Source: Cyclonatronum proteinivorum (GTDB lineage: Bacteria; Bacteroidota; Rhodothermia; Balneolales; Cyclonatronaceae). From it: DNA of 64,000 nucleotides. This document shows, in pieces, positions 1-64,000 of this stretch (position 1 is its first letter; each line of letters starts with the position of its first letter). The position numbers were made by a program, and so were the translations under genes. The stretch covers positions 2,872,501 to 2,936,500 of the forward strand of contig NZ_CP027806.1 of assembly GCF_003353065.1 (NCBI RefSeq). The letters are read 5' to 3'. The notes under the pieces are model-generated. The model searched no databases. It worked only from the letters and a program-made list of their open reading frames with translations, and was not told the origin of the DNA.

Positions 1-1672
1 ACCAGCCCCGGCAGGGGCGACCCCTTTGTAGAAAAATGCGATCACCCAAAAAATGAACCGAGTGCCGCAGGCATGAGGCGACCGGCGGAGCCGTCCGAAT
101 TGTGAAATTCCGACTCCAAAATGGCATGCGCGTTTGGGGTGCTTTGGAAGGCTTTCAACACACATGGTCGCAGGCCGAAGCTGGTAGGTCCCGGATAACG
201 CCGCGGGCAACCGGGGCATTTATGTAGCGTCGGTGTGGGCGTTTCCGGGAGGACGTGTTTGATACTATTAAATATACGGCGCGCATTGCGCGCCGGTTTG
301 TTACCTGCCTGCCTGCCACGATCACAATTCAACCCCTCAAGCCCGTCATCCCGGAAATGCTGCGGCGCGGGGTTTTGAACCCGCACGAAACCTCGTGCAG
401 CATTATCCGGGATCTACCAAGCGGGACCTGCCGCCATGTGTTTAGAAGGCCCCAGATGCCTGATTCCGCAAAGTCCGTTTCGAACTTTGGATCTCGAACA
501 ACCCACATGATCGCAGGCCAAAGCTGGTAGGTCCCGGATAACGCCGCGGGCAACCGGGGCATTTATGTAGCGTCGGTGTGGGCGTTTCCGGGAGGACGTG
601 TTTGATATTATTAAATATACGGCGCGCATTGCGCGCCGGTTTGTTACCTGCCTGCCTGCCACGATCACAATTCAACCCCTCAAGCCCGTCATCCCGGAAA
701 TGCTGCGGCGCGGGGTTTTGAACCCGCACAAAACCTCATGCAGCATTATCCGGGATCTGCCAGGCGGGACCTGCCGCCGTGTGTTTAGAAGGCCCCTGAT
801 GTTTGGTTCCTCAAAGTCCGTTTCGAGCTTTGGAAGGCCTGCAACACACATGGTCGCAGGCCGAACTGGTAGGTCCCGGATAACGCCGTTGGTTTCGGGG
901 TGGGTATGCTGCGTCGGTGTGGGCGTTTCCGGGATGACGTGTTTGATTTTATTAAATATACGGCGCGCGAGAGCGCGCCGGTCTGGTACCTGCCTGCCCC
1001 GATCACAATTCAACACCACCCAAGGCCGTCATCCCGGAAATGCTGCGGCGCGGGGTTGAATAAGCTGCATGAAACCTCGTGCAGCATTATCCGGGATCTG
1101 CCAGGCGGGACCTGCCGCCATGTGTTTAGAAGGCCCCTGATGTTTGGTTCCGCAAAGTCCGTTTCGATCTTTGGAAGGCCGGCAACACACATGGTCGCAG
1201 GCCGAAGCTGGTAGGTCCCAGATAACGCCGCTGGCAACCGGGGCATTTATGTAGCGTCGGTGTGGGCGTTTCCGGGAGGACGTGTTTGTTTTTATTAAAT
1301 ATACGGCGCGCGAGAGCGCGCCGGTCTGGTACCTGCCTGCCTGCCCCGATCACAATCCCCCCCCCAGGCCGTCATCCCGGAAATGCTGCGGCGCGGGGTT
1401 GAATAAGCTGCACGAAGCCTCGTGCAGCATTATCCGGGATCTGCCAGGCGGGACCTGCCGCCATGTGTTTAGAAGGCCCCTGATGCCTGATTCCGCAAAG
1501 TCCGTTTCGAACTTTGGAAGGCCTGCAACACACATGGTCGCAGGCCGAAGCTTGCAAATCCCGGATAATGCCGTTGGGATTCGGACCTGGCCCGTGTTAT
1601 AGGAACGCGATTCATCGCGTCTCTATAACACGTAGGGACAACCATCATCTGCGGGGCGTTTCCGGGATGAAC
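1..1672. repeat. Tandem array of palindrome-rich units, period 341-343 bp
   Basis: The marker CACATGGTCG (or a one-base variant) recurs at 161, 504, 847, 1188 and 1531, giving spacings of 343, 343, 341 and 343 bp, so about five units are visible and the array runs off the left edge. Each unit contains several imperfect palindromes: arms CCCGGAAATGCTGC / GCAGCATTATCCGGG, arms CCCGGATAACGCC / GGCGTTTCCGGG, a GC hairpin CGGCGCGC / GCGCGCCG whose loop differs between units (ATT in early units, GAGA in later ones), and a longer inverted pair around ATGTG / CACAT. Short open frames occur throughout, but the period is not a multiple of three, so frames shift from unit to unit and a repeat protein is excluded. 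Function unknown; a structured-RNA array or a mobile palindromic repeat are both possible. Confidence 0.9.
1593..1632. repeat. Nested hairpin inserted in the last array unit
   Basis: In the right-most, divergent unit a perfect inverted repeat CGTGTTATA (1593-1601) / TATAACACG (1624-1632) encloses a second one, ACGCGA / TCGCGT. The other units have the 'CGGGCAACCGGGGCATTTAT' type of loop here instead, so the loop of one palindrome has been replaced by another palindrome. Confidence 0.7.
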
Positions 1673-1698
1673 AGGTTGTTTTTTGTTTTGGAGCCAAT

Positions 1699-1788
1699 AG
1701 CCCTGAAAGGGCGACATATCAAAGCCCGGGGTGACAACCCCGGTTTGGCGGAGTCCAGTAGTATGGAGCCCTGAAGGGGCGGCATATC
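1699..1788. repeat. CCCTGAAAGGGCG dispersed repeat, copy 1
   Basis: Two direct 22-bp repeats of the form AGCCCTGAA(A/G)GGGCG(A/G)CATATC lie at 1699 and 1767, with a GGGGTGACAACCCC hairpin between them. The same arrangement occurs at 23127-23215, and a truncated piece at 23758-23772. It is a dispersed intergenic element without coding potential. Confidence 0.8.
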
Positions 1789-2023
1789 TGCGGAGCGCGG
1801 AGAAAAACGGAGGGCGCCGTTCCAAAATGTTTTTTTGTTGGCCTGATATTGAGGTTGGGTGCCCCTACAGTTAACCCGTTTGAATCCCTCAAAATCCATG
1901 AAATCCGCGTTCCATCCGCGTGTAACGTGCAAATAAAGCAAGGCGCTATGAGACCGATTTGGGATGCCGGGAACCAGTACCGCAGCCAGGTACTGTGTCA
2001 AAAGTCAAGTAATTTTTTTCCTT

Positions 2024-3130
2024 TTAATCTTCAAAAAATGCCATTTCTAGCTCCGGTATGGTCGTATCAACACCGGTATCGCCCTTGGGCGATACCGCGC
2101 TGGCGCTCAGGCCGGCCGGCCTGAGCGCCAGCGCGGCATCAAAGGCCTCGTTTTTCTTCCACAAATGGTACATCAGGCACAACAACTTCTTCTGCAAGGC
2201 CACATTGGCCTTCATTTTTATCCCGTGCCGGCTGACTAACCGATCATAATAGCTGTAATATGGTTGCTTCCTGTGCGACAAAATATTGCCAACCGGCATG
2301 TACATGGCTGCCCTGATGCGCGCATTGCCCTGTTTCGACATTTTTCTCTTGCCTTTGTGTTTGCCTGACTCCTTAACCACTATATCGTAACCCGCATAGC
2401 TGATCAGCTGGCTTCTTGTCGTAAAGTATTCAAAGCCCAGCGTCTCTGCCAGCACCGTGGAGATTGTAATCAAACCTATCGACGGAATCGACTTCAGCTT
2501 ATCCACCTTTTCTTCGATCTCCGGATCCGAATCCAGATGCCTGGTGATCAGCTTTTCAAGCTTGGTGATCTGTTTATCCAAGGCAGCGATGGTTTGCTGG
2601 ACAATCTTGCGCGTATCTTTGATAGCGTAAGCGCTGTAATTGAGAGCGTGAAGCTGGTTTTTGAGCTGGGTCCGCTGTTCTACCAACGCGCCACGGGTAC
2701 GCGTGAGCTGACGCAGCTCGCTCCAATAGGGTTTAATGCCCCGCCATAGCTGCAGCTTCTTGCGCGCACCCATCAGGGCTAGCCCGCGGGCATCAATACG
2801 GTCGGTTTTGTTCTTGAATCCCTCAGACTCATTGAATCTACGCGCCTGACTGGGTAAAACCACGCTTAATGCCCATTCGGGGTGGTTATCAAACAGGTGC
2901 AGGGCAACCCGCTCGTAATACACACCGGTGGCTTCCATGGTGATGCGCACCGGTGCAGGCTGTTTGGACTCCCATTTGGTGACCCAGCTGACAAACTTGG
3001 GCAGCTCTGCCTGGGTGTTGTTAAACTTTCTGGAGGAGCGTACACGCTCGGTCTGTTCAACAGGGTTATACTCGAGGATGCAGGCCTTGAAGTCGTCTTT
3101 TGAGATATCTATGCCAATGGAATAAAACAT
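2024..3130 (-). CDS. IS110-family transposase (DEDD recombinase)
   Basis: A 368-residue protein with the IS110 layout. The N-terminal RuvC-like DEDD domain has D8 in IGIDISKDD, E66 in ITMEATGVYYE, and D110/D113 in KTDRIDARG, matching the four acidic catalytic residues of the family. A coiled-coil linker lies around 130-205. The C-terminal Transposase_20 domain has the helix-hairpin-helix IPSIGLITIS (about 215-224) and the conserved serine of MSKQGNARIR at S265. These enzymes excise and insert IS110 elements using an RNA guide. The last about 35 residues (ALRPAGLSASAVSPKGDTG...) look like a variable tail and are encoded over two strong palindromes. Full length, apparently intact, so the element may be active. 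The long non-coding region upstream of the start suggests the IS110 rather than the IS1111 group (inference). Confidence 0.95.
   Translation of the reverse strand: MFYSIGIDISKDDFKACILEYNPVEQTERVRSSRKFNNTQAELPKFVSWVTKWESKQPAPVRITMEATGVYYERVALHLFDNHPEWALSVVLPSQARRFNESEGFKNKTDRIDARGLALMGARKKLQLWRGIKPYWSELRQLTRTRGALVEQRTQLKNQLHALNYSAYAIKDTRKIVQQTIAALDKQITKLEKLITRHLDSDPEIEEKVDKLKSIPSIGLITISTVLAETLGFEYFTTRSQLISYAGYDIVVKESGKHKGKRKMSKQGNARIRAAMYMPVGNILSHRKQPYYSYYDRLVSRHGIKMKANVALQKKLLCLMYHLWKKNEAFDAALALRPAGLSASAVSPKGDTGVDTTIPELEMAFFED
2074..2097. repeat. 11-bp-arm hairpin inside the transposase tail
   Basis: Arms CGGTATCGCCC (2074-2084) and GGGCGATACCG (2087-2097) are perfectly complementary with a 2-base TT spacer. 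It abuts and overlaps by three bases the 42-bp palindrome to its right. Lies in the reading frame of the IS110 transposase near its 3' end. Confidence 0.9.
2095..2136. repeat. Perfect 42-bp palindrome
   Basis: The left half, from 2095 to 2115, is the exact reverse complement of 2116 to 2136; the centre is GGCC|GGCC flanked by CTCAGGCCGG / CCGGCCTGAG. It encodes about residues 332-346 of the transposase on the minus strand (LRPAGLSASA region). A perfect uninterrupted palindrome of this length is rare in coding DNA and would extrude readily as a cruciform or act as a dimer-binding site. Confidence 0.95.
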
Positions 3131-3395
3131 GACTAATCAATAGTTTAGTGGTGTGTTATTTGCATCCGAAGCAGGATCCTGTCGCATGAATTTCACTCAT
3201 GAATGGTAGCTTTAGAAACGGGTCTAAGCTCTAGGTACTGTTGTCTTTCAACGCCAGGATACAAGTCTGGTTATGCCTGGCGTGGTTCATCCGGTTAAAC
3301 CGGTGATTGTGATGCTCCGAGGGTGCCAGACTTGCTCCTATTTCGGTTGTTTGGTTTCTAATCTAACACTTGCCCGATTAGACGCCAATTTGAAT
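3131..3395 (-). ncRNA. Candidate IS110 bridge RNA region
   Basis: About 265 bp upstream of the transposase start carry no gene but several strong hairpins: ACGCCAGG (3251-3258) / CCTGGCGT (3276-3283), CCGGTT / AACCGG (3291-3303), and CTAATC (3358) / GATTAG (3376). In addition the loop sequence CAAGTCTGG (3262-3270) is exactly complementary to CCAGACTTG (3326-3334), so an alternative or pseudoknotted fold exists. IS110-group elements are known to encode a guide (bridge) RNA in the non-coding end 5' of the transposase; the position and structure here fit that. The exact ends, strand and loops carrying target and donor guides cannot be fixed from one copy. Confidence 0.5.
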
Positions 3396-3732
3396 CAAAA
3401 TTAACATATGAGTGATGCTCTCGGAGTTCCCCCAAAAAAACGCCAGGGGTTGTGTGTGGGGATTGTATGAAGATTGTATAGGTGGTTTTGCTGCGATTGG
3501 GGTGCCTTGTGCGGGAGCGTGTTAATGGGGTTTGCGCTGTTGTTCAGGCTTGCTCAGTAGCCGGGTTATTTGTGCGGCAGGGGATGGGTTAACAGGGCTT
3601 TAACTACGCTTTTCTGCAAAAAAAAGAGGTTTTTGACACATCTGTACAACAACTTGATACATCTGTACTAACACCTGCGGTGCCGGTCAGGGTATTTTGG
3701 TAGAGGTCTCTGCGTAAAAGTGCGGGGGCTGT
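3396..3732. other. Intergenic region upstream of the giant surface protein
   Basis: About 340 bp between the IS110 region and the LamG protein gene. It contains short G-rich and T-rich stretches and the direct repeat CATCTGTAC(A/T)A (around 3640 and 3660), but no convincing promoter box or small gene. Confidence 0.5.
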
Positions 3733-6700
3733 GTGTCAAATCTGAATCCAAATCCTAAGTACCCCATGCGATACCGTGACTTATTTTTGCGTTTGTATCT
3801 GATGCTTTTTGCCGTACTTGCTTTTGCGCAGGCCGGCTACGCACAGCAGGTTATTTTTGTAAAGGCCAGTGCTACAGGCGCCAATGATGGCAGCTCCTGG
3901 CAGGATGCCTTTACGCAGCTTCAGCCCGCCATTGATGCCGCAACCGCTGCCGATCAGATCTGGGTGGCGGGGGGTACGTATTTCCCCACACAGCAGCGCA
4001 TTGCCGGGGTAAACCGGAGCCGTTCGTTTGTTATTCCTTCATCCAAAGACGGATTGCGGTTGTTTGGTGGTTTTGCCGGTACCGAAACCCAGCTCTCCCA
4101 GCGGGTAAACCCGCAGGCGCACGTGAGCAGGCTCTCCGGAGATATGAATCAGGCCGATATGCAGCAGGACATATATATCGATAGCGATCGAATTGGCAAC
4201 ACCCTGCGACCGGAAACCCTGCAGCCTATCGATCACATAAGGGTGAATCTTTCTCTGATTAGGATTGGTTTTGTAGATGTAATAGGCATAGCTGATGATT
4301 CGAATGTGTTTAGTGTGCTGGCGTTAGGCAGCGGCATTACGCGGCAAACGGTAATTGACGGGTTCACGGTTTCGGGCGGGCATACCGGTCAGCAGAATCT
4401 CGAATTATTCTTCGATCCAGTCTCCTTTCAGCCTAATCCTTTTTACACCGGGGGCGGTCTCAACTGCGACGGCTGCAGTGCAATATTGAGGAACATGCGC
4501 TTTGAGGGGAATTACGCGATGTCTCGGGGTGGAGGAGCTTCGGTCTATGCTGGCGGAAATCCGCTTTTTGTGAATACGGTTTTTTACGGGAATGTAGCTG
4601 GTGGAGCTTTGCCGGGCCCCCCTCTCGATCGGCCGCTTTTTCAGTATATATTCCAGGGACAAATATTCAGTTTCGATTCGAGTATTGTAAGCAATGATAA
4701 TGAAGGCGGAGCCTTGTATGTCGCTGAGGGCAGTTCGGCGGAAGTGGTGAGCAGTACCTTCTTCGGTAATTTGTCCTGGAATACTGGGAACCATGTTTAT
4801 GCATCAGGCACTGTACACATACGCAACAGTATTTTATGGGGGCGGGAAGGATTGAATCACCCGGAAAATATATATTCGGTTATATATGCCGGCAGCGGAA
4901 CGGTGCTGAACAGCATACTGGAAGCCAACTGCAGCGGCGGTATTGCCTGTGATCAGAACAGCCTTGCCGATCCTTTGCTTGATGCCGCCCTGCGGATTAC
5001 CGATGAATCAAGCCCTGCGGTGGGTTTTGGTAATGTTGCGGCCATACCCTCCGATATCGACGATCTGAACGGCAACGGCAATACTACGGAGCCCCTGCCC
5101 TACGATGCCGCAGGAAACCCACGGATTGTCAGCGGCACTACCGATGCCGGTGCCTTCCAAACGCCGTTTGGCGGGATCAATGCGAGCCCCGCTGCGGCTT
5201 CGCCGGGGCAGCAGGTGGAACTGAGCTTCCCCGCGGCGAACACCACAACGGGGGTTTTGATAAATGGGTTACCCGCCTTAAACCTTACTGCGCTTGCAGC
5301 CAACCGCATCCGCTTTACCATACCAGAAGGCGCCACAACCGGGCTTTTAGATATCGTTACCCCTGATCAGACCTTTTCAACAGCAGAACCCCTGGTCGTT
5401 ACGCCGGCAAGCGGAGGGCGGGCGCTGCGCGCCAATGGCAGTGGCTATGTGGAAATACCCGTCGGCAGCGACTTTGCCATCGCAAACGGGTTTAGCGTTT
5501 CTTTCTGGATACGGGCGACAAACACAAACGTTTTGGGCGGGGAAATCATCTCCAGGAGAACAACAGAGGATATTGTATCCTTACCCTCAGGCTCCTCCAT
5601 CTGGGCCCTTGAGTGGAATGATAACCTTGTAAGGCCATTTCGTTTTAGAGGAATACTTGGAGAAGAAGGAAATAGTGAAATTGTTCCGGCAGGTGAAATT
5701 ACACGAGAATCATTTTTTGGCGAACCGACAGCCTTTGCAGAATGGCAGCACATCACCTTGAATGCAACCCCGATAAATACAGCCGGGCGGATTGAGGTTA
5801 GGGTATTCGTATCGGATGTGCTTTTCTTAGATAGGCTAGATTATGATTTTTTTGACACTACAGCAGCAACCCTTCGCATTGGCAATGGTACCGGCTACGA
5901 AATAGATAATGTGATGTACTGGAACCGTGCCCTCAGCGAGGCCGAACTGTCTGATCTGCGCCGCAGGCATCTGAAGCTGAGTCCGTTTGACCCGGAAGCA
6001 GATGGCCTGATTGCCAGCTACCGTTTCGATGCCGACAGCCCGACAACGGTCTTTGACTATGCCGGAAGACGGAACGGTACCATTATCGGCGGTATCACCC
6101 GGTCGGCTTTCAGCGGCGCGGCAGTTGCCACGACCCTGTCCAACCCGGCGGGTCCGGCCGGCGCGCGCATCACCCTCAGCACCCCGGAATACAGGGCCTT
6201 CAGCGTAGGCGAACCCTATGGCGCGCTTGTACCGGGTACACAGCCCGGCGAGGGGTACGGCTTTGACGCTGTAGGCGTGCAGCACCGGCGCAGCCCGGTA
6301 AGCTGGGTAGTGCTGGCCGGCACCCCGCAGCCCACAGCGGTAACCCTCGATTATTCGGCTGTCGCTGCCCTTAGCGGAAGCGACCTGCACGTGATTCACC
6401 GGATTGAAGCCGGTAGGCCGTGGTACCCCGCGCCGGGTAACTGGGTCCATGACCCCGCGCAGCGAACCTTTAGCCGGGATAACACCGGGTTTTTGTTACC
6501 TGGGGAGTACAGCATTACCGATGTTGGGGGCGTATCGCTAACGGCTTTTGTAAGACCACACGCACAGCATGCCGGGCCCGGTGAACCGGTACAGTTTGTG
6601 GTAGGGTTAAAGAATACCGGCACCGATCCCCTCTCCGCGGCATCAGCTTTCGAGCTTAACTTTCAGGGGCTGGAAAACATATCGGTTTCGGGAGGGAGTC

Positions 6701-9700
6701 TCAGCGGTTCAACCTGGACCGTAAGCAGTGTGGATGCCGGCGCCACGCAAACCCTGCAGGTCACTGCAACGCGATCGGCTGACCCCGGGCCTGCCGGTCT
6801 GTCATACAGTGCCGTAAATCCGGTTGCCGGCATTCGAAATGCAGCGCATACCGCTCAGGTATTTGATCCCGTGTATGAAACAGGTCAGCATATTGACTTC
6901 TATGCTAGTGCAGCAGGCGGGGGTAATACGCTGGCTGACCCGGGCCTGATGGGGATCCTGGATTCGGATTTTACCGTAGAAGCCTGGGTTAAACGAAGAG
7001 TAAATTTTGTAGTAGCTAATGATCCGATCTTGTCACAGATAGGATTTGGGAGCTTGTTTTCCAATGTGCTGCGCATCGGACTGATTAACGGGCATCCCGT
7101 ATTTAGCTTTAACGGCAGTCAGCTAACGGCTAACAACCCTGTTCAGGCAGATAGCAGCTGGCACCACATCGCCTTTACCTTCAGCAAACAAACCGGTGCG
7201 CGTACTATTTTTGTGGACGGCGTGCAAACCGCATCCGATGTAAATGTTACCGGGCCGGTTGTCCTCAACACACCGATTACACTCACGATGGCGGCTAATC
7301 AGGTTGACTCTCAAGGCCGAAGGGTAAATTTGATATCTTTTCAAGATAAAATGCACAATCTTCGTATCTGGGATGTGGCGCTCACACGGGAAGAGATTCT
7401 GGAGCGCATGCACCGGCATATATCGCCCGATGACCCCCTGTCTCAGTCGCTAACAGCGGATTTCCGCATTACAGAAGGGCAGGGACCCCTGCTTTTTGAC
7501 TATGCCGGAAGCCAACGGGTAAATTTTATAGACCTCCCTGCACAGGTATGGAAAACGCGGGGCGGGGTTCTTTTCGGGCAGCAGAACGCTGTAGCTACGC
7601 AGGATACCCCGGCTGCCGTTGGCCTGCCCGGTGCTTCGCTAACCGTCTCGGGCGTTTCCGAGCGGGAGGTGCTCCTGCACCTTTCCGGCCAGCCCGACGG
7701 CCCGGACCGCACCCCCGCCGATACCGGCGAGTCGTTCGCCGAAACCTTTGCCGGCTTCGTTACCGGTCGTCCCAACGTAACCTGGAGCCTGAGCACAACA
7801 CCCGGCGATACGCTGCAGGCCGATCTCGAACTCGCCTACGGAGCGCTGAGCCTGTCGGAAGAGCCTGCCGAACGCCTGTTCGTGCTTTACAGAACCGGCC
7901 CTGATCAGGATTGGGATTTTGATGAAGGCTGGAACCATCACCCGGATACCAAAACCTTTACGCGTTCGGGAGACGTACTGGCCGGCGAGTACAGCATCAT
8001 CTCCATCCCCACGGCCCGGCTCGCGATTGAAACTGAGATACTGGAGCTGGGCGACCCTGACGAAAACGGCTTCCGTATTCGACTCACGGCCACCAATACC
8101 GGCTTGGATACACCGGCCCAGACCACGGTCGCAACGCTGGCCAGCCGCACGGGCGCGTTCCTGAACCTTCAGGCTGAAGGCAACGGCTTCGACACCGAAA
8201 CCCTGAGCTGGAACGTACCCGACCTCGGCGCCGGGCAGTCCGTGAGCGTGATACTCAGCGGCACCTTTAATGACAACATCCCGGTAGCACTGAGCTCGGA
8301 AATCACGGGTACGGAAGTCTTTAACCTGTCAACGCAGGTGCAACGCACGGCCGGACTCATCCTTGCTAAGGCTCCCTACGCGGCGGGTTCGACCGTTGCG
8401 CCCCAATTCGACCTGCTACCCGGCGTTTCCGGAACCGATTTTGGTCTGGTGAACAGCAGCTTCACGGTAGAAGCCTGGGTGCGCCCGAATACAATTTCCG
8501 GGGATCAGGCCATTCTGGGTCAGGCGATGCCCGGCAATCCCGACAACCGCACCCTGCACCTGATTCTGCGCAATGGCAGGGTTCACATGGGCTTTTTTGG
8601 GGATGACCTTCAGGGGCAAACCGACGTTCCGGCCCAGCAGTGGTCGCATGTGGCCTTCACCTACGATGTGACGACCAACAGCCGCGTTGTGTATCTGAAC
8701 GGAGTAGCCGACGGCTCGGATACGTCAGGCGGCCCGTTTCTGGGCGAAGGCACGGTGTTTATCGGCAGGTGGAATGATGGCAATTTCCTGAACGGTCAGT
8801 TTGATGAGCTGCGCATCTGGAACCGGGTGCGTAGCCCGGAGGAAATCCGCCAGAATATGCACCGCACCATTTCCCAAAGCGAGCCCGATTTCCAGGACCT
8901 GACGGCCTACTACCGCTTCGATGAAGGAGAGGGCACCATCGCCCACGACCTGCGCGGCGGTTTCCATGCCACCATCGCCGGCTCATTGGAAAACGCCTGG
9001 CAAATCAGCGCGGCTCCGGTAGGGCAGCAGGCAGTGGTGGTAACCGCCGGTACAGCAGCGCAGGTCGGCGTGGCAGGCAGCAGCCTGGGTCTGAGCGGGC
9101 TCACCGGCAGCGATGCGGGCCTGTACAGCTTTGGACTGGCAGGCAGTGATCTGCGCACCGCTGCAAATGCGGGCGGCAGCTTCAGCGCGCTCGAAGATCA
9201 GGGCATAGATGCGCGCACCTCCGTGGGATGGGGCGTGCGGGCCGGCGATGATTCCGAAGGCACGCTCACCCTGACCTTTGACGGGTTCGATGCCGAATCT
9301 CCGGTGCTGCAGTCCCCTGGCCTGCTGTACCGCCCCGCCGCAGATCAGCCCTGGGAACTGCAGTCCGACAGCCTGTGGGTCAAGAGCATCGCCCAGAATA
9401 CCTTCACCTTTACCGGCGAACTGGCTTCCGGGGAGTACGTGCTTGCGCCCTTCCCGTTCCTGAACGCGCCCTACGCCGGCACGACCCCCGGCTGGCGCAT
9501 GGTCGGCGCCCCCGGCGCGTTTGCCCGCTACGACAACGTGCTGGCCGACATCTGGACGCAGGGTTTCCCAGGCGCTTCGGCCGGCGACGACGGTGATCCC
9601 AACGTGTTTATCTATGATGAGGGCGCCCGAAGCTGGGTGCCGCCCGCGTCTGCGACCAACATTCTGGGCACAACCAGCGACACGGGCTTCCGCTCAGCCG

Positions 9701-10317
9701 GTCGAACGGCCATTGTCTATTTCTTTGAAGATCAGCTGCCCTTCAATGTGCGCTACGCCGGTCTGTTTAACGCCGAAGAAACGGAGCTCACGCTCCCGGC
9801 CACCGTACTCACCGAAGACGACGGCTTTCAGGGATGGCATCTGGTGTCCAACCCGTTTCCCTTCCCCATCGACTGGACGCGCGTAGTCGCCGACGGGCTC
9901 AACGAAGTGGCTCCGCCCATCTTTATTTACGACGCCGATACCTTTGATGGCATGGGCGGCTACCGCGTGCACTATGGCTTCAACATCCCGGGCCTGCCGG
10001 GGCAGATTCAGCATGATGGCATCATCCCGCCTTTCCAGGGCTTCTTCATCCGGACTGCGCAGATTGACGGTACGCCGGGGACGCTGACCTTCAGGCCCTC
10101 GCATCGGCCGGTCAACGGCGGCGGGGGCGGACAGCTCTTCCGTCAGGGCGACGAAGAAGAGCCGGAAGCCCCGCTGCACCTGCTGCTGTCGGTGGAAAAT
10201 GCGGACGGCTCGCAGGCGCGCAGCAGCCTGCTCAAAATTGAGCAGACCGATGAGGCGGAGCAGGCCGGGCAGGTTCTTTCCGAGCTGGGGATGCCGGCCT
10301 CGCTGGTCTGGGGATGA
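3733..10317 (+). CDS. Giant exported beta-helix/LamG protein (N-terminal 2194 aa, frameshifted)
   Basis: Exported surface or extracellular adhesin-like protein. GTG at 3733 gives the longest frame; ATG at 3766 would start directly before the signal peptide (RDLFLRLYLMLFAVLAFAQAGYAQ), so either is possible. Order of domains: right-handed beta-helix of the choice-of-anchor/polymorphic outer-membrane type (about 40-480, with GGGLNCDGC and GGNPLFVNTVFYGN turns), an IPT/TIG-like segment (about 480-555), and three LamG/concanavalin-like domains (about 558-772, 1050-1236, 1556-1722; each with a SFxVEAWVK/RP and WHHIAFT-like strand), separated by Ig-like spacers. The frame ends in ASLVWG-stop without a sorting signal; the remainder, with a type IX sorting domain, continues in another frame. 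Intact protein would be about 2470 residues. Binding target unknown; glycans are typical LamG-fold ligands. Confidence 0.85.
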   Translation: MSNLNPNPKYPMRYRDLFLRLYLMLFAVLAFAQAGYAQQVIFVKASATGANDGSSWQDAFTQLQPAIDAATAADQIWVAGGTYFPTQQRIAGVNRSRSFVIPSSKDGLRLFGGFAGTETQLSQRVNPQAHVSRLSGDMNQADMQQDIYIDSDRIGNTLRPETLQPIDHIRVNLSLIRIGFVDVIGIADDSNVFSVLALGSGITRQTVIDGFTVSGGHTGQQNLELFFDPVSFQPNPFYTGGGLNCDGCSAILRNMRFEGNYAMSRGGGASVYAGGNPLFVNTVFYGNVAGGALPGPPLDRPLFQYIFQGQIFSFDSSIVSNDNEGGALYVAEGSSAEVVSSTFFGNLSWNTGNHVYASGTVHIRNSILWGREGLNHPENIYSVIYAGSGTVLNSILEANCSGGIACDQNSLADPLLDAALRITDESSPAVGFGNVAAIPSDIDDLNGNGNTTEPLPYDAAGNPRIVSGTTDAGAFQTPFGGINASPAAASPGQQVELSFPAANTTTGVLINGLPALNLTALAANRIRFTIPEGATTGLLDIVTPDQTFSTAEPLVVTPASGGRALRANGSGYVEIPVGSDFAIANGFSVSFWIRATNTNVLGGEIISRRTTEDIVSLPSGSSIWALEWNDNLVRPFRFRGILGEEGNSEIVPAGEITRESFFGEPTAFAEWQHITLNATPINTAGRIEVRVFVSDVLFLDRLDYDFFDTTAATLRIGNGTGYEIDNVMYWNRALSEAELSDLRRRHLKLSPFDPEADGLIASYRFDADSPTTVFDYAGRRNGTIIGGITRSAFSGAAVATTLSNPAGPAGARITLSTPEYRAFSVGEPYGALVPGTQPGEGYGFDAVGVQHRRSPVSWVVLAGTPQPTAVTLDYSAVAALSGSDLHVIHRIEAGRPWYPAPGNWVHDPAQRTFSRDNTGFLLPGEYSITDVGGVSLTAFVRPHAQHAGPGEPVQFVVGLKNTGTDPLSAASAFELNFQGLENISVSGGSLSGSTWTVSSVDAGATQTLQVTATRSADPGPAGLSYSAVNPVAGIRNAAHTAQVFDPVYETGQHIDFYASAAGGGNTLADPGLMGILDSDFTVEAWVKRRVNFVVANDPILSQIGFGSLFSNVLRIGLINGHPVFSFNGSQLTANNPVQADSSWHHIAFTFSKQTGARTIFVDGVQTASDVNVTGPVVLNTPITLTMAANQVDSQGRRVNLISFQDKMHNLRIWDVALTREEILERMHRHISPDDPLSQSLTADFRITEGQGPLLFDYAGSQRVNFIDLPAQVWKTRGGVLFGQQNAVATQDTPAAVGLPGASLTVSGVSEREVLLHLSGQPDGPDRTPADTGESFAETFAGFVTGRPNVTWSLSTTPGDTLQADLELAYGALSLSEEPAERLFVLYRTGPDQDWDFDEGWNHHPDTKTFTRSGDVLAGEYSIISIPTARLAIETEILELGDPDENGFRIRLTATNTGLDTPAQTTVATLASRTGAFLNLQAEGNGFDTETLSWNVPDLGAGQSVSVILSGTFNDNIPVALSSEITGTEVFNLSTQVQRTAGLILAKAPYAAGSTVAPQFDLLPGVSGTDFGLVNSSFTVEAWVRPNTISGDQAILGQAMPGNPDNRTLHLILRNGRVHMGFFGDDLQGQTDVPAQQWSHVAFTYDVTTNSRVVYLNGVADGSDTSGGPFLGEGTVFIGRWNDGNFLNGQFDELRIWNRVRSPEEIRQNMHRTISQSEPDFQDLTAYYRFDEGEGTIAHDLRGGFHATIAGSLENAWQISAAPVGQQAVVVTAGTAAQVGVAGSSLGLSGLTGSDAGLYSFGLAGSDLRTAANAGGSFSALEDQGIDARTSVGWGVRAGDDSEGTLTLTFDGFDAESPVLQSPGLLYRPAADQPWELQSDSLWVKSIAQNTFTFTGELASGEYVLAPFPFLNAPYAGTTPGWRMVGAPGAFARYDNVLADIWTQGFPGASAGDDGDPNVFIYDEGARSWVPPASATNILGTTSDTGFRSAGRTAIVYFFEDQLPFNVRYAGLFNAEETELTLPATVLTEDDGFQGWHLVSNPFPFPIDWTRVVADGLNEVAPPIFIYDADTFDGMGGYRVHYGFNIPGLPGQIQHDGIIPPFQGFFIRTAQIDGTPGTLTFRPSHRPVNGGGGGQLFRQGDEEEPEAPLHLLLSVENADGSQARSSLLKIEQTDEAEQAGQVLSELGMPASLVWG

Positions 10318-11140
10318 GCTCCTGTTCGGACTTCGGGGCGGCCATGGTCAGTTTGGGCCGCTGAGCATGAAGCATCAGCGGATGCAGGCGGGCAACACCT
10401 ACAGCTTTCCGCTGTTGTTCGACGCACAGCGCGCGGGCAGCTACACCCTGCGCATCCCGACCCTGGAAAACTGGCAGCATGGGCAGGTTCGCCTGACCGA
10501 TCACCACACAGGCGAGACGGTGGTAATGGAGGCAGGCAGCACCTATGTGTTCGGGCACAGCCCGTCGCAGGGGCGTCCTGCCGCTGAAGAAGGCCGCCGC
10601 ATGCAAGCCGCGTCGGGCAGCTTTGAAGCGACCCGCGCGGTGACGGAGCGAATGGCTTCGGTGTCGGCCTCCTCAGTAAATCCGCGAGCACTGCCGGCGC
10701 CGGTGGGCTTCCGGAACAGCGGGCCTGCCCAATTGGATATAACAGCGCCAACTGGCGGAAATGCCGGTTTAGCTGCGATGCAGCCCGCGAATGAGGGGCG
10801 TCCCGCGGGTATGGCGCCGCGTTTCACGCTGCAGCTGCTGTTCAGCGAACCCGAGCAGATTCAGCCGGAGCTGCCCGCGCAGCTGGCCCTGGACCAGAAC
10901 TACCCGAACCCCTTCAACCCGACCACAACCATACAGTACGCGCTGCCCGAATCGGGGCACATCCGCCTCGACGTGTTCAACGTGCTGGGTCAGCGGGTAG
11001 CGACGCTGATCAACGGGGAGCAGACAGCGGGCTTCCACAGCCTGCAGTTCGACGGCTCGCGCCTGTCGAGCGGCGTGTACCTGTACCGCCTGCAAACCAG
11101 CAATCAGGTGATCACCCGCAAGATGCTGCTGCTCAAATAA
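10310..11140 (+). pseudogene. C-terminal part of the giant protein with T9SS sorting domain (shifted frame)
   Basis: Continues the preceding gene in the +1 frame: GDELLFGLRGGHGQFGPL follows immediately where the upstream frame stops. It ends with a classic Por-secretion type A sorting domain, with LDQNYPNPFNPTTTIQYALP followed by FNVLGQRVATL, SSGVYLYRLQ and RKMLLLK. This signal normally directs type IX export and surface anchoring in this phylum. There is no plausible independent start or signal peptide, so it is a fragment of the upstream gene rather than a gene. The switch lies at the run GGGG (10310-10313); one base too many there explains it. Could be a real inactivating or phase-variable shift, a programmed frameshift, or a sequencing error. 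Confidence 0.8.
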
Positions 11141-11192
11141 AAGCAGCGCCCTCCGGGACAGGAAGCGAAGCCCTGCAGGTGAATCAGCACAT

Positions 11193-11230
11193 AGCATTGC
11201 AGCGAACAGCCTACGCCCCGCTGCAATGCT
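11193..11230. terminator. Inverted repeat after the giant protein
   Basis: Perfect 12-bp arms AGCATTGCAGCG (11193-11204) and CGCTGCAATGCT (11219-11230), 14-base loop, 53 bp downstream of the stop. There is no T run on either side, so intrinsic termination is uncertain; it may protect the 3' end of the mRNA. Confidence 0.45.
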
Positions 11231-11283
11231 TTGCAATCCATCACGGCTACCAACTGATAAATCAGACTGAACTGCTGATCTCG

Positions 11284-11329
11284 GTCTTCTGTCTTCTGAC
11301 TTCTGTCCTCTGCCCTCTGTCCTCCGTCC
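11284..11329. repeat. 7-bp-period tract, copy 1
   Basis: Reads as successive heptamers TCTTCTG, TCTTCTG, ACTTCTG, TCCTCTG, CCCTCTG, TCCTCCG. Two similar degenerate 7-bp-period tracts lie at 14034-14098 and 17318-17396. It resembles the heptanucleotide short tandem repeats described in filamentous cyanobacteria, though the unit differs. Confidence 0.75.
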
Positions 11330-11360
11330 ACAAACTTTTCCCCCCAAAATTTCTGATCTC

Positions 11361-11624
11361 ATGAAAAATCGCATCAAACACTTCTTTGTCACTCTCTTTT
11401 TTATCGCAGCGCTTGTGCTGTTCATCGACATCAATCCCGCTGAAGCGCAGTACCGCGACGAACCGGACTGGGGCCGGCAGGGTACGGCGCAGCCTGCGGG
11501 CAATCCTTCCGGTCCGCCTCTGCCGCCGGGTGCACCGCAGCAAACCCCGATCGGCGGTGGTCTCGCCCTGCTGCTCGCCGCGGGCGGTGCCTACGCGATT
11601 AAGAAACTCAAGCATAAACCTTGA
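11361..11624 (+). CDS. PID-CTERM-like small sorted protein
   Basis: An 87-residue protein with an N-terminal signal peptide (MKNRIKHFFVTLFFIAALVLFI...AEAQ), a short Pro/Gly/Gln-rich linker, and a C-terminal PIGGGLALLLAAGGAYAIKKL segment. That tail matches the PID-CTERM pattern known in Bacteroidota and relatives: a P-I-D/G-G-G motif, a short Ala/Leu/Gly membrane helix and a Lys-rich end. Here the Asp is Gly. The tail is expected to be recognised and processed by a sorting system on the periplasmic side; the sortase-like enzyme is not in this window. The mature linker is only about 35 residues, so the function of the protein itself is unknown. Confidence 0.75.
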   Translation: MKNRIKHFFVTLFFIAALVLFIDINPAEAQYRDEPDWGRQGTAQPAGNPSGPPLPPGAPQQTPIGGGLALLLAAGGAYAIKKLKHKP

Positions 11625-11710
11625 GTAGGCGGACACCCTACGCGGAGAAACCACAAACCGTGGATAATGAACTCCGGATCAGACGGATTGGCGGGATTGT
11701 GCGGGTTTTA

Positions 11711-11759
11711 AATGCGGCTTGAGGATCCGTTAGGTCGTACCACTTATCTAAGCCGCATT
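11711..11759. repeat. Hairpin at the left edge of MITE copy A
   Basis: AATGCGGCTT (11711-11720) and AAGCCGCATT (11750-11759) are perfectly complementary. The right arm runs into the left end of the MITE-like element, so the arm may be an older or nested element end. Confidence 0.6.
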
Positions 11760-11897
11760 ATTCACTTCGCGGGAATTGCTACGCTCGTTACACAGTATTT
11801 ACACCACACTCAAATTTGGGCTATCGGTTTTTTTCACTAAGCCAAATTTAAACCTGCATTTAGCGAATAAATCCTGTTTAAATGTGAATAATGCGGG
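11752..11897. mobile_element. MITE-like element, copy A (internally deleted)
   Basis: Ends CCGCATTATTCAC (11753-11765) and GTGAATAATGCGGG (11884-11897) are inverted repeats. The interior, with TTTACACCACACTCAAATTTGGGCTA, matches the right half of the copy at 51778-52030 (same orientation); the left half with the GGTACCTAAGTACC core is missing. At 146 bp it has no coding capacity. It lies 32 bp from the 3' end of the RlmI gene. Confidence 0.8.
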
Positions 11898-11929
11898 TCA
11901 ACCCCCGTCAGCTTATAGCAATAATCAAC

Positions 11930-13150
11930 TCAAATGCGGCAATGCAGGCCTTTGAGATAGGCGGTTTCGGGTACGCTGAGACGCACCGGGTGGTCGGCAG
12001 ATTGGTGGTAAAGACCGGTAATGGCGGCTTCTGCACCTGCGTCGAGGGCTGCGGAAGCCACGATTTTCTGGAACAGCTCGGCATTTACGCCGCCGGAACA
12101 AGAAAAAGTAGCGAGCCAGCCGCCGGGACGAAGGAGGCCAAAGGCCAGACGGTTGATGTCCTTATATCCCCGTGCGGCCCGCTGCGCCTGTGAGGCAGTA
12201 TGGGCAAACTTGGGTGGATCAAGGATGATGCCGTCAAAGCTGCGGCCTTCCTGTGTGAAGCGGCGCAGGGTTTGGAAAACATCTTCCTGCACCCATTCGA
12301 AACGATCAGCTGAAAAGCCGTTCAGGGCAGCATTCTCCTGTGCGAGTTGCAGGGCTTCAGCGGATACATCGATCGAAGTGATGTGTTTTGCGCCGTTTTT
12401 GGCAGCAGCGAGTGAAAAGCCGCCGGTGTAGCTAAAACAGTTCAGGATCTCCCGACCCGCACTTTCCAGCCCTACAAGTCGCCGGCTCTCGCGCTGATCG
12501 AGGTAAAAACCGGTCTTGTGCCCGGCCTCAATATCAATGCGGTACTGAATTCCATCTTCGGTAATCACCAGCCTTGTATCGGGCTTGGCTGTTCCTGCGC
12601 CTTTAGCGGTTAGGAGCCAGCCCTTTGTTTTGGGCAGTCCTTCAAGCTTGCGGACCTCTGTGTCCGAGCGCTCATAAATGGCCACAGCACCTGTTTCCTG
12701 CAAAAGTGCGCGAGCCACGACAGCTTTCCAGCGCTCAGCACCGGCGGAGAGGCACTGCATAACAATGACTTCCCCGTAGCGGTCAGCAACGATTCCGGGG
12801 AGTCCATCGGATTCGGCATGTATCAGCCGGCTGACACTACCGCTTTCCCGTGGCGCAAAGCTCGCGGATTCCCGGAAATCCACAGCCTGCGCCACCCGCT
12901 GCCAGAAAAAAGTTTCATCAATTGAATCGGCGGGATCGAAGCTCCATACTTTGGCGCGAATTTGTGATTTAGGCGACCAAGCGGCGAGACCCAGTGAGGT
13001 GCCGTCAGCCGCCTCAACCCGAACTGTCTCGCCCGGCTGCGGCTTACCTGTCACGGTTTTTATCGCACCGGAAAAAATCCAGGGATGCCGCCGCAGCATG
13101 GATTTTACGCGACCGGGTTTGAGGAGCAAGACAGGAAGAGAGGATGACAT
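11930..13150 (-). CDS. Class I SAM rRNA (cytosine-C5)-methyltransferase, RlmI-like
   Basis: RlmI makes m5C1962 in 23S rRNA using S-adenosylmethionine. The chosen start gives MSSSLPVLLLKPGRVKSM (406 aa); an upstream in-frame start adds 17 residues without family similarity. The N-terminal PUA domain (about 5-75) contains RRHPWIFSGAI. A linker follows, then the Rossmann methyltransferase domain: EILNCFSYTGGFSLAAA (SAM motif I, about 225), ITSIDVSAEAL, WVQEDVF, and the DPPKFAHT motif IV typical of RNA m5C enzymes, followed by FSCSGGV with a second cysteine. Length and domain order agree with the YccW/RlmI family. Single gene, transcribed alone. Confidence 0.93.
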   Translation of the reverse strand: MSSSLPVLLLKPGRVKSMLRRHPWIFSGAIKTVTGKPQPGETVRVEAADGTSLGLAAWSPKSQIRAKVWSFDPADSIDETFFWQRVAQAVDFRESASFAPRESGSVSRLIHAESDGLPGIVADRYGEVIVMQCLSAGAERWKAVVARALLQETGAVAIYERSDTEVRKLEGLPKTKGWLLTAKGAGTAKPDTRLVITEDGIQYRIDIEAGHKTGFYLDQRESRRLVGLESAGREILNCFSYTGGFSLAAAKNGAKHITSIDVSAEALQLAQENAALNGFSADRFEWVQEDVFQTLRRFTQEGRSFDGIILDPPKFAHTASQAQRAARGYKDINRLAFGLLRPGGWLATFSCSGGVNAELFQKIVASAALDAGAEAAITGLYHQSADHPVRLSVPETAYLKGLHCRI

Positions 13151-13198
13151 GGCTGCAAATTTTAAAATGAGGAGGTTGATGTCCCGGGTTTGTTTTGG

Positions 13199-13232
13199 CA
13201 AATATATAGCGCTACGAAGTAAAATACGCCAA
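13199..13232 (-). promoter_or_regulatory. Putative promoter of rlmI
   Basis: On the minus strand TATATTTG (13199-13206) matches the TAnnTTTG -7 box of Bacteroidota-type sigma factors, 49 bp upstream of the start. The best upstream TTG (13230-13232) is slightly further away than the usual spacing, so the -33 box is weak. Confidence 0.4.
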
Positions 13233-13400
13233 TTTCAACAGCACCGCTTGAAACCGTTGTGAATAAGGTTAAGATATTAGTGATCTGATTTCCGGATTTG
13301 CTGAAGCCTGAGTTCCTGCCTGCTTCAAAGCGGAGTTCCGGAGCCTTCGCTTTAGCCCTCGCGGATGATCGCACGCGGGTTGGGCGAAGGCAGCGGGATT

Positions 13401-13462
13401 GGCTTTCTCCGCTTCGTCCTGTTTTGAACAGGATTTTTTAGGATTAAGGGATGGACAGGATG
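13401..13462. repeat. GGACAGGAT dispersed repeat, copy 1
   Basis: Contains CCTGTTTTGAACAGG (a hairpin) followed by GGATTAAGGGATGGACAGGAT. Related copies in the other orientation lie at 18091-18155 and 46527-46581, all at edges of repeat islands. Confidence 0.75.
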
Positions 13463-13689
13463 TTTTAAACCAAACTTCCCTTCACACGACCTTCAAGTGA
13501 CCCGTAAAGCTGATACCTGCCACTGAAATCATCCGCACCCAAACGCCGGCCGGGTCATCCCGAACACTTATCATTTGGCAAGAACATATCGAAGTCAGAA
13601 AAATCAACTCCAGCTCAAAACCTATTAAGGCGGCATGTGAGGGATCTCCATCGGCCGAATACGACCCGGGGCAGATGGCTCTCCGGATT

Positions 13690-14015
13690 TTTTCCAGTTT
13701 GTGCATGACTCGAAACCTAATCACCAGATCCTTCGACTCCGCCTTCGCTGCGCTCCGGCTCCGCTCAGGATGACAGGGGCATTTTCCAAAACCCCGGCGC
13801 GGCCTGCCGCGCCGCTTGACGCGTGGCGAAACTGTCATCCTGAGCGAAGCGCAGCGGAGTCGAAGGATCTCGCAGAGTAGGGCTCCGCAGCGTTGATCCA
13901 TATCGGGGCAGGTCCGCTGGAAGGGATCTCTCACACGAAGCTTCGATGGGCTGTCGGTGCAGGTTGTCTTGCCGGGGCTTTGATTGCAGCCCTGCCATGC
14001 CCGGCTGTTCGAGAT
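13690..14015 (-). repeat. Composite dispersed repeat (A-B-C-B'), inverted copy
   Basis: Reading on the minus strand, module A begins GTCATCTCGAACAGC and ends at a GAGAGATC motif; module B is GAGATCCTTCGACTCCGC followed by GCTCAGGATGACAG; module C is a GC-rich palindrome GGCGCGGC / GCCGCGCC; B' is an inverted copy of B (13841-13871 here), so B and B' can pair as a long stem around C. Other copies: 17430-17730, three in tandem at 45325-46236, a C-B' remnant at 25534-25612, and an A-like remnant near 46320-46420. Non-coding; fills most of the gap between rlmI and the phosphoesterase gene. Confidence 0.8.
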
Positions 14016-14033
14016 GACCTTTTTTTTAATGTA

Positions 14034-14098
14034 TCCTTCCGTCATCCGTCATCCGTCTTCCGTCCATTCCGCTTCAGCGGTCCGCGGTCCGCCGTCCA
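14034..14098. repeat. 7-bp-period tract, copy 2
   Basis: Successive heptamers GTCATCC, GTCATCC, GTCTTCC, then degenerate CGCGGTC / CGCCGTC units. Directly adjoins the composite repeat, as does the third tract at 17318. Confidence 0.7.
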
Positions 14099-14126
14099 CC
14101 AAAAACAACTTGCCTGCCGATCACCT

Positions 14127-14612
14127 TTAGAGCTCGGCGATGACGGCTTCGTGTGTTTGGGTGTCGTAGAGGGCGACGGTGGCGCGCTCGCCGAAGCCGT
14201 GCGCGCTGCCGGGGTTGATCCACAAGGTTTTGCCCTCGGATTTGGTGAAGGCTGTGTGGGTGTGACCGGTCACGACGACGTCGTACTCGCGGCATTTGAC
14301 GAGGGCTTCGGAGATGGCTTCCTGTGTGCCGTGATAGAGGGCGATGCGGCGGCCTTCGAAGGTGAGGCTCGCAAACTCAGCGTAGTGCTCGGCGCCGATG
14401 GCCTCCATTTTCATGAGGATGCGGTAGGCGTCGCCGTCGTTGTTGCCGAAAACGGCGTGCAGCTCGAAACCCTCAAATTCGGGCACGGTGAAGGGGCTGC
14501 AAAAATCGCCGGCATGCAGGAGGGTCGTGATGCCCTGCAGCCGGAACAGGCTCATGGCCTTGCGGATGTTGGTGACGTGATCGTGCGTATCTGAGATGAG
14601 TCCGATTTTCAT
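14127..14612 (-). CDS. YfcE/MJ0936-type metallophosphoesterase
   Basis: A 161-residue single-domain calcineurin-like phosphoesterase. Two-metal ligands are visible: D8 and H10 in LISDTHDHV, D in HAGDF (about 36), N in GNNDGD (about 58), H in LYHGT (about 93) and the paired His of VTGHTHTAF (about 115-117), followed by NPGS. Members of this small family hydrolyse phosphodiesters with broad specificity in vitro; the physiological substrate here is not evident. Length is normal for the family. It is followed downstream only by repeats, and precedes no obvious partner. Confidence 0.9.
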   Translation of the reverse strand: MKIGLISDTHDHVTNIRKAMSLFRLQGITTLLHAGDFCSPFTVPEFEGFELHAVFGNNDGDAYRILMKMEAIGAEHYAEFASLTFEGRRIALYHGTQEAISEALVKCREYDVVVTGHTHTAFTKSEGKTLWINPGSAHGFGERATVALYDTQTHEAVIAEL

Positions 14613-14737
14613 GGGAGTACGTCTGTTTTAGGTGAGGCTTTCTTATACAGTCGTTTGCGCTTTCTTGTTTAATTATCATAGTACAAAAGCCCGTCAAACT
14701 CAAGGCGTTCCCCACCCGGATTTCCCTGTCGGCAGGC

Positions 14738-15484
14738 TTAGACGTGAGACACGCAAAACAAGCCCGCACAAACCACGGCCGCCGTTTCCGCGCGGAGACG
14801 CTGCGGGCCGAGGTGCAGCAGTTTCATCCCGGGCAGGGCTTGGGCCGCCGCAACTTCATCATCACTAAAACCGCCTTCGGGACCGATAAAAAGCAGGATT
14901 TCCGCCGGCGACTTTGATTTTGCATCATCCCATATTCCCATGAAGCTTTGCGAGGCATTGCCATCAGCGCGGACCATCTTTTCGTGCGCCATCACCGGCA
15001 GCAGGCTTTCTCCGGCTGAGGCCATGTGCTCCAGCGCATCCTGAAAACTAACCAGCTGAATTTCCGGAATCCATGCCGAAAGACTTTGTTTGGCAGCGCT
15101 AAGCGCAAGGGCTTCGAGTCGGTCAGTTCGTAGTTTTTGCCGCTCTGTGCGCTCGGTTTCCCCGATCAGAATGCGGTGTACCCCCAGCTCGGTCAGCTTT
15201 TCAACAGCCCACTCCATGCGCTGCCGGTTTTTGAGCATGCCCAGGAAAACGGTGACAGCCGGTACAGGCTTGGGCATTTCTTCTGCAGAGACAATTTCGG
15301 CGGAGGCCTTTTTTTTACCTTCGGGCCTGAACCGCGCCAAAGCCACCGTCCCGCGTCCGTTTATGAGTCGGATATCATCCCCATCCCGCAGCCGCAGCAC
15401 CTTTCCAGCGTGATGGGCTTCATCAGGGGGGAGCGGCACAAGCGAGGCCGCTTTAGTTAGTTCAGGCGTAAAAAAAGTGTGCAA
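14738..15484 (-). CDS. rsmE: 16S rRNA (uracil1498-N3)-methyltransferase RsmE
   Basis: RsmE methylates N3 of U1498 in helix 44 of 16S rRNA. The 248-residue protein has the N-terminal PUA-like domain (DEAHHAGKVLRLRDGDDIRLINGRG, about 20-45) and the C-terminal SPOUT trefoil-knot domain with the diagnostic LFIGPEGGFSDDE (about 195-207) and LGPQRLRAETAAV (about 225-237) motifs that bind SAM. Length is typical. Upstream on the same strand lies the short BFD-like gene, 18 bp away, so the two may be co-transcribed. Confidence 0.95.
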   Translation of the reverse strand: MHTFFTPELTKAASLVPLPPDEAHHAGKVLRLRDGDDIRLINGRGTVALARFRPEGKKKASAEIVSAEEMPKPVPAVTVFLGMLKNRQRMEWAVEKLTELGVHRILIGETERTERQKLRTDRLEALALSAAKQSLSAWIPEIQLVSFQDALEHMASAGESLLPVMAHEKMVRADGNASQSFMGIWDDAKSKSPAEILLFIGPEGGFSDDEVAAAQALPGMKLLHLGPQRLRAETAAVVCAGLFCVSHV

Positions 15485-15502
15485 GGGTTCGCAGAAAAGC
15501 GC

Positions 15503-15730
15503 TTAGCTATTGGTCTTCACGTAAACATCACCGGGTACAAAGCGGGTCTCTCCGGTAATGAGCATTTTCTGAACATACGGGTGACACATCCCGCATCCCT
15601 TACAGGCAATATCGTTGGCAATAATATCATCAACCGTCTTACAGTCGAGCTCCTGAGCCAGTTCAAGGATTGCATCAAATTTCTTGCGGTGGCAGACACA
15701 CATCTTTACGGATCTTCGGTCATACGTCAT
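15503..15730 (-). CDS. BFD-like [2Fe-2S]-binding protein
   Basis: A 75-residue protein with the bacterioferritin-associated ferredoxin/NirB-type [2Fe-2S] fold. The ligand cysteines are visible as CVC (11 and 13) and CKGC (about 44 and 47), with an extra Cys at about 50. Such domains occur alone as Bfd, which reduces bacterioferritin iron, or fused to oxidoreductases. No bacterioferritin gene is adjacent, so its partner is not known. It sits between the dCTP deaminase and rsmE genes on the same strand. Confidence 0.85.
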   Translation of the reverse strand: MTYDRRSVKMCVCHRKKFDAILELAQELDCKTVDDIIANDIACKGCGMCHPYVQKMLITGETRFVPGDVYVKTNS

Positions 15731-15820
15731 ATTAAATCAATATTAGGGTGTTGCAACAGGTATCAATAGTAGCATTAAAAAAAAGCAATAACAGCGATCA
15801 GGAATGCGAAACCTGCCCGC

Positions 15821-17002
15821 TTAGGGCTTGAAATGTTTGCTGAGCTTCAGGTTTTGCCCCTGATAATTACTCACTACCCCGGAGCCGTAGCTCGTTTCGG
15901 GCAGCGCGGTATTGGATTCAAAAACCATGCTGAAAAACGTTTGCCCGTCTTCAACAAGGAAGGGTACGTCGTGCGAGCGGACTTCCAGCACAGCCCGGGC
16001 CCCACCGGGATTGGCACCAAATCCGCTGTCAAAAAAACCGGCATAGTGCGTGCGGAGCTCCCCCGAACCGGTATCGTAGGGCACCATTTCTCCGGCCAGA
16101 TGGTCCGGTATGCGGCATCGTTCTTTGGAAGCAAAAATGTAAAAAGCCTCCGGTTCCAGAATAATAAAATCTTCCCGCTGCGCATAAATCGGCTCCCAAA
16201 ACGAAAAAGGATCGTAATACCCGATCAGGCTCAGGTCAATTACCGCCCGGTTTTTACGGGCACGGTAGCCGATCAGACCGTCTTCACCGCCCTGAAGGTC
16301 AACACTCATAAAAAGCCCGTTACCGAGTTTAAGGTCGGCATCCGCGATCGCCTCGCCCCCCTCCCCAAACAATATCGGCGTTCGGGCATGCGCCGCCCGG
16401 ACTTCCTCATCCGATAACCGGGTGTTGCCGTGCCGCAGCCGCAGCTGATTCAGCTTCTGACCGGTCTGCACCCGTATCGGAAACGACTTCGGCACGACCT
16501 CCAGAAACAGCGGACCCTTGTAGCCGGGAGCGATTTCCTCGAAACGGTGCGAATAATCAGTCACGAGCCGCGTAAAAATATCAAGCCGTCCGGTCGTGCT
16601 CTTGGGGTTGGTCCGTGCACTGATCCGGCTCTCGGTTTCCAGCGCAAACTCCCCGCCGCTGCCATCCGTCAGTGCGTAGGTTTGAGAAGTCGTTTCAGGA
16701 AGAATCAGGTGCTCCAGCAACGGAATGATATACGTGCAGTTGGGCTCCAGCACGCCCCCTTCTTCAATAGAAAACTCATGCTGACACAGCTTGTTTATTT
16801 TAGCTTCTACCGTCTCATTTTCGGGCAAAAACCCGCAACGCACGCGATAAGCAACACGGCCCAGGCGAAGGTCGATTGAATTGGGCTGAAACTGTTCGTC
16901 TTCAAAAGGATACGCAGCGTCAGTTCGGATTACCCCGTACGAAACCAGCTGTTTGAGCTGTTGCACGGGCAAAATCCCTTTTTTGCGGATGGTTAAATTC
17001 AT
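15821..17002 (-). CDS. dcd: 2'-deoxycytidine 5'-triphosphate deaminase (tandem-domain type)
   Basis: Converts dCTP to dUTP for thymidylate synthesis. The start MNLTIRKKGILP is preferred to an upstream in-frame ATG 19 codons earlier because the extra residues look like translated leader. The 393-residue protein is about twice the size of ordinary Dcd and matches the long alphaproteobacterial-type family (DCD N-terminal domain), with two dUTPase-like beta-barrel halves: QPNSIDLRLGRVAYRV (about 40) and the second half GLIGYRARKNRAVIDL ... HYAGFFDSGFGANPGG (about 330-345) near the substrate site, and ARTNPKSTTGRLD in the first half. Transcribed towards the BFD-like gene. Confidence 0.88.
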   Translation of the reverse strand: MNLTIRKKGILPVQQLKQLVSYGVIRTDAAYPFEDEQFQPNSIDLRLGRVAYRVRCGFLPENETVEAKINKLCQHEFSIEEGGVLEPNCTYIIPLLEHLILPETTSQTYALTDGSGGEFALETESRISARTNPKSTTGRLDIFTRLVTDYSHRFEEIAPGYKGPLFLEVVPKSFPIRVQTGQKLNQLRLRHGNTRLSDEEVRAAHARTPILFGEGGEAIADADLKLGNGLFMSVDLQGGEDGLIGYRARKNRAVIDLSLIGYYDPFSFWEPIYAQREDFIILEPEAFYIFASKERCRIPDHLAGEMVPYDTGSGELRTHYAGFFDSGFGANPGGARAVLEVRSHDVPFLVEDGQTFFSMVFESNTALPETSYGSGVVSNYQGQNLKLSKHFKP

Positions 17003-17228
17003 GGCCTTAATATAGAATTTCCACCCCAACAATAAAAAAATCCGAAGGCAATTCTGCACGATTTTGTAATAAATTTCCGAATATTTTTACGTCTTTATTA
17101 CGATACAAAAATCAAGATACCTAAATTTAATTATCAAACTCAGATTTTGTCAATTCCTGAAACGCAAGCCAAGACCTTGTTTTTGCACCCGATACCAACA
17201 ACACCCCCGGCCTACCAGCTGATACAAT

Positions 17229-17317
17229 CTTTTTTTTGGGGGAAACTCAGAGAACATCACGGTCTTTCGTGATAGCTTGCAAGATCCCAAATCAAAGATG
17301 AAGGAATTGCTTTTTTT
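17229..17317. repeat. 88-bp hairpin element, copy 1
   Basis: Runs from a T/G tract (TTTTTTTTGGGGGAAACTC) through AGAACATCACGGTCTTTCGTGATAG, with the hairpin ATCACG / CGTGAT, then ATCCCAAATCAAAGAT to a closing TTGCTTTTTTT. Two other copies are at 36062-36150 and 60790-60878, all in long intergenic gaps and all in the same orientation relative to the window. No gene is supported. Confidence 0.8.
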
Positions 17318-17396
17318 GGACGGCAGACGGCAATGGAGACGGCGGACGGCGGACGACAGACCGCGGACGGCAGAAGTCAAAAGACGGAAGACAGGA
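17318..17396. repeat. 7-bp-period tract, copy 3
   Basis: Heptamers such as GGACGGC, AGACGGC, ACGGCGG, ACGGCGG, ACGACAG, ACGGCAG; complementary in style to the tract at 14034. Lies between the 88-bp element and the composite repeat. Confidence 0.7.
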
Positions 17397-17429
17397 CATC
17401 ATCTCAAAAAAACAAAAAAACGCGTCATC

Positions 17430-17730
17430 TCGAACAGCGGGACATGCCACCGCACTCCTCAAGGTTTTGAAGCAATGCTAAACCCGGCAGCCCATCGAAG
17501 CCTCATGTGAGAGATCCCCTTCAGCTGTCACGCCCAGATACAGATCAACGATAGTCAGCTGCGCAATACGAGATCCTTCGACTCCGCTGCGCTTCGCTCA
17601 GGATGACAAGCTCGAACTGCAATAAGCGGCGCGGCCTGCCGCGCCGCTATTTTGAAAACGCCCCTGTCATCCTGAGCGGAGTCGTAGCGCAGCGAAGACG
17701 AAGTCGAAGGATCTGGTGATCAGGTTTGAG
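17430..17730 (+). repeat. Composite dispersed repeat (A-B-C-B'), complete copy
   Basis: Module A starts CGTCATCTCGAACAGCGGG and ends with CATGTGAGAGATC; B is GAGATCCTTCGACTCCGCTG with GCTCAGGATGACA; C is the palindrome GGCGCGGCCTGCCGCGCC (17628-17645); B' is TGTCATCCTGAGCGGAGTCG with GTCGAAGGATCTGGTGA. B and B' form a long inverted repeat around C. Confidence 0.85.
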
Positions 17731-17779
17731 AAGCTGGTTCGGACGCTCTGTTAATCCGTGCTGTGTTTATGTCCCCCCC

Positions 17780-18013
17780 AACGGCGTCATCCCGGAAACG
17801 CCCACCCAGGTACTTGATAAATATAAGCATAACTCAACGGCGTTATCCGGGATCTACCAGCTTCGGCCTGCAAAAGCGAATGCACACATTTCAGAACAAG
17901 CCTCCCAACCCTACTATAACATCGCGACAGCTCCCGGTTGGCAGATCCTGGATAATGCTGCGCATCTTTTCGAGAAGATAAAAAAACGCCGATTTGCAGC
18001 ATTTCCAGGTTGA
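17780..18013 (-). repeat. Degenerate, inverted relative of the 342-bp array unit
   Basis: On the minus strand, sequence here corresponds to parts of the array at 1-1672: CATCCCGGAAACGCCCACC with GGCGTTATCCGGGATCTACC, then CTTCGGCCTGC and a second hairpin CTGGATAATGCTGC / GCAGCATTTCCAGG. It is a single, diverged unit with the same two palindrome classes, which shows the array unit also exists as a dispersed single copy. Confidence 0.75.
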
Positions 18014-18090
18014 CAGCGTGGGCTTTAAGTCACAAACGAAGCCGGTCCCACAGGCAGGCCCGGTATCAGGTTAGCTCGCTGATTTCACCA

Positions 18091-18155
18091 CATCCTGTCC
18101 ATCCCATAATCCTAAAAATCCTGTTCAAAAAACAGCGAAGCGGGGCAGGCCAATC
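18091..18155. repeat. GGACAGGAT dispersed repeat, copy 2
   Basis: Contains ATCCTGTCCATCCCATAATCC followed by TAAAAATCCTGTTCAAAAAACAGCG, the reverse complement pattern of the copy at 13401. Confidence 0.75.
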
Positions 18156-18211
18156 CGCCAAGGTCCCGCGGCATCCCAAAAATCCCCGCGACATCAAACC
18201 AAAACAGGGTT

Positions 18212-19072
18212 TCAACGCCCAAATAGCATCACCCTAAAATCATCCGCATCTTCCTGCGGAATGAGCGGCGTGCGCAGGTTGAAATGCCGCTGGAGACAAG
18301 CATGATAGGCCGCATAGCTGCGGTAAAAGTGCCGCAGGTTTTCCTCATCCTGCGCAAGATGAGCAAGCGTGAAGCGGTCCGGCGCGGTTTCCGCGATCGG
18401 CTCCAGCAGCCGGAGCAGGGCCGGGCTTTCACCCGACAAAAACTGCCGCGTCAAACGGTGCAGCAAACAGACGGGAACATCGAAAGTGTGCGTGTAGATG
18501 CGCGGGGTCAGCACGCGCGTGAGCTCGCGGGGCAGCGGATCCTCCCCCAAAATGCTGTACCGGAACAGCAACCGGTTCAGCGCCCCCAGCGCCCGCCGAA
18601 CGGGCCCGTGCCCCTTAAACGCCCCGAACACCTGCCCGGCAAAACCGTCCGGAACGGACATCCGCAGCTCAAGCCGGAGCGAAAAATCCGTTGGGCGGCT
18701 CAGCAGCAGGAAGTAGTAGGTCTCCGGCGATTTGTTCGCGCTGTTGTAGGGCGGACGGTGCAGCCGTATCAGGCGGTTTTCTTCGAGCAGGGCTTCGGTT
18801 TCACCGGCAGTCAGGTGCCAGCTGATGCGCGCGGTCTCTCTGATCAGCCGGATAATTTTGCGGGAGACCGATGACGGCTTCGCATTTTTGTAGCTGAACA
18901 GCCGGTTCCGCAGGTTGCACGATTTTCCGGCGTAGAGCACTTCCCCCTCACCCGACCAAAACAAATAGACACCCGGCCCTTTTGGGATTTCCTCCCAAAA
19001 GATTTCCCCCAGCCACCCTTTAAGCGGATTTTGAGCTGGCAGCAGCCGGAACTGTTCACGGGGGACGGGCAT
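18212..19072 (-). CDS. GIY-YIG nuclease-family protein (UvrC N-terminal-like)
   Basis: A 286-residue protein starting MPVPREQFRLLPAQNP. The N-terminal GIY-YIG domain is clear: IPKGPGVYLFWSGEGEVLYAGKS (GVY...LYAGK core, about 30-50) followed by LRNRLFSY and the catalytic-region GETEALLEENRLIRLHRPPYN (Glu and Asn of the fold, about 95-115). It resembles the first part of UvrC or of DNA polymerase III epsilon-fused Cho proteins but has no UvrB-binding or EndoV-like domain; the remaining 160 residues are not recognised. Probably a Cho-like 3' incision nuclease or a related repair enzyme. The frame stays open far upstream, antisense to alr, but that part has no support. Divergent from alr with 168 bp between them. 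Confidence 0.75.
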   Translation of the reverse strand: MPVPREQFRLLPAQNPLKGWLGEIFWEEIPKGPGVYLFWSGEGEVLYAGKSCNLRNRLFSYKNAKPSSVSRKIIRLIRETARISWHLTAGETEALLEENRLIRLHRPPYNSANKSPETYYFLLLSRPTDFSLRLELRMSVPDGFAGQVFGAFKGHGPVRRALGALNRLLFRYSILGEDPLPRELTRVLTPRIYTHTFDVPVCLLHRLTRQFLSGESPALLRLLEPIAETAPDRFTLAHLAQDEENLRHFYRSYAAYHACLQRHFNLRTPLIPQEDADDFRVMLFGR

Positions 19073-19240
19073 AAATCGCGTCGTTTTCTTTAGGGTGATG
19101 GAGTTGTCTGCCCCAAAATAAGCGTTACAGGTGTCAGAAGCTGTCACCTTGCAGCAAGCCAAATTCGAATAAAGCAGACTTGTAAAAGCATCCGAATTGC
19201 AGCATATTGCAACGCACCAATCATCCCAAAAAAACGCTAC

Positions 19241-20398
19241 ATGTTTCATTCTTCCTTTATTGAACTCAATAAAGCAGCCTATCAGCAAAACATTTCTTTT
19301 CTCAGATCGCGCTTTGGTCCGGACGTCCGTTTTTCGGCAGTCATCAAGGGCAACGCCTACGGACACGGCATCGAAAACATCCTCCCCATGGCCGAAGAAC
19401 TCGACATCCGCCATTTCTCGGTATTCTGCGCGGATGAAGCCCTCAAAGCCCTGAACGCCCGCACTGCCGACAGCGAAATTATGATTATGGGGATGATTGA
19501 TGACGCCGCCCTCGAGTGGGCGGTGGAGCACGACGTCAGTTTTTATGTCTTCGAGCTCGAACGGGTGAAGGCCGCGGTTGAAGCGGCGAAGAAACTGCGC
19601 AAACCCGCACGCATGCACATTGAGCTTGAAACAGGCATGTACCGCACCGGCTTCAACCGGGAAGAGCTTCAGGAAGCCCTTGATTTTATTTCGGATGAGC
19701 GGCAGCATCTCACCATTGAAGGACTGTGCACGCACTTTGCCGGGGCCGAGAGCGTGACCAACTACCTCCGGGTCAAAAATCAGATGAAAGCTTACGGCAA
19801 GCTGCACCGCATGGTCGATAAGAGCGGCATCCCTTACCGTATGTGCCATACGGCCTGTTCTGCAGCTGCGCTGCGCTACCCCAAAACCCGCATGGACATG
19901 GTGCGCATCGGCATTGCGCAGTACGGACTGTGGCCCAACCGCGAAACCTACCTGTTCGATGTGGTCGAGCGAAACGGCGACGAGACCTCGGAGAACCCGC
20001 TGCGGCGCGTCATCAGCTGGAAAAGCCGGGTGATGAGCACCAAAACGGTGCCGCCCAACCGCTTCATCGGCTACGGCACAACCTACCTCACCAATCACGC
20101 AACCGACATAGCAACGGTGCCGGTCGGCTACACGCACGGCTTCAGCCGCAACCTCAGCAACCTCGGCCGCGTGCTCGTAAACGGACGCCGCGTACCCGTC
20201 ATCGGCCTCGTAAACATGAACATGATGATGGTGGACGTGACCGGCATAGAAGGCGTCGAAAAAGGCTCAGAAGTCATCATCATAGGGGAAAAAGGCGGCA
20301 TCGACATGACCGTCGGCTCCTTCTCCGAACTCACCAACATGCTCAACTACGAAACCCTCGCCCGCCTGCCCGAGAAAATCCCGCGCTACATTATTTGA
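19241..20398 (+). CDS. alr: Alanine racemase
   Basis: Interconverts L- and D-alanine for peptidoglycan synthesis, using pyridoxal phosphate in the cytoplasm. The 385-residue protein has the TIM-barrel N-terminal domain with the PLP lysine K36 in AVIKGNAYGHG, the IELETGMYRTGF and CHTACSAAAL segments, and the C-terminal beta domain with the catalytic tyrosine Y297 in PVGYTHGFSR. Length fits Alr. Closely spaced after the divergent GIY-YIG gene; no second cell-wall gene follows. Confidence 0.93.
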   Translation: MFHSSFIELNKAAYQQNISFLRSRFGPDVRFSAVIKGNAYGHGIENILPMAEELDIRHFSVFCADEALKALNARTADSEIMIMGMIDDAALEWAVEHDVSFYVFELERVKAAVEAAKKLRKPARMHIELETGMYRTGFNREELQEALDFISDERQHLTIEGLCTHFAGAESVTNYLRVKNQMKAYGKLHRMVDKSGIPYRMCHTACSAAALRYPKTRMDMVRIGIAQYGLWPNRETYLFDVVERNGDETSENPLRRVISWKSRVMSTKTVPPNRFIGYGTTYLTNHATDIATVPVGYTHGFSRNLSNLGRVLVNGRRVPVIGLVNMNMMMVDVTGIEGVEKGSEVIIIGEKGGIDMTVGSFSELTNMLNYETLARLPEKIPRYII

Positions 20399-20770
20399 AC
20401 GCATATTTTTTGTTCAGTCAGCGCTTTAGGAGAGTTGATAAGCGCCTTGATAATAACGACTTTGAGGCTCGTGTTACGTCATTATATTTTTTGGCTGGAA
20501 ATGCTGAAACGCCACGTAGCCATAATTCCCCTCTGCGAGAGGGATGCCCGGGTTGTAGGGGCGGACCTGTGTGTCCGCCCCTACAACCCGGACCCCGGAC
20601 CCTCGCTCTCGAAACCCAAGTCGAAGCCGTCTACCAGCTTCCCAGGCATGAATATCGCGCCATCCCGAACGGCAGGAACCCAACGCGAATCAACCAACTG
20701 CGCTTCAACGATTACACGGGCAGGTGTGTTCTTTGGGCTCTAAATAACACTCCAACAAATCCAAGGAACA
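20399..20770. repeat. Repeat-bearing gap after alr, with 19-bp-arm palindrome
   Basis: Perfect arms run from 20548 to 20566 and from 20573 to 20591 (core GGGGCGGAC / GTCCGCCCC) around the loop CTGTGT. Just upstream, GAAACGCCACGTAGCC and CCTCTGCGAGAGGG match the repeats at 22788, 22905 and 23537. No T run follows, so it is more likely a dispersed palindromic repeat than the alr terminator. Confidence 0.75.
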
Positions 20771-21592
20771 ATGTCCGCTGCAACACCTTCGCCCGACCGC
20801 TATTATCAGGAAGTTGCCTCCTATTATGATGACGACGCACAGGATTTCGAACAGCGCTATGAGGTCAATCCTGTGCTGCAGCGCATTCGCGGGGCTTTTC
20901 GGGAAATCACGGAGCGGGAAGCCTTCACTCACGCCCTGGAAATCGGCTGCGGGCCCGGTTTTGATGTGGAGTACTTCGCGGCGACTTATCCTGAGCGAAA
21001 GGTTTCGGCCATTGATGTGTCGCCTGGCATGATTGAACTCGCGCAGCGCCGCTGCGATGGTGCCGGACTTACCAATGTCTCGTTGGGCGTGGGCTCGGTC
21101 GAGGACATCCCGCAGGTTTTTCCGGAACAGAAGTTCGACCTGATTTTCGTGTATTTCGGCGGACTCAACACCGTCTTCGACCTGCGCAAAGCGGCGGCCG
21201 ATTTGCGGAAAGTCTGCACCCCGGATGCCCGTCTCGTGCTCACCTTCGTTAACCGCTACTACCTCACCGAAATCCCGCTTTGGCTGCTCATGCGCCGTTT
21301 TGACAAAGCCTTCGAGCGGGTCACCAACCGCTGGCGCGGCTATTCCGATCTGCGGAAAATCCCAAGCCGTCCCTACTCAGCCGGCGATATCCGGCGTGCC
21401 TTCGGTCCGGATTTCCGGATGGGCTACCGGCGTGGGTTCAGCCTGCTTTATCCCGCATGGTACCGCTCGCACCTGCTGCCCAAGCTCGGCAGCAAAGCCG
21501 AAACCCTTTGGAAAATCGACAGCGTCCTGGCCAAAACACCGCTCTGGAACACCGGTGAATACAGCTTATATGAGATGCGGGTGAAATCCTGA
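20771..21592 (+). CDS. Class I SAM-dependent methyltransferase
   Basis: A 273-residue protein with a Rossmann-fold methyltransferase domain: motif I ALEIGCGPGFDVEYFA (about 55-70), acidic motif II AIDVSPGMIELA, and motif IV-like FDLIFVYFGGLNTVF. The C-terminal part (about 165-273) is rich in aromatic and basic residues and could cover a hydrophobic substrate site. It resembles the ubiE-like Methyltransf_11/25 group; substrate unknown. Convergent with the epimerase-like gene, stops only three bases apart. Confidence 0.85.
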   Translation: MSAATPSPDRYYQEVASYYDDDAQDFEQRYEVNPVLQRIRGAFREITEREAFTHALEIGCGPGFDVEYFAATYPERKVSAIDVSPGMIELAQRRCDGAGLTNVSLGVGSVEDIPQVFPEQKFDLIFVYFGGLNTVFDLRKAAADLRKVCTPDARLVLTFVNRYYLTEIPLWLLMRRFDKAFERVTNRWRGYSDLRKIPSRPYSAGDIRRAFGPDFRMGYRRGFSLLYPAWYRSHLLPKLGSKAETLWKIDSVLAKTPLWNTGEYSLYEMRVKS

Positions 21593-21595
21593 GTC

Positions 21596-22549
21596 TCAGA
21601 GCGACGCCCTGATGGCGGCTTCCGCGGTTGGAAACCGGTTCGGAAAATCCCCGATGAGCGGTTCGCGGCTGCGGACATCCATCGAAAAAGTCAGGGCTTC
21701 GTATACCGTCTGCCCGTATTTACGCCGAAGTTCGGATTCCGAAACCTTCGTGATACCGCAGCCCAGGACTTCCGCGCTTAGCCTCACAAATGCTTCGTGG
21801 GTAAGCGCCGGCACGGCACAGGTATTGAAAATCCGTCCGCGTACAGCCTCCCCGCCGAGGGCAACCGCGCTGATCTGCGCGGCACAATCCTGCACCTGAA
21901 TCAGACTCATCAGATTCTGACCTTCGCCAAACTGCGTGAGCTTTCCGCCATTGCGCGCGGCCTGCACATAAAACTGCTGAAACCACGAACCCGGTCCGAT
22001 CACCCAGGGCGGGCGCACGACCGAAACCGGCAGACGCCCGAGCGTCTCAAGAAACGGCAGCTCGGCTTTCACGTAATCCCGCTGGAATGCAATCGGATTG
22101 AGGGGTGCGCTTTCATCGGTCGGCAAGGTGCCGCGGTCGCCATACACCAGCGTGCCCGAAACATAGACGGTAAGCGGCAGGCGCTCAAGCGATTCGAGCC
22201 AGCGCAACAACCTCTTCGAAGCCCGCTTCCCCTGCCGCCCCGCCCACCAACGCGAAAGCCGCCTTCGTCCGGGGATCCGCGCCAGATGCACGATAGCGTC
22301 CGGCAGATCGGTCTCAAGCTGCCGCCAGTCAAAATCCCGGATATCTCCCCGGACAGAAACCGCGCCATCCGGCAGCGGCGTATTCCGAACCAGCCCGGTC
22401 ACCCGGCACCCGCGCCCCAGCAAATCCGCCACGACCGCCCGCCCGATAAACCCGCCCCCACCGAGCACCAGCACGTGCGCCTTTTGTGCAGCGGAAGCTG
22501 CATTTATTTCAGGGGATGGAACCGGACCGGAATCAAGATTTTGGAGCAT
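21596..22549 (-). CDS. NAD(P)-dependent epimerase/dehydratase-family protein
   Basis: A 317-residue extended short-chain dehydrogenase. The nucleotide-binding motif GGGGFIGRAVVADLLGRG lies at about 30-47, DIRD at about 70, and the active-site region has YVSGTLVYGD with Ser/Thr (about 128-137). The usual YxxxK signature is not obvious: the nearest is DYVKAE (about 158), so it may be an atypical member lacking sugar epimerase activity. VVRPPWVIGPG matches the typical RPxxVYGPG segment. Substrate unknown. Confidence 0.8.
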   Translation of the reverse strand: MLQNLDSGPVPSPEINAASAAQKAHVLVLGGGGFIGRAVVADLLGRGCRVTGLVRNTPLPDGAVSVRGDIRDFDWRQLETDLPDAIVHLARIPGRRRLSRWWAGRQGKRASKRLLRWLESLERLPLTVYVSGTLVYGDRGTLPTDESAPLNPIAFQRDYVKAELPFLETLGRLPVSVVRPPWVIGPGSWFQQFYVQAARNGGKLTQFGEGQNLMSLIQVQDCAAQISAVALGGEAVRGRIFNTCAVPALTHEAFVRLSAEVLGCGITKVSESELRRKYGQTVYEALTFSMDVRSREPLIGDFPNRFPTAEAAIRASL

Positions 22550-22831
22550 GGGGATATTTTTGAGATGGCGATAGGATTTGATGAATCAACAAACACAAAA
22601 AGCTTCCTAATTCGATTCATGCACCAAAGGTTCGGTAGCGTTTAAAATCGCCGCCTGCGCACTATCTCAGTATTTAGGGCTTGACAGTTGCTCAAGGGAG
22701 AAGGTTGAAAACTTTTACAAGAAGGTTTTCGATAAGTGATGTGTTAATAGTACTTTCCGCGCCTCATTAGCACACTTTTTTTGCACCTTAACGCTGAAAC
22801 GCTACGAAGCCAAAAATCCCATCTGCGAAAA
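22550..22831. other. Gap upstream of the epimerase gene
   Basis: Promoter region for the minus-strand gene, then a partial repeat (GAAACGCTACGAAGCC at 22788 and ATCTGCGAAAAGG). No gene or clear promoter box seen. Confidence 0.5.
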
Positions 22832-23140
22832 GGAATTAATAAGTGCCGTCTTATTAATATTTTAGAGCTCGTATCTACATTGTTGTTTTGGTATGGTAAT
22901 CCTGAAACGCCACGGAGCCAAACTCCCCTCTGCGAGAGGGGTGCCCCCTGGAAAAACAAAATCAGCGGCAAGAGCCCGAAAAAAGCATCAAATGTTAAAA
23001 AGGCTCCGATTTTGAAGGGGCGGGGTGTGAACGCCCGGATGCCGGAGATCGAGCACCTTACGCCACGAAAATAATACCGGACACTTGTAGCGAGAGTAAT
23101 AAATAATTCCAACAACCCGCCGCTCCAGCCCTGAAAGGGC
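22832..23140. repeat. About 305-bp direct duplication, copy 1
   Basis: Homologous along its length to 23465-23772: both contain GGTAATCCTGAAACGCCACGG, CTCTGCGAGAGGGGTGCCCC, CGGCTCCGATTTTGA..GGGGCGGGGTGTGA, and AATAAATAATTCCAACAACC, and both end in the CCCTGAAAGGGCG element. Copies differ by scattered substitutions and small indels. Non-coding. Confidence 0.85.
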
Positions 23141-23215
23141 GACATACCATAGCCCGGGGTGACAACCCCGGGATCACGACCCATCAATAATGGAGCCCTG
23201 AAGGGGCGGCATATC
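23127..23215. repeat. CCCTGAAAGGGCG dispersed repeat, copy 2
   Basis: Same two direct 22-bp repeats and internal GGGGTGACAACCCC hairpin as at 1699-1788. Confidence 0.8.
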
Positions 23216-23464
23216 ATCCGAAGTTGTTTTCGTTTACGATATTTCTAATCATGCTGACAGTAAGCGGTCATTGATTCGATCACCAAAGTCGCTACCCGCC
23301 CCGATTCTTCCCTTCATAATTTACCGGGTTGCACTGAACAGCACAGCCTTCGGTCAGCATTTCCACACCCCGTCCCGCCAGCATCCGGACGTTGAAATAG
23401 TTTAAAAGCAACAATATCATCATCAGCTCTTACACCATCTCATTGGGGTCACCCCTCTCAAGAG

Positions 23465-23772
23465 GGGAATTGACAAGTATCGTTTTATTAATATCATCAA
23501 ACTCGTATCTGCATTGCTGTTTTGGCATGGTAATCCTGAAACGCCACGGAGCCAAACTCCCCTCTGCGAGAGGGGTGCCCCCGGGAAAGACATGATCAGC
23601 GGCATGGAACCGGAAAGTCACAAAAGTTAAAACGGCTCCGATTTTGACGGGGCGGGGTGTGACAGCCCGGATGTAAGAATTCGCCTCCTTACGCCACGGG
23701 AATAACATCACACACTTGTAAGGAGAGCAATAAATAATTCCAACAACCCGCCGCTCCAGCCCTGAAAGGGCG
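23465..23772. repeat. About 305-bp direct duplication, copy 2, cut by an IS
   Basis: Same sequence as copy 1 until AGCCCTGAAAGGGCG (23758-23772), where it stops exactly at the left inverted repeat of the next IS element. The rest of the CCCTGAAAGGGCG element is not found on the other side of the IS. Confidence 0.85.
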
Positions 23773-23783
23773 CTGGAGTTTGG

Positions 23784-25139
23784 CTAAGTTCTGATGCTAA
23801 TCATGGCCGATAAAGCCGGGTTTAGCAGTTTTAGGTGGTTCTGCTTTCGGTACCTTTTGTTCATGAAGCCGTCAAAACTCACCCCTATGGCTTTGCTGTA
23901 GTATTCCGCCCTGAAGCGGTTACAAATGTCTCCTGTCGTCCACCTGCTGTTTTCTTTCTCGGGGTACCACTTGGCACGTTGCAGCATTTGGACCGGTGGA
24001 TCATTCTGCCTGCTGCAGTGTTCAGCGGCAAGCAGTAACAGACTGTACACCGCTGTAACAAACTTAGGTACACCTTCGGCGGAGTGCTGGTTGCGCACCT
24101 GTGCCTGCCCGCAGCCCATCAGGGTTTTCTGCTCTCGAAAGTTGACTTCAATCTCCCAGCGCCAAACATAAGCCTGAAGCAGGGTTTGCAGCGGTAACTT
24201 CAGGTCATTGGTTATCAGAAAGGCGGGTTTACGCTACAACAGGTTCGCCCCTTTAGCCAAGCGGTACCCAAGAGGACTGATAATAATAAGCTTGAGTAGC
24301 TGGTGCCCGCCCGCAGGCTTCCACTTAACGTTTTCTACTACCTTTAATTTAAACTCGTGCTCCTTGCCTGCCGCGAAAGCTTTGACCTTCTGCCAGCTTA
24401 CCTGATCACTGGTACGAATCTGGTCCGGAGTTAACTTAGGCTCCCCGTACAAGCGCCGCCGCCCTGTGTCAGGCTGGTCAGCAGGTGGATCATAGATTTT
24501 AGCGTCTTTGCGGACCCTGCCGATGAAGGTTGTATGCGCCGGCAAGTTTTGGATTACTTCGCGATTGGTATACCCCCCATCAAAACTTACAAGCAGGTGA
24601 CGTGAGGCTGATCCCAACTCGTTGAGGCGCTGGCGCAATGAACCCACCAGCTTTGCGCCAACACAGCTTATCCTGCTTTTCTTTTTAGCTTCTTTGTAAG
24701 CGTCCTTTTGCAGCTGATCCGCATTACGGCCGGGTTTAACCGGCATGGGCGCATGGACAAAACTCACCGGTATACTCCGTGCCTGACAAAGCTGCGAAGA
24801 GGCCGGGCAGGCGATACTGGCCTGTACAAAGCGCTGTGCCCAGATAAAATTGGTGTGGAAAGCGGGTCCAAGCGGGTCTCGCTGCCATTTCGCACCATGT
24901 ACTTTGCGTCCTGTTTTTTTCAGCAGGGTATCGTCGATATGGGCAATGACCGGAGCGTTGTCAGGCGCCAGGCTGACATCCAGCAGGTCCTGCGGGTCAA
25001 AGCGCTGCTTGCTGAACATCCGGTAAGCGGCCGTCCAGTCACAGAACTGGTTGCCGCTACCGCTCAGCATGCCTGTGAGCGTGCGCTTACCGCCACAATT
25101 AACCAGACCGTAGGCAAGATCGTGTACCAGTCTTTGCAT
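23784..25139 (-). pseudogene. IS4/IS701-like DDE transposase with in-frame amber stop
   Basis: The minus-strand frame from 25139 is interrupted by TAG at 24234-24236 (codon 302) and then continues in the same frame to the natural stop at 23784, 451 codons in all. Catalytic residues: first Asp in AHIDDTLLKKTG (about 67), second in VSFDGGYTN (about 190), and Glu in VWRWEIEVNFREQK, which lies after the amber codon (about residue 326). The 301-residue truncated product therefore lacks the catalytic Glu. Similarity extends upstream of the first ATG (DSLLHESTHSKLTPK), so the true start is probably CTG at 25199, overlapping the AbrB-like stop. Family placed by motif spacing, not by search. Confidence 0.85.
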
Positions 25140-25195
25140 TTTGGGCGTCAGTTTACTGTGAGTGGATTCGTGGAGCAGGCTGTCAAACTGGCTTG

Positions 25196-25402
25196 TCAGC
25201 GCGTTTGAGGCAGTTTTTTTTTAAGGCTGCTGACGAGTTTGGCGTCGCGCTTAAGAACCATATGCTGCTGGTCATCGATGATCCATTCGATGGTTTCGCC
25301 TTTTTGGAATTCCATAGCTTCAGCCACGGCGGCAGGCATATTGACATACCACTGCTGGCTGGCTTTGCGGTCGATGCGTTGAATTTTGGTAGGATAGCCC
25401 AT
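25196..25402 (-). CDS. AbrB/SpoVT-like DNA-binding protein inside the IS
   Basis: A 68-residue protein with the swapped-hairpin AbrB pattern: KIQRIDRKASQQWYVNMPAAVAEAMEFQKGETIEWIIDDQQHMVLKR, where the MPAAVAEAMEFQKG segment matches the loop-helix of MazE/AbrB domains. A basic tail KKKLPQT ends the protein. Its TGA stop (25196-25198) overlaps the putative transposase start as CTGA, the arrangement of translational coupling. It probably regulates transposase expression, perhaps by binding the inverted repeat CTAGT/ACTAG (about 25427-25441) just upstream. Not a clear antitoxin because no toxin is present. Confidence 0.75.
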   Translation of the reverse strand: MGYPTKIQRIDRKASQQWYVNMPAAVAEAMEFQKGETIEWIIDDQQHMVLKRDAKLVSSLKKKLPQTR

Positions 25403-25425
25403 ATGCGGTAGGATTTAAGAATAAT

Positions 25426-25442
25426 CTAGTGATATAACTAGA
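25426..25442 (-). promoter_or_regulatory. Possible AbrB operator in the IS
   Basis: CTAGTGATATAACTAG is an inverted repeat (CTAGT / ACTAG) about 25 bp upstream of the AbrB-like start codon on the minus strand, with an AT-rich centre that could be a -7 region. Autoregulation by the AbrB-like protein is inferred from position only. Confidence 0.35.
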
Positions 25443-25533
25443 CAATAATATCCTAAAAAATCCGGTCATATGCATCATAGACCGGGATTTTTTTACGAAA
25501 AACTCAAAAATACAAGCAAAAGCCAAACTCCAG

Positions 25534-25612
25534 GGCGCGGCTTGCCGCGCTGTATTACGCGACGCGGAGCCTGTCATCCTGAGCGAAGCGCAGCGGAGTC
25601 GAAGGATCTCGT
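25534..25612. repeat. Composite repeat remnant (C-B')
   Basis: GGCGCGGCTTGCCGCGC followed by CTGTCATCCTGAGCGAAGCG and GTCGAAGGATCTCG, the right half of the composite repeat. Its left part is missing at the IS junction. Confidence 0.75.
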
Positions 25613-25642
25613 TATACGAGGCAAAGAAGCAAGAAACCTCCC

Positions 25643-27259
25643 CTATGTCTGAATCACGCCGGTTTTGAAGTCGGGGATGTCGGGGTTGTGGTTGGCCGCT
25701 TCCAGTGCTTTTGATATGCGGCTGCGGGTTTCTTCGGGATGGATGATTTCATCCACCCAAAGACGGGCGGCGGCATAGGTCACGGTCGTTTGTGATTCGT
25801 AGCTTGCGGTTATTTTTTGCAGGAAAGCCGCTTTTTCTTCCTCACTCAGCACCTGTCCTTTGCGCTCCATGGCGGAGACTTCGATCTGCATAAGGGTTTT
25901 GGCAGCCTGCGCGCCGCCCATTACCGCGATCTTGGCGGAAGGCCACGCATAGATGAAGCGCGGGTCGTAGGCTTTACCGCACATGGCGTAGTTACCAGCC
26001 CCGTAGCTGTTGCCGATTACTACGGTGAACTTCGGCACCGTTGAGTTGCTGACCGCATTCACCATTTTGGCGCCGTCTTTGATGATACCGCCGTGCTCGC
26101 TCCGTTTGCCGACCATAAATCCGGTGACATCATGCAAAAATAAAAGCGGGATTTTTTTCTGATTGCAATTCATAATGAAGCGCGCGGCTTTGTCGGCACT
26201 GTCGGAGTAAATCACCCCGCCAATCTGCATTTCCCCGGTCTTGGATTTGACAACCTTGCGCTGATTGGCCACAATGCCGATACTCCAGCCATCAATGCGG
26301 GCGTAGCCGGTGAGCAAGGTTTGTCCGTAGCCTTTTTTGAATTCCGTAAAAGAACCCGCGTCGATAATGCACTCCAATACAGACATCATATCGTAGGGAC
26401 GGGTGCGGTCAAAGGGCAGGCGGTTCAGAATTTCGGAAGCCTCGGCCGCAGGGGCCTGCGCTTCTGTCCGGTTGAAGCCCGCCGTTTTGAAGGGACCCAG
26501 CTTACCCACCAAATCACGTATGGTTTGCAGACAGGTAGCGTCATCGGGCATTTTGTAGTCGGTCACACCGCTGATTTCGGTATGCGTCGTTGCCCCGCCA
26601 AGGGTTTCGTTGTCCACGTTTTCCCCAATTGCGGCTTTCACAAGGTAACTGCCGGCAAGAAATACGCTGCCGGTTCCCTCCACAATCATCGCCTCGTCGC
26701 TCATGATGGGCAGGTAGGCCCCACCCGCAACACAGGATCCCATGATGGCAGCAATCTGCGGAATGCCCATCGCACTGATTTTCGCATTGTTCCGGAAAAT
26801 GCGGCCAAAGTGTTCTTTATCGGGAAAAATTTCATCCTGCATTGGCAGGTAGACGCCCGCGGAATCTACGAGATAGATCAGGGGCAGATGATTTTCCATC
26901 GCAATTTCCTGCGCACGTAGATTCTTTTTACAGGTGATCGGAAACCAGGCACCGGCTTTAACGGTCGAGTCGTTGGCAACAATCATGCACAGTCTTCCGG
27001 AAACCGTACCAAGACCGGTAATGACACCTGCAGCCGGACATCCGCCCACCTCATCATACATCTGATAACCGGCCCACAGTCCGATTTCCTGAAATTCGGT
27101 GCCGTCATCAATCAGCGCAGCAACCCGCTCCCGTGCGGTCATTTTGCCTTTCGTGTGCTCCTTTTCAATGCGTTTCGGGCCGCCGCCCTGTCTGATTTTT
27201 GCTTCGGTTTCGCGCAGCGCTGCAATCTGCGCCTCATGCTGAGATAGATGGTTGCTCAT
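25643..27259 (-). CDS. Acyl-CoA carboxylase carboxyltransferase (beta) subunit
   Basis: Transfers carboxyl from carboxybiotin to an acyl-CoA (propionyl-, acetyl- or methylcrotonyl-CoA). Start at MSNHLSQHEAQIAAL (538 aa); a longer in-frame start 52 codons upstream adds low-complexity translated leader. Two crotonase-fold halves are visible: the N-terminal half with ARERVAALIDDGTEFQEIGLWAG, SAGVYLPMQDEIFPDKEHFGRIF and GSCVAGGAYLPIMSDE (oxyanion glycines), and the C-terminal half with LHDVTGFMVGKRSEHGGIIKDGAK, GNSYGAGNYAMCGKAYDP and AVMGGAQAA. The GVYLPMQDEIFPDKEHFGRIF stretch is typical of methylcrotonyl-CoA carboxylase (MccB/AccD-like) rather than PccB. The biotin subunit is not in the window. 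Confidence 0.88.
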   Translation of the reverse strand: MSNHLSQHEAQIAALRETEAKIRQGGGPKRIEKEHTKGKMTARERVAALIDDGTEFQEIGLWAGYQMYDEVGGCPAAGVITGLGTVSGRLCMIVANDSTVKAGAWFPITCKKNLRAQEIAMENHLPLIYLVDSAGVYLPMQDEIFPDKEHFGRIFRNNAKISAMGIPQIAAIMGSCVAGGAYLPIMSDEAMIVEGTGSVFLAGSYLVKAAIGENVDNETLGGATTHTEISGVTDYKMPDDATCLQTIRDLVGKLGPFKTAGFNRTEAQAPAAEASEILNRLPFDRTRPYDMMSVLECIIDAGSFTEFKKGYGQTLLTGYARIDGWSIGIVANQRKVVKSKTGEMQIGGVIYSDSADKAARFIMNCNQKKIPLLFLHDVTGFMVGKRSEHGGIIKDGAKMVNAVSNSTVPKFTVVIGNSYGAGNYAMCGKAYDPRFIYAWPSAKIAVMGGAQAAKTLMQIEVSAMERKGQVLSEEEKAAFLQKITASYESQTTVTYAAARLWVDEIIHPEETRSRISKALEAANHNPDIPDFKTGVIQT

Positions 27260-27473
27260 AAACAGTCGGTCAAATAAATGAATAAAATAGATTCGAATCG
27301 GAATAGCTGCGGGAAAATAAGACTTTTTCGCAGAGTGTAAGACGCTTTGACTTTTTTTAAGGTTATGCTTGTCTTGGGTCCACATTGGCAGGGTTCTTAT
27401 ACCTCCAGCAATCAAATGATTCTGGGGCGTCCAGGGTTTTAGCCGGTGAACTTTTATGAACCAAACCAGTTAA

Positions 27474-27699
27474 CCCGCATTATTCACAATTAAACAGAAT
27501 TGATTTGCTAAGATTAATTTTTGATTTGTCTTAGCGAAAACACTTTCAGCCCAAATTAGGGTGTGGTTTAAAGACAGCGAAATTTCCCCGCTGGCGGCGT
27601 TGAAGCTGAAAACTCATGCTCAGGGTACTTAGGTACCCTTCCGCTGAGTTTTCAGGCTTCGCCTTGCCAGCAAGAAAATTTCTTGGTGAATAACGCGGG
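27474..27699. mobile_element. MITE-like element, copy B
   Basis: Ends CCCGCATTATTCAC (27474-27487) and GTGAATAACGCGGG (27686-27699). Internally it carries the core GGTACTTAGGTACC with arms GAAAACTCA..TGAGTTTTC, and it matches copy C (51778-52030) in the opposite orientation; 226 bp, no coding capacity. It occupies most of the gap between the carboxylase gene and the GWxTD gene. Confidence 0.85.
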
Positions 27700-27831
27700 T
27701 TGCAATAGCTGGTATGTAAAACCGTTTTGCGCTCGCTTTCGACAGGTGTTTTGGGTAGAAATGAATTCCGCAAAGCACCGGATTGAGCCGTATTTTATCA
27801 TCGCGCTTTTTTTGCAACCTCATCCATCAGC

Positions 27832-29268
27832 ATGAATTTAATTCAACGTCCCTTTCAGTCTGTTCACAGCCTCCCTCTAAAGCATGTGTCAGGCCTTTTC
27901 ATCCTCACCCTTGTATGCGTGCTTACCGCCGCCGAAGCCTTCGCACAGCGCAACGTGAGCTACCGTGAACTCGCCGCCCAAAACAGGGCGCCGGGTCTTT
28001 ATATCGATCACAATGTCATTAAGGCGGAAGCGGGTGAGCCCAACGTTTGGCTGCATTACCGCTTTGGTCATGATGTGCTGCGGTTCAGACAGATTGCAGG
28101 AACTACGGGCAACGTCAGCACTGAGCGCTTTGAAGCAACTGCCGAACTGAGTGTGCAGATTTTTGAAGCTTCTGAGCCCGGCCAAAACGGGGAAGCCCGA
28201 CGGGGAAGCGCAATCAAAACCCTAACCTGGCGCGGGCAGACGCGGGCCGCTGATTTCGATGAAACCAGCCGCCGGGATTTATTTCTGAATGCCAACCTAA
28301 GCGCGGCCTTGCCACCGGGCCGCTATGCTTATTCGACCTCCCTCACCCTTGACGGGCGTCCCCTGCAGCTCCGGCAAAGCACGCGCTTCTTCACGGTACC
28401 GGATTTCGAATCTTCCGACGCCCCGCCCCTTTACTTTGTGAACCCAGCGGATTTGGGCTCAGATCAGTTTGAAATCATCAACTTTGGACGCGCCGTCTTA
28501 TACGCGCAGGATTTTGACGCCTTGCTTGTCGTACCCGGTACCGACAGCACCTATCGGGTGATCGTGAATCAGGTTGAGCCCGGTGGCCGCGACACCACAA
28601 CCGTTCGCAGGGTACATGAATCAGATGTCGCAGCGGATCAGATTCGCAGTATTCAGAGCATGCGGATTTCCGAATCGGCACAAGCCCTCCCCCTGCTCGG
28701 CCTGACAGAAGCCGAAGCCGACGCAGACGGTGCCTTCCACCTCCTGCAGCTGAACATCCCAAACCGCAAATTCCAAAATGCGTCTTTTGTGATTCAGGTT
28801 AAAAAAGGAGATGAGCTGCTGACAGAGCGTTTTTTCCGCAACCTCTGGCTGGACATTCCCACGAGTCTGCTGAACATTGATGTAGCCATCCGAAAAATGG
28901 AAATCATCCTTGACCGCGACACGCACCGCGAACTTCGGCGCGGCAATGAACAACAGCGAATCAAAAATTTTCGCGCGTTCTGGGAAGCGCGGGACCCCGA
29001 ACCTGAGACCGATTACAACCCCGTGATGGTTGAATTCTTCCGGCGCGTTGACATGGCATTCGACCGCTTCACAACCCCCAATCAGCCGGGCTATGACAGC
29101 GATCAGGGGCGTACGCTGATCCGCTTTGGCGAACCGGAGCGCATTACGCGCCGCCTTCCGACCGGCAGCGCAGCCATCGAAGTATGGCAGTACAGCGACC
29201 GCGAGTTTGTTTTTGAAGCCACAAGCGGCTTTGGCGAATACCGCCTGCTGCGTACCAACCGGCTGTGA
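27832..29268 (+). CDS. GWxTD-domain exported protein
   Basis: A 478-residue protein with a signal peptide (about 1-39, VSGLFILTLVCVLTAAEAFAQ). The mid part is a beta-rich region resembling the Ig-like N-terminal domains of this family, and the C-terminal GWxTD domain (about 375-478) contains IKNFRAFWEARDPEPET, MVEFFRRVDMAFDRFT, GYDSDQGRTLIRFGEPERI and IEVWQYSDREFVFE. This domain is common in Bacteroidota-like and Acidobacteria genomes; its function is unknown. Monocistronic, ended by an intrinsic terminator. Confidence 0.85.
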   Translation: MNLIQRPFQSVHSLPLKHVSGLFILTLVCVLTAAEAFAQRNVSYRELAAQNRAPGLYIDHNVIKAEAGEPNVWLHYRFGHDVLRFRQIAGTTGNVSTERFEATAELSVQIFEASEPGQNGEARRGSAIKTLTWRGQTRAADFDETSRRDLFLNANLSAALPPGRYAYSTSLTLDGRPLQLRQSTRFFTVPDFESSDAPPLYFVNPADLGSDQFEIINFGRAVLYAQDFDALLVVPGTDSTYRVIVNQVEPGGRDTTTVRRVHESDVAADQIRSIQSMRISESAQALPLLGLTEAEADADGAFHLLQLNIPNRKFQNASFVIQVKKGDELLTERFFRNLWLDIPTSLLNIDVAIRKMEIILDRDTHRELRRGNEQQRIKNFRAFWEARDPEPETDYNPVMVEFFRRVDMAFDRFTTPNQPGYDSDQGRTLIRFGEPERITRRLPTGSAAIEVWQYSDREFVFEATSGFGEYRLLRTNRL

Positions 29269-29300
29269 ACCAACTTAATTTTATGACGAAAGATCCCATT

Positions 29301-29342
29301 GCAGGCTGCATGAAAAATATTTTTTATGCAGCCTGCCTTTTT
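29301..29342 (+). terminator. Intrinsic terminator of the GWxTD gene
   Basis: Perfect 11-bp arms GCAGGCTGCAT (29301-29311) and ATGCAGCCTGC (29326-29336) followed by CTTTTTTAT. Confidence 0.85.
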
Positions 29343-29608
29343 TATATTTGGTGAGATTTTTATAAGATTGTTACTACACACCGCCCATCACACCCGGTTT
29401 TGCATTTTCCTGTATCTGATTAATTATGACGCAGGACTTCCATATATGGCACTCAAACTGCACGGTTCAACACCATAATGTTTTTTCAGGTTTATCCCGC
29501 TCAGCATGGGGTTTCTTTTAATTATGCTGAATCCGCCTCTTCTTCAGCCCAGGACATGCCGTACATCCTGATGTGCCGCCTGCAGCCCCATAATCTCTGC
29601 CCGAAGCG

Positions 29609-30622
29609 ATGGAAGTGAACCGCCCAATCTGCATAACGCCGGGTGATTTCAATGGCATTGGTCCGGAGACCATTTTGAAAGCGCTCGAAAACAAATCCCT
29701 GCGCGATCGTGCCCCCTTTTTACTGCTCGGTCCGGCGAAAGCCTGGGAGTACTGGCGCCATTTAACAGTTCCACCTGCCTCCTTTTCTCCGGAAGTCGTC
29801 GCCTCAGCGGAACAGGCTGTTGAAAAAGGCAAGGTTTATGTTTACGAACCTGAATCAGACCGGGGCAGCTTTATTCCGCAGCCGGGTCAGCTTACCGCGG
29901 AATCCGGTGCATGGAGCATGGCCTGTATTGCCGCGGCGACGGAACTTTGCCTTTCCGGAAGGGCCGCAGCCATGGTTACAGCGCCCATCAGCAAAGAAGC
30001 GGTCAATCTTGCCGGTCATCACATTCCGGGCCATACGGAATATCTCGCAGAAAGGGACGGCGGGGCCGAAGTTGCCATGATGCTCGTATCCGGCGGCCTG
30101 CGGGTTGTGCCGCTTACCACGCATATTCCCATTGCCGCAGTGAGCCGGAATATCACGCAGGAAGGCATACGGCAGAAGGCGGAGATCATCCTGAAAAGCC
30201 TTCAGTCGGATTTCAGCATTGAAGCGCCGCGCCTCGCCATACTTGGCCTGAATCCCCATGCCGGCGATGGGGGCGTGATAGGCCGGGAAGAAATCGAAAC
30301 CATCGCACCGGCTATAGAAGCGCTGCAACAGGCGGGCTTTGGCTGTGAAGGCCCTTTTCCCGCAGACGGTTTTTTTGCCAACCGTGCGTATGAATCTTTT
30401 GACGCGGTCCTCGCCATGTATCACGATCAGGGGCTTGTCGCTTTCAAAACCATTGCGTTTAACGCGGGCGTCAATTTTACGGCCGGACTTTCCTTTATCC
30501 GCACCTCCCCTGATCACGGCACAGCCTTTGGAATTGCCGGAAAAAACCTGGCCAATGCAGGCTCGGCCGCAGAAGCCATCACCCTCGCCCTTCGGCTTGC
30601 TGAGTTGCGCACTTCCACATAG
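29609..30622 (+). CDS. pdxA: 4-hydroxythreonine-4-phosphate dehydrogenase PdxA
   Basis: Oxidises 4-phosphohydroxy-L-threonine in the DXP-dependent pyridoxal-phosphate pathway. The 337-residue protein has RPICITPGDFNGIGPETILKAL at the N-terminus, metal-ligand region GHHIPGHTEYLAER (His about 135-139), GLNPHAGDGGVIGREE (second His about 213) and MYHDQGLVAFKT (third His) followed by FIRTSPDHGTAFGIAGKN. These are the diagnostic PdxA segments, and length is normal. PdxA paralogues with other hydroxyacid substrates exist, so the specific substrate is inferred. It starts the plus-strand run that continues with the methyltransferase 100 bp downstream. Confidence 0.92.
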   Translation: MEVNRPICITPGDFNGIGPETILKALENKSLRDRAPFLLLGPAKAWEYWRHLTVPPASFSPEVVASAEQAVEKGKVYVYEPESDRGSFIPQPGQLTAESGAWSMACIAAATELCLSGRAAAMVTAPISKEAVNLAGHHIPGHTEYLAERDGGAEVAMMLVSGGLRVVPLTTHIPIAAVSRNITQEGIRQKAEIILKSLQSDFSIEAPRLAILGLNPHAGDGGVIGREEIETIAPAIEALQQAGFGCEGPFPADGFFANRAYESFDAVLAMYHDQGLVAFKTIAFNAGVNFTAGLSFIRTSPDHGTAFGIAGKNLANAGSAAEAITLALRLAELRTST

Positions 30623-30722
30623 TCTGCCGCCCCTGATCCAAACACTTCAATTTCCTGCCATCCGGCGAACACCTTCTTCATCATTACCTCCTACCCTCTC
30701 AACAATCACCATCCTCCCTCCC

Positions 30723-31505
30723 ATGAGTCAGAAAAATGCCCGTATCTACAGCTCCCTTGCGCCGGTCTATAACGACCTGATGAAAGATGTAGATTATGAA
30801 GACTGGGCCGATTATGTTGACGCCATCATTCAGGAACTAAGGCCGGAAGCCGTGAGCCTGCTCGAGCTTGCCTGCGGTACCGGCAAAGTTGCCATGTATC
30901 TGGAAGAGCTTGAATGCTACGAAATTACGGCTACCGATATGAGTGCAGAAATGCTTGAAATCGGTGAACGAAGGGCACTTTTCCGCAACATGAAGATCGA
31001 CTGGAAACAGGTTGATTTTTATGACATTCAGCTGGATAAAAAGTTTGATGTGGTTTACGCTCTGTTTGACAGCATTAACTATATCATGAATGATGATGAT
31101 TTTCTGAAAATGCTGCAAAACGTTTCGCGCGTAATGCATGAAGACTCGATCTTTATCTTTGACTTCACAACCCCAAGGCATTCTGAGTACGTCAATGATA
31201 AGCTCAATTCAGAAGGCGTTAGTCCGGACGGGATCCGCTTTGAGCGTGTCAGCTATTACGTGCCGAGCCGGAAAATGCACATCAGTGAGTTTGAAATTGA
31301 AGTGCTGGACGACGACAAAATTACCGCGCTGCGCCGCGACCGGGAAGTGCACCGGCAGCGCATTTACGAGCTGGATGAAGTCACAAATCTCGTAAATCAA
31401 TCCGATTTCAACGTGCTTGCAGCCTACGACGACTTTGTCCTTGAGCCTGCTCATGCCAAAACCGAACGCGTAACCATGGTGCTCACATGCCGGAAGAATC
31501 CGTAA
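30723..31505 (+). CDS. Class I SAM-dependent methyltransferase
   Basis: Start at MSQKNARIYSSLAPVYNDLMKD (260 aa); the open frame extends further upstream but over pdxA in another frame and is not supported. Rossmann motifs: LLELACGTGKVAMYLEE (motif I, about 43-59), ATDMSAEMLEIGERR (motif II), and FDVVYALFDSINYIMNDDD (motif IV, about 103). The C-terminal part is a mixed alpha/beta insert typical of the Methyltransf_25 group. Substrate unknown. The stop overlaps the downstream ABC ATPase gene by 19 bp, suggesting translational coupling. Confidence 0.85.
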   Translation: MSQKNARIYSSLAPVYNDLMKDVDYEDWADYVDAIIQELRPEAVSLLELACGTGKVAMYLEELECYEITATDMSAEMLEIGERRALFRNMKIDWKQVDFYDIQLDKKFDVVYALFDSINYIMNDDDFLKMLQNVSRVMHEDSIFIFDFTTPRHSEYVNDKLNSEGVSPDGIRFERVSYYVPSRKMHISEFEIEVLDDDKITALRRDREVHRQRIYELDEVTNLVNQSDFNVLAAYDDFVLEPAHAKTERVTMVLTCRKNP

Positions 31506-32170
31506 TTGAATTCAGCAATGTCACGCTGGGCTTCAATGGCAAAGATATTATCAAAGATCTTGATTTCAGCCTCGGCAACGGCGAATTCTGCTACCTGATT
31601 GGCGCAACCGGATCCGGCAAAAGCTCCCTGCTGCGGCTCATTTACCGCGATCACATGCCGGATTACGGGGATGTGTTTGCTGCGGGCGAGCACGTGACCC
31701 GTCTCAAGGAAAAAGACATCCCCTTCCTTCGGCGAAAACTCGGCATAGTCTTTCAGGATTTTCAGCTTCTGCCCGACCGCAACGTGTACGACAACGTTGC
31801 CTTTGCGCTCGAAGTAACCGGGCACAAGCGCAGCTTCATCAAACAGCGCGCCCTCGAGTGCCTCGCTATGGTCGGCCTTTCCCATAAGCACAGTAATATG
31901 CCGGGCGACCTCTCCGGCGGGGAACAACAGCGGGTTGTGATTGCCCGCGCGCTGGCCAACGAGCCGCGTATTATGCTGGCCGACGAGCCTACCGGAAACC
32001 TTGATCCGGAAGCTTCACAAAGTATCATGGAACTGCTCATGCAAATCAACAATCGTGGCATGGCCATCCTCATGGTAACCCACAACTATGATATCGTCCG
32101 GCAGTTTCCGGCACGGACCGTAAAACTCGAACATAAAAACCTGACCGAACTGCCTCCCGGAAAAGTCTAA
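31487..32170 (+). CDS. FtsE-like ABC transporter ATP-binding protein
   Basis: A 227-residue single-domain ABC ATPase: Walker A GATGSGKSS (about 38-46), Q-loop VFQDFQLLPDRNVYDNV, signature LSGGEQQRV (about 143), Walker B RIMLADEPTGNLDPE (about 164-178), and H-loop MVTHNYD. The VFQDFQLL...ADEPTGNLD pattern is that of FtsE/LolD; the short length and lack of extensions favour FtsE, which with the membrane protein FtsX controls peptidoglycan hydrolases at division. No ftsX follows, but a peptidoglycan amidase does (110 bp downstream), which fits the role. Confidence 0.82.
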   Translation: MPEESVIEFSNVTLGFNGKDIIKDLDFSLGNGEFCYLIGATGSGKSSLLRLIYRDHMPDYGDVFAAGEHVTRLKEKDIPFLRRKLGIVFQDFQLLPDRNVYDNVAFALEVTGHKRSFIKQRALECLAMVGLSHKHSNMPGDLSGGEQQRVVIARALANEPRIMLADEPTGNLDPEASQSIMELLMQINNRGMAILMVTHNYDIVRQFPARTVKLEHKNLTELPPGKV

Positions 32171-32279
32171 GCCGCAAACGCTTCCTTTTTTAGTCCGCTA
32201 CATAACTTTTGGGTATATTAAAATCTGACTATTCTACCTTCGACAGCTATCCGGAACTACAGTCCATTCGTACCCTTGC

Positions 32280-33719
32280 ATGCTCCGCGAAAAATTACAT
32301 TTCATCCTGCTTTTTGTATGCTTCACTGCACTGATATGCGCGCTCACGGGGCTCAGTCACAGCTTACAGGCGCACAGCCATCCGAAGGCTTCCTTAAACC
32401 CCAATGCATTAGCGGATGAACCCAACCGGCTTGAGCGTATTTCAGTAACACCGAGAAGTGACGGGCTGGGCTACGTAATCCGCTTTCACTTCGCTGAGCG
32501 TCCGCAGTCGTTTCAGGTTTTTCAGCCGGAACAATCCCTGATTCAGTTTGCTGTGTACAGCGATGGTCCGATTGAATTCGGAGAAAATCTCGAAATCCCC
32601 GAGTCCTTTGGCACATTCCGCAAGTCACCAACCGACTTCGGTTACGGATTTGACTTCAGCCTTCATTCGGATACCCCCTATCTCGCGCAAAGCTACATAG
32701 ATCAGAACCGCCGTCACGTCCTGATTGGTCTCACAGAAATTTCATCCCGGGAAATTGCACAGCTCACGGACGGGCTTGATGTCATCCGGTGGAGCGCTGC
32801 ACCCAACGGAGAAAACGGGAACGCGAACGAAACGGATGCTCCGTCAGCCTCCTCCCCAAACGCTGCTCAGCACTCCGGGCAGTCTGCCGAAGCCTCCGCC
32901 GCTCCCAATACATCCGAAGAAGGACCGGTATTCCCCCCTCTGCCGGAGCTTCCCGCCCCTGCCGAACGCGTCAATAACGGCAGTGAACTCGTCAATTGGA
33001 TGGTGTTCGATACCGTCGTACTCGACGCAGGTCATGGCGGACGCGACCCCGGGGCCATAGGCGCTTCGGGCACCTTCGAAAAGACCATCGCCCTTGCCGT
33101 CGCGCTCAAAGTAGGCGAATACCTCAATCAATACCTGCCCGAACTGAATGTAGTTTACACCCGCGATGACGACACCTTTGTAGGACTCGCAGAGCGCGGG
33201 CGTATCGCCAACCGCAACAACGGGCATTTGTTTGTCTCCATCCATACCAATTCTCACAGCGGCAGGCAGGCACATGGGGCCGAGTTCTACTTCCTCGGGC
33301 AGGGCCGAACGCAATCGGCGCTTGAAGTCATGCGCAGGGAAAATGCGGTAACCCGCTTCGAAGATCAGGAAGAGCGCCCGGAAGAGCTGACCGACTTCAT
33401 GCTACTGACGCACATCATGCAGAACTCCGGCAACATACGGCAGAGCGAGACCTTCGCAGGCATGCTCGAAGAGCAATTTGCACAGCGCGCACAGCGGCGA
33501 ACAAGGGGCGTAAAACAGGCCGGACTACAGGTCTTGTTTGAAGCCTCCATGCCCGGCGTGCTCGTTGAACTCGGCTTTATTTCCAACCCGCAGGAAGAAC
33601 GCTTTATGAACAGCGAGTACGGTCAGGCCATTTTAGCCTCCGCCATCTTCAGGGCCATCCGCGACTATTCCGAAATGGTGCAGCGCCGGCAGCGGGCACA
33701 GAACGCTCAGGCAGAGTAA
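32280..33719 (+). CDS. N-acetylmuramoyl-L-alanine amidase (AmiC-like)
   Basis: Cleaves the amide between muramic acid and the stem peptide during cell separation. The 479-residue precursor has a signal sequence (LHFILLFVCFTALICAL), an N-terminal AMIN-like beta region (about 45-165, resembling the septal-targeting domain), a Ser/Pro/Ala/Glu-rich linker (about 180-230), and the zinc amidase_3 domain (about 243-470): VVLDAGHGGRDPGA (first His), TFEKTIALAVALK (Glu ligand), FVSIHTNSH (second His) and GVLVELGFISN (catalytic Glu). Located after the ftsE-like gene, consistent with FtsEX-controlled hydrolysis. Confidence 0.92.
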   Translation: MLREKLHFILLFVCFTALICALTGLSHSLQAHSHPKASLNPNALADEPNRLERISVTPRSDGLGYVIRFHFAERPQSFQVFQPEQSLIQFAVYSDGPIEFGENLEIPESFGTFRKSPTDFGYGFDFSLHSDTPYLAQSYIDQNRRHVLIGLTEISSREIAQLTDGLDVIRWSAAPNGENGNANETDAPSASSPNAAQHSGQSAEASAAPNTSEEGPVFPPLPELPAPAERVNNGSELVNWMVFDTVVLDAGHGGRDPGAIGASGTFEKTIALAVALKVGEYLNQYLPELNVVYTRDDDTFVGLAERGRIANRNNGHLFVSIHTNSHSGRQAHGAEFYFLGQGRTQSALEVMRRENAVTRFEDQEERPEELTDFMLLTHIMQNSGNIRQSETFAGMLEEQFAQRAQRRTRGVKQAGLQVLFEASMPGVLVELGFISNPQEERFMNSEYGQAILASAIFRAIRDYSEMVQRRQRAQNAQAE

Positions 33720-33778
33720 AGCTGCGCTATGCTGCGACACCTCCTTCATCATCCTTAACCCAAAACGTATTTGCTTGT

Positions 33779-34429
33779 ATGAAACCCTTCGTAATTGGTG
33801 TAGCCGGCGGCAGCGGCTCGGGAAAAACGACGGTCGTTAGCCACATCATCGACGCCGTTGGCAGTGAAAACCTCGTACTCCTGCAGCACGACTCCTACTA
33901 CCGCGACCTGAAGCACCTCAGCTTCGAACAGCGCGTCAGGCAAAACTTCGATCACCCAGCGGCGCTCGAAACCGAGCTTCTCATCCGGCACGTAAACGCC
34001 CTCCTCAGCGGCTACAGCATTAAGTGCCCGATCTACGATTTCAAAAACCACGTCCGCTCCGAAAACTACAGCACCTACACCCCCAAGCCGATCATCCTCG
34101 TTGACGGCATTCTGATTTTCTACGAACGCGAGCTGCGCGACCTGATGAACATCAAAATTTTTGTGGATACCGATGACGACCTGCGCCTCCTTCGCCGCCT
34201 CAAGCGCGACATCAACGACCGCGGCCGCAGTGTGGATAGCGTGCTCAATCAGTATGAAAAATTTGTGCGGCCCATGCACCTCGAGTTCGTGGAACCCTCC
34301 AAACGCTACGCCGACATCATCATCCCGCACGGCGGCCAAAACAAAGTTGCACTCGATATTCTGAATTCCTTCATTAGCGAGAAGGTATCGCATATTTCTG
34401 AAAAGGAAGCCGAAGTAAAAGAAAAATAG
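33779..34429 (+). CDS. udk: Uridine kinase
   Basis: Phosphorylates uridine and cytidine to UMP/CMP for pyrimidine salvage. The 216-residue protein has the P-loop GGSGSGKTT (10-18), LLQHDSYYRD and FDHPAALE (substrate pocket, about 58-65), the IYDFKNHVR lid region (about 85-93), GILIFYERELRD (about 111) and RLKRDINDRGRS (about 140-152). Length and motifs match Udk. Ends the plus-strand run; followed by a bidirectional terminator. Confidence 0.94.
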   Translation: MKPFVIGVAGGSGSGKTTVVSHIIDAVGSENLVLLQHDSYYRDLKHLSFEQRVRQNFDHPAALETELLIRHVNALLSGYSIKCPIYDFKNHVRSENYSTYTPKPIILVDGILIFYERELRDLMNIKIFVDTDDDLRLLRRLKRDINDRGRSVDSVLNQYEKFVRPMHLEFVEPSKRYADIIIPHGGQNKVALDILNSFISEKVSHISEKEAEVKEK

Positions 34430-34447
34430 GCTGCCGGAATGGAATAC

Positions 34448-34494
34448 AAAAAAAGCGTCGCCCGAAACCCTCTGGTCCGGACGACGCTTTTTTT
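34448..34494. terminator. Bidirectional terminator between udk and the solenoid protein
   Basis: Perfect 13-bp arms AAAAAAAGCGTCG (34448-34460) and CGACGCTTTTTTT (34482-34494); A run on one side and T run on the other serve both converging genes. Confidence 0.9.
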
Positions 34495-34508
34495 ATTAAG
34501 CCTGTTTC

Positions 34509-35804
34509 TTATTTGCCGTAATTAAAAAACGGGAAAACACTGGCAAATCCGCCTTCTCGTGCGATATTGATCACCCCAATTTGCACACCGCGCAGGTTTT
34601 GGGTGTAGTTCAGAATCCCGATGGTCAGGCCATATTGCGTGCCGTCGTTCCAGTTGACCGGTGCCAGTATCAGCCCGCGCTGCCAGCTATCATCCGGCAG
34701 GTAGCTGAAAAGGCCCGCGGCATGCAGGCCTGAAAGCCGCTTACCCAGCACGGCGGAAGAAAGCGAAGCCCCGCTCAGCTGTTCCGCGGCCACAAACCCG
34801 CCTGCAAGCGAGAGTCCGTGCACCTCACTTCCCGCAATTCCGAAACCGCTCAGCTGAAGCCCCGAAATCTGCCCTCCTGCCGTTACAAAACCGGCGAAAT
34901 TCAGCCCCGTGAAGGACTCGCCCACCTGCGCAAAACCGGCAAGACTGAGCCCGCGAAAGGCGCCGCCGCTCACAACGATGGGTGCCGCCATAATCCCGCG
35001 TCCGCCTTCTCCGGCAATGGTTGTCAGCAAAGAAGCCGAAATCCCGCGCAACTCATCCCCGCTTATCGACGCAATAGCGGAGAGCTGAACCCCGCGCGTC
35101 CCGCCTCCGCTCACCGCCGCAAGGCCGCCGAACTGAATCCCGCGCATATCCTCGCCCACAATCGACGTAAGCCCGCCAAACTGAATCCCGCGGCTACTGC
35201 CGCCCACTACCGAAGCCAAACCACCGAAGCCAATGCCCCGCATGCTTTCACCCACTACGGAAGCAAAGCCACCGGCACTAAATCCCCGGTGATGGTCGCT
35301 CGTAACAGAAGCAAGTCCGCCCAGGCTGATCCCGGAAAAACTGCCGCCGGTAACCGTTGCAAGCCCCCCGAAAAAAGCACCGCCGGCATTTTCCGCGGTA
35401 ACCACGCCAAGACCCGCGCCGCTCAGCCCGTAATGCTCCCGCGCAACCGTAGCCAGGCCGGACCCCGTTATGCCCCTGATTTCGCCCATGGCTGCCAGGG
35501 CAAACCAGCTGTATCCCACACCGTTCAGGTTTTCAAAACCCGTAGCCGGCAGGCCTATCGCAAGCCCGTTGATGGTGCCGGTATACTGATTTTCCTCCCG
35601 CGGCACCCAGATCGTTGCATTGATTCCGTTCACCCGCTGAAGGCGCGAGTCCCGAAAATTCAGCCGGATCCCGTTCACCCGCTCGGAATCCCCAATGGAA
35701 ATGCCGGTTCCGCCAACCGTCAGATCGGCCGATTGGGCCTGTGAAGGCATGCTTCCCAGCAAAAGAAAAATCGCCACTAATGCGCTTACGTAAAGAAATT
35801 TCAT
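34509..35804 (-). CDS. LA_2272-like surface-repeat protein
   Basis: A 431-residue protein with a signal peptide (MKFLYVSALVAIFLLLGSMPSQAQ). The middle (about 105-350) consists of about 11 tandem 21-22-residue repeats with the pattern GI/L-x-x-GGLASV-x-G-x-x-x-RG, for example IGFGGLASVVGGSSRGIQFGG. The end, GVQIGVINIAREGGFASVFPFFNYGK, matches the C-terminal element of the LA_2272 surface-repeat family known from Leptospira and Bacteroidota. A beta-solenoid exposed on the outer surface is inferred from the repeats and signal peptide. No function is established for the family. Confidence 0.8.
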   Translation of the reverse strand: MKFLYVSALVAIFLLLGSMPSQAQSADLTVGGTGISIGDSERVNGIRLNFRDSRLQRVNGINATIWVPREENQYTGTINGLAIGLPATGFENLNGVGYSWFALAAMGEIRGITGSGLATVAREHYGLSGAGLGVVTAENAGGAFFGGLATVTGGSFSGISLGGLASVTSDHHRGFSAGGFASVVGESMRGIGFGGLASVVGGSSRGIQFGGLTSIVGEDMRGIQFGGLAAVSGGGTRGVQLSAIASISGDELRGISASLLTTIAGEGGRGIMAAPIVVSGGAFRGLSLAGFAQVGESFTGLNFAGFVTAGGQISGLQLSGFGIAGSEVHGLSLAGGFVAAEQLSGASLSSAVLGKRLSGLHAAGLFSYLPDDSWQRGLILAPVNWNDGTQYGLTIGILNYTQNLRGVQIGVINIAREGGFASVFPFFNYGK

Positions 35805-36257
35805 ATCATTAAATGTGTTGAGAGATTAGGAATACCACAAAATTGAATATTGGTTGTACGAACCCTTACCGCCCATAGTTTAAGAAAAATGCAGGCGAAA
35901 GGTTACAAATTTACTCCACAAAAATTATAGCACGCAGGTGCAGTCAGCGCTGAAGCTGCCCCCGCTTCGGGATGTCCGAAAAAACAAAACAACAGCTCCG
36001 GCCCCGCACATGCAGGCCCGCTTGCCAACCCTGCCTCCAGCAACCGGATTGGTACGGGCTTTCTTTTTTTGGGGAAAACTCAGAGAACATCAGGGGCGCC
36101 GTGATAGATTAAAAAATCCCAAATCGAAGATTAGGTAGTTGCTTTTGGGGTGCCCGAAATTATACAAACAAATCGCTATTTCCCTCCGGTTTTTCTGAAC
36201 AGACCGCTTTGAACTTCACCCAAATGCGTAAGGATTGAAAGTCAGTACAAGCGGCAC
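35805..36257. repeat. Gap with 88-bp hairpin element, copy 2 (36062-36150)
   Basis: The element at 36062-36150 reads TTTTTTTGGGGAAAACTCAG, AGAACATCAGGGGCGCCGTGATAG, AATCCCAAATCGAAGAT and TTGCTTTTGGGG, more diverged than the other copies but the ATCA / TGAT stem is kept. The rest of the gap holds the upstream region of the solenoid gene; no gene is seen. Confidence 0.75.
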
Positions 36258-37595
36258 TCAGTATCCGGAGCGGTACAGGGTACCGAGACGTTTTTGCAGG
36301 TCTCTCATCTTTTTGAAGGCTTCTTTCAGAAAAGCCTGTGTTTCCGCCGGATAGTCTTCCGGAATGATGAAGTTATCGGCAGTGCGGTTGCGTTCGAGAA
36401 TTCGGGCGATCTGATGTTCGAGCCGTACTTTCATGAGCGCACGGTAGTGCCGGATCAAAATACCCGCATCCGTTTTGCTCAGGTGTTCGGTACCGGCAAT
36501 AAGCCTGAGCCGCCGTATGGTGTTGGTTTCGGAAATGCCGTTTTTAAGCGCAAAAATACGGGCGTAGTTCACCGCCGGCAGCATCGCTTTCTTCATATCA
36601 AGCCCTACGCCTGAAGGGTATTTGAAACCGCCGAAAAACCCCAGCGGAATGGCGTTGCCGATGGTGTTCTGCGCCAGATGGTAGAAAAAAAGTTCTGAGC
36701 GCTTTTGCAGCAAGTTATTGAGATGTGTCCTCAGCTCGTCGCCAATGCCGGCATCCCCGTAGGCATAGCGGAAATCAAAAAAGATGGTCGTGTGCATCAC
36801 CGCCATGGGGTCGGGCGTGCTCACCCATTTGGTAAAGTAGGCTTTCCAGGCAGTGAGATTTCGGCACCATTTCGGATTGCGCGCCATGATGTCGCCCCGG
36901 CAATAGTCGAAGCCGTAGGCATCAAGCATGCGGTTAATCTTATCTCCCAGACGGATAAAGTAGGCCTGATGAGCTTCCTCATCACCCTTAAAAACAATGG
37001 CGTTGTCCTGATCGGTTTTGAGCGTTTGCTCATTACGACCCTCCGAGCCCATCACCATAAACATAAACGGACAGGGCGGCGGGTCCCCCATTTCCTGAAT
37101 CGCCTGATGAATGGCAATATGGTGCAGGGTTTCAGCCATATCGCTGACGAGATTGAGAAGCAACAGGGCTGATGTGCCGCAGCTGAGCGCCTCTTTCAGC
37201 ACATCCGCAAGCCGGTTTCGTGAGCTCGCCAGCATTTCCTCATCGCTGCGGTTTTCGATGAGATTCGTAAGGATGGGGGTCATGCCCAGTACATCGCTCA
37301 CCCCCGCGCGCCAGTACTGATCGCGCGTACTGCAGTGCAGCACAATATGCGCACCCTTCGCCTGATCAAGCGCCGCAAGCATCTCGTCTATACCCGCGCT
37401 AAGGGGCAGCACAGGCTCTTCGTCTTTTCGAACCGCAGCTACCGTCTCAGAACACGCCGACGAGCGCCACTCCAGCGCCTGCAAAGCCCGCTGAAGACCG
37501 GTCTGAGTCCGGCTTGAGTGCTCCATCCAGGGCTGACGCACAAGGGCATCGCCACTGGGGGAAGGCGTCAAATAGGTTAGCGTCGGGTCTGACAT
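36258..37595 (-). CDS. DUF294 nucleotidyltransferase-like protein (short form)
   Basis: A 445-residue protein with the DUF294 nucleotidyltransferase-like domain (about 150-300): VMGSEGRNEQTLKTDQDNAIVF, the GSxGRxEQ...TDQDNA signature, and the following DUF294_C domain (about 300-440, with KRSELFFYHLAQNTIGNAIPLGFFGGF and IRRLRLIAGTEHLS). Homologues beside acs genes usually also have N-terminal cyclic-nucleotide and CBS domains and about 620 residues; here only about 150 residues precede DUF294, and a CBS pair is not evident. Predicted to regulate acetyl-CoA synthetase or acetate transport by a nucleotidyl transfer or binding step; unproven. A terminator separates it from acs, so it has its own promoter. 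Confidence 0.82.
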   Translation of the reverse strand: MSDPTLTYLTPSPSGDALVRQPWMEHSSRTQTGLQRALQALEWRSSACSETVAAVRKDEEPVLPLSAGIDEMLAALDQAKGAHIVLHCSTRDQYWRAGVSDVLGMTPILTNLIENRSDEEMLASSRNRLADVLKEALSCGTSALLLLNLVSDMAETLHHIAIHQAIQEMGDPPPCPFMFMVMGSEGRNEQTLKTDQDNAIVFKGDEEAHQAYFIRLGDKINRMLDAYGFDYCRGDIMARNPKWCRNLTAWKAYFTKWVSTPDPMAVMHTTIFFDFRYAYGDAGIGDELRTHLNNLLQKRSELFFYHLAQNTIGNAIPLGFFGGFKYPSGVGLDMKKAMLPAVNYARIFALKNGISETNTIRRLRLIAGTEHLSKTDAGILIRHYRALMKVRLEHQIARILERNRTADNFIIPEDYPAETQAFLKEAFKKMRDLQKRLGTLYRSGY

Positions 37596-37732
37596 ATCCG
37601 TGATATTGGAAGAAGCGCTGATGGGTTGGGTTGCTTTGTATTCTATTGCAGAATTTTGATCTGAGCTTATGCGAAGATACTGTTTTTATCCGCAAAAATG
37701 ACAAGCCCCGGGGTTTGAGAAGCCTGAACAAA

Positions 37733-37770
37733 AAAGCCTCCGAAACAAATGCTCCGGAGGCTTTCCTTTA
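37733..37770 (-). terminator. Terminator after acs
   Basis: Arms AAAGCCTCCG (37733-37742) and CGGAGGCTTT (37755-37764), 12-base loop, with an A run on the plus strand left of it that is a T run for minus-strand transcripts. Sits 26-60 bp beyond the acs stop. Confidence 0.85.
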
Positions 37771-37795
37771 AACCTGAATGATGAAGATCAGGTAA

Positions 37796-39712
37796 TTACT
37801 CTTCGAGCGTAGAGAGGTCACCTTCATCAACACCCATGGCGCGGGCCTTGAGGACGCGGCGCATAATTTTGCCGCTTCGGGTTTTCGGCAGAGACTCGAG
37901 GAAGTGAACTTCTTCGGGTTTCGCGATCGGACCAATCTCAGCGCTCACGTGCGCCTTGATTTCATTGGCGAGCTTCTGATCTCCCGTCATGCCGGCTTTG
38001 AGGATACAGTATACGTGAATACAGTTCCCTTTCAGCTCGTGCGGCAGCGCAATTGCGGCAGCTTCTGCAACAGCCGGGAAGCTTACCAAAGCACTCTCTA
38101 CTTCAGCCGTACCGAGACGGTAGCCACTGACTTTGATAACATCATCAATCCGGCCAATGACCCAGATGTAGCCGTCTTCATCGATACGGGCGGAGTCGCC
38201 GGCTTTGTACCAGCCGTTTTCTTCGTATTCCTTCCAGTAGGTTTCGACATAGCGATCCGGATCGTTGAAGATCGTCCGGGCCATACCGGGCGTCGGGCGC
38301 TTAATTACAAGCTTGCCTTCTTCGCCTGGTCCTACTTCTTTGCCGTTTTCATCTACGATACCAACCTGTACCCCGAAGAACGGCTTGGTTGCAGAGCCGG
38401 GCTTGAGCGGGGTAACGGGCAGCGGACAAATCATGAAGCCACCGGTTTCGGTTTGCCACCAGGTATCCATAATCGGACACTTTTCACCCCCGATGTGCTT
38501 GTGATACCAGCGCCACGCTTCAGGGTTGATCGGCTCGCCTACAGAGCCCAGAAGTCTCAGGCTACTCAGATCATGACGCTTCGGCCACTGATCCCCAAAG
38601 CGCATGAGGCCGCGTACCGCGGTCGGGGAAGTGTACAGAATGGTAATGCCATACTTTTCAATCATGTGCCACCAGCGGTTCGGGTAGGGATGATTCGGCG
38701 CGCCCTCGTACATCATAATGGTAGAACCGTTGATCAGCGGGCTGTACACGAGGTAGCTGTGACCGGTAATCCAGCCGGGATCAGCGGCACACCACCAGCG
38801 GTCTTCATCCTTAACGTCAAACACATAGCGGTGCGTGGTTGAGGTGTACACCTGATACCCGCCGTGCGTATGCACCAGACCTTTCGGCTTCCCTGTTGTT
38901 CCGGAGGTGAACAGGATGAAAAGCATATCTTCCGCATCCATCTCTTCCGTTTTGCACTTGGTGCTTGCGATGGGCAGCGCCATAAGATCGTGGAACCAGA
39001 AGTCACGGTCGTTTTCCATGCGCACTTCATGACCGGTGCGCTTCACCGTGATACAGACTTCAATGGTCGGGGAGCGGTCCATGGCCTCATTGGCGATAGA
39101 CTTGAGGTCGGTCACCTTGCCTCTTCTCCAGCCGCCGTCAGCGGTAACAAGTACGCGGGAGTTGGCACTTGCAATACGGTCGGCAAGCGCTTCCACACTG
39201 AAGCCGCCATAAACAACACTGTGCGCAGCGCCAATCTTAACGCAAGCGAGCATGGTAATGGCAAGCTCAGGAATCTGCGGCATGTAAATGGTGACAATAT
39301 CACCTTTGCGCACACCCATACTTTTGAGCACGTTTGCCGTTTTGCTCACTTCGCGGTTCAGGGCATGATACGAAAGCACCTTAACATCACCGGGCTCGCC
39401 TTCCCAGACCATTGCTACCTTGTTGCGGCGCCAGGTTTTGAGATGGCGGTCAATTGCATTCTGAATAATATTGGTTTTGGCTCCTACAAACCATTTGTAG
39501 AAAGGCGCCTGGGAGTCATCAAATACTTTGTCCCATTTTTTGTACCATTCAAGCCGCTCGGCCTCTTCCGCCCAAAACCCTTCCGGATCTTCAATAGAGC
39601 GCTTATAGACCGCATCATAATCTTTGATGTGGGCATTGGCTTTTATTTCATCGGAGGGATAATAAAATTCTCCGTTTTCATGTACAGTTTCGTCAGTTGC
39701 AGGAGTAGACAT
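37796..39712 (-). CDS. acs: Acetyl-CoA synthetase
   Basis: Activates acetate with ATP and CoA. The 638-residue protein has ANL-superfamily motifs: DMLFILFTSGTTGKPKGLVHTHGGY (P-loop-like A3, about 258-280), the substrate-pocket WWQTETGGFMICPLP (about 405-420), YKAGDSARIDEDGYIWVIGRIDDVIKVSGYRLG (A7-A8 hinge, about 515-545) and the acetylation-controlled lysine K615 in PKTRSGKIMRRVLKA. Length matches the high-affinity Acs family. It lies downstream of the symporter gene on the same strand with 233 bp between them. Confidence 0.94.
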   Translation of the reverse strand: MSTPATDETVHENGEFYYPSDEIKANAHIKDYDAVYKRSIEDPEGFWAEEAERLEWYKKWDKVFDDSQAPFYKWFVGAKTNIIQNAIDRHLKTWRRNKVAMVWEGEPGDVKVLSYHALNREVSKTANVLKSMGVRKGDIVTIYMPQIPELAITMLACVKIGAAHSVVYGGFSVEALADRIASANSRVLVTADGGWRRGKVTDLKSIANEAMDRSPTIEVCITVKRTGHEVRMENDRDFWFHDLMALPIASTKCKTEEMDAEDMLFILFTSGTTGKPKGLVHTHGGYQVYTSTTHRYVFDVKDEDRWWCAADPGWITGHSYLVYSPLINGSTIMMYEGAPNHPYPNRWWHMIEKYGITILYTSPTAVRGLMRFGDQWPKRHDLSSLRLLGSVGEPINPEAWRWYHKHIGGEKCPIMDTWWQTETGGFMICPLPVTPLKPGSATKPFFGVQVGIVDENGKEVGPGEEGKLVIKRPTPGMARTIFNDPDRYVETYWKEYEENGWYKAGDSARIDEDGYIWVIGRIDDVIKVSGYRLGTAEVESALVSFPAVAEAAAIALPHELKGNCIHVYCILKAGMTGDQKLANEIKAHVSAEIGPIAKPEEVHFLESLPKTRSGKIMRRVLKARAMGVDEGDLSTLEE

Positions 39713-39945
39713 AAAACTTCGTATTTAATGTTGATTAATGTTAGCTATTGGGAAGCTGCGCGGCCACATCAGGCAAAAAATCAATTGCAGAAGCGGCTTA
39801 AGCGGCAGAACGTCCCTGATATATAATGATATCGGTTGAGGACTTTTGCCCTGTTAAAAAATAATGGGTTATGTCTCATCTAATCAGGGCTGAACCGGCG
39901 GCTTCAGCGCAGCCGGTTCAGCCTGATCAGAGAAAGAAACCGAGC
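39713..39945. other. Intercistronic region between symporter and acs
   Basis: Contains the inverted repeat CTGAACCGGC / GCCGGTTCAG (about 39890-39922) close to the symporter stop. It has no T run in the direction of transcription, so an mRNA-stability hairpin is more likely than a terminator. Confidence 0.5.
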
Positions 39946-41640
39946 CTACTTGGATTCGTCGTCTGTGAGTTCCCGCGGGATACGGATATTCTCAACCAGA
40001 TTCTGAATTTCCATCGGCGGCGGTGCGGTGAATTTGGACACCACGATGGCCACGATGAAGTTCACGAGCATACCTACAGTACCGAAGCCCTGTGGCGAAA
40101 TGCCGAACCACCAGTTCTCAAGGTTGTTCAGATCGGTGCGGATGAAGGTGAAGTACACGATGTAAGCGGTTGTAATCACAAGACCTGCAACCATACCCGC
40201 AATCGCCCCTTCCTTGTTCATGCGTTTGTAGAAAATACCGAGCATAATGGCCGGGAAGAAGGAGGCCGCTGCAAGCCCGAAGGCAAAGGCGACCGTTTGC
40301 GCAACGAACCCGGGCGGATTTATACCGAAGTAACCGGCAATTATGACCGCAAAACCAGCCGCAATACGGGCAATCATCAGCTCTTTTTTATCACTAATTT
40401 CTGGCGCTAACTCCCGTTTCACGAGGTCGTGGGCCACCGAGGTTGAAATAACCAGCAGCAGACCCGCAGCCGTGGAGAGCGCAGCGGCCACACCTCCGGC
40501 GGCGACCAGACCAATCACCCATGCAGGCAGGTCGGCAATTTCAGGATTAGCAAGTACGATGATGTCACGGTCGATATGCAGCTCATTGATGGTTTCATCG
40601 GCACGGTACTGAATAATGCCGTCTTCGTTTTTGTCATCAAAAACGATCAGACCCGTATTCTCCCAGGTTTTAAACCAGTCAGGTACTTCTTCATACTGCA
40701 CATTGTTGATCGTCTCAAACAGGTTTACGCGGGCAAATGCTGCAATAGCAGGTGCTGTAGCATAAAGCAGTACGATGAAAATCAGGGCATAAAGGGCGGA
40801 TTTACGGGCATCACGTACCTTGGGTACCGTGAAGAAGCGCACAATTACGTGCGGCAAACCCGCTGTACCCACCATCAGGGCAAGCGTTATAAAGAAGACG
40901 TCAATTTGGGCCAGCGCTCCCGACGTATACGCGTCGAACCCGAATTCGGTGCTAAGGCCGTCAAGGCGTTCCAAGATTGATTGCTCAGAACCCAGCATGG
41001 TTGAACCAAAGCCAATCTGCGGGATTACGTTACCGGTGAGTAACAGCGAGATAAAAATAGCCGGAACGAGATAGGCAAAAATCAGGACGCAGTACTGCGC
41101 AACCTGCGTGTATGTAATCCCCTTCATCCCGCCGAATACGGCATAGAAGAATACGATGATCATCCCGATGACTACACCGAGCTCAACTTCAACATTGAGG
41201 AAGCGCGAAAACACAATACCTACCCCGCGCATCTGACCGGCTACATATACAAAGGAAATAAATACAGCACAGATTACGGCAACAAGGCGGGCTGTGGAAG
41301 AATAGTAGCGGTCACCCACAAAATCAGGGACGGTAAACTTACCGAACTTACGCAGATACGGGGCAAGCAAGAGTGCCAGAAGCACGTAACCGCCCGTCCA
41401 TCCCATCAGATAAACCGAGCCGTCGCGACCCATGAAGGCGATCAGACCTGCCATGGAGATAAATGAAGCGGCTGACATCCAGTCAGCTGCCGTTGCCATA
41501 CCGTTTGCAAGCGGTGGTACCGAGCCGCCCGCAACGTAAAACTCACTTGTACTGCCGGCACGCGACCAAATGGCAATACCGATATAAAGTGCAAAACTTG
41601 CTCCGACGATTATAATCGTCCAAAGTAAAATGGGATCCAT
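39946..41640 (-). CDS. Sodium:solute symporter, VC_2705 family
   Basis: A 564-residue SSS-family transporter with about 13 hydrophobic segments; sodium-site residues of the family are in the unwound TM1 region around AADWMSAASFISMAG. It has a soluble insertion (about 320-365) with VFDDKNEDGIIQY, an EF-hand-like DxNxDGxI loop characteristic of this subfamily. Located beside its DUF4212 small subunit and acs, it is expected to import acetate or another short-chain carboxylate with Na+, like ActP. The substrate is inferred from context. Confidence 0.88.
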   Translation of the reverse strand: MDPILLWTIIIVGASFALYIGIAIWSRAGSTSEFYVAGGSVPPLANGMATAADWMSAASFISMAGLIAFMGRDGSVYLMGWTGGYVLLALLLAPYLRKFGKFTVPDFVGDRYYSSTARLVAVICAVFISFVYVAGQMRGVGIVFSRFLNVEVELGVVIGMIIVFFYAVFGGMKGITYTQVAQYCVLIFAYLVPAIFISLLLTGNVIPQIGFGSTMLGSEQSILERLDGLSTEFGFDAYTSGALAQIDVFFITLALMVGTAGLPHVIVRFFTVPKVRDARKSALYALIFIVLLYATAPAIAAFARVNLFETINNVQYEEVPDWFKTWENTGLIVFDDKNEDGIIQYRADETINELHIDRDIIVLANPEIADLPAWVIGLVAAGGVAAALSTAAGLLLVISTSVAHDLVKRELAPEISDKKELMIARIAAGFAVIIAGYFGINPPGFVAQTVAFAFGLAAASFFPAIMLGIFYKRMNKEGAIAGMVAGLVITTAYIVYFTFIRTDLNNLENWWFGISPQGFGTVGMLVNFIVAIVVSKFTAPPPMEIQNLVENIRIPRELTDDESK

Positions 41641-41665
41641 AATGTAGTTTCTCCGGGTTTAGGGG

Positions 41666-41938
41666 TTAGTCTTGTTCGTCGAAGCCATACTCTTTGTCGA
41701 GCTTGTTCATCAACACCATGTAAGCAGCAATTACTATAATGAAGATGTACATAGAGCCCTGCTGGGCGAACCAGAACCCCAGCGGAAAACCACCCAGGGT
41801 GAAATTATCCAGGTAATCTACAAACAGAATACCCGCTCCGTATGAGGCCATAAACCAGATGAAAAGCAGCACACCTACATAGGTGAGGTTTTTCTTCCAG
41901 TACGCCTTGGCTAATTCTTTATGATCCATAATGCGCAA
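41666..41938 (-). CDS. DUF4212 symporter small subunit
   Basis: A 90-residue membrane protein with two transmembrane segments (about 19-38 and 50-78) and polar N- and C-termini (HKELAKAYWKKNLTYVGVLLFIWF...). DUF4212 proteins are found immediately before VC_2705-type symporters and are their small subunit. The stop is 25 bp from the symporter start, so the two are certainly co-transcribed. Confidence 0.9.
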   Translation of the reverse strand: MRIMDHKELAKAYWKKNLTYVGVLLFIWFMASYGAGILFVDYLDNFTLGGFPLGFWFAQQGSMYIFIIVIAAYMVLMNKLDKEYGFDEQD

Positions 41939-42054
41939 TTAGATGAGTTGGTTAGGTTGAGTCAGATCGATAGGTGTTGCAAGCATGAGCTTTTTGAGCT
42001 CTGTTAAATCAGCAGCCGCTGTATGATTTGCGACTGCTGATTTAAGTTCTTTTT

Positions 42055-43305
42055 TCAGAAAAACAGATAGGCCGAAAATTGTGTGCGGAAATTGCCCACA
42101 GCCTTGCTGTCGCTGATGGTAAGATCGCTGTTGAATGCCCCGTAGGCCGCAACCGTATATTCCAGTTCAAGGGCAAAGCGCACGGGGCCGGAATGTACCT
42201 GCGCTCTAGGAGAAATCCGCCATACGTAGTCAATGCCTAAATCAATTAAATCATTGTACTCCAGAAAAAAGCCACGCGACCCATCTACCGGAATGAAATT
42301 ATCACTACTTACACCCAAGTTTTGAGTATACCCAGCAAATACACCAAATTCAGTGCGAACACCATCGCTTTCACCGCGAAAACCAGTACTTAGCTCTGTC
42401 CAAAATGATATAATTGAAGTCGGTAGTACTTTATCCTTGGCGTTATCTATTTTCTCACGGGCGAGACCGCCAATCATCAGGTGATCCGTCATATTCTGCC
42501 CTACGAGACCATACAGCTTAAAAAAGCCGGTACCGAAATTGAAGCGGGCGAAGGCAGAAGCGGCAAGGCTGTTGGTGGCTTCCGTCTGATTGTGTTCCAG
42601 AATGACTTGTTTGAAATCAACGCCGGTTCCGAAATGATGACCTGCGGCTGTAGCGTGTATCCCTGCAAAGAGGTTGGGAATACCGGAATTACGAAGCGGC
42701 TTGTTACCGCCGGGTCCGGCAAAGTCGCGCTGTGCCATCGCGGCAGCGATCAGGCTTATGTCTCCGACACGGTGGGTTAACCGCAACTGCGGATTGCGGG
42801 AGAAGGCCTTGAAGGGCACCCCTGTATTGAAGTTGACGACTTCCGGAAAACTCTGTGTATTAAATAGCGGGTGCCAGAACTGACCGGCTATGAACTGCGT
42901 GTTCTCCCAATCAAGCCGTACAAAAGCATGACGAAGCCGGAAGGTATTGATATTTGCATCCGTTACCCCAAAAAAAGCACCTTCGATCACACCGCTTGTG
43001 CGGGCCCCAAAGGCATCAGGGCCTGTTAATCCCGCCGTAATACGGGTCTGAATGCTTGACATATTCAGCTGACGGTTCTCATTTACATCTTTTCCGTCAA
43101 CAAGCAGCTCGGGAAGCGGAAAAAGTGCGAACTGATTTTCACGGGCCGCAACAAGCTCCCTGCCGTCAGAAAAAACATCTGTTTTAACAAAGCCCGAAAC
43201 AGAAAAGCTTTGCGCGTTGACTTCCTGACTCACTACAAAAGCAAAAGCCGCTGTTAAACAGCAGAAAATCGCTTTCCTAAGTTTCAAAAAATTCATAAGC
43301 CTCAA
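42055..43305 (-). CDS. Outer-membrane porin-like beta-barrel
   Basis: A 416-residue protein with a signal peptide (LRKAIFCCLTAAFAFVVSQEVNAQ) and a pattern of alternating hydrophobic/polar beta strands ending in a C-terminal aromatic FF (FRTQFSAYLFF), typical of outer-membrane barrels. It starts FSVSGFVKTDVFSDGRE, like DcaP/porin-like proteins of this phylum, and has a GxxDAFGARTSGVIEGAFFG strand pair. Its position directly upstream of the DUF4212-symporter-acs genes on the same strand suggests a role in outer-membrane passage of the same carboxylate (inference). Family assignment by pattern only. Confidence 0.7.
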   Translation of the reverse strand: MRLMNFLKLRKAIFCCLTAAFAFVVSQEVNAQSFSVSGFVKTDVFSDGRELVAARENQFALFPLPELLVDGKDVNENRQLNMSSIQTRITAGLTGPDAFGARTSGVIEGAFFGVTDANINTFRLRHAFVRLDWENTQFIAGQFWHPLFNTQSFPEVVNFNTGVPFKAFSRNPQLRLTHRVGDISLIAAAMAQRDFAGPGGNKPLRNSGIPNLFAGIHATAAGHHFGTGVDFKQVILEHNQTEATNSLAASAFARFNFGTGFFKLYGLVGQNMTDHLMIGGLAREKIDNAKDKVLPTSIISFWTELSTGFRGESDGVRTEFGVFAGYTQNLGVSSDNFIPVDGSRGFFLEYNDLIDLGIDYVWRISPRAQVHSGPVRFALELEYTVAAYGAFNSDLTISDSKAVGNFRTQFSAYLFF

Positions 43306-43667
43306 TTATTATCGGTATTGCTGTTTTGAAGGATATTTAAGTATTACAACATCAGCCCATCGGGCTTATTCACTTTTACAGTCGATGCTTCTTTGTAGAT
43401 AAGGAAACTATAAAAAAAAGACAAGCGAATTTTCGCTATCAGCAAAAAATACTTTTTTTTGAAGTTTACGCTGTTAAGTTCTGTTACGCTCCCAAAAAGC
43501 GTTTACAGTTGACTAAGACACCTTTTTTTCTATTTTAGGATATCACACCACTATGCTATACAGCGCAGTGACATAGATTCCAAAACAGCTGCTTGATTAT
43601 CTAAAACTTACGCCCGACCATAATACAAGCGTTAAATTAGAATAATCAGTTTAACTTTCAAACTTTA
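43306..43667. other. Divergent promoter region
   Basis: About 360 bp, AT-rich, between the barrel gene (minus) and the DUF4236 gene (plus). It contains several T-rich stretches, but no clear TAnnTTTG box or repeat is recognised. Confidence 0.5.
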
Positions 43668-44906
43668 ATGCCCTTTTTTCTCAGAAAAAGTATTTCATCT
43701 GGTCCGGTTCGCATCAACTTCTCAAAAGGCGGGATAGGGCTTTCTGCGGGGGTGACAGGTGCGCGCATTGGCTTTAATAAGAACGGTGCCTATGTGGCAG
43801 GCGGCAGACACGGACTTTATTACCGGGAAAAAATCGGTAAAAAAGGAAGAAACAGAAGCCGCAGTTCCGCTGCCGGGGCAAAACCTACCGTTGAGCAGTT
43901 TGTTGATACCGGCCTCACCTACCATGAGCACCGAGCTGATACAGCACAGCTAAGCCAACAGACCTCATCATCCCCAAAATATGCAGACCCGCTCGTACGC
44001 GCCGGATTTTGGGGTGGATGGATTATCATTATTACAGGGATTATGATCCCTTCCCTGCTGACAGCAGCCGCGGGGATTTTACTGCTCATTATTTCAAGCG
44101 TCGCTAAAAAGAGCCGTATACAGCAGGCAAAACGGGTGCTGAAGCAAACGGAAGAAAGTCTGGAAAAAATCGGCGAGGCAGATAAACCCGACAAGCTGTT
44201 AGAGAAACTGGCTGAGCCCGCGATCATAGAGCCCGAGCGCAGTCAGCGAAATCTGCTGCTGGCAGAAGCTGCCGTGACCTTATTTATGGACGGCACAACC
44301 TCCTTTAACCGGTTTGATCTTGAATCTTACCTGAGAAGCCTGGCATTGCCGGAACAGACGATAACTGATACCAAGCTTGAAGCCATCAATGAGCTGATTG
44401 CAGATTGCCTGAGCGATCACATGCTAAGCACGGAAGAAGAACAGCACATCTGGCGCATCATTCAGGACTGTGGGGTTCCTCCTCAACATCAGCAGCAGCT
44501 CAAAACGGAGCTGAACCGATATGCCGCTGCCCGCGCACTGATCGAAAACCTGCAGGAAATCAGCTGTCCCGTGATGCTTACACGCGGGGAACGCTGCTAC
44601 TTTAAAACGGAGGGTCGCCTGCTGAAGCGAAAGCAGCTCGGCCGCCATCAGCGGGATGGCGTAATTTTCAAACAGCTGGGCTATGAGACAGATATGGAAG
44701 GCAGCATTTACGTGACCAATAAGCACATTCACATCACCGACGGAAATACCCGCAGCATTCGTCTGAATCACATCACAAGTATTACCGAAGACCTGATTGA
44801 AAATGTCATCACGCTCAGCCTCAACAACCGCGTAAATCCGGTCTATCTCACAGCAAAAGACACCATCAGCCTCAGCTTCCTGATCAATCACCTGCTCAGC
44901 GAATAA
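43668..44906 (+). CDS. DUF4236 protein with C-terminal PH-like domain
   Basis: A 412-residue protein. The DUF4236 domain is N-terminal (about 1-55: FLRKSISSGPVRINFSKGGIGLSAGVTGARIGFNKNGAYVAGG). A hydrophobic hairpin (about 103-140, WIIIITGIMIPSLLTAAAGILLLIISS) indicates membrane attachment, followed by a charged coil (about 140-300) and a C-terminal PH-like domain (about 300-412) with GYETDMEGSIYVTNKHIHI and NTRSIRLNHITSITE. DUF4236 occurs in many secreted or membrane proteins without known function, and this combination suggests a lipid- or membrane-associated role; inference. Confidence 0.75.
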   Translation: MPFFLRKSISSGPVRINFSKGGIGLSAGVTGARIGFNKNGAYVAGGRHGLYYREKIGKKGRNRSRSSAAGAKPTVEQFVDTGLTYHEHRADTAQLSQQTSSSPKYADPLVRAGFWGGWIIIITGIMIPSLLTAAAGILLLIISSVAKKSRIQQAKRVLKQTEESLEKIGEADKPDKLLEKLAEPAIIEPERSQRNLLLAEAAVTLFMDGTTSFNRFDLESYLRSLALPEQTITDTKLEAINELIADCLSDHMLSTEEEQHIWRIIQDCGVPPQHQQQLKTELNRYAAARALIENLQEISCPVMLTRGERCYFKTEGRLLKRKQLGRHQRDGVIFKQLGYETDMEGSIYVTNKHIHITDGNTRSIRLNHITSITEDLIENVITLSLNNRVNPVYLTAKDTISLSFLINHLLSE

Positions 44907-45020
44907 AGTTTTCCTGCTTTCTCTCCCACTCCTTCCGCTTTTCTGATGTAATCCTAAAAAACAGCGAAACAGTCTTGATATCGGTCGGCTGTTACCTTAT
45001 ATTTTGAAGCTACAAATTAA

Positions 45021-45094
45021 GGGCGGTTAGCTCAGTTGGTTAGAGCGCCACGTTGACATCGTGGAGGTCGATGGTTCGAATCCATTATCGCCCA
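45021..45094 (+). tRNA. tRNA-Val (GAC)
   Basis: A 74-nt cloverleaf: acceptor GGGCGGT / ATCGCCC, D loop AGCTCAGTTGGTTAGAGC, anticodon stem-loop CCACG TTGACAT CGTGG with anticodon GAC, and T loop GGTTCGAATCC. The CCA end is not encoded. Confidence 0.95.
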
Positions 45095-45108
45095 CAAACT
45101 GCATTTTT

Positions 45109-45145
45109 AAAGCCTTGTAAGTATTGAACTTGCAGGGCTTTTTTT
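45109..45145 (+). terminator. Terminator of tRNA-Val
   Basis: Arms AAAGCC and GGCTTT extended by TTGTAAG / CTTGCAG, followed by a T run, 15 bp after the tRNA. Confidence 0.7.
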
Positions 45146-45324
45146 GTGGCTGTTACCAACAGTTTGTTGCTACTTACAAATTGCTTCAGCCTAACATCAG
45201 TTATCTACAGCAGCTACTGCGTTTTCATTTTTTTTTGGGAGGGGTGCCTGCGCGCGGAGCTTTCATCCTACAAACTGTCGCTCCTGACAGACATAAAATC
45301 TTGGGTATGTGCGATATCCTGAAA

Positions 45325-46236
45325 AGAAACGGTTCATCTCGAACCCCGGGACATGGCAACGCAGCACTCAAAACCCCAACAATGCGGCCTGCACCAGCAC
45401 CCCATCGAAGCATCATGTGAGAGATCTCCTGCAGCTGTTTTGCTCTGATATGCATCAACGATTCGTAGCCCCCTGCACCACCAGATCCTTCGACTCCGCT
45501 GCGCTCCGCTCAGGATGACAGGGGCCGCCTCGCATCAAACGGCGCGGCATGCCGCGCCTGGGGTGCTGGTGGGCGGCGCTTTCGTGCTACAAAGCTGTCG
45601 CTCCTACCGGAGCTGGTTCGAAATAATAAATGAAAAAACGTGTCATCTCGAACAATGGGGCATGGCAATGCCGCAAACAAAGCCCAAGCTATCCGACCTG
45701 CACCGGCAGTCCCTCAAAGCATCATGTGAGAGATCTCCTGCAGCTGTTCGGCTCTGATATGCATCAACGATTCGTAGCCCAGCACTACGAGATCCTTCGA
45801 CTCCGCTACGCTCCGCTCAGGATGACAGGCGCCCTTGCCTCAAACGGCACGGCAGGCCGCGCCGGGGGTGGTGGAGAGACAGGTGCTATCAGGCTTCAAA
45901 GCTGTCGCTCCTACCGGAGCTGGTTCGAAATCAGAAACAAAAAACGTGTCATCTCGAACCCCGGGACATGGCAAAGCTGTAATCAAAGCCCCAAAAATCC
46001 CACCTGCCTCGGCAGACCATCGAAGCATCATGTGAGAGTTCTCCTGCGGTTAGTGGGCCCCGATAGAGATCAACGCTACCGTGCCCTGCACCACCAGATC
46101 CTTCGACTCCGCTGCGCTCCGCTCAGGATGACAGGCGACGCCTCGCGCCAAACGGCGCGGCAAGCCGCGCCTGGGGTTTTGAGAATTGCCCCTGTCATCC
46201 TGAGCGGAGCCGAAGCGCAGCGGAGGCGGAGTCGAA
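45325..46236 (+). repeat. Composite dispersed repeat, three tandem units
   Basis: Module A starts at about 45330 (CATCTCGAACCCCGGGACATGG), 45648 (CATCTCGAACAATGGGGC) and 45948 (CATCTCGAACCCCGGGACATGG), so units are about 320 and 300 bp apart. Each unit has module A, B (GAGATCCTTCGACTCCGC with CGCTCAGGATGACAG), C (GGCGCGGC palindrome, mutated in the second unit to GGCACGGC) and the linker AAGCTGTCGCTCCTACCGGAG; only the last unit has the B' arm. No gene is supported in this 1.3-kb gap. Confidence 0.85.
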
Positions 46237-46319
46237 GGATCTGGTGATATGGCTTGGGAGGTTGAGACAACACGATTAAACATCGAGAGCCATCTGCCTC
46301 AATGCATCTTCCGCCGAAG

Positions 46320-46581
46320 GAGATCCCTCACATGAATCTTTTTTGAATACTTCGGTTTGATTGCCAACGGCGGCTTCGGGTTTGTTCCTTGCCAAATGAA
46401 AAGCGTTCGGGATGACCTGGACAGGCTTTGGGGTAGTATAGGACCGAACCGGACCGGATCAGACCGAACGGGGCGTTGCTAACCGGGTTCGGAATTGAAT
46501 TTGGGTTAGATGGCTTGTCTCTCAAAATCCTGTATATCCCATAATCCTAAAAATCCTGTTCAAAAAAAGACGGAGAAAGCC
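46320..46581. repeat. Composite module A remnant and GGACAGGAT repeat, copy 3
   Basis: A diverged module A on the minus strand (GAGATCCCTCACATGAATC ... CGTTCGGGATGACC, 46320-46417) is followed by a copy of the ATCCCATAATCC / AATCCTGTTCAAAA repeat (46527-46581). No gene. Confidence 0.6.
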
Positions 46582-46624
46582 ATTCAACTTAAACCCCGCT
46601 CATCCGCGGTCGGGTTGCGCGGGT

Positions 46625-46909
46625 TTAGTATTCGCTGCTGTGCATTTCCCAGCTGCTGGTGCTTTCCTGCCAGCTTAGGCGGAGCTGATTCGGGGCGCAG
46701 CAGGTTTGGCAGTCTTCAATGTATTCCTGATCGGGTCCCTGACTGGGGTCGATGAAGGTGTCGTTTGGCGATCCGCAGAAGCTGCACGAGAAGCGGCCTT
46801 GCTGTACCTGCATGTCGTTCAGACTATTTTCGTATTCGTCGGAATGGGACTCAAAATCACCGAAAGGATCGGGTTCGTCTTCGTATTGGTCGTCGTTGTA
46901 GCTGTTCAT
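46625..46909 (-). CDS. CPXCG-motif cysteine-rich protein
   Basis: Start at MNSYNDDQYEDEPDPFGDFE (94 aa); an upstream in-frame start adds unlikely leader sequence. The first half is very acidic (DDQYEDEPDPFGDFESHSDEYE), and the C-terminal part carries the family's four metal-type cysteines, FSCSFCGSPNDTFIDPSQGPDQEYIEDCQTCCAPNQ (about 44-79). Members of this family (Cys_rich_CPXCG) are small, unlinked to a pathway, and likely bind zinc. The acidic N-terminus is unusual relative to typical members of about 60 residues. Confidence 0.85.
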   Translation of the reverse strand: MNSYNDDQYEDEPDPFGDFESHSDEYENSLNDMQVQQGRFSCSFCGSPNDTFIDPSQGPDQEYIEDCQTCCAPNQLRLSWQESTSSWEMHSSEY

Positions 46910-46967
46910 GGCACTGTTCTCTCCTGATGGTTTGCTAATTGAGCAAAATACCCAACCCGCAACAAAA

Positions 46968-46994
46968 AAGGGAGGCGAATAACTCACCTCCCTT
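46968..46994 (-). terminator. Terminator of the PLD-like protein gene
   Basis: Arms AAGGGAGG (46968-46975) and CCTCCCTT (46987-46994), followed in the minus direction by TTTTTT. Confidence 0.85.
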
Positions 46995-47029
46995 CTTTTT
47001 TATAGCGGTAAAATTTGCGGTTCCGCAGC

Positions 47030-50000
47030 TTATTTCACGAGCGTCATTTTGCGCGTGAATTGCTGTCCGGTGCCAAGCTGCATGCGGTACAGGTACACGC
47101 CGCTTGCAAGTCGTGAGCCGTCGAAGCTTAGGGTGTGACGACCGGCGCTCATGGTTTCATTGCGTACGAGTACGGCGACCCGGCGACCCGTGATGTCGTA
47201 CACGCTGATGCTGACTTCATCCTGTGCGGGCAGTTCGAAGCTGAGGTTGGTGACCGGGTTGAACGGGTTGGGATAGTTTTGGGAAAGCGTTGCGACCATG
47301 GGTACTTCCAGGTCTTCTTCGCTGATGCTGACGGGTACATTGAATGTGTTTTCCCCGCCGGCCTGCCAGTAGCGCGCGGCGAATTCCTGGAAGAATTCGT
47401 TGGCGATACTTCTGTTTTGGATGATGAGGGTGTTCTCATCATTGTTAAAGTTGGCGTTGGCCGACCAGTTGTGGGAACCGGTGATTACCGTTGCGTTATC
47501 CCCGGCAAGTTCGCCATCCACGATAGCGTATTTGTGGTGCAGCAGGCCAAAGTCTCCGGCGGGCAGGTGATGCACATCGGCCCAGCTATTGAGATAATCC
47601 CACTCACTGCCCTGCGTGCCGATTTCACCAATGACACCGCGTACGTCAACGCCCTGATTGAAGCGGGCGAGCATGGTGTTGGAGATAGGGCGGCGGGTGA
47701 TGAGGTTCAAACCCAGATCAATGCTTTCCTGTGCGGTTGCAAGGGTGCGGTTGATCTGCGCTTCGGTACCGGCCTGCGGACTAAAATAGAGCTGCACATA
47801 AGTCTGATCTTCCCCGATCCAGAAGGAGGAGGCGTTCACCACTTCTTTATCCGCGCTGAAGCGGGCCTGATTCGGACGAAACGGGCCTGATTCCGCGCCC
47901 CACATCTGATTGAACTCGCGCCAGTAGGCACGGGCGAGGGCAACGTCCTGAATGTTGAGCATGTTCTGGAACTGATTGTTGGTGCCGTCATCGGTCGCAT
48001 TCCAGGAGCTCGTTACGACCCAGGCTTTGTGGTAATCCTGGTGAAAGGCGTCAATGACCGCAAACTTGTTGTGCATTTGCTCGCTACTGTTCGCCTGAAC
48101 GGCGGGCACACCATTGTTTTGCATACGGTTGATAACCGCATTGGGATTTCCGGTATGATTGGATCCAATCACACGTACCTGAACCCCGCGCTGATGGGCG
48201 TCAATGATGGCGTCGGCAATGGCGTTGCCTACCGCCCCGCTGATGTTGTAAAAGGCGAACTCGGCAGATATTTCGGCCGCTTCGATGAACTCGATGAGAC
48301 GATCAGCAAAGTTGATGTTTTGGTTGGCTTCGTTGAACAGGGCAAGTTCATGCGCCACACTTTTATTGAACAGGGCGATGATTTCACCGGTGCTGCCGGG
48401 CGGTGAAGCGGTTGAGCTGAGGTAGCGGTTCGTAATGCTGGTGTCCGTCCCAGCGGCGGAACGCATTTCGAACTCAAAGGTCTCGGCATACCACAGGCCA
48501 TCGATGGTTACGCTGTGGAAGGTTTTTGGCGTCGGATCAATGATGGTACCGAGCTCAAGGGAGGAGGTGAGTCCGTAGCGAACTTCGGTGTGCCCCGGCT
48601 CTTCGGTTTCCCACTCAAGGGTAATGCTGTTGTTTGTGGCCGAAGTGGTAAAGGGAGGCGCGGTTGTGATGATGGGACCGCTTGTGATTTGAATATCGGT
48701 GCGGAAGCGCGGCAGAAGCTGATTGGTGGACATGAAGCGACCCGCAATGCCGGTAATTTCGACTTCGCTGTTCGGGATGACCGCTCCGGGGATGTTGGTG
48801 AAGTTATCCACGCGGAGTACGCTTTCCAGAGCGCCGTCCGTGATGTTGTAGTTGGTACCGCCGGAAAATACGCCGCCGGAAGTGAAGGTTACATCACTAA
48901 CCCTTACCAACTGACCTTCAAACGCGCCGGAATTAAGCTGTTCAAGGGTTATATCAACCGGCTCAACTTCTTCATTAAATTCACTAAAGACTTCAAAGAA
49001 GGTATGATCCACAATCTGTAGCAGCTGATTGAAACTGCCTAAGGTCCCGCTTACGACCAGGGAATCACCGATGATGGCCCCGACGAGATATTCATCCCGC
49101 ATGATGGGTCCGCTGAACCAGCCGATCCCGCCGGTGCCATCCTGCAGGTACACGGGTCCGGCGAACTGATCTGCCACGGTTACGCGTCCGGCAATGGTTA
49201 CTTCCGTGCCCTGCGGCAGGCTTCTCGCTACGGCGATGGGCAGCGGCTCGGAGGTATCGAGGGTTTCTCCGGCAAGGTTAATCAGGAAGGAAGACTGTTC
49301 CGGATCGTTGGTTTCGAAGCTGAGGCTTCCGCTGTATTGCCCGTTTACGGGGGCGTTGTATTGCAGGGCTACGGTTACCGACTCAAGGGTTCCGATCGTA
49401 AGGTCGAGGCTTCCATCCACAGAAAAAACTTCGCCTTCAAGCTGCGCACCGGAAATTTCGAGGGGCGTCTGCCCTTCATTGCGGAGACGAAGGGTTGCGG
49501 AGCTACTGCCGGTTGTCGTTCCGAAATCGAAAGTTGAACCGCTTTGGAAGGGCTCGTCGTTGATTCTTACGGTGAGCACCGGCTCTTCGATTTCCTGTAC
49601 GAAATCTGAAATAAGAATGTCATCTACGTTGATCCGGTTGCCGGCGGTGCGCTCAAAACGAAGCCGGACGTTTCCGGGGATGTTTTCGGTGATGGTGTAT
49701 TGCTCGAGCGTGTCCCCCAGGGTAATGGGATCCCCGATGGGCTGCCAGTTGGAACCGCCGTCGGTAGAAACGCTGACCTGCACAATGCCCCCGGTGTCGT
49801 TGGCGAAGCCGGAATTGGCTGCAAAGAAGGAAACTTCACTCATCCCATTGGGGTAGTCAAAATTCATCTCAATAAACCCCGCCCGGATTCTGGCAGACTG
49901 CGCGCCGTTTTTCCGGTCGTTGGCAGCGGTTCCAATAAGGGCGTCACTAAAAAACCAAACGCCTGTTTCGAGTTCAACAGGCGCCGGGGCATAGCCGGCT

Positions 50001-50101
50001 TTTTCTCCCTGTTCGATATCCTCAAAGAGCTGAGCCTGTACGAGGGCGGGAAGCGCCATCATACTGATCAGCACGAATGTGCGTAGCCAAAACTTCAACA
50101 T
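47030..50101 (-). CDS. Secreted phospholipase-D-like protein with T9SS sorting domain
   Basis: A 1023-residue exported protein. Signal peptide at 1-23 (LRTFVLISMMALPALVQAQ), a beta-sandwich N-domain (about 30-165), an ASH-like domain (about 175-280, FDFGTTTGSSSATLRLRNEG), an OB-fold-like segment (about 290-470, TEVTIAGRVTVADQFAGPVYLQDGTGG), a fibronectin-like domain (about 480-575, TSATNNSITLEWETEEPGHTEVRYG), then two PLD halves with HKD motifs: HNKFAVID (about 675) and HHKYAIVD (about 855), both HxKxxxxD. The end, LSQNYPNPFNPVTNLSFELP ... GSRLASGVYLYRMQ, is a type IX sorting domain. Likely a surface or secreted phosphodiesterase or nuclease; substrate unknown. Confidence 0.88.
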   Translation of the reverse strand: MLKFWLRTFVLISMMALPALVQAQLFEDIEQGEKAGYAPAPVELETGVWFFSDALIGTAANDRKNGAQSARIRAGFIEMNFDYPNGMSEVSFFAANSGFANDTGGIVQVSVSTDGGSNWQPIGDPITLGDTLEQYTITENIPGNVRLRFERTAGNRINVDDILISDFVQEIEEPVLTVRINDEPFQSGSTFDFGTTTGSSSATLRLRNEGQTPLEISGAQLEGEVFSVDGSLDLTIGTLESVTVALQYNAPVNGQYSGSLSFETNDPEQSSFLINLAGETLDTSEPLPIAVARSLPQGTEVTIAGRVTVADQFAGPVYLQDGTGGIGWFSGPIMRDEYLVGAIIGDSLVVSGTLGSFNQLLQIVDHTFFEVFSEFNEEVEPVDITLEQLNSGAFEGQLVRVSDVTFTSGGVFSGGTNYNITDGALESVLRVDNFTNIPGAVIPNSEVEITGIAGRFMSTNQLLPRFRTDIQITSGPIITTAPPFTTSATNNSITLEWETEEPGHTEVRYGLTSSLELGTIIDPTPKTFHSVTIDGLWYAETFEFEMRSAAGTDTSITNRYLSSTASPPGSTGEIIALFNKSVAHELALFNEANQNINFADRLIEFIEAAEISAEFAFYNISGAVGNAIADAIIDAHQRGVQVRVIGSNHTGNPNAVINRMQNNGVPAVQANSSEQMHNKFAVIDAFHQDYHKAWVVTSSWNATDDGTNNQFQNMLNIQDVALARAYWREFNQMWGAESGPFRPNQARFSADKEVVNASSFWIGEDQTYVQLYFSPQAGTEAQINRTLATAQESIDLGLNLITRRPISNTMLARFNQGVDVRGVIGEIGTQGSEWDYLNSWADVHHLPAGDFGLLHHKYAIVDGELAGDNATVITGSHNWSANANFNNDENTLIIQNRSIANEFFQEFAARYWQAGGENTFNVPVSISEEDLEVPMVATLSQNYPNPFNPVTNLSFELPAQDEVSISVYDITGRRVAVLVRNETMSAGRHTLSFDGSRLASGVYLYRMQLGTGQQFTRKMTLVK

Positions 50102-50518
50102 ATTTACAGCTTTATTTGTGTGATTTGATACAATTTGGGATGACAGCTACCATGCCCAACTTACCTATCGGGTGGAAAATCAATGGTTTGGGTTCATATA
50201 TGCGTAAACCCTTTTGAACCGGGCAGGGAGGCCGTGCTTAGTACAATGCGGGAAGCAGATCTACAGTCTAAAAAAGCGAAAAAAGGCTTTGAACCTTCAA
50301 ACAGGGCGGTGTAAAAGCGCTGAGCTTCTGCATGAGAGGCAGAAGTCAGCAACCGCCGGATTGCCTTAGTCTTTGTGAATCATCAACCTTAGATATAAGC
50401 GAACATCCATAATTCAAACTACGAATATTTTATAAGAATGCGGCATGCTGCGGGAAAGTTTACGCAGCGGTAACACCCCTTTAAAGCTGCGCGATGGAGC
50501 GTGTTTGCATGTCCCGGT
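50102..50518. other. Gap between the PLD-like protein and the mannosyltransferase gene
   Basis: About 417 bp with the PLD-like gene's upstream region. No repeat, promoter box or gene is recognised. Confidence 0.5.
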
Positions 50519-51649
50519 TTAAACGGCAGCGTTTCGTTTTTGAACCTTCGTCAGTAAGTCGTCGATTTTTTTGCCGTGCCGCGCCCAGTCGAGATGGCGG
50601 TTTATGTTTTTAAGCGTTCTTTTGGGAAGAAGTTTGACGCGCCCAAGCAGCAGGCGGCGCATTTTTTTATAGAGGTCGTCTTCATCTTCATAAAAAACAG
50701 GCGCGTGAAGCAGGGGCTCATGCAGGCTCTCCGGTATAAGCTCGGTATAGGTGAGGTCGCGGGGTACCATGGGATGACAGCCGCAGTACACCGCTTCCAT
50801 CAGCGCGGTACAGAAGAATTCGTAACGGGAAGTGGACAGCACAATGTCGCCCTGCCTGAGCAGGCTCGCGTATTTTTCCTGATCCGAGACATAACCATAG
50901 TGCAGAATCCGGTCGCCAAAGCGATCCCGCAGACTCCGCAAATCCGGACTTTCATTGTGAAGCTGTTCTCCGGCCAGGATCAGATCGAAGTCGCATTCGG
51001 AATCATCAAGCCGGCTGATGATACGGTTGAACATCTCCGGATTGCGGTCATACTCCCACCGCTGATTCCAGACAATGACCGGCGCGCGTTTCGTTGGAGA
51101 CGGCGCCGCTGCATTTTCGAGCTCCCGCAAATGCAGCCCGGGGTGAACAACTTTGCTCTTTTCTTTGAGCGTATCAGCGAGTTCAAGATAGCGGCGATCA
51201 GAGTATTTTTTGAGAAACAGGGGCAGCGCGCCAAAGAAAGCGTCATAGTGAAAACGCGAATTGAACCAGAGCTCATCGGCCACAAGCGCACTCAGGTAGT
51301 TGATGTAGCAGTAGGTTTCATCCCGGTCTTCGCCCAGCGGCAGCGGCATGGTAAGCTGATTTTCATGCATATACATCACGCAGGGCGTATGCGCAAACCG
51401 CGGGTTGGTGAGGGCGATGAATGCCGGCAGGTTGGTCATGGAGCTCGCCAAAATAAGATCAATCGGCTCGCTTACGCTGCGGGTTTCTTCAGCCAGACTG
51501 ACGGCTCCGCCGCTCATGCGCCATTTCCAGGAAATATCACTCAGGCTCACCGGGAAAACCTGATGACGCGAATAGTCGCAAAATCCCTTCATGAAAGCTT
51601 TATGTGAGCCGCCGCTGTAAGGTTCAAGATAGAGGATATTCATGCACAA
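50519..51649 (-). CDS. tRNA-queuosine alpha-mannosyltransferase-like protein
   Basis: A 376-residue GT-B glycosyltransferase-like protein. The N-terminal DUF3524 domain (about 1-170) includes MNILYLEPYSGGSHKAFMKGF and MYMHENQLTMPLP, and YCYINYLSALVADELWFNSRFHYDAFF (about 113-140); the C-terminal half has VIVWNQRWEYDRNPEMF (about 195-211), GYVSDQEKYASLLRQGDIVLSTSRYEFFCTALMEAVYCGCHPMVPR (about 265-310), with the EFF...ALMEAVYCGC donor site. This architecture is that of the GTDC1/QTMAN group, which in vertebrates adds mannose to queuosine in tRNA-Asp. The bacterial acceptor is unproven. No queuosine-synthesis gene is in the window. Confidence 0.8.
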   Translation of the reverse strand: MCMNILYLEPYSGGSHKAFMKGFCDYSRHQVFPVSLSDISWKWRMSGGAVSLAEETRSVSEPIDLILASSMTNLPAFIALTNPRFAHTPCVMYMHENQLTMPLPLGEDRDETYCYINYLSALVADELWFNSRFHYDAFFGALPLFLKKYSDRRYLELADTLKEKSKVVHPGLHLRELENAAAPSPTKRAPVIVWNQRWEYDRNPEMFNRIISRLDDSECDFDLILAGEQLHNESPDLRSLRDRFGDRILHYGYVSDQEKYASLLRQGDIVLSTSRYEFFCTALMEAVYCGCHPMVPRDLTYTELIPESLHEPLLHAPVFYEDEDDLYKKMRRLLLGRVKLLPKRTLKNINRHLDWARHGKKIDDLLTKVQKRNAAV

Positions 51650-51777
51650 GCTGATCTATAGTTGAGTCGCTGATTTATTCAGGATACGCACCTGCCCTTA
51701 ACCCGAATGATTCATCCTAAGATAATCCGTATTTATCTGACAAGAAAAAGATCCGCGCTTCATCCGAACGGAATTAT

Positions 51778-52030
51778 CCCGCATTATTCACCAAGAAATT
51801 TTCTTGCTGGCAAGGCGAAGCTGAAAACTCAGCGGAAGGGTACCTAAGTACCCTGAGCATGAGTTTTCAGATTCAACGCCGCCAGCGGGGAAATTTCGCT
51901 GCGCGGGAATCGCTTCGCTCGGTGCGCAGTCTTTACACCACACTCAAATTTGGGCTACCAGTGTTTTTAACTAAGCTAATTATAATCATATGTTTAACAA
52001 ACACATCCTGTTGATTGTGAATAATGCGGG
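51778..52030. mobile_element. MITE-like element, copy C (longest)
   Basis: Ends CCCGCATTATTCAC (51778-51791) and GTGAATAATGCGGG (52017-52030) are exact 14-bp inverted repeats. The core is a second palindrome with GGTACCTAAGTACC inside GAAAACTCA / TGAGTTTTC-type arms. A 253-bp element without a gene, in the opposite orientation to copy B and the same as copy A. Confidence 0.88.
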
Positions 52031-52092
52031 TAATGCGGGCTAAGCCTGTCCCGGAAAAAAAGCCATCGGTCGAAGACGAGCGGTTAAAACAG

Positions 52093-52117
52093 AAAAAGCT
52101 GCACAGGGCAGCTTTTT
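52093..52117 (-). terminator. Terminator of the peroxiredoxin gene
   Basis: Perfect 10-bp arms AAAAAGCTGC (52093-52102) and GCAGCTTTTT (52108-52117) with a 5-base loop, 30-55 bp beyond the stop. Confidence 0.85.
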
Positions 52118-52148
52118 CGGAAGATCATCAAAAACGTCACACAGCCGA

Positions 52149-52610
52149 TCAGGCAAGTGCAGCTTTAACTTTTTCGAAATCAGGAATGTCAGAAGCTTTT
52201 TCGAGGACTTCAGCGTACTGCACCACACCTTCTTTATCAACAGCAAAGGCGGAACGCTTCGCGACCCCGTGCATGCCGAAGAACTCATCATACAGGCAGC
52301 CATAAGCTTTGGCGGTCTCTTTATTGAAATCGCTCAGGAGCTGAAAGTTATAGCCCTGTGCTTTTTTGAATTCCTTCAGTGTGAAAAAACTGTCAACGCT
52401 GATGGCAAGAACTTCAGCGTCGAGAGATTCAAATTGCTTGAGGCTGTCGCGTACCTGACATAATTCGTCCGTGCACACAGATGAAAAAGCAAGCGGGAAG
52501 AAGAGAACAACTACATTTTTTTTGCCGGCAAAGCCGGAAAGACTAACATCTTCACCGTCTGAATTTTTGAGGGTAAAATCGGGCGCTTTATCTCCTTTTA
52601 GGATAACCAT
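52149..52610 (-). CDS. AhpC/TSA-type peroxiredoxin (AhpE-like)
   Basis: Reduces peroxides using a cysteine thiol. The 153-residue protein has the peroxidatic C46 in FFPLAFSSVCTDELC (the PxxxS/TxxC motif) and a second Cys at 51, GYNFQLLSDFNKETAKAYG, and RSAFAVDKEGVVQY. Length and the FFPLAFSSVCTDELC context match the 1-Cys AhpE group (redoxin family) rather than AhpC. The physiological reductant is not in view. Confidence 0.88.
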   Translation of the reverse strand: MVILKGDKAPDFTLKNSDGEDVSLSGFAGKKNVVVLFFPLAFSSVCTDELCQVRDSLKQFESLDAEVLAISVDSFFTLKEFKKAQGYNFQLLSDFNKETAKAYGCLYDEFFGMHGVAKRSAFAVDKEGVVQYAEVLEKASDIPDFEKVKAALA

Positions 52611-52707
52611 GGTATCAATTATTTTGAGGTGATGGGTTTATGGGATAGGCGGAAATGATTGCCGCCTATGACTTTTGGTTGTTTTGGAAACAGATAAGAC
52701 TGCAAAA

Positions 52708-53349
52708 TCAATCCTCAAGTTCAGCATTTTGCAGCTGAACCTGTTTTACCACAAACTGATAGCCGCTCACGAAAATAAGGATGCCCACAACGGTAATTAT
52801 TTTCCAGACCCAGGGGAAGCCCAATATCGCCTGCGCGGGGAACCAATACACCACAAAGCCCAGCAGGACAAGCACAATACCGAGAAAGCTGTAAATGAAC
52901 TCGAACATTTTAGTTGCAAAAAGTCCGAATAAAAGCAGCGCGACCAGAATCGCACCGCCCTCATAAATACCAATCATGACTTCCTGCAGGTAAATGGTTT
53001 GGTAAAGCAGGATGTAGGCCGGAATGAGTATAAGTGCCGAAAAATTGAAACTATACGGGTATCGGGCAACGAGCGGACGGTCTTCCCAGTTTTCAATACT
53101 CAGCGCCACGAGCACGAAACTGACGGCGCTTACCTGCGTCCAGCCCTGCAGGTTCAGCCGCTCAAAAGTCTGCGGATCAATCAGGTTGAAATCAAGTACT
53201 ATCCAGGAAGCCGATGTTAGAAAATAGAAAAAGGAGGATACCGCCCACCAGATAAATTTTATATACCGCACCTCCTTGTATAGGAGCAAAAAGCGAACAA
53301 GGGCGTACAAAAGCGTGAGGTTGAGCGCAAGGGTAAGGTACCAGGTCAT
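52708..53349 (-). CDS. Polytopic membrane protein, unknown
   Basis: A 213-residue protein with about seven predicted transmembrane segments (starts LTLALNLTLLYALVRFLLLYK; later LVAILLLFGLF-like and IITVVGILIFVSGYQFV). No motif is recognised. It overlaps the upstream DinB-like gene by ATGA, so the two are translationally coupled and may act together. Confidence 0.6.
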   Translation of the reverse strand: MTWYLTLALNLTLLYALVRFLLLYKEVRYIKFIWWAVSSFFYFLTSASWIVLDFNLIDPQTFERLNLQGWTQVSAVSFVLVALSIENWEDRPLVARYPYSFNFSALILIPAYILLYQTIYLQEVMIGIYEGGAILVALLLFGLFATKMFEFIYSFLGIVLVLLGFVVYWFPAQAILGFPWVWKIITVVGILIFVSGYQFVVKQVQLQNAELED

Positions 53350-53852
53350 TGCTGAGGTTTTCCCTTGTTTTGGTTCGAGCGATCGATAGCAAGTACCCGC
53401 TCAGCAACAAGCTTTAGTTGCTGCCGCTCAAAAACAATCATCTCCTGCAGCACATCGGCAATGGTACGGGTCTGCCCGTTAATCTCACCGGCCTTTTCTA
53501 TGCAATCCTGCCCGGCAGCCTGCAGATAGGCGACAAAGGACTTTCGGTTTCGGATCAAATTTTTCAGCACCGCTTCCGTGCTTTCATGCTGTATGGAAGA
53601 AAAATCAGCGGTTGTTCTGAAATCAGGCAGGGAAGCCTGCACCTTGGGCAGGGAGAAGAGTTGTTCAACCAGCGGACGAAAGTATGTGAGCTGTGCATGG
53701 TCGATTAGGTATATCATATCCAGGATAGACGTAATGCCCGAGCTCTTCTCGGTTGCCGGTACCACATCAATGACGAGGGTCAGGGCTTCGGCTTCATCAA
53801 CGAGATAGGCGATGTCATCGGTGATGCGGCTGAATTGTTCTGTCGTATTCAT
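53346..53852 (-). CDS. DinB-like four-helix protein, tentative
   Basis: Start at MNTTEQFSRITDD (168 aa); an earlier in-frame ATG adds eight residues. It is all-helical by composition, with LIDHAQLTYFRPLVEQLF (His about 61) and VLQEMIVFERQQLKLVAERVL resembling the helix pairs of the DinB/YfiT superfamily. The usual third metal His is not obvious, so metal binding is doubtful. Function unknown; coupled to the downstream membrane protein. Confidence 0.5.
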   Translation of the reverse strand: MNTTEQFSRITDDIAYLVDEAEALTLVIDVVPATEKSSGITSILDMIYLIDHAQLTYFRPLVEQLFSLPKVQASLPDFRTTADFSSIQHESTEAVLKNLIRNRKSFVAYLQAAGQDCIEKAGEINGQTRTIADVLQEMIVFERQQLKLVAERVLAIDRSNQNKGKPQQ

Positions 53853-53878
53853 AAAATGAGAAACGTGTATAATCAAAA

Positions 53879-53913
53879 AAAAGCCCGGAGATTCAGCTGA
53901 AACCCGGGCTTTT
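53879..53913 (-). terminator. Terminator of nuoI
   Basis: Perfect 10-bp arms AAAAGCCCGG (53879-53888) and CCGGGCTTTT (53904-53913), with a T run on the minus-strand side; it separates nuoI from the DinB-like gene. Confidence 0.85.
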
Positions 53914-53979
53914 GTAATAACTGAAAAATCTTCAGGACTTGCGTAAAAGCTGAATTAAAGCGGCTTTTCGCTATCCGTA

Positions 53980-54654
53980 TCAGTTTTTAGATTCTTTGTT
54001 TTTGGCCTCCAGCATATCAACGAGCGAAAGACCGGTATCCCAGTTTTCGTCTCGGTTGCGGACGGAGTGAATATTGTTTTCCTCTTTAAAATTCCAGAAC
54101 TGACCAAACTGTCTGTTTTTGTATTGTTTGAGGAAGTCGAGGCGGTCTTTGAGATCTTCCTTATCAACGAGCAGTCTTTCCTTGTCGTAAATAGCGTCGC
54201 CTCTTGAGTGATAGACGAGATCGTAATCTTTACTCATTACGATGGCTTCTTCCGGGCAGACTTCCTCACAGAATCCACAGTAGATACAGCGGAGCATGTT
54301 AATTTCGAAGAAATCGGGGAAACGCTCTTTCTCATCGTCAGTTTCGGCAGCCTGCATGCTGATCGCGAGCGGCGGACACGCACGGGCACATAACCCGCAT
54401 GCTACACAGCGCTCTTTGCCATTGTCTTTTACGAGAACAGGACGCCCTCTGAAGATGGCAGGCGGATCCCAGCGTTCTTCGGGATAGCGCATGGTCACAT
54501 CCGGTTTGAACATTTGCTTAAAGGTGTAAGCCATCCCTTTAAGGATTTCCGGAATGTAGAGACGCTCTAAGAAAGTAAGTTTGCGCTCGTTCTGATGATT
54601 GTCCGTTAACGCATTGCGAACCGGCTGGTCGAGATTTTGTGTGTAGTCAATCAT
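53980..54654 (-). CDS. nuoI: NADH-quinone oxidoreductase subunit I
   Basis: The peripheral-arm subunit of complex I carrying iron-sulfur clusters N6a and N6b. The 224-residue protein has the two ferredoxin motifs [12 protein letters not shown] (about 82-93) and [12 protein letters not shown] (about 122-133), and helices in the N-terminal part ([21 protein letters not shown]) that contact the membrane arm, as in NuoI. The C-terminal about 50 residues (after [18 protein letters not shown]) extend beyond the E. coli length. No other nuo gene is adjacent, so nuoI is separated from the rest of its operon here. Confidence 0.9.
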
Positions 54655-54797
54655 AATTTGGATAAAGGTTCAGCGAAAACAGATCAGCTTTATGCTGTAA
54701 TTGACCTTCCTGATCTGTGATTGCTTTTTTAAAAGGCCTTAATTTGCAAAGATACAACTTGCAGCAGCAGTTTTCAATTCAAAATCGGCGCCGCCGC

Positions 54798-56102
54798 TCA
54801 TTTCTCTTTAAAAACCATGGTGATGGGAACCCCTTCAAAATCGAAGGTATCCCGGATTTTATTTTCGATGTATCTGCGGTAATTAACAGGTAATTCTTTC
54901 GGTTTGTTCATGAAAAAAGCAAAAACCGGGGGATTTTGTTTCACCTGTGTCGCATAGTTCATTTTGAGCTGATGCCCCCTCACATAGGGCAGCGGCCGCT
55001 CTATCTTGATTTGCTCCAAAAACTGATTGAGCTGCGACGTCGATATTTTGCGCTTGCGGTTTTCCAGTACCCTGTCAACCAGCGGAAGCACATCATAAAT
55101 ACGCTTCCGGTTGAGCGCGGAGATGGACACAACAGGCACATAGCTGAGCATGCGCACTTTTTCGCGTATCTCTTTCACGTAATCGCGAAAGGTGTTGGAT
55201 TCCTTCTCGAGCAGGTCCCATTTATTGATGACCATAATAATCCCCTTGTTGAAGCGCTCGGCTTCGGCAAGCACGCGTACATCCTGCGCCTCAAGGCCCT
55301 GCGTCGCGTCAATCAGCAGTATGGCGACATCGCACTCCATCAGGCTGCGCATGGTTCTTACGGTACTGTAGAACTCGATATTCTCTTTTACCTTGGTGCG
55401 CTTTCTCAGGCCTGCGGTATCCATCAACAAATATTTGCGCCCCTCATATTCGTAGGTACTGTTGATGGTATCGCGGGTAGTACCGGCTACGTCCGTTACA
55501 ATGGAGCGGTCGTGGTTCAGCAGGGCATTCACATAGCTGGATTTACCCACATTCGGACGCCCGATGATCGCAAGTTTTGGGTAGGTGTCATCGGCAACAG
55601 GTGTGGGTTCGGGCAGGTCCCGAACGAGCGCGTCAAGCAGGTCACCGGTTCCGGATCCGTTTACGGATGAAACGGGAAAGAGCTGATCAAAGCCAAGACT
55701 GTAAAATTCGGCGGTATTCCAGCGGCGCTCTTCATTATCGGCCTTGTTCACAACGAGATACACCGGCTTTTTTTGAGCGCGCAGAATCTGAGCCATTGCA
55801 TTGTCAAGATCCGTTATCCCGGTTTCCACATCTACAACAAAAAGAATGGCGTCAGATTCATCCATCGCAAGGTGTACCTGTTCGCGGATGGCTGTAAGAA
55901 AAACATCTTCATCCTGTGGCACATAGCCGCCCGTATCGATCACCGTGAAATCAGTATCATTCCAGAAGGAGTTGCCGTAATGCCGGTCGCGGGTTACGCC
56001 GGAAAAGTCATGCACAATCGCTCTGCGCTGCCCGATCAATCGGTTAAATAAAGTCGATTTGCCGACATTGGGCCGGCCAACAATGGAAACTACGGGTAGC
56101 AT
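54798..56102 (-). CDS. der: Ribosome-biogenesis GTPase Der (EngA)
   Basis: An essential double-Era-like GTPase that helps assemble the 50S subunit. The 434-residue protein has two G domains, each with GRPNVGKSTLF / GRPNVGKSSYV (G1, about 7 and 173), DTGG / DTAG (G3) and NKAD / NKWD (G4), and the C-terminal KH-like domain (about 350-434, with YVRGHQLKMNYATQ). Length and order match Der exactly. Monocistronic or first in its unit. Confidence 0.96.
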   Translation of the reverse strand: MLPVVSIVGRPNVGKSTLFNRLIGQRRAIVHDFSGVTRDRHYGNSFWNDTDFTVIDTGGYVPQDEDVFLTAIREQVHLAMDESDAILFVVDVETGITDLDNAMAQILRAQKKPVYLVVNKADNEERRWNTAEFYSLGFDQLFPVSSVNGSGTGDLLDALVRDLPEPTPVADDTYPKLAIIGRPNVGKSSYVNALLNHDRSIVTDVAGTTRDTINSTYEYEGRKYLLMDTAGLRKRTKVKENIEFYSTVRTMRSLMECDVAILLIDATQGLEAQDVRVLAEAERFNKGIIMVINKWDLLEKESNTFRDYVKEIREKVRMLSYVPVVSISALNRKRIYDVLPLVDRVLENRKRKISTSQLNQFLEQIKIERPLPYVRGHQLKMNYATQVKQNPPVFAFFMNKPKELPVNYRRYIENKIRDTFDFEGVPITMVFKEK

Positions 56103-56298
56103 ATTTCTTTTTGTTTTTGGATGTATGCGTCTATATTAGGTAATTGCCAATCAGGATAATCAAAAATGCTGTTATGCAGCGCTCCCGATGATCACGCAGT
56201 ATTGCGCTTCCTGATCAGCCTTACAATATACAGCTTTCTCCTTTTACATATTTGGTTATTACCAGCTGTCAACCCCTGCAAAACACCACACAACCCTG

Positions 56299-56586
56299 AT
56301 GCTCCGCTCCCTTTACGAACAACTCGGCTTCTTCCCTACTTTAATCTTTAGTGTTTTGTTTTTTGTATGCTTCACTTTTTGGCTCGCGGGCATTGCAGGA
56401 CTCCTTGCCAACAAAGACCGCCGAAAGTCAACCGAGTGGTTCACCTACATGCTTATCATTTTTGTACCGCCCTACCCCATCATTTGGCTGATTACTGATG
56501 TTTTCAGGCAGTATTTCAGAATTACAAGAAAATCAGCCCAGGCGCAGAAAAGCCGTCAGTCTCACTCCTCCGTAACCTCCGCCTGA
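56299..56586 (+). CDS. Small membrane protein, unknown
   Basis: A 95-residue protein with two predicted transmembrane segments (FFPTLIFSVLFFVCFTFWLAGIAGLL and MLIIFVPPYPIIWLITDVFR) and a basic/Ser-rich tail. No family is recognised. Its last 25 bp overlap the 3' end of the convergent helicase gene. Confidence 0.55.
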   Translation: MLRSLYEQLGFFPTLIFSVLFFVCFTFWLAGIAGLLANKDRRKSTEWFTYMLIIFVPPYPIIWLITDVFRQYFRITRKSAQAQKSRQSHSSVTSA

Positions 56587-58625
56587 GTTCCGTCTCCAAG
56601 CTGCAGCGGTGTGTCAGGCGCCGCGGCGGAAGCTTCCGGCAGCTGTGTCTGCGGCAGCTCTGATTCATCCACAAGCAGCCAGGGTTCAAGCAGCGATTCT
56701 CCCATTTCAGCCAGAAAGCGGGATGGCTTGGTAAACACATCCCCAAAATTACTGTGCTGCAGTATGGGGTAGCTGATATACAGCATATCCTGCGCCCTTG
56801 TCACGGCTACATACAGCAAACGAAGTTCCTCATCAAGCTCTTCGGGTTCATCAACGGAAAAACCTGAAGGAATCACCCCGTCAAGGCACTGAATCAAAAA
56901 GACGTGCGCCCACTCCAGGCCTTTGGCAGAGTGTATGGTCGATAGCACAAGCGGCGTCTCGTCTTCCCTGCCTGCAAGGGTATCAACGGCTGTAGCCTCA
57001 ATCGGATCAAGGGCGAGTTCTTCCAGCAGCTGCGGGTAATCCCGGTAATTCACGGCAATGGCTTCGAAAGCCTCAAGGTCTTTGAGCCGCTTCGGATGAT
57101 CATCAAACTTTTTCTCGCAAACCGGCTTGTAGTAGGCGTGAATCTGCGCAAGTGCTTCGGCAGGGCTAAGCTCATTTTTCTTCAGATCAATAAGCAGCTG
57201 ACTTAAACCCAGCAGCCCGGCTTTGAATTTTTCACTTACAAGCCCGCTCGCAGCGAGTTCATACGGGTTGCCTGCCGTAGCGAGCCAGTTCAGCAGGTCT
57301 GCGGCTGTCTTGGGACCAATACCTTCAATTAGCGTGAGAATTCTGTTCCACGCCAGGGCGTCATCGGGGTTTACAATTACGCGAAGGTGTGCAAGCACGT
57401 CTTTGATGTGCGCGGCTTCCGAAAACTTTTGTCCCCCGTACTTAATGAAGGGAATTTTGCGCCGGTTGAGCTCAATTTCGAGATCAAACGAATCCCTTCC
57501 GTTGCGGAAAAGCACGGCCATATCGCCCAGGCTCAGCTCCTGTTCGCGCAGGTTCATAATCATCTGCACCACAAAGCGGGACTGTTCCCGGGTATCAGCT
57601 GTTTTGACGAGCGCCGGCAGCTCCCCATCTTCCCGTTTGGTGAACAGCTTTTTTTCGAATTTATCCCGGGCCTGTTCCAGCACCTTGTTAGCCACGCGCA
57701 GAATGTTACCGGTTGACCGGTAATTTTCCTCCAGCGTAATGCGCGTGCTGCCTTCAAAAAGTTCGGGGAAGCGCATGATGTTTTTATGGTCCGCGCCCCT
57801 GAAACGGTAAATACTTTGGGCGTCGTCGCCAACTACCATCACCTTGCCGCTCGCAGGCGTAAACAAACGCACAAGCTCGGCCTGAATGGCGTTGGTATCC
57901 TGATACTCATCAACAAGCACGTACTGATGTCGTCCGCGCACAAGCTGCAGCACCTCCTCATTCTGAAGCAGCTCAACCGTACGAACGAGCAGGTCATCAA
58001 AATCCATCACCCGGTGTTGTTCCTTGTACTGCCGGTAAGCCGACGCCAATTCTTCAATGCGCTCGATGTGATTCAAAAACTGATCGTACCCGCGCTCCAC
58101 AACTTCATACAGGCTGAGCTGTTTGTTGATGGCGGCGCTGATGATGTTCTGAAGCGTACTTTTTTTGGGAAATCTTGTTTTCAGCTTATCGAAGCGAAAC
58201 TCTGCGCGCAGCATTTGCAGAATATCCTGCGCGTCGGCGGTATCAATGATGGTGAAGTTCTGGGGAAAGCCAATGTGTTCATGATACTGATGAAGCAGCT
58301 GACTGCAATAAAAATGAAAGGTGCCGCCGCGCACTTTCCGGCAGCGCTCATCAAGTACCGAGGAAGCACGGTCGAGCATTTCCCGCGCTGCGCGTCGGGT
58401 AAAGGTGAGCAGCAGTATTTTGGATGGATCTGCACCGGCTTCGATAAGGCGTGCAACCCGGTAAATAAGGGTGCGGGTTTTGCCGGTTCCCGCACCGGCA
58501 ATTACGAGCGCAGGGCCGCCCTCGTGCATAACGGCCTGCAGCTGCGCTTCATTAAGCAGGGCAGCATAATCAATACTGTAGGCTGGCTCCCGCTGTGCTT
58601 CTTTTTTTAGGATGAATTTTTTCAT
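56562..58625 (-). CDS. UvrD/PcrA-family ATP-dependent helicase
   Basis: Superfamily 1A 3'-5' helicase, 687 residues. Motifs: Q motif and Walker A LNEAQLQAVMHEGGPALVIAGAGTGKTRTL (about 28-57), RAAREML (Ia), VLVDEYQDTNAIQAELVRL (motif II, about 240), GDDAQSIYRFRGADHKNIM (motif III, about 265-285), LEENYRST (motif IV), and LVLSTIHSAKGLEWAHVFLIQ (motif V, about 565) with LLYVAVTRAQDMLYISY (motif VI). Helicases of this kind act in nucleotide excision and replication repair. Length is near PcrA/UvrD. Confidence 0.9.
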   Translation of the reverse strand: MKKFILKKEAQREPAYSIDYAALLNEAQLQAVMHEGGPALVIAGAGTGKTRTLIYRVARLIEAGADPSKILLLTFTRRAAREMLDRASSVLDERCRKVRGGTFHFYCSQLLHQYHEHIGFPQNFTIIDTADAQDILQMLRAEFRFDKLKTRFPKKSTLQNIISAAINKQLSLYEVVERGYDQFLNHIERIEELASAYRQYKEQHRVMDFDDLLVRTVELLQNEEVLQLVRGRHQYVLVDEYQDTNAIQAELVRLFTPASGKVMVVGDDAQSIYRFRGADHKNIMRFPELFEGSTRITLEENYRSTGNILRVANKVLEQARDKFEKKLFTKREDGELPALVKTADTREQSRFVVQMIMNLREQELSLGDMAVLFRNGRDSFDLEIELNRRKIPFIKYGGQKFSEAAHIKDVLAHLRVIVNPDDALAWNRILTLIEGIGPKTAADLLNWLATAGNPYELAASGLVSEKFKAGLLGLSQLLIDLKKNELSPAEALAQIHAYYKPVCEKKFDDHPKRLKDLEAFEAIAVNYRDYPQLLEELALDPIEATAVDTLAGREDETPLVLSTIHSAKGLEWAHVFLIQCLDGVIPSGFSVDEPEELDEELRLLYVAVTRAQDMLYISYPILQHSNFGDVFTKPSRFLAEMGESLLEPWLLVDESELPQTQLPEASAAAPDTPLQLGDGTQAEVTEE

Positions 58626-58722
58626 AGCCGCAAAATACTAAATACGCGCTATATGTAAAAAATATATGCGGAAGCAATTCAGGCAATTTTCGCCCCGGGC
58701 TTCAAAAACATGAAGGCATAAA

Positions 58723-58757
58723 AAAAGCCTTCAGCAAATGAATTGATGAAGGCTTTT
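58723..58757 (-). terminator. Terminator of tRNA-Asn
   Basis: Perfect 11-bp arms AAAAGCCTTCA (58723-58733) and TGAAGGCTTTT (58747-58757), followed on the minus strand by TTTTTTT; it begins two bases after the tRNA. Confidence 0.88.
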
Positions 58758-58758
58758 G

Positions 58759-58830
58759 CTCCCCGGGCTGGATTCGAACCAGCGACCGATCGGTTAACAG
58801 CCGATTGCTCTGCCACTGAGCTACCGAGGA
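58759..58830 (-). tRNA. tRNA-Asn (GTT)
   Basis: A 72-nt cloverleaf on the minus strand: acceptor TCCTCGG / CCGGGGA, D arm AGCTCAGTGGCAGAGC, anticodon stem-loop ATCGG CTGTTAA CCGAT with anticodon GTT, T loop GGTTCGAATCC. CCA is not encoded. Confidence 0.95.
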
Positions 58831-58847
58831 TTGTTTGTTGATAGATT

Positions 58848-58879
58848 CAAATATACAAACCGAGTGAACACCTTGTCAA
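58848..58879 (-). promoter_or_regulatory. Promoter of tRNA-Asn
   Basis: On the minus strand TATATTTG (58848-58855) lies 21 bp downstream of TTGAC (58875-58879), and 18 bp before the tRNA. Box and spacing fit the Bacteroidota-type TTTG/TAnnTTTG promoter. Confidence 0.65.
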
Positions 58880-58989
58880 TAGTTTTTATCCAATTTGACG
58901 AACTATTTTTGAGCCGCAAAACGGGCTGGAGAAAAAGCGGTTTTTAAAGGAATATTTAATTTTGAATATGTTTATTTGAATTTATTTGT

Positions 58990-58997
58990 TATATTTG
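58990..58997 (+). promoter_or_regulatory. Possible -7 box upstream of tonB
   Basis: TATATTTG lies 76 bp upstream of the start. An upstream TTTG exists (58961) but the distance (25 bp) is longer than usual, so the -33 part is uncertain. Confidence 0.45.
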
Positions 58998-59072
58998 AGT
59001 AGTAGTTAATCACACCCTTCCAAACGAAAATAGGCTGCCCTGAATCTGAACTAAGCCGCAAGAGGTAACATC

Positions 59073-59750
59073 ATGTCACTGAACCCTTTAAATAGAAAAC
59101 CTGAAGCGAACATTAACCACGGTTATTTTGTGCGCATTCAGCTTGGTCTTGTTGTAAGCATGCTTCTGTTCGTACTGATTTTTAAAGTAAACTTCAGTTT
59201 TGAACCCAGCATGGATTTTGAAGTTGTAGAGCGTGAAATAGTTGAGCTCGAAGAAATTATTCAAACAGAAATAATCGAAGCCCCGCCACCGCCACCGCGT
59301 CCGCCGGCGCCGATTTCTGTACCGGATGACATTATCATGGATGACAACCTCGTCGATTTCGACGCCTTCCTTGATTTCGACGACGCCATGGCAAGTCAGC
59401 CGGCTCCTCCCCCGCCACCATCCGATGATGAAGACGAAGGCGAAGTTTTCGTAATTGTAGAACAAATGCCCGAGCTGATCGGCGGTATGGCTGAGCTCCA
59501 GCGCCAAATCGTCTATCCGGAAATCGCACGGCGTGCAGGTATCCAGGGTCGGGTTGTCGTTCAGTTTATTATCGACGAGCAAGGATATGTGAATGATCCC
59601 TTTGTAGTGCGCTCAGCCGGTGGCGGTCTCGACGAAGCAGCCATCGCAGCCGTTCAAAAAGTACGCTTCACCCCCGGCATGCAGCGCGGGCGTCCCGTAC
59701 GCGTTCAATATACATTACCAGTTCAGTTCAGGCTAACACAAGCCGATTAA
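59073..59750 (+). CDS. Energy transducer TonB
   Basis: Inner-membrane-anchored periplasmic protein that couples the proton-motive force (through ExbBD) to outer-membrane receptors. The 225-residue protein has a single N-terminal transmembrane helix (FVRIQLGLVVSMLLFVLIFKV, about 20-40), a proline-rich spacer with acidic runs (APPPPPRPPAPI and DDEDEGE, about 70-128), and the TonB C-terminal domain with YPEIARRAGIQGRVVVQFIIDEQGYV (about 147-173) and AAIAAVQKVRFTPGMQRGRPV. Length is normal for the periplasmic-bridge type. ExbBD genes are not in the window. Confidence 0.92.
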   Translation: MSLNPLNRKPEANINHGYFVRIQLGLVVSMLLFVLIFKVNFSFEPSMDFEVVEREIVELEEIIQTEIIEAPPPPPRPPAPISVPDDIIMDDNLVDFDAFLDFDDAMASQPAPPPPPSDDEDEGEVFVIVEQMPELIGGMAELQRQIVYPEIARRAGIQGRVVVQFIIDEQGYVNDPFVVRSAGGGLDEAAIAAVQKVRFTPGMQRGRPVRVQYTLPVQFRLTQAD

Positions 59751-59756
59751 CACATC

Positions 59757-59796
59757 AACGGTTCGGTCATGAAATGGCCGGGCCGTTCTTTTTTTA
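59757..59796 (+). terminator. Terminator of tonB
   Basis: Arms AACGGTTCGGTCA (59757-59769) and TGGCCGGGCCGTT (59775-59787) pair along their full length with several G-U pairs, followed by CTTTTTTTT. Confidence 0.8.
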
Positions 59797-59817
59797 ACTG
59801 AACTGTATTTCGAAATC

Positions 59818-59854
59818 AAGCCAGCCCTTTCGTGCAAAGGGCTGGCTTTTTTTG
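59818..59854 (+). terminator. Second terminator between tonB and truA
   Basis: Perfect 13-bp arms AAGCCAGCCCTTT (59818-59830) and AAAGGGCTGGCTT (59836-59848) followed by TTTTT. A backup terminator for tonB, or the end of an unseen short transcript. Confidence 0.8.
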
Positions 59855-59913
59855 TATCAGCCACTCTCTGCCCGCAGCATATGACGAAGCAAAATCACGC
59901 CCCTGCAAAATTA

Positions 59914-60678
59914 CTACGGCAGCTTCCAGTGCCCGTCGTAGCCCACCTTGTACAAAACAAGCCCCTTCGCCGGAGCCGTCGTACCCGATTTTGTACGATC
60001 CGGATTCCGAAAAAGTGCGCTGAATTCCTCAGCGGTTTTCTTCCCGCTGCCAACATCTATGAGCGTGCCCACAAGTGACCGCACAAGATTCCTTAGAAAA
60101 CGGTTTGCGGTAACAACATAGCAATAGCGGCCGTAGTCATCCGCCTCCCGGAAATAAGACTCGAAAAACCAGCAGCGATGATGTGGCAGAGCCGGATCAA
60201 AAGGGGTAAAGGAAAGGCAGTCAAGATCGCCCTGAATGCAGGAAGCCGCCCTGCGCATGTCATCAAAATGGGGCAGTTGCGGAAAAAAAGCCGTTGTCTG
60301 TCCGAACAGCGGTTGATGTATATCTGAAAAATAATAATGGTAGGTCCGGTAATCGGCGTCAAACCGCGCATGGAAGCTGTCATGCACCGGCACAAGCTCC
60401 TTCACGAACACATCGGGCGCCAGCAGCCCGCTCAGGCTTTTTCGCAGCCGGGCGCGCTCCGTTTCAGACAGCGCACGCGGAAAATCGAAATGCGCAACCT
60501 GACCGTTGGCATGCACTCCGGCGTCTGTGCGTCCCGAACCATGTACCTGCACCTTCTGCCGCAAAGCTACGCCCAGCGCCTTCTCAACCGCCGCCTGAAC
60601 CGTTGGTGCATTCGGCTGTATCTGCCAGCCCGAAAAGGATGAGCCGTTATAGGCAAGCGTAAGTCTGAATCTCGGCAC
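59914..60678 (-). CDS. truA: tRNA pseudouridine38-40 synthase TruA
   Basis: Isomerises U38-40 in the anticodon arm. The 254-residue protein has the catalytic Asp in GSGRTDAGVHANGQVAHFDF (D52, about 48-67), YRTYHYYFSD (about 110), CWFFESYFREADDY (about 168) and VTANRFLRNLVRSLVGTLIDVG (about 188-209) typical of TruA. Length and motif order match. Convergent to tonB. Confidence 0.95.
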   Translation of the reverse strand: MPRFRLTLAYNGSSFSGWQIQPNAPTVQAAVEKALGVALRQKVQVHGSGRTDAGVHANGQVAHFDFPRALSETERARLRKSLSGLLAPDVFVKELVPVHDSFHARFDADYRTYHYYFSDIHQPLFGQTTAFFPQLPHFDDMRRAASCIQGDLDCLSFTPFDPALPHHRCWFFESYFREADDYGRYCYVVTANRFLRNLVRSLVGTLIDVGSGKKTAEEFSALFRNPDRTKSGTTAPAKGLVLYKVGYDGHWKLP

Positions 60679-61121
60679 AATTAACGAATAAAATGTTGAT
60701 GTTGGCCCGCTTCACCCTGCACAGCGTAAATGGCAGCGCCTAAAACGAAGTGATGCCCCCTGAACCAGATTATGGAGTGGATCATGCTTATTTTTTTTGG
60801 GGGAAACTCCGTGAACATCACGGTCTTTCGTGACAGGCTGAAAGACCCCAAATCAAAGATAGGTCCCTTGCTTTTTTTGGTACCGGGTGAAACCAAAAGC
60901 GTAGCCCAAAACGAGTGAACGGACACAAAAAAAGCCCCCTTGCTTAGGCTTGGTAATAACTAAAAACCTGAAACCCTAAAGCAAGGAGATGTACGGAATA
61001 CTGAAAATTACTTAACAGCAAGGGTATTCACAAGCACATCCCAAAAACAAAGCTAACAAAGCCGGCAAACGCACACAATTCGCCAGAAGGGCTCACGCAG
61101 CAGGTTACGCCCGCCAACAGC
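60679..61121. repeat. Gap with 88-bp hairpin element, copy 3 (60790-60878)
   Basis: The element at 60790-60878 carries TTTTTTTTGGGGGAAACTC, GAACATCACGGTCTTTCGTGACAG, CCCCAAATCAAAGATAGG and TTGCTTTTTTTGG, closest to copy 1. The remainder (60880-61121) contains GCAAGGAG immediately before an 8-codon frame; not accepted as a gene. Nothing else is recognised. Confidence 0.7.
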
Positions 61122-61922
61122 TCAGAAGCGATACCTGAAGCGGGCTTCAAAACCTTGCTGCGGATCAAGGGCCGAACGACCTACCCCGACTTCAAAACGG
61201 TCTGACTCCGCTGCCTGATTATTTGCCCTGATGAAGGCGTGCACCCCGCTGATCACACGGTTCACAACCATCAGAGAAACAACGGCAGGAATCTGACGCT
61301 CAGCGCGGTCTTTGCGGTCGCGCAGCTGCAGGAATTCTCCGCGGTTATCTTCACTCTGCCACTGCCAACGGTTTTCCGGAATGTCATCTATCAGACGGTC
61401 CCAGTTCCGGCTTCTCAGCTGCGCGTCATTGTAGGCAGCAAGGGAGTTGGCACCCGCAACAGCAAGCTCAATGTTGCGCGGCACCGTTCTCAGGTCGATA
61501 CCTGCAAAGGTGCGGGCATGCGTATAGATGTCATTTTGCAGCACATTCACATTGTGACTCAGATAGACAAGCGAGCCCAACAGCATGAGATCGAGACCCA
61601 AGTGAAGCTGCCCCCGCCGCCACTCAGCCGGATCAGCGTAATATTGCCCCCATCCCGGCAGCACGAAGGACCGGAGCATGGCGCGCGCTGGCTGTGGCGC
61701 GTGCTGCATACCGCCGGTATTAAAATCACCGCCCGGGGATGTATAGAAGGTTCCCGCTGATAGCGCTGCCATCCCGAACGAGCTGTTGCTATCGGCTGCC
61801 TTAAACTGCCCGGCGGCTTGTTCGGGCATGGTACACATCATCCCAAAAAGAAAAATCAGACCTGCCGCAGCCTGCCTGATTTTTCCGTGTAATCCGAATG
61901 TAATCCTAAAAGTTTTTCGCAA
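61122..61922 (-). CDS. DUF5683-domain membrane or envelope protein
   Basis: A 266-residue protein with a signal-like hydrophobic N-terminus (LHGKIRQAAAGLIFLFGMMC). The DUF5683 domain is marked by RSFVLPGWGQYYADPAEWRRGQLHLGLDLMLLGSLVYLS (about 85-123), typical of this Bacteroidota family with one or two further membrane segments. A later segment (VSLMVVNRVISGVHAFI, about 213) is also hydrophobic. Function unknown for the family. Next to ccmF on the same strand, 14 bp apart, so possibly co-transcribed with it. Confidence 0.85.
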   Translation of the reverse strand: MRKTFRITFGLHGKIRQAAAGLIFLFGMMCTMPEQAAGQFKAADSNSSFGMAALSAGTFYTSPGGDFNTGGMQHAPQPARAMLRSFVLPGWGQYYADPAEWRRGQLHLGLDLMLLGSLVYLSHNVNVLQNDIYTHARTFAGIDLRTVPRNIELAVAGANSLAAYNDAQLRSRNWDRLIDDIPENRWQWQSEDNRGEFLQLRDRKDRAERQIPAVVSLMVVNRVISGVHAFIRANNQAAESDRFEVGVGRSALDPQQGFEARFRYRF

Positions 61923-61936
61923 TGGGTCGGTATGAT

Positions 61937-64000
61937 TTAGTCGTTGGACGCGACCTTTTTATCGGTCCCGGCCTGTTCTTTTTTCAAACGCTGCGTACGT
62001 TTGAAGTTTTTGCGCTGATCATCCCAGCGGCGGTAGATTGCAATAGAGAAACCAAACATGAGCAGGAATGTTCCGAGCCAAACGACAGAAACCAGCGGCT
62101 TGCGTTCGATGGCAACAATAATCCACTCATCTTCGATGAGCTCTTCTATGCCCACAAGGCGGAAGTGCGCTTCATCGGTTCGCGTGTCAATGGTTTCAAA
62201 AACCACTTCAAAGTTGAAGTCTTCGAGCTCTACGGCCGGGCTAAGTACGGAGTTAATCCCGTCTTCAAAAAGAATGGCGTATTTGGGCTCAACGGTCATT
62301 TGCTGACGCGTCTGAAGGTTGGTGATCTCCAAACGGGCCCGCACGCCTACGATGGCATTCTCAGGCAGCTCCGATTCTGACATATTAATAAATCGCTCAA
62401 ACCGCACGCTGTACTGTCCGAGCTGACGGGTAGAGCCGGGGGCAAGACGAATCAGGTTGTCAATATCACTCTGCAGAGACTGTTCGTAGCCGTTCATAAG
62501 GATGTCGGCCACCGCCTGAAAGGTCGTTTGGTGCTCAATCCGGTTGTTTTCCCGCTCTACGAGCGAAGAGCCGGAGACATACACGTAAATATCACGCAGC
62601 AATCCCATACGCACTTCTGGATCAACCGTCCAGCTCATGTTACCGGCTGACGAGTTTGCAATCATCGGATAAACGACCGGATTTACCGTGAAGGTTCTGC
62701 CATTGCGCAGGTCCTTGAACTCAATGCGGTAGCGCTGTTCGCCGGGACGGTTGTCGTGCGTAATATCGGCGTGTGTAAAGGTCACATCGTAGCGGTCACC
62801 TACACGCTTGGGCACGTTGATGTCAAGCTTCATCACATCCATCGTTTGGTAAACGCGGAAGCCGTCTTCATCATAAATTTCGCCGCGCTCAACGGCAGCA
62901 TTGTAGTTGATGGTCGACCGGTCAAGCAGTGGCGTATCGTAGGCCGCGCCAAGGAAGCCAATCAGCAAAACGGCAAATCCAATGTGTGTTACAGAACCGC
63001 CAATCATTTTGGGGTGAAGCTTCACAAGCTTGAACATGATCATGCCATTGCCCACGATAGCGAATACAGCTGCAAACAGATAGACCATATACAGGATGTT
63101 GGTCACGCCGGACACCACAATAAGCGCTACGGTGATCACAGAAGCCGACACCGTTGGCGTAATCAGCACCCCTGCAAAGCTCTCGGTATCTTTAAATTTG
63201 TTCCACCACAGGTACTGCGTGAGCACGGTCAGGAATGCGATGGCTATGGCAAAGGGAAGCGTCCAGTCGTTGTAGAACTGCGGCTGCGGCGGGGTTGGGT
63301 TGGCCACAAACAGGCGTCCGATAATGGGCGCGCTTGTTCCGAGAATAATAACCAGGGAAACGAGCAGCAGCGTCATCGCACCGGAAAACATGAAAAATTC
63401 CCTTGAGAAAAACGGCGTTTCATTTTTCGGGGATGGAAGCTCACGCATGCGCAGCAGGTACAGAATCAGCCCGCAAAGGGATACTGCCAGAATGAAAAAC
63501 AGCAGCTGATTGTAAAGCCCGAGATCAACAAAGCTGTGTACGGAAGAGTCACCCAAAATACCGGAACGCGTCAGGAAGGTCTGATAGACAATGGTGACGT
63601 AAGCGAGAATCGCAAAGATGATAGACGCTTTGTGCGCGATCTTGCTGCGCTTCTGAATAAGCATGGTGTGAATGCCCGCTGTTCCGAGAATCCACGGCAC
63701 AAGCGACGCATTCTCAACGGGGTCCCAGGCCCAGTAGCCGCCAAAGCTTAGGGTTTCGTACGCCCAGTAGCCGCCCAGGAAAATAGCAACGAGCAGGCAA
63801 AGGTTGGCACCCAGGGTCCAGGGAAAGGCCGGATAAATCCACTCGTGATATTTGCGTTTCCACAGCGAAGCCAGCGCGTAGGCAAACGGAATGGCCATCA
63901 TGGCAAAGCCCAGGAAGATGATGGGCGGGTGAATGATAATCCACGGACTGCGCAGCAGGTCATTGAGTCCGCTGCCTTCAGCCGGGATAAATGCGGGATT
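61937..64000 (-). CDS. ccmF: Cytochrome c maturation protein CcmF (partial at window edge)
   Basis: The haem lyase of system I cytochrome c biogenesis, which attaches haem to apocytochrome c with CcmH. The frame is open to the right edge (64000) so the N-terminus is missing; the visible 687 codons include NDLLRSPWIIIHPPIIFLGFA (the conserved HPP helix), the WWD haem-handling domain FGGYWAWDPVENASLVPWILGTAGIHT (about residues 90-115 of the visible part), about ten transmembrane segments and a long periplasmic domain near the C-terminus (about 330-600) with beta-strand character. Length is consistent with CcmF family proteins. Other ccm genes would be expected beyond the right edge. Confidence 0.92.
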   Translation of the reverse strand, partial: NPAFIPAEGSGLNDLLRSPWIIIHPPIIFLGFAMMAIPFAYALASLWKRKYHEWIYPAFPWTLGANLCLLVAIFLGGYWAYETLSFGGYWAWDPVENASLVPWILGTAGIHTMLIQKRSKIAHKASIIFAILAYVTIVYQTFLTRSGILGDSSVHSFVDLGLYNQLLFFILAVSLCGLILYLLRMRELPSPKNETPFFSREFFMFSGAMTLLLVSLVIILGTSAPIIGRLFVANPTPPQPQFYNDWTLPFAIAIAFLTVLTQYLWWNKFKDTESFAGVLITPTVSASVITVALIVVSGVTNILYMVYLFAAVFAIVGNGMIMFKLVKLHPKMIGGSVTHIGFAVLLIGFLGAAYDTPLLDRSTINYNAAVERGEIYDEDGFRVYQTMDVMKLDINVPKRVGDRYDVTFTHADITHDNRPGEQRYRIEFKDLRNGRTFTVNPVVYPMIANSSAGNMSWTVDPEVRMGLLRDIYVYVSGSSLVERENNRIEHQTTFQAVADILMNGYEQSLQSDIDNLIRLAPGSTRQLGQYSVRFERFINMSESELPENAIVGVRARLEITNLQTRQQMTVEPKYAILFEDGINSVLSPAVELEDFNFEVVFETIDTRTDEAHFRLVGIEELIEDEWIIVAIERKPLVSVVWLGTFLLMFGFSIAIYRRWDDQRKNFKRTQRLKKEQAGTDKKVASND

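Follow-up and report, generated by a model that had tools for sequence, protein, structure and literature searches.

The gene and its break

The window, i.e. the whole stretch of 64,000 nucleotides analysed here from the genome of the soda-lake bacterium Cyclonatronum proteinivorum, contains a gene for a giant LamG protein whose coding sequence is split over two frames. Its parts are as follows.

3733 to 10317, plus strand: LamG frame, 2,194 aa, N-terminal part of the giant protein, stop TGA
8443 to 8847, plus strand: best-scoring Laminin_G_3 stretch (one of three), residues 1571-1705
10310 to 10313, plus strand: GGGG run with one surplus G compared with GGG in the ortholog
10313 to 11140, plus strand: the same protein continued in the next frame (remainder of the interrupted region, linker and sorting domain)
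10315 to 10317, plus strand: premature TGA stop of the LamG frame
10901 to 11128, plus strand: T9SS type A sorting domain (profile match, TIGR04183 / PF18962)

According to the ORF analysis frame 1 is without a stop from 3718 to 10317. The start of the LamG frame is signal-peptide-like, with the likely M at 3766 (judged by eye), and the frame comprises three Laminin_G_3 stretches and one DUF11 domain. Its 3' end reads TGG GGA TGA and the protein ends with GMPASLVWG. Re-reading of the frames bore out coordinates and description of this end as given in the original prediction, i.e. ASLVWG followed by a stop. The sorting-domain frame, offset by one base, is open from 10088 to 11140. From 10313 on it reads DELLFGLRGG and continues up to a Por_Secre_tail domain at its end. 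The TIGR04183 match of this post-break frame (4.2e-13, 49.1 bits) is above the curated cut-off of 23. The N-terminal signal peptide and the sorting domain are not in one frame; the stop at 10315-10317 is between them, and the break is located between a W codon (10309-10311) and a D codon (10313-10315). Pfam and PDB sequence searches across the break named no domain. A structure prediction for the C-terminal 591 aa of the intact ortholog, based on a three-row alignment, had a mean pLDDT of 36 and was discarded.

The window also contains tandem repeats at 142-1573 (343 bp x 4.2) and at 45327-46177 (306 bp x 2.8), the latter adjoining tRNA-Val. Two matches to the Acido-Lenti-1 RNA (RF01687) scored above the gathering score (1699-1744 and 23127-23172, both on the minus strand). 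A dispersed element of some 126 bp occurs at 20428-20553 and at L030, and numerous copies lie immediately upstream of the window.

Comparison with intact relatives

The best match outside the own genome was from the same genus (G005), with 77% identity to a 315-aa query. This ortholog (G005:C120, loci L010, L031 and L032, the last from a MAG called Balneolales bacterium) is a single open frame of 2,025 aa, sorting domain included. At the site it reads GTG TGG GAT CAG, i.e. W and D are adjacent and three Gs are present. Aligned to the ortholog, the fragments from the window (identity 76% and 73%) meet exactly between its columns 318 and 319, neither leaving a gap nor overlapping. Therefore, the window has one surplus G, as had been proposed for the GGGG run at 10310-10313. 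Likewise, the proposal that the next frame continues without a gap as GDELLFGLRGG was correct as far as continuity is concerned, because the fragments abut at W and D; however, the G ahead of D does not belong to the continuous protein, which reads VW-DELLFG.

We then traced the frame in 22 related loci (ranks 3-24 of the homology matches, two of them other paralogs of the own genome). Upstream region and sorting-domain motif were in one frame in 18, and the remaining four ran off the contig or locus end ahead of the sorting domain. Thus, a broken frame was observed in 0 of 22 (18 traceable, 4 running off).

The nonsynonymous/synonymous ratio (omega) against G005 was 0.146 ahead of the break (312 codons), 0.235 behind it (275 codons) and 0.041 over the last 85 codons, which encode the sorting domain. 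Judged by these ratios, the sorting-domain codons were under strong constraint until lately. Among the ORFs of the window, the post-break frame has accumulated no further stops. Taken together, past constraint and the lack of further stops argue that the break is recent.

A second copy with the same break

The original prediction considered the window only. A new finding is a second copy of the gene with an identical break in the own genome (G000:C1, about 2631083-2637983, minus strand), about 250 kb away and on the opposite strand; a single contig of 4,294,247 bases carries both. In the break region the second copy is 99% identical and has the same GGGG run and the same stop. The own genome yielded nine matches; only the window gene and the copy at 2.63 Mb exceeded 42% identity, and an intact close copy was not found among the nine. 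The region common to both copies has the following layout.

7692 to 11560, plus strand (minus strand in the copy at 2.63 Mb): 3,869-bp tract common to both copies, 10 differences only
9513 to 9804, plus strand: sole difference-bearing stretch of the shared tract, with all 10 differences

The exact-match runs in the tract are 1821, 179 and 1756 bp long. Third codon positions hold 8 of the 10 differences, and after the break the copies do not differ at all, so that this pair itself offers no direct sign of lost constraint there. Outside of the tract identity is about 60% in the 5' halves, and 3' of the tract there is no sustained similarity; it stops abruptly about 420 bp beyond the end of the sorting-domain frame. 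Between 7692 and 11560 diverged paralogs are thus nearly identical with abrupt ends, the pattern by which gene conversion is recognized. These sequence features are those expected of a tract that was converted recently; the alternative is a single consensus written twice in the assembly. If the tract was converted, the frameshift common to both copies goes back to a single event. The same break in two copies does not represent two independent hits.

Just past the sorting-domain stop the shared tract contains a microsatellite (11280-11329) with about seven copies of the 7-bp unit CTCTGTC.

A short repeat at the G-run

The GGGG run lies in the second copy of a 9-bp direct repeat.

10285 to 10293, plus strand: CTGGGGATG, first copy
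10308 to 10316, plus strand: CTGGGGATG, second copy, spanning the break

The repeat CTGGGGATG may have been the template of the extra G, which we regard as no more than a hint. A covering word of at least 9 bases recurred within 100 bases in 4 of 142 G4 runs, and two of those are the CTGGGGATG pair. At another interrupted gene with a G-run, L060 (see below), the shared exact word was only five bases long.

Other interrupted sorting-domain genes

The own genome has 91 TIGR04183 matches. We examined the start of each of these open frames by a hydropathy score, weak ones also by eye. A hydrophobic signal-like start was present in 79; two were undecided (L097, L115) and one, L053, was an orphan. 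Nine loci look interrupted, the window gene and its copy plus seven others with differing lesions. For the window pair and L060 the break was checked against an intact homolog, for the other interrupted loci by frame continuity. L060 (G000:C1:2444334-2447600, minus strand) carries a single additional base close to a GGGGG run, as confirmed by the intact paralog L007. L057 and L058 (G000:C1:3762500-3766300 and 3779500-3783400) are subtilase/beta-helix-like cargo genes 17 kb apart, with a common frame change within a 95.5%-identical stretch. Their post-break parts show 12 nonsynonymous against 5 synonymous differences, near the expectation for no constraint, albeit with small numbers. In L137 (2425712) the frame changes, probably at a T7 run. 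In-frame stops were found in L083 (1977194, TGA), L095 (4006756, TAA) and L123 (3775659, TAA). Interruption is not special to the window gene among the sorting-domain loci.

As a control we used 40 of the 97 matches in G060, a genome of the same order: 38 had a signal-like start, one looked interrupted (L142) and one was undecided (L143). The excess of interrupted cargo genes over this control (9/91 vs 1/40, or 2/40 with the undecided one counted; Fisher p 0.28 or 0.50) is suggestive, yet not significant.

The orphan sorting domain L053 (G000:C1:720640-720990) is an open frame of 116 aa without an upstream gene body and is located downstream of an intact cargo gene.

Explanations of the break

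The genome encodes T9SS machinery, i.e. PorU (955 bits, cut-off 420) and SprA (1541.6 bits, cut-off 200). This agrees with the original prediction that the extra base parts the LamG protein from its T9SS signal. We consider it likely that a recent one-base loss-of-function indel (GGG to GGGG), common to two gene copies, disables a T9SS cargo gene. Gene conversion between the paralogs would recently have homogenised the tract and moved the frameshift from one copy to the other. The protein made would end after about 2,180 aa and enter the periplasm via Sec, lacking the C-terminal signal for T9SS export and surface anchoring. Because this signal would never be translated in frame, the truncated protein is predicted to stay in the periplasm or to be degraded. 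The sorting-domain piece, devoid of a signal peptide, would not be exported.

An error in the data is the most serious competitor, even though we rate it as improbable. The sequencing of strain Omega, the likely source of this genome, combined MiSeq 2x250 reads with mate pairs whose inserts averaged 2,233 bp; assembly was by ALLPATHS-LG and SPAdes with manual refinement at 95.7x coverage (reads in PRJNA392178; PMC6243061). At such Illumina coverage a miscalled G4 run is unlikely, and the worry about a plain sequencing error, raised with the original prediction, is weakened. It persists in another form, because the 3.87-kb duplicate exceeds the mean mate-pair insert in length: the copies may have collapsed in the short-read graph so that one consensus was written into both, the G4 run being real in only one copy or in neither. 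The break is situated within exact runs of 1.8 kb in which single reads cannot tell the copies apart, and the sequence given for both may derive from one of them. However, either of the long exact runs, at 1821 and 1756 bp, falls short of the insert length and the island of 10 SNPs between them was preserved, i.e. the copies were bridgeable. Moreover, at least one copy would truly carry the lesion unless the consensus is a hybrid.

According to the original prediction, a frameshift that is real and variable would turn export and anchoring of the LamG protein on and off. In such reversible phase variation, surface display would be toggled by slippage at the G-run or by recombination with an intact partner. 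The frame break directly ahead of the anchoring signal of a surface protein, the presence of two recombining copies and a relative which differs by exactly one G are all compatible with it. However, G4 is short and ordinary, one of 144 exact G4 runs on the plus strand of the window, and the G3 of the relative means that a long tract is not conserved. An intact close copy is absent among the nine own-genome matches, and the other interrupted cargo genes carry unrelated lesions including in-frame stops. In poly-G phase-variable surface genes of Neisseria, as here, the length of a G-run sets the frame; there, a survey used a cut-off of at least nine Gs, with reference to a G7 tract that switches as well (PMC5953494), whereas here four Gs face three in the relative. 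Given the G3 relative, the 0 of 22 broken loci, the commonness of G4 and the Neisseria cut-off, we rejected phase variation at GGGG as the lead reading and give it very little credence. Equally far-fetched appears a variant in which conversion between the inverted copies about 250 kb apart spreads or removes the break, so that display of both proteins would be governed jointly and could be re-established by an intact donor elsewhere in the population. In one open-access library we found no published description of T9SS, frameshift and phase variation together, nor of this case. The genome paper of strain Omega mentions a Por secretion domain for one protein; in the sections available to us we found no mention of T9SS cargo or pseudogenes (PMC6243061).

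The interrupted frame might also be read through. Programmed frameshifting at UGG GGA UGA would yield a fraction of full-length protein, either by a -2 shift in which the Gly tRNA moves from GGA to GGG, giving W-G-D, or by a +1 shift, giving W-D. Both frames are still open and constrained, -2 pairing of the Gly tRNA on GGGG appears possible, and -2 frameshifting is known from phage Mu (PMC5009743). Against this, neither the ortholog nor any of the 18 traceable relatives requires a shift. Programmed sites would be conserved in homologs that depend on the shift and be accompanied by a stimulatory RNA structure; here, 0 of 22 related loci depend on one and a stable downstream structure is missing (z-scores -0.76, 0.06 and -0.31). 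A Shine-Dalgarno-like stimulator spaced as in prfB was not seen by eye. Further, in L057/L058, the pair with a shared break elsewhere in the genome, the downstream part looks unconstrained. Programmed frameshifting would therefore come as a considerable surprise. Re-initiation was rejected as well: the stop-start overlap ATGA (10314-10317) leads into a third frame rather than the one that encodes the sorting domain.

Discussion

We return to the recent indel shared by two copies as the favored explanation. The combined data suggest that both copies together represent a young pseudogene pair or a loss-of-function allele, in a genome where several further T9SS cargo genes look interrupted as well. 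The gene resembles T9SS type A cargo in its signal-peptide-like start, the long repetitive LamG ectodomain and the terminal sorting domain, in a genome that has PorU and SprA. What sets it apart is a sorting domain that in either copy lies outside the frame of the rest. With frameshift pseudogenes of surface-protein families it has in common the single indel in a long gene, readable sequence on both sides and intact relatives; in contrast to these, the lesion is common to two loci via a near-identical 3.87-kb tract. Recombination between homologous surface-protein genes is familiar from Porphyromonas gingivalis, where allelic exchange and gene conversion affect surface proteins, several of which are T9SS cargo (PMC5266723). 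There, antigenic diversification was proposed, whereas here recombination would have made the copies alike and given them a common broken frame.

The mechanism itself is ordinary, and the shared tract is more notable than the frameshift. Through such a tract a single indel can turn up in two surface-protein genes at once. This is also a warning: an identical frameshift at two loci does not amount to two independent observations. For the strain we predict that display of two giant LamG proteins fails, perhaps along with that of several other T9SS cargo proteins. Such non-display would bear on how the secretome of the strain is inferred from its genome.
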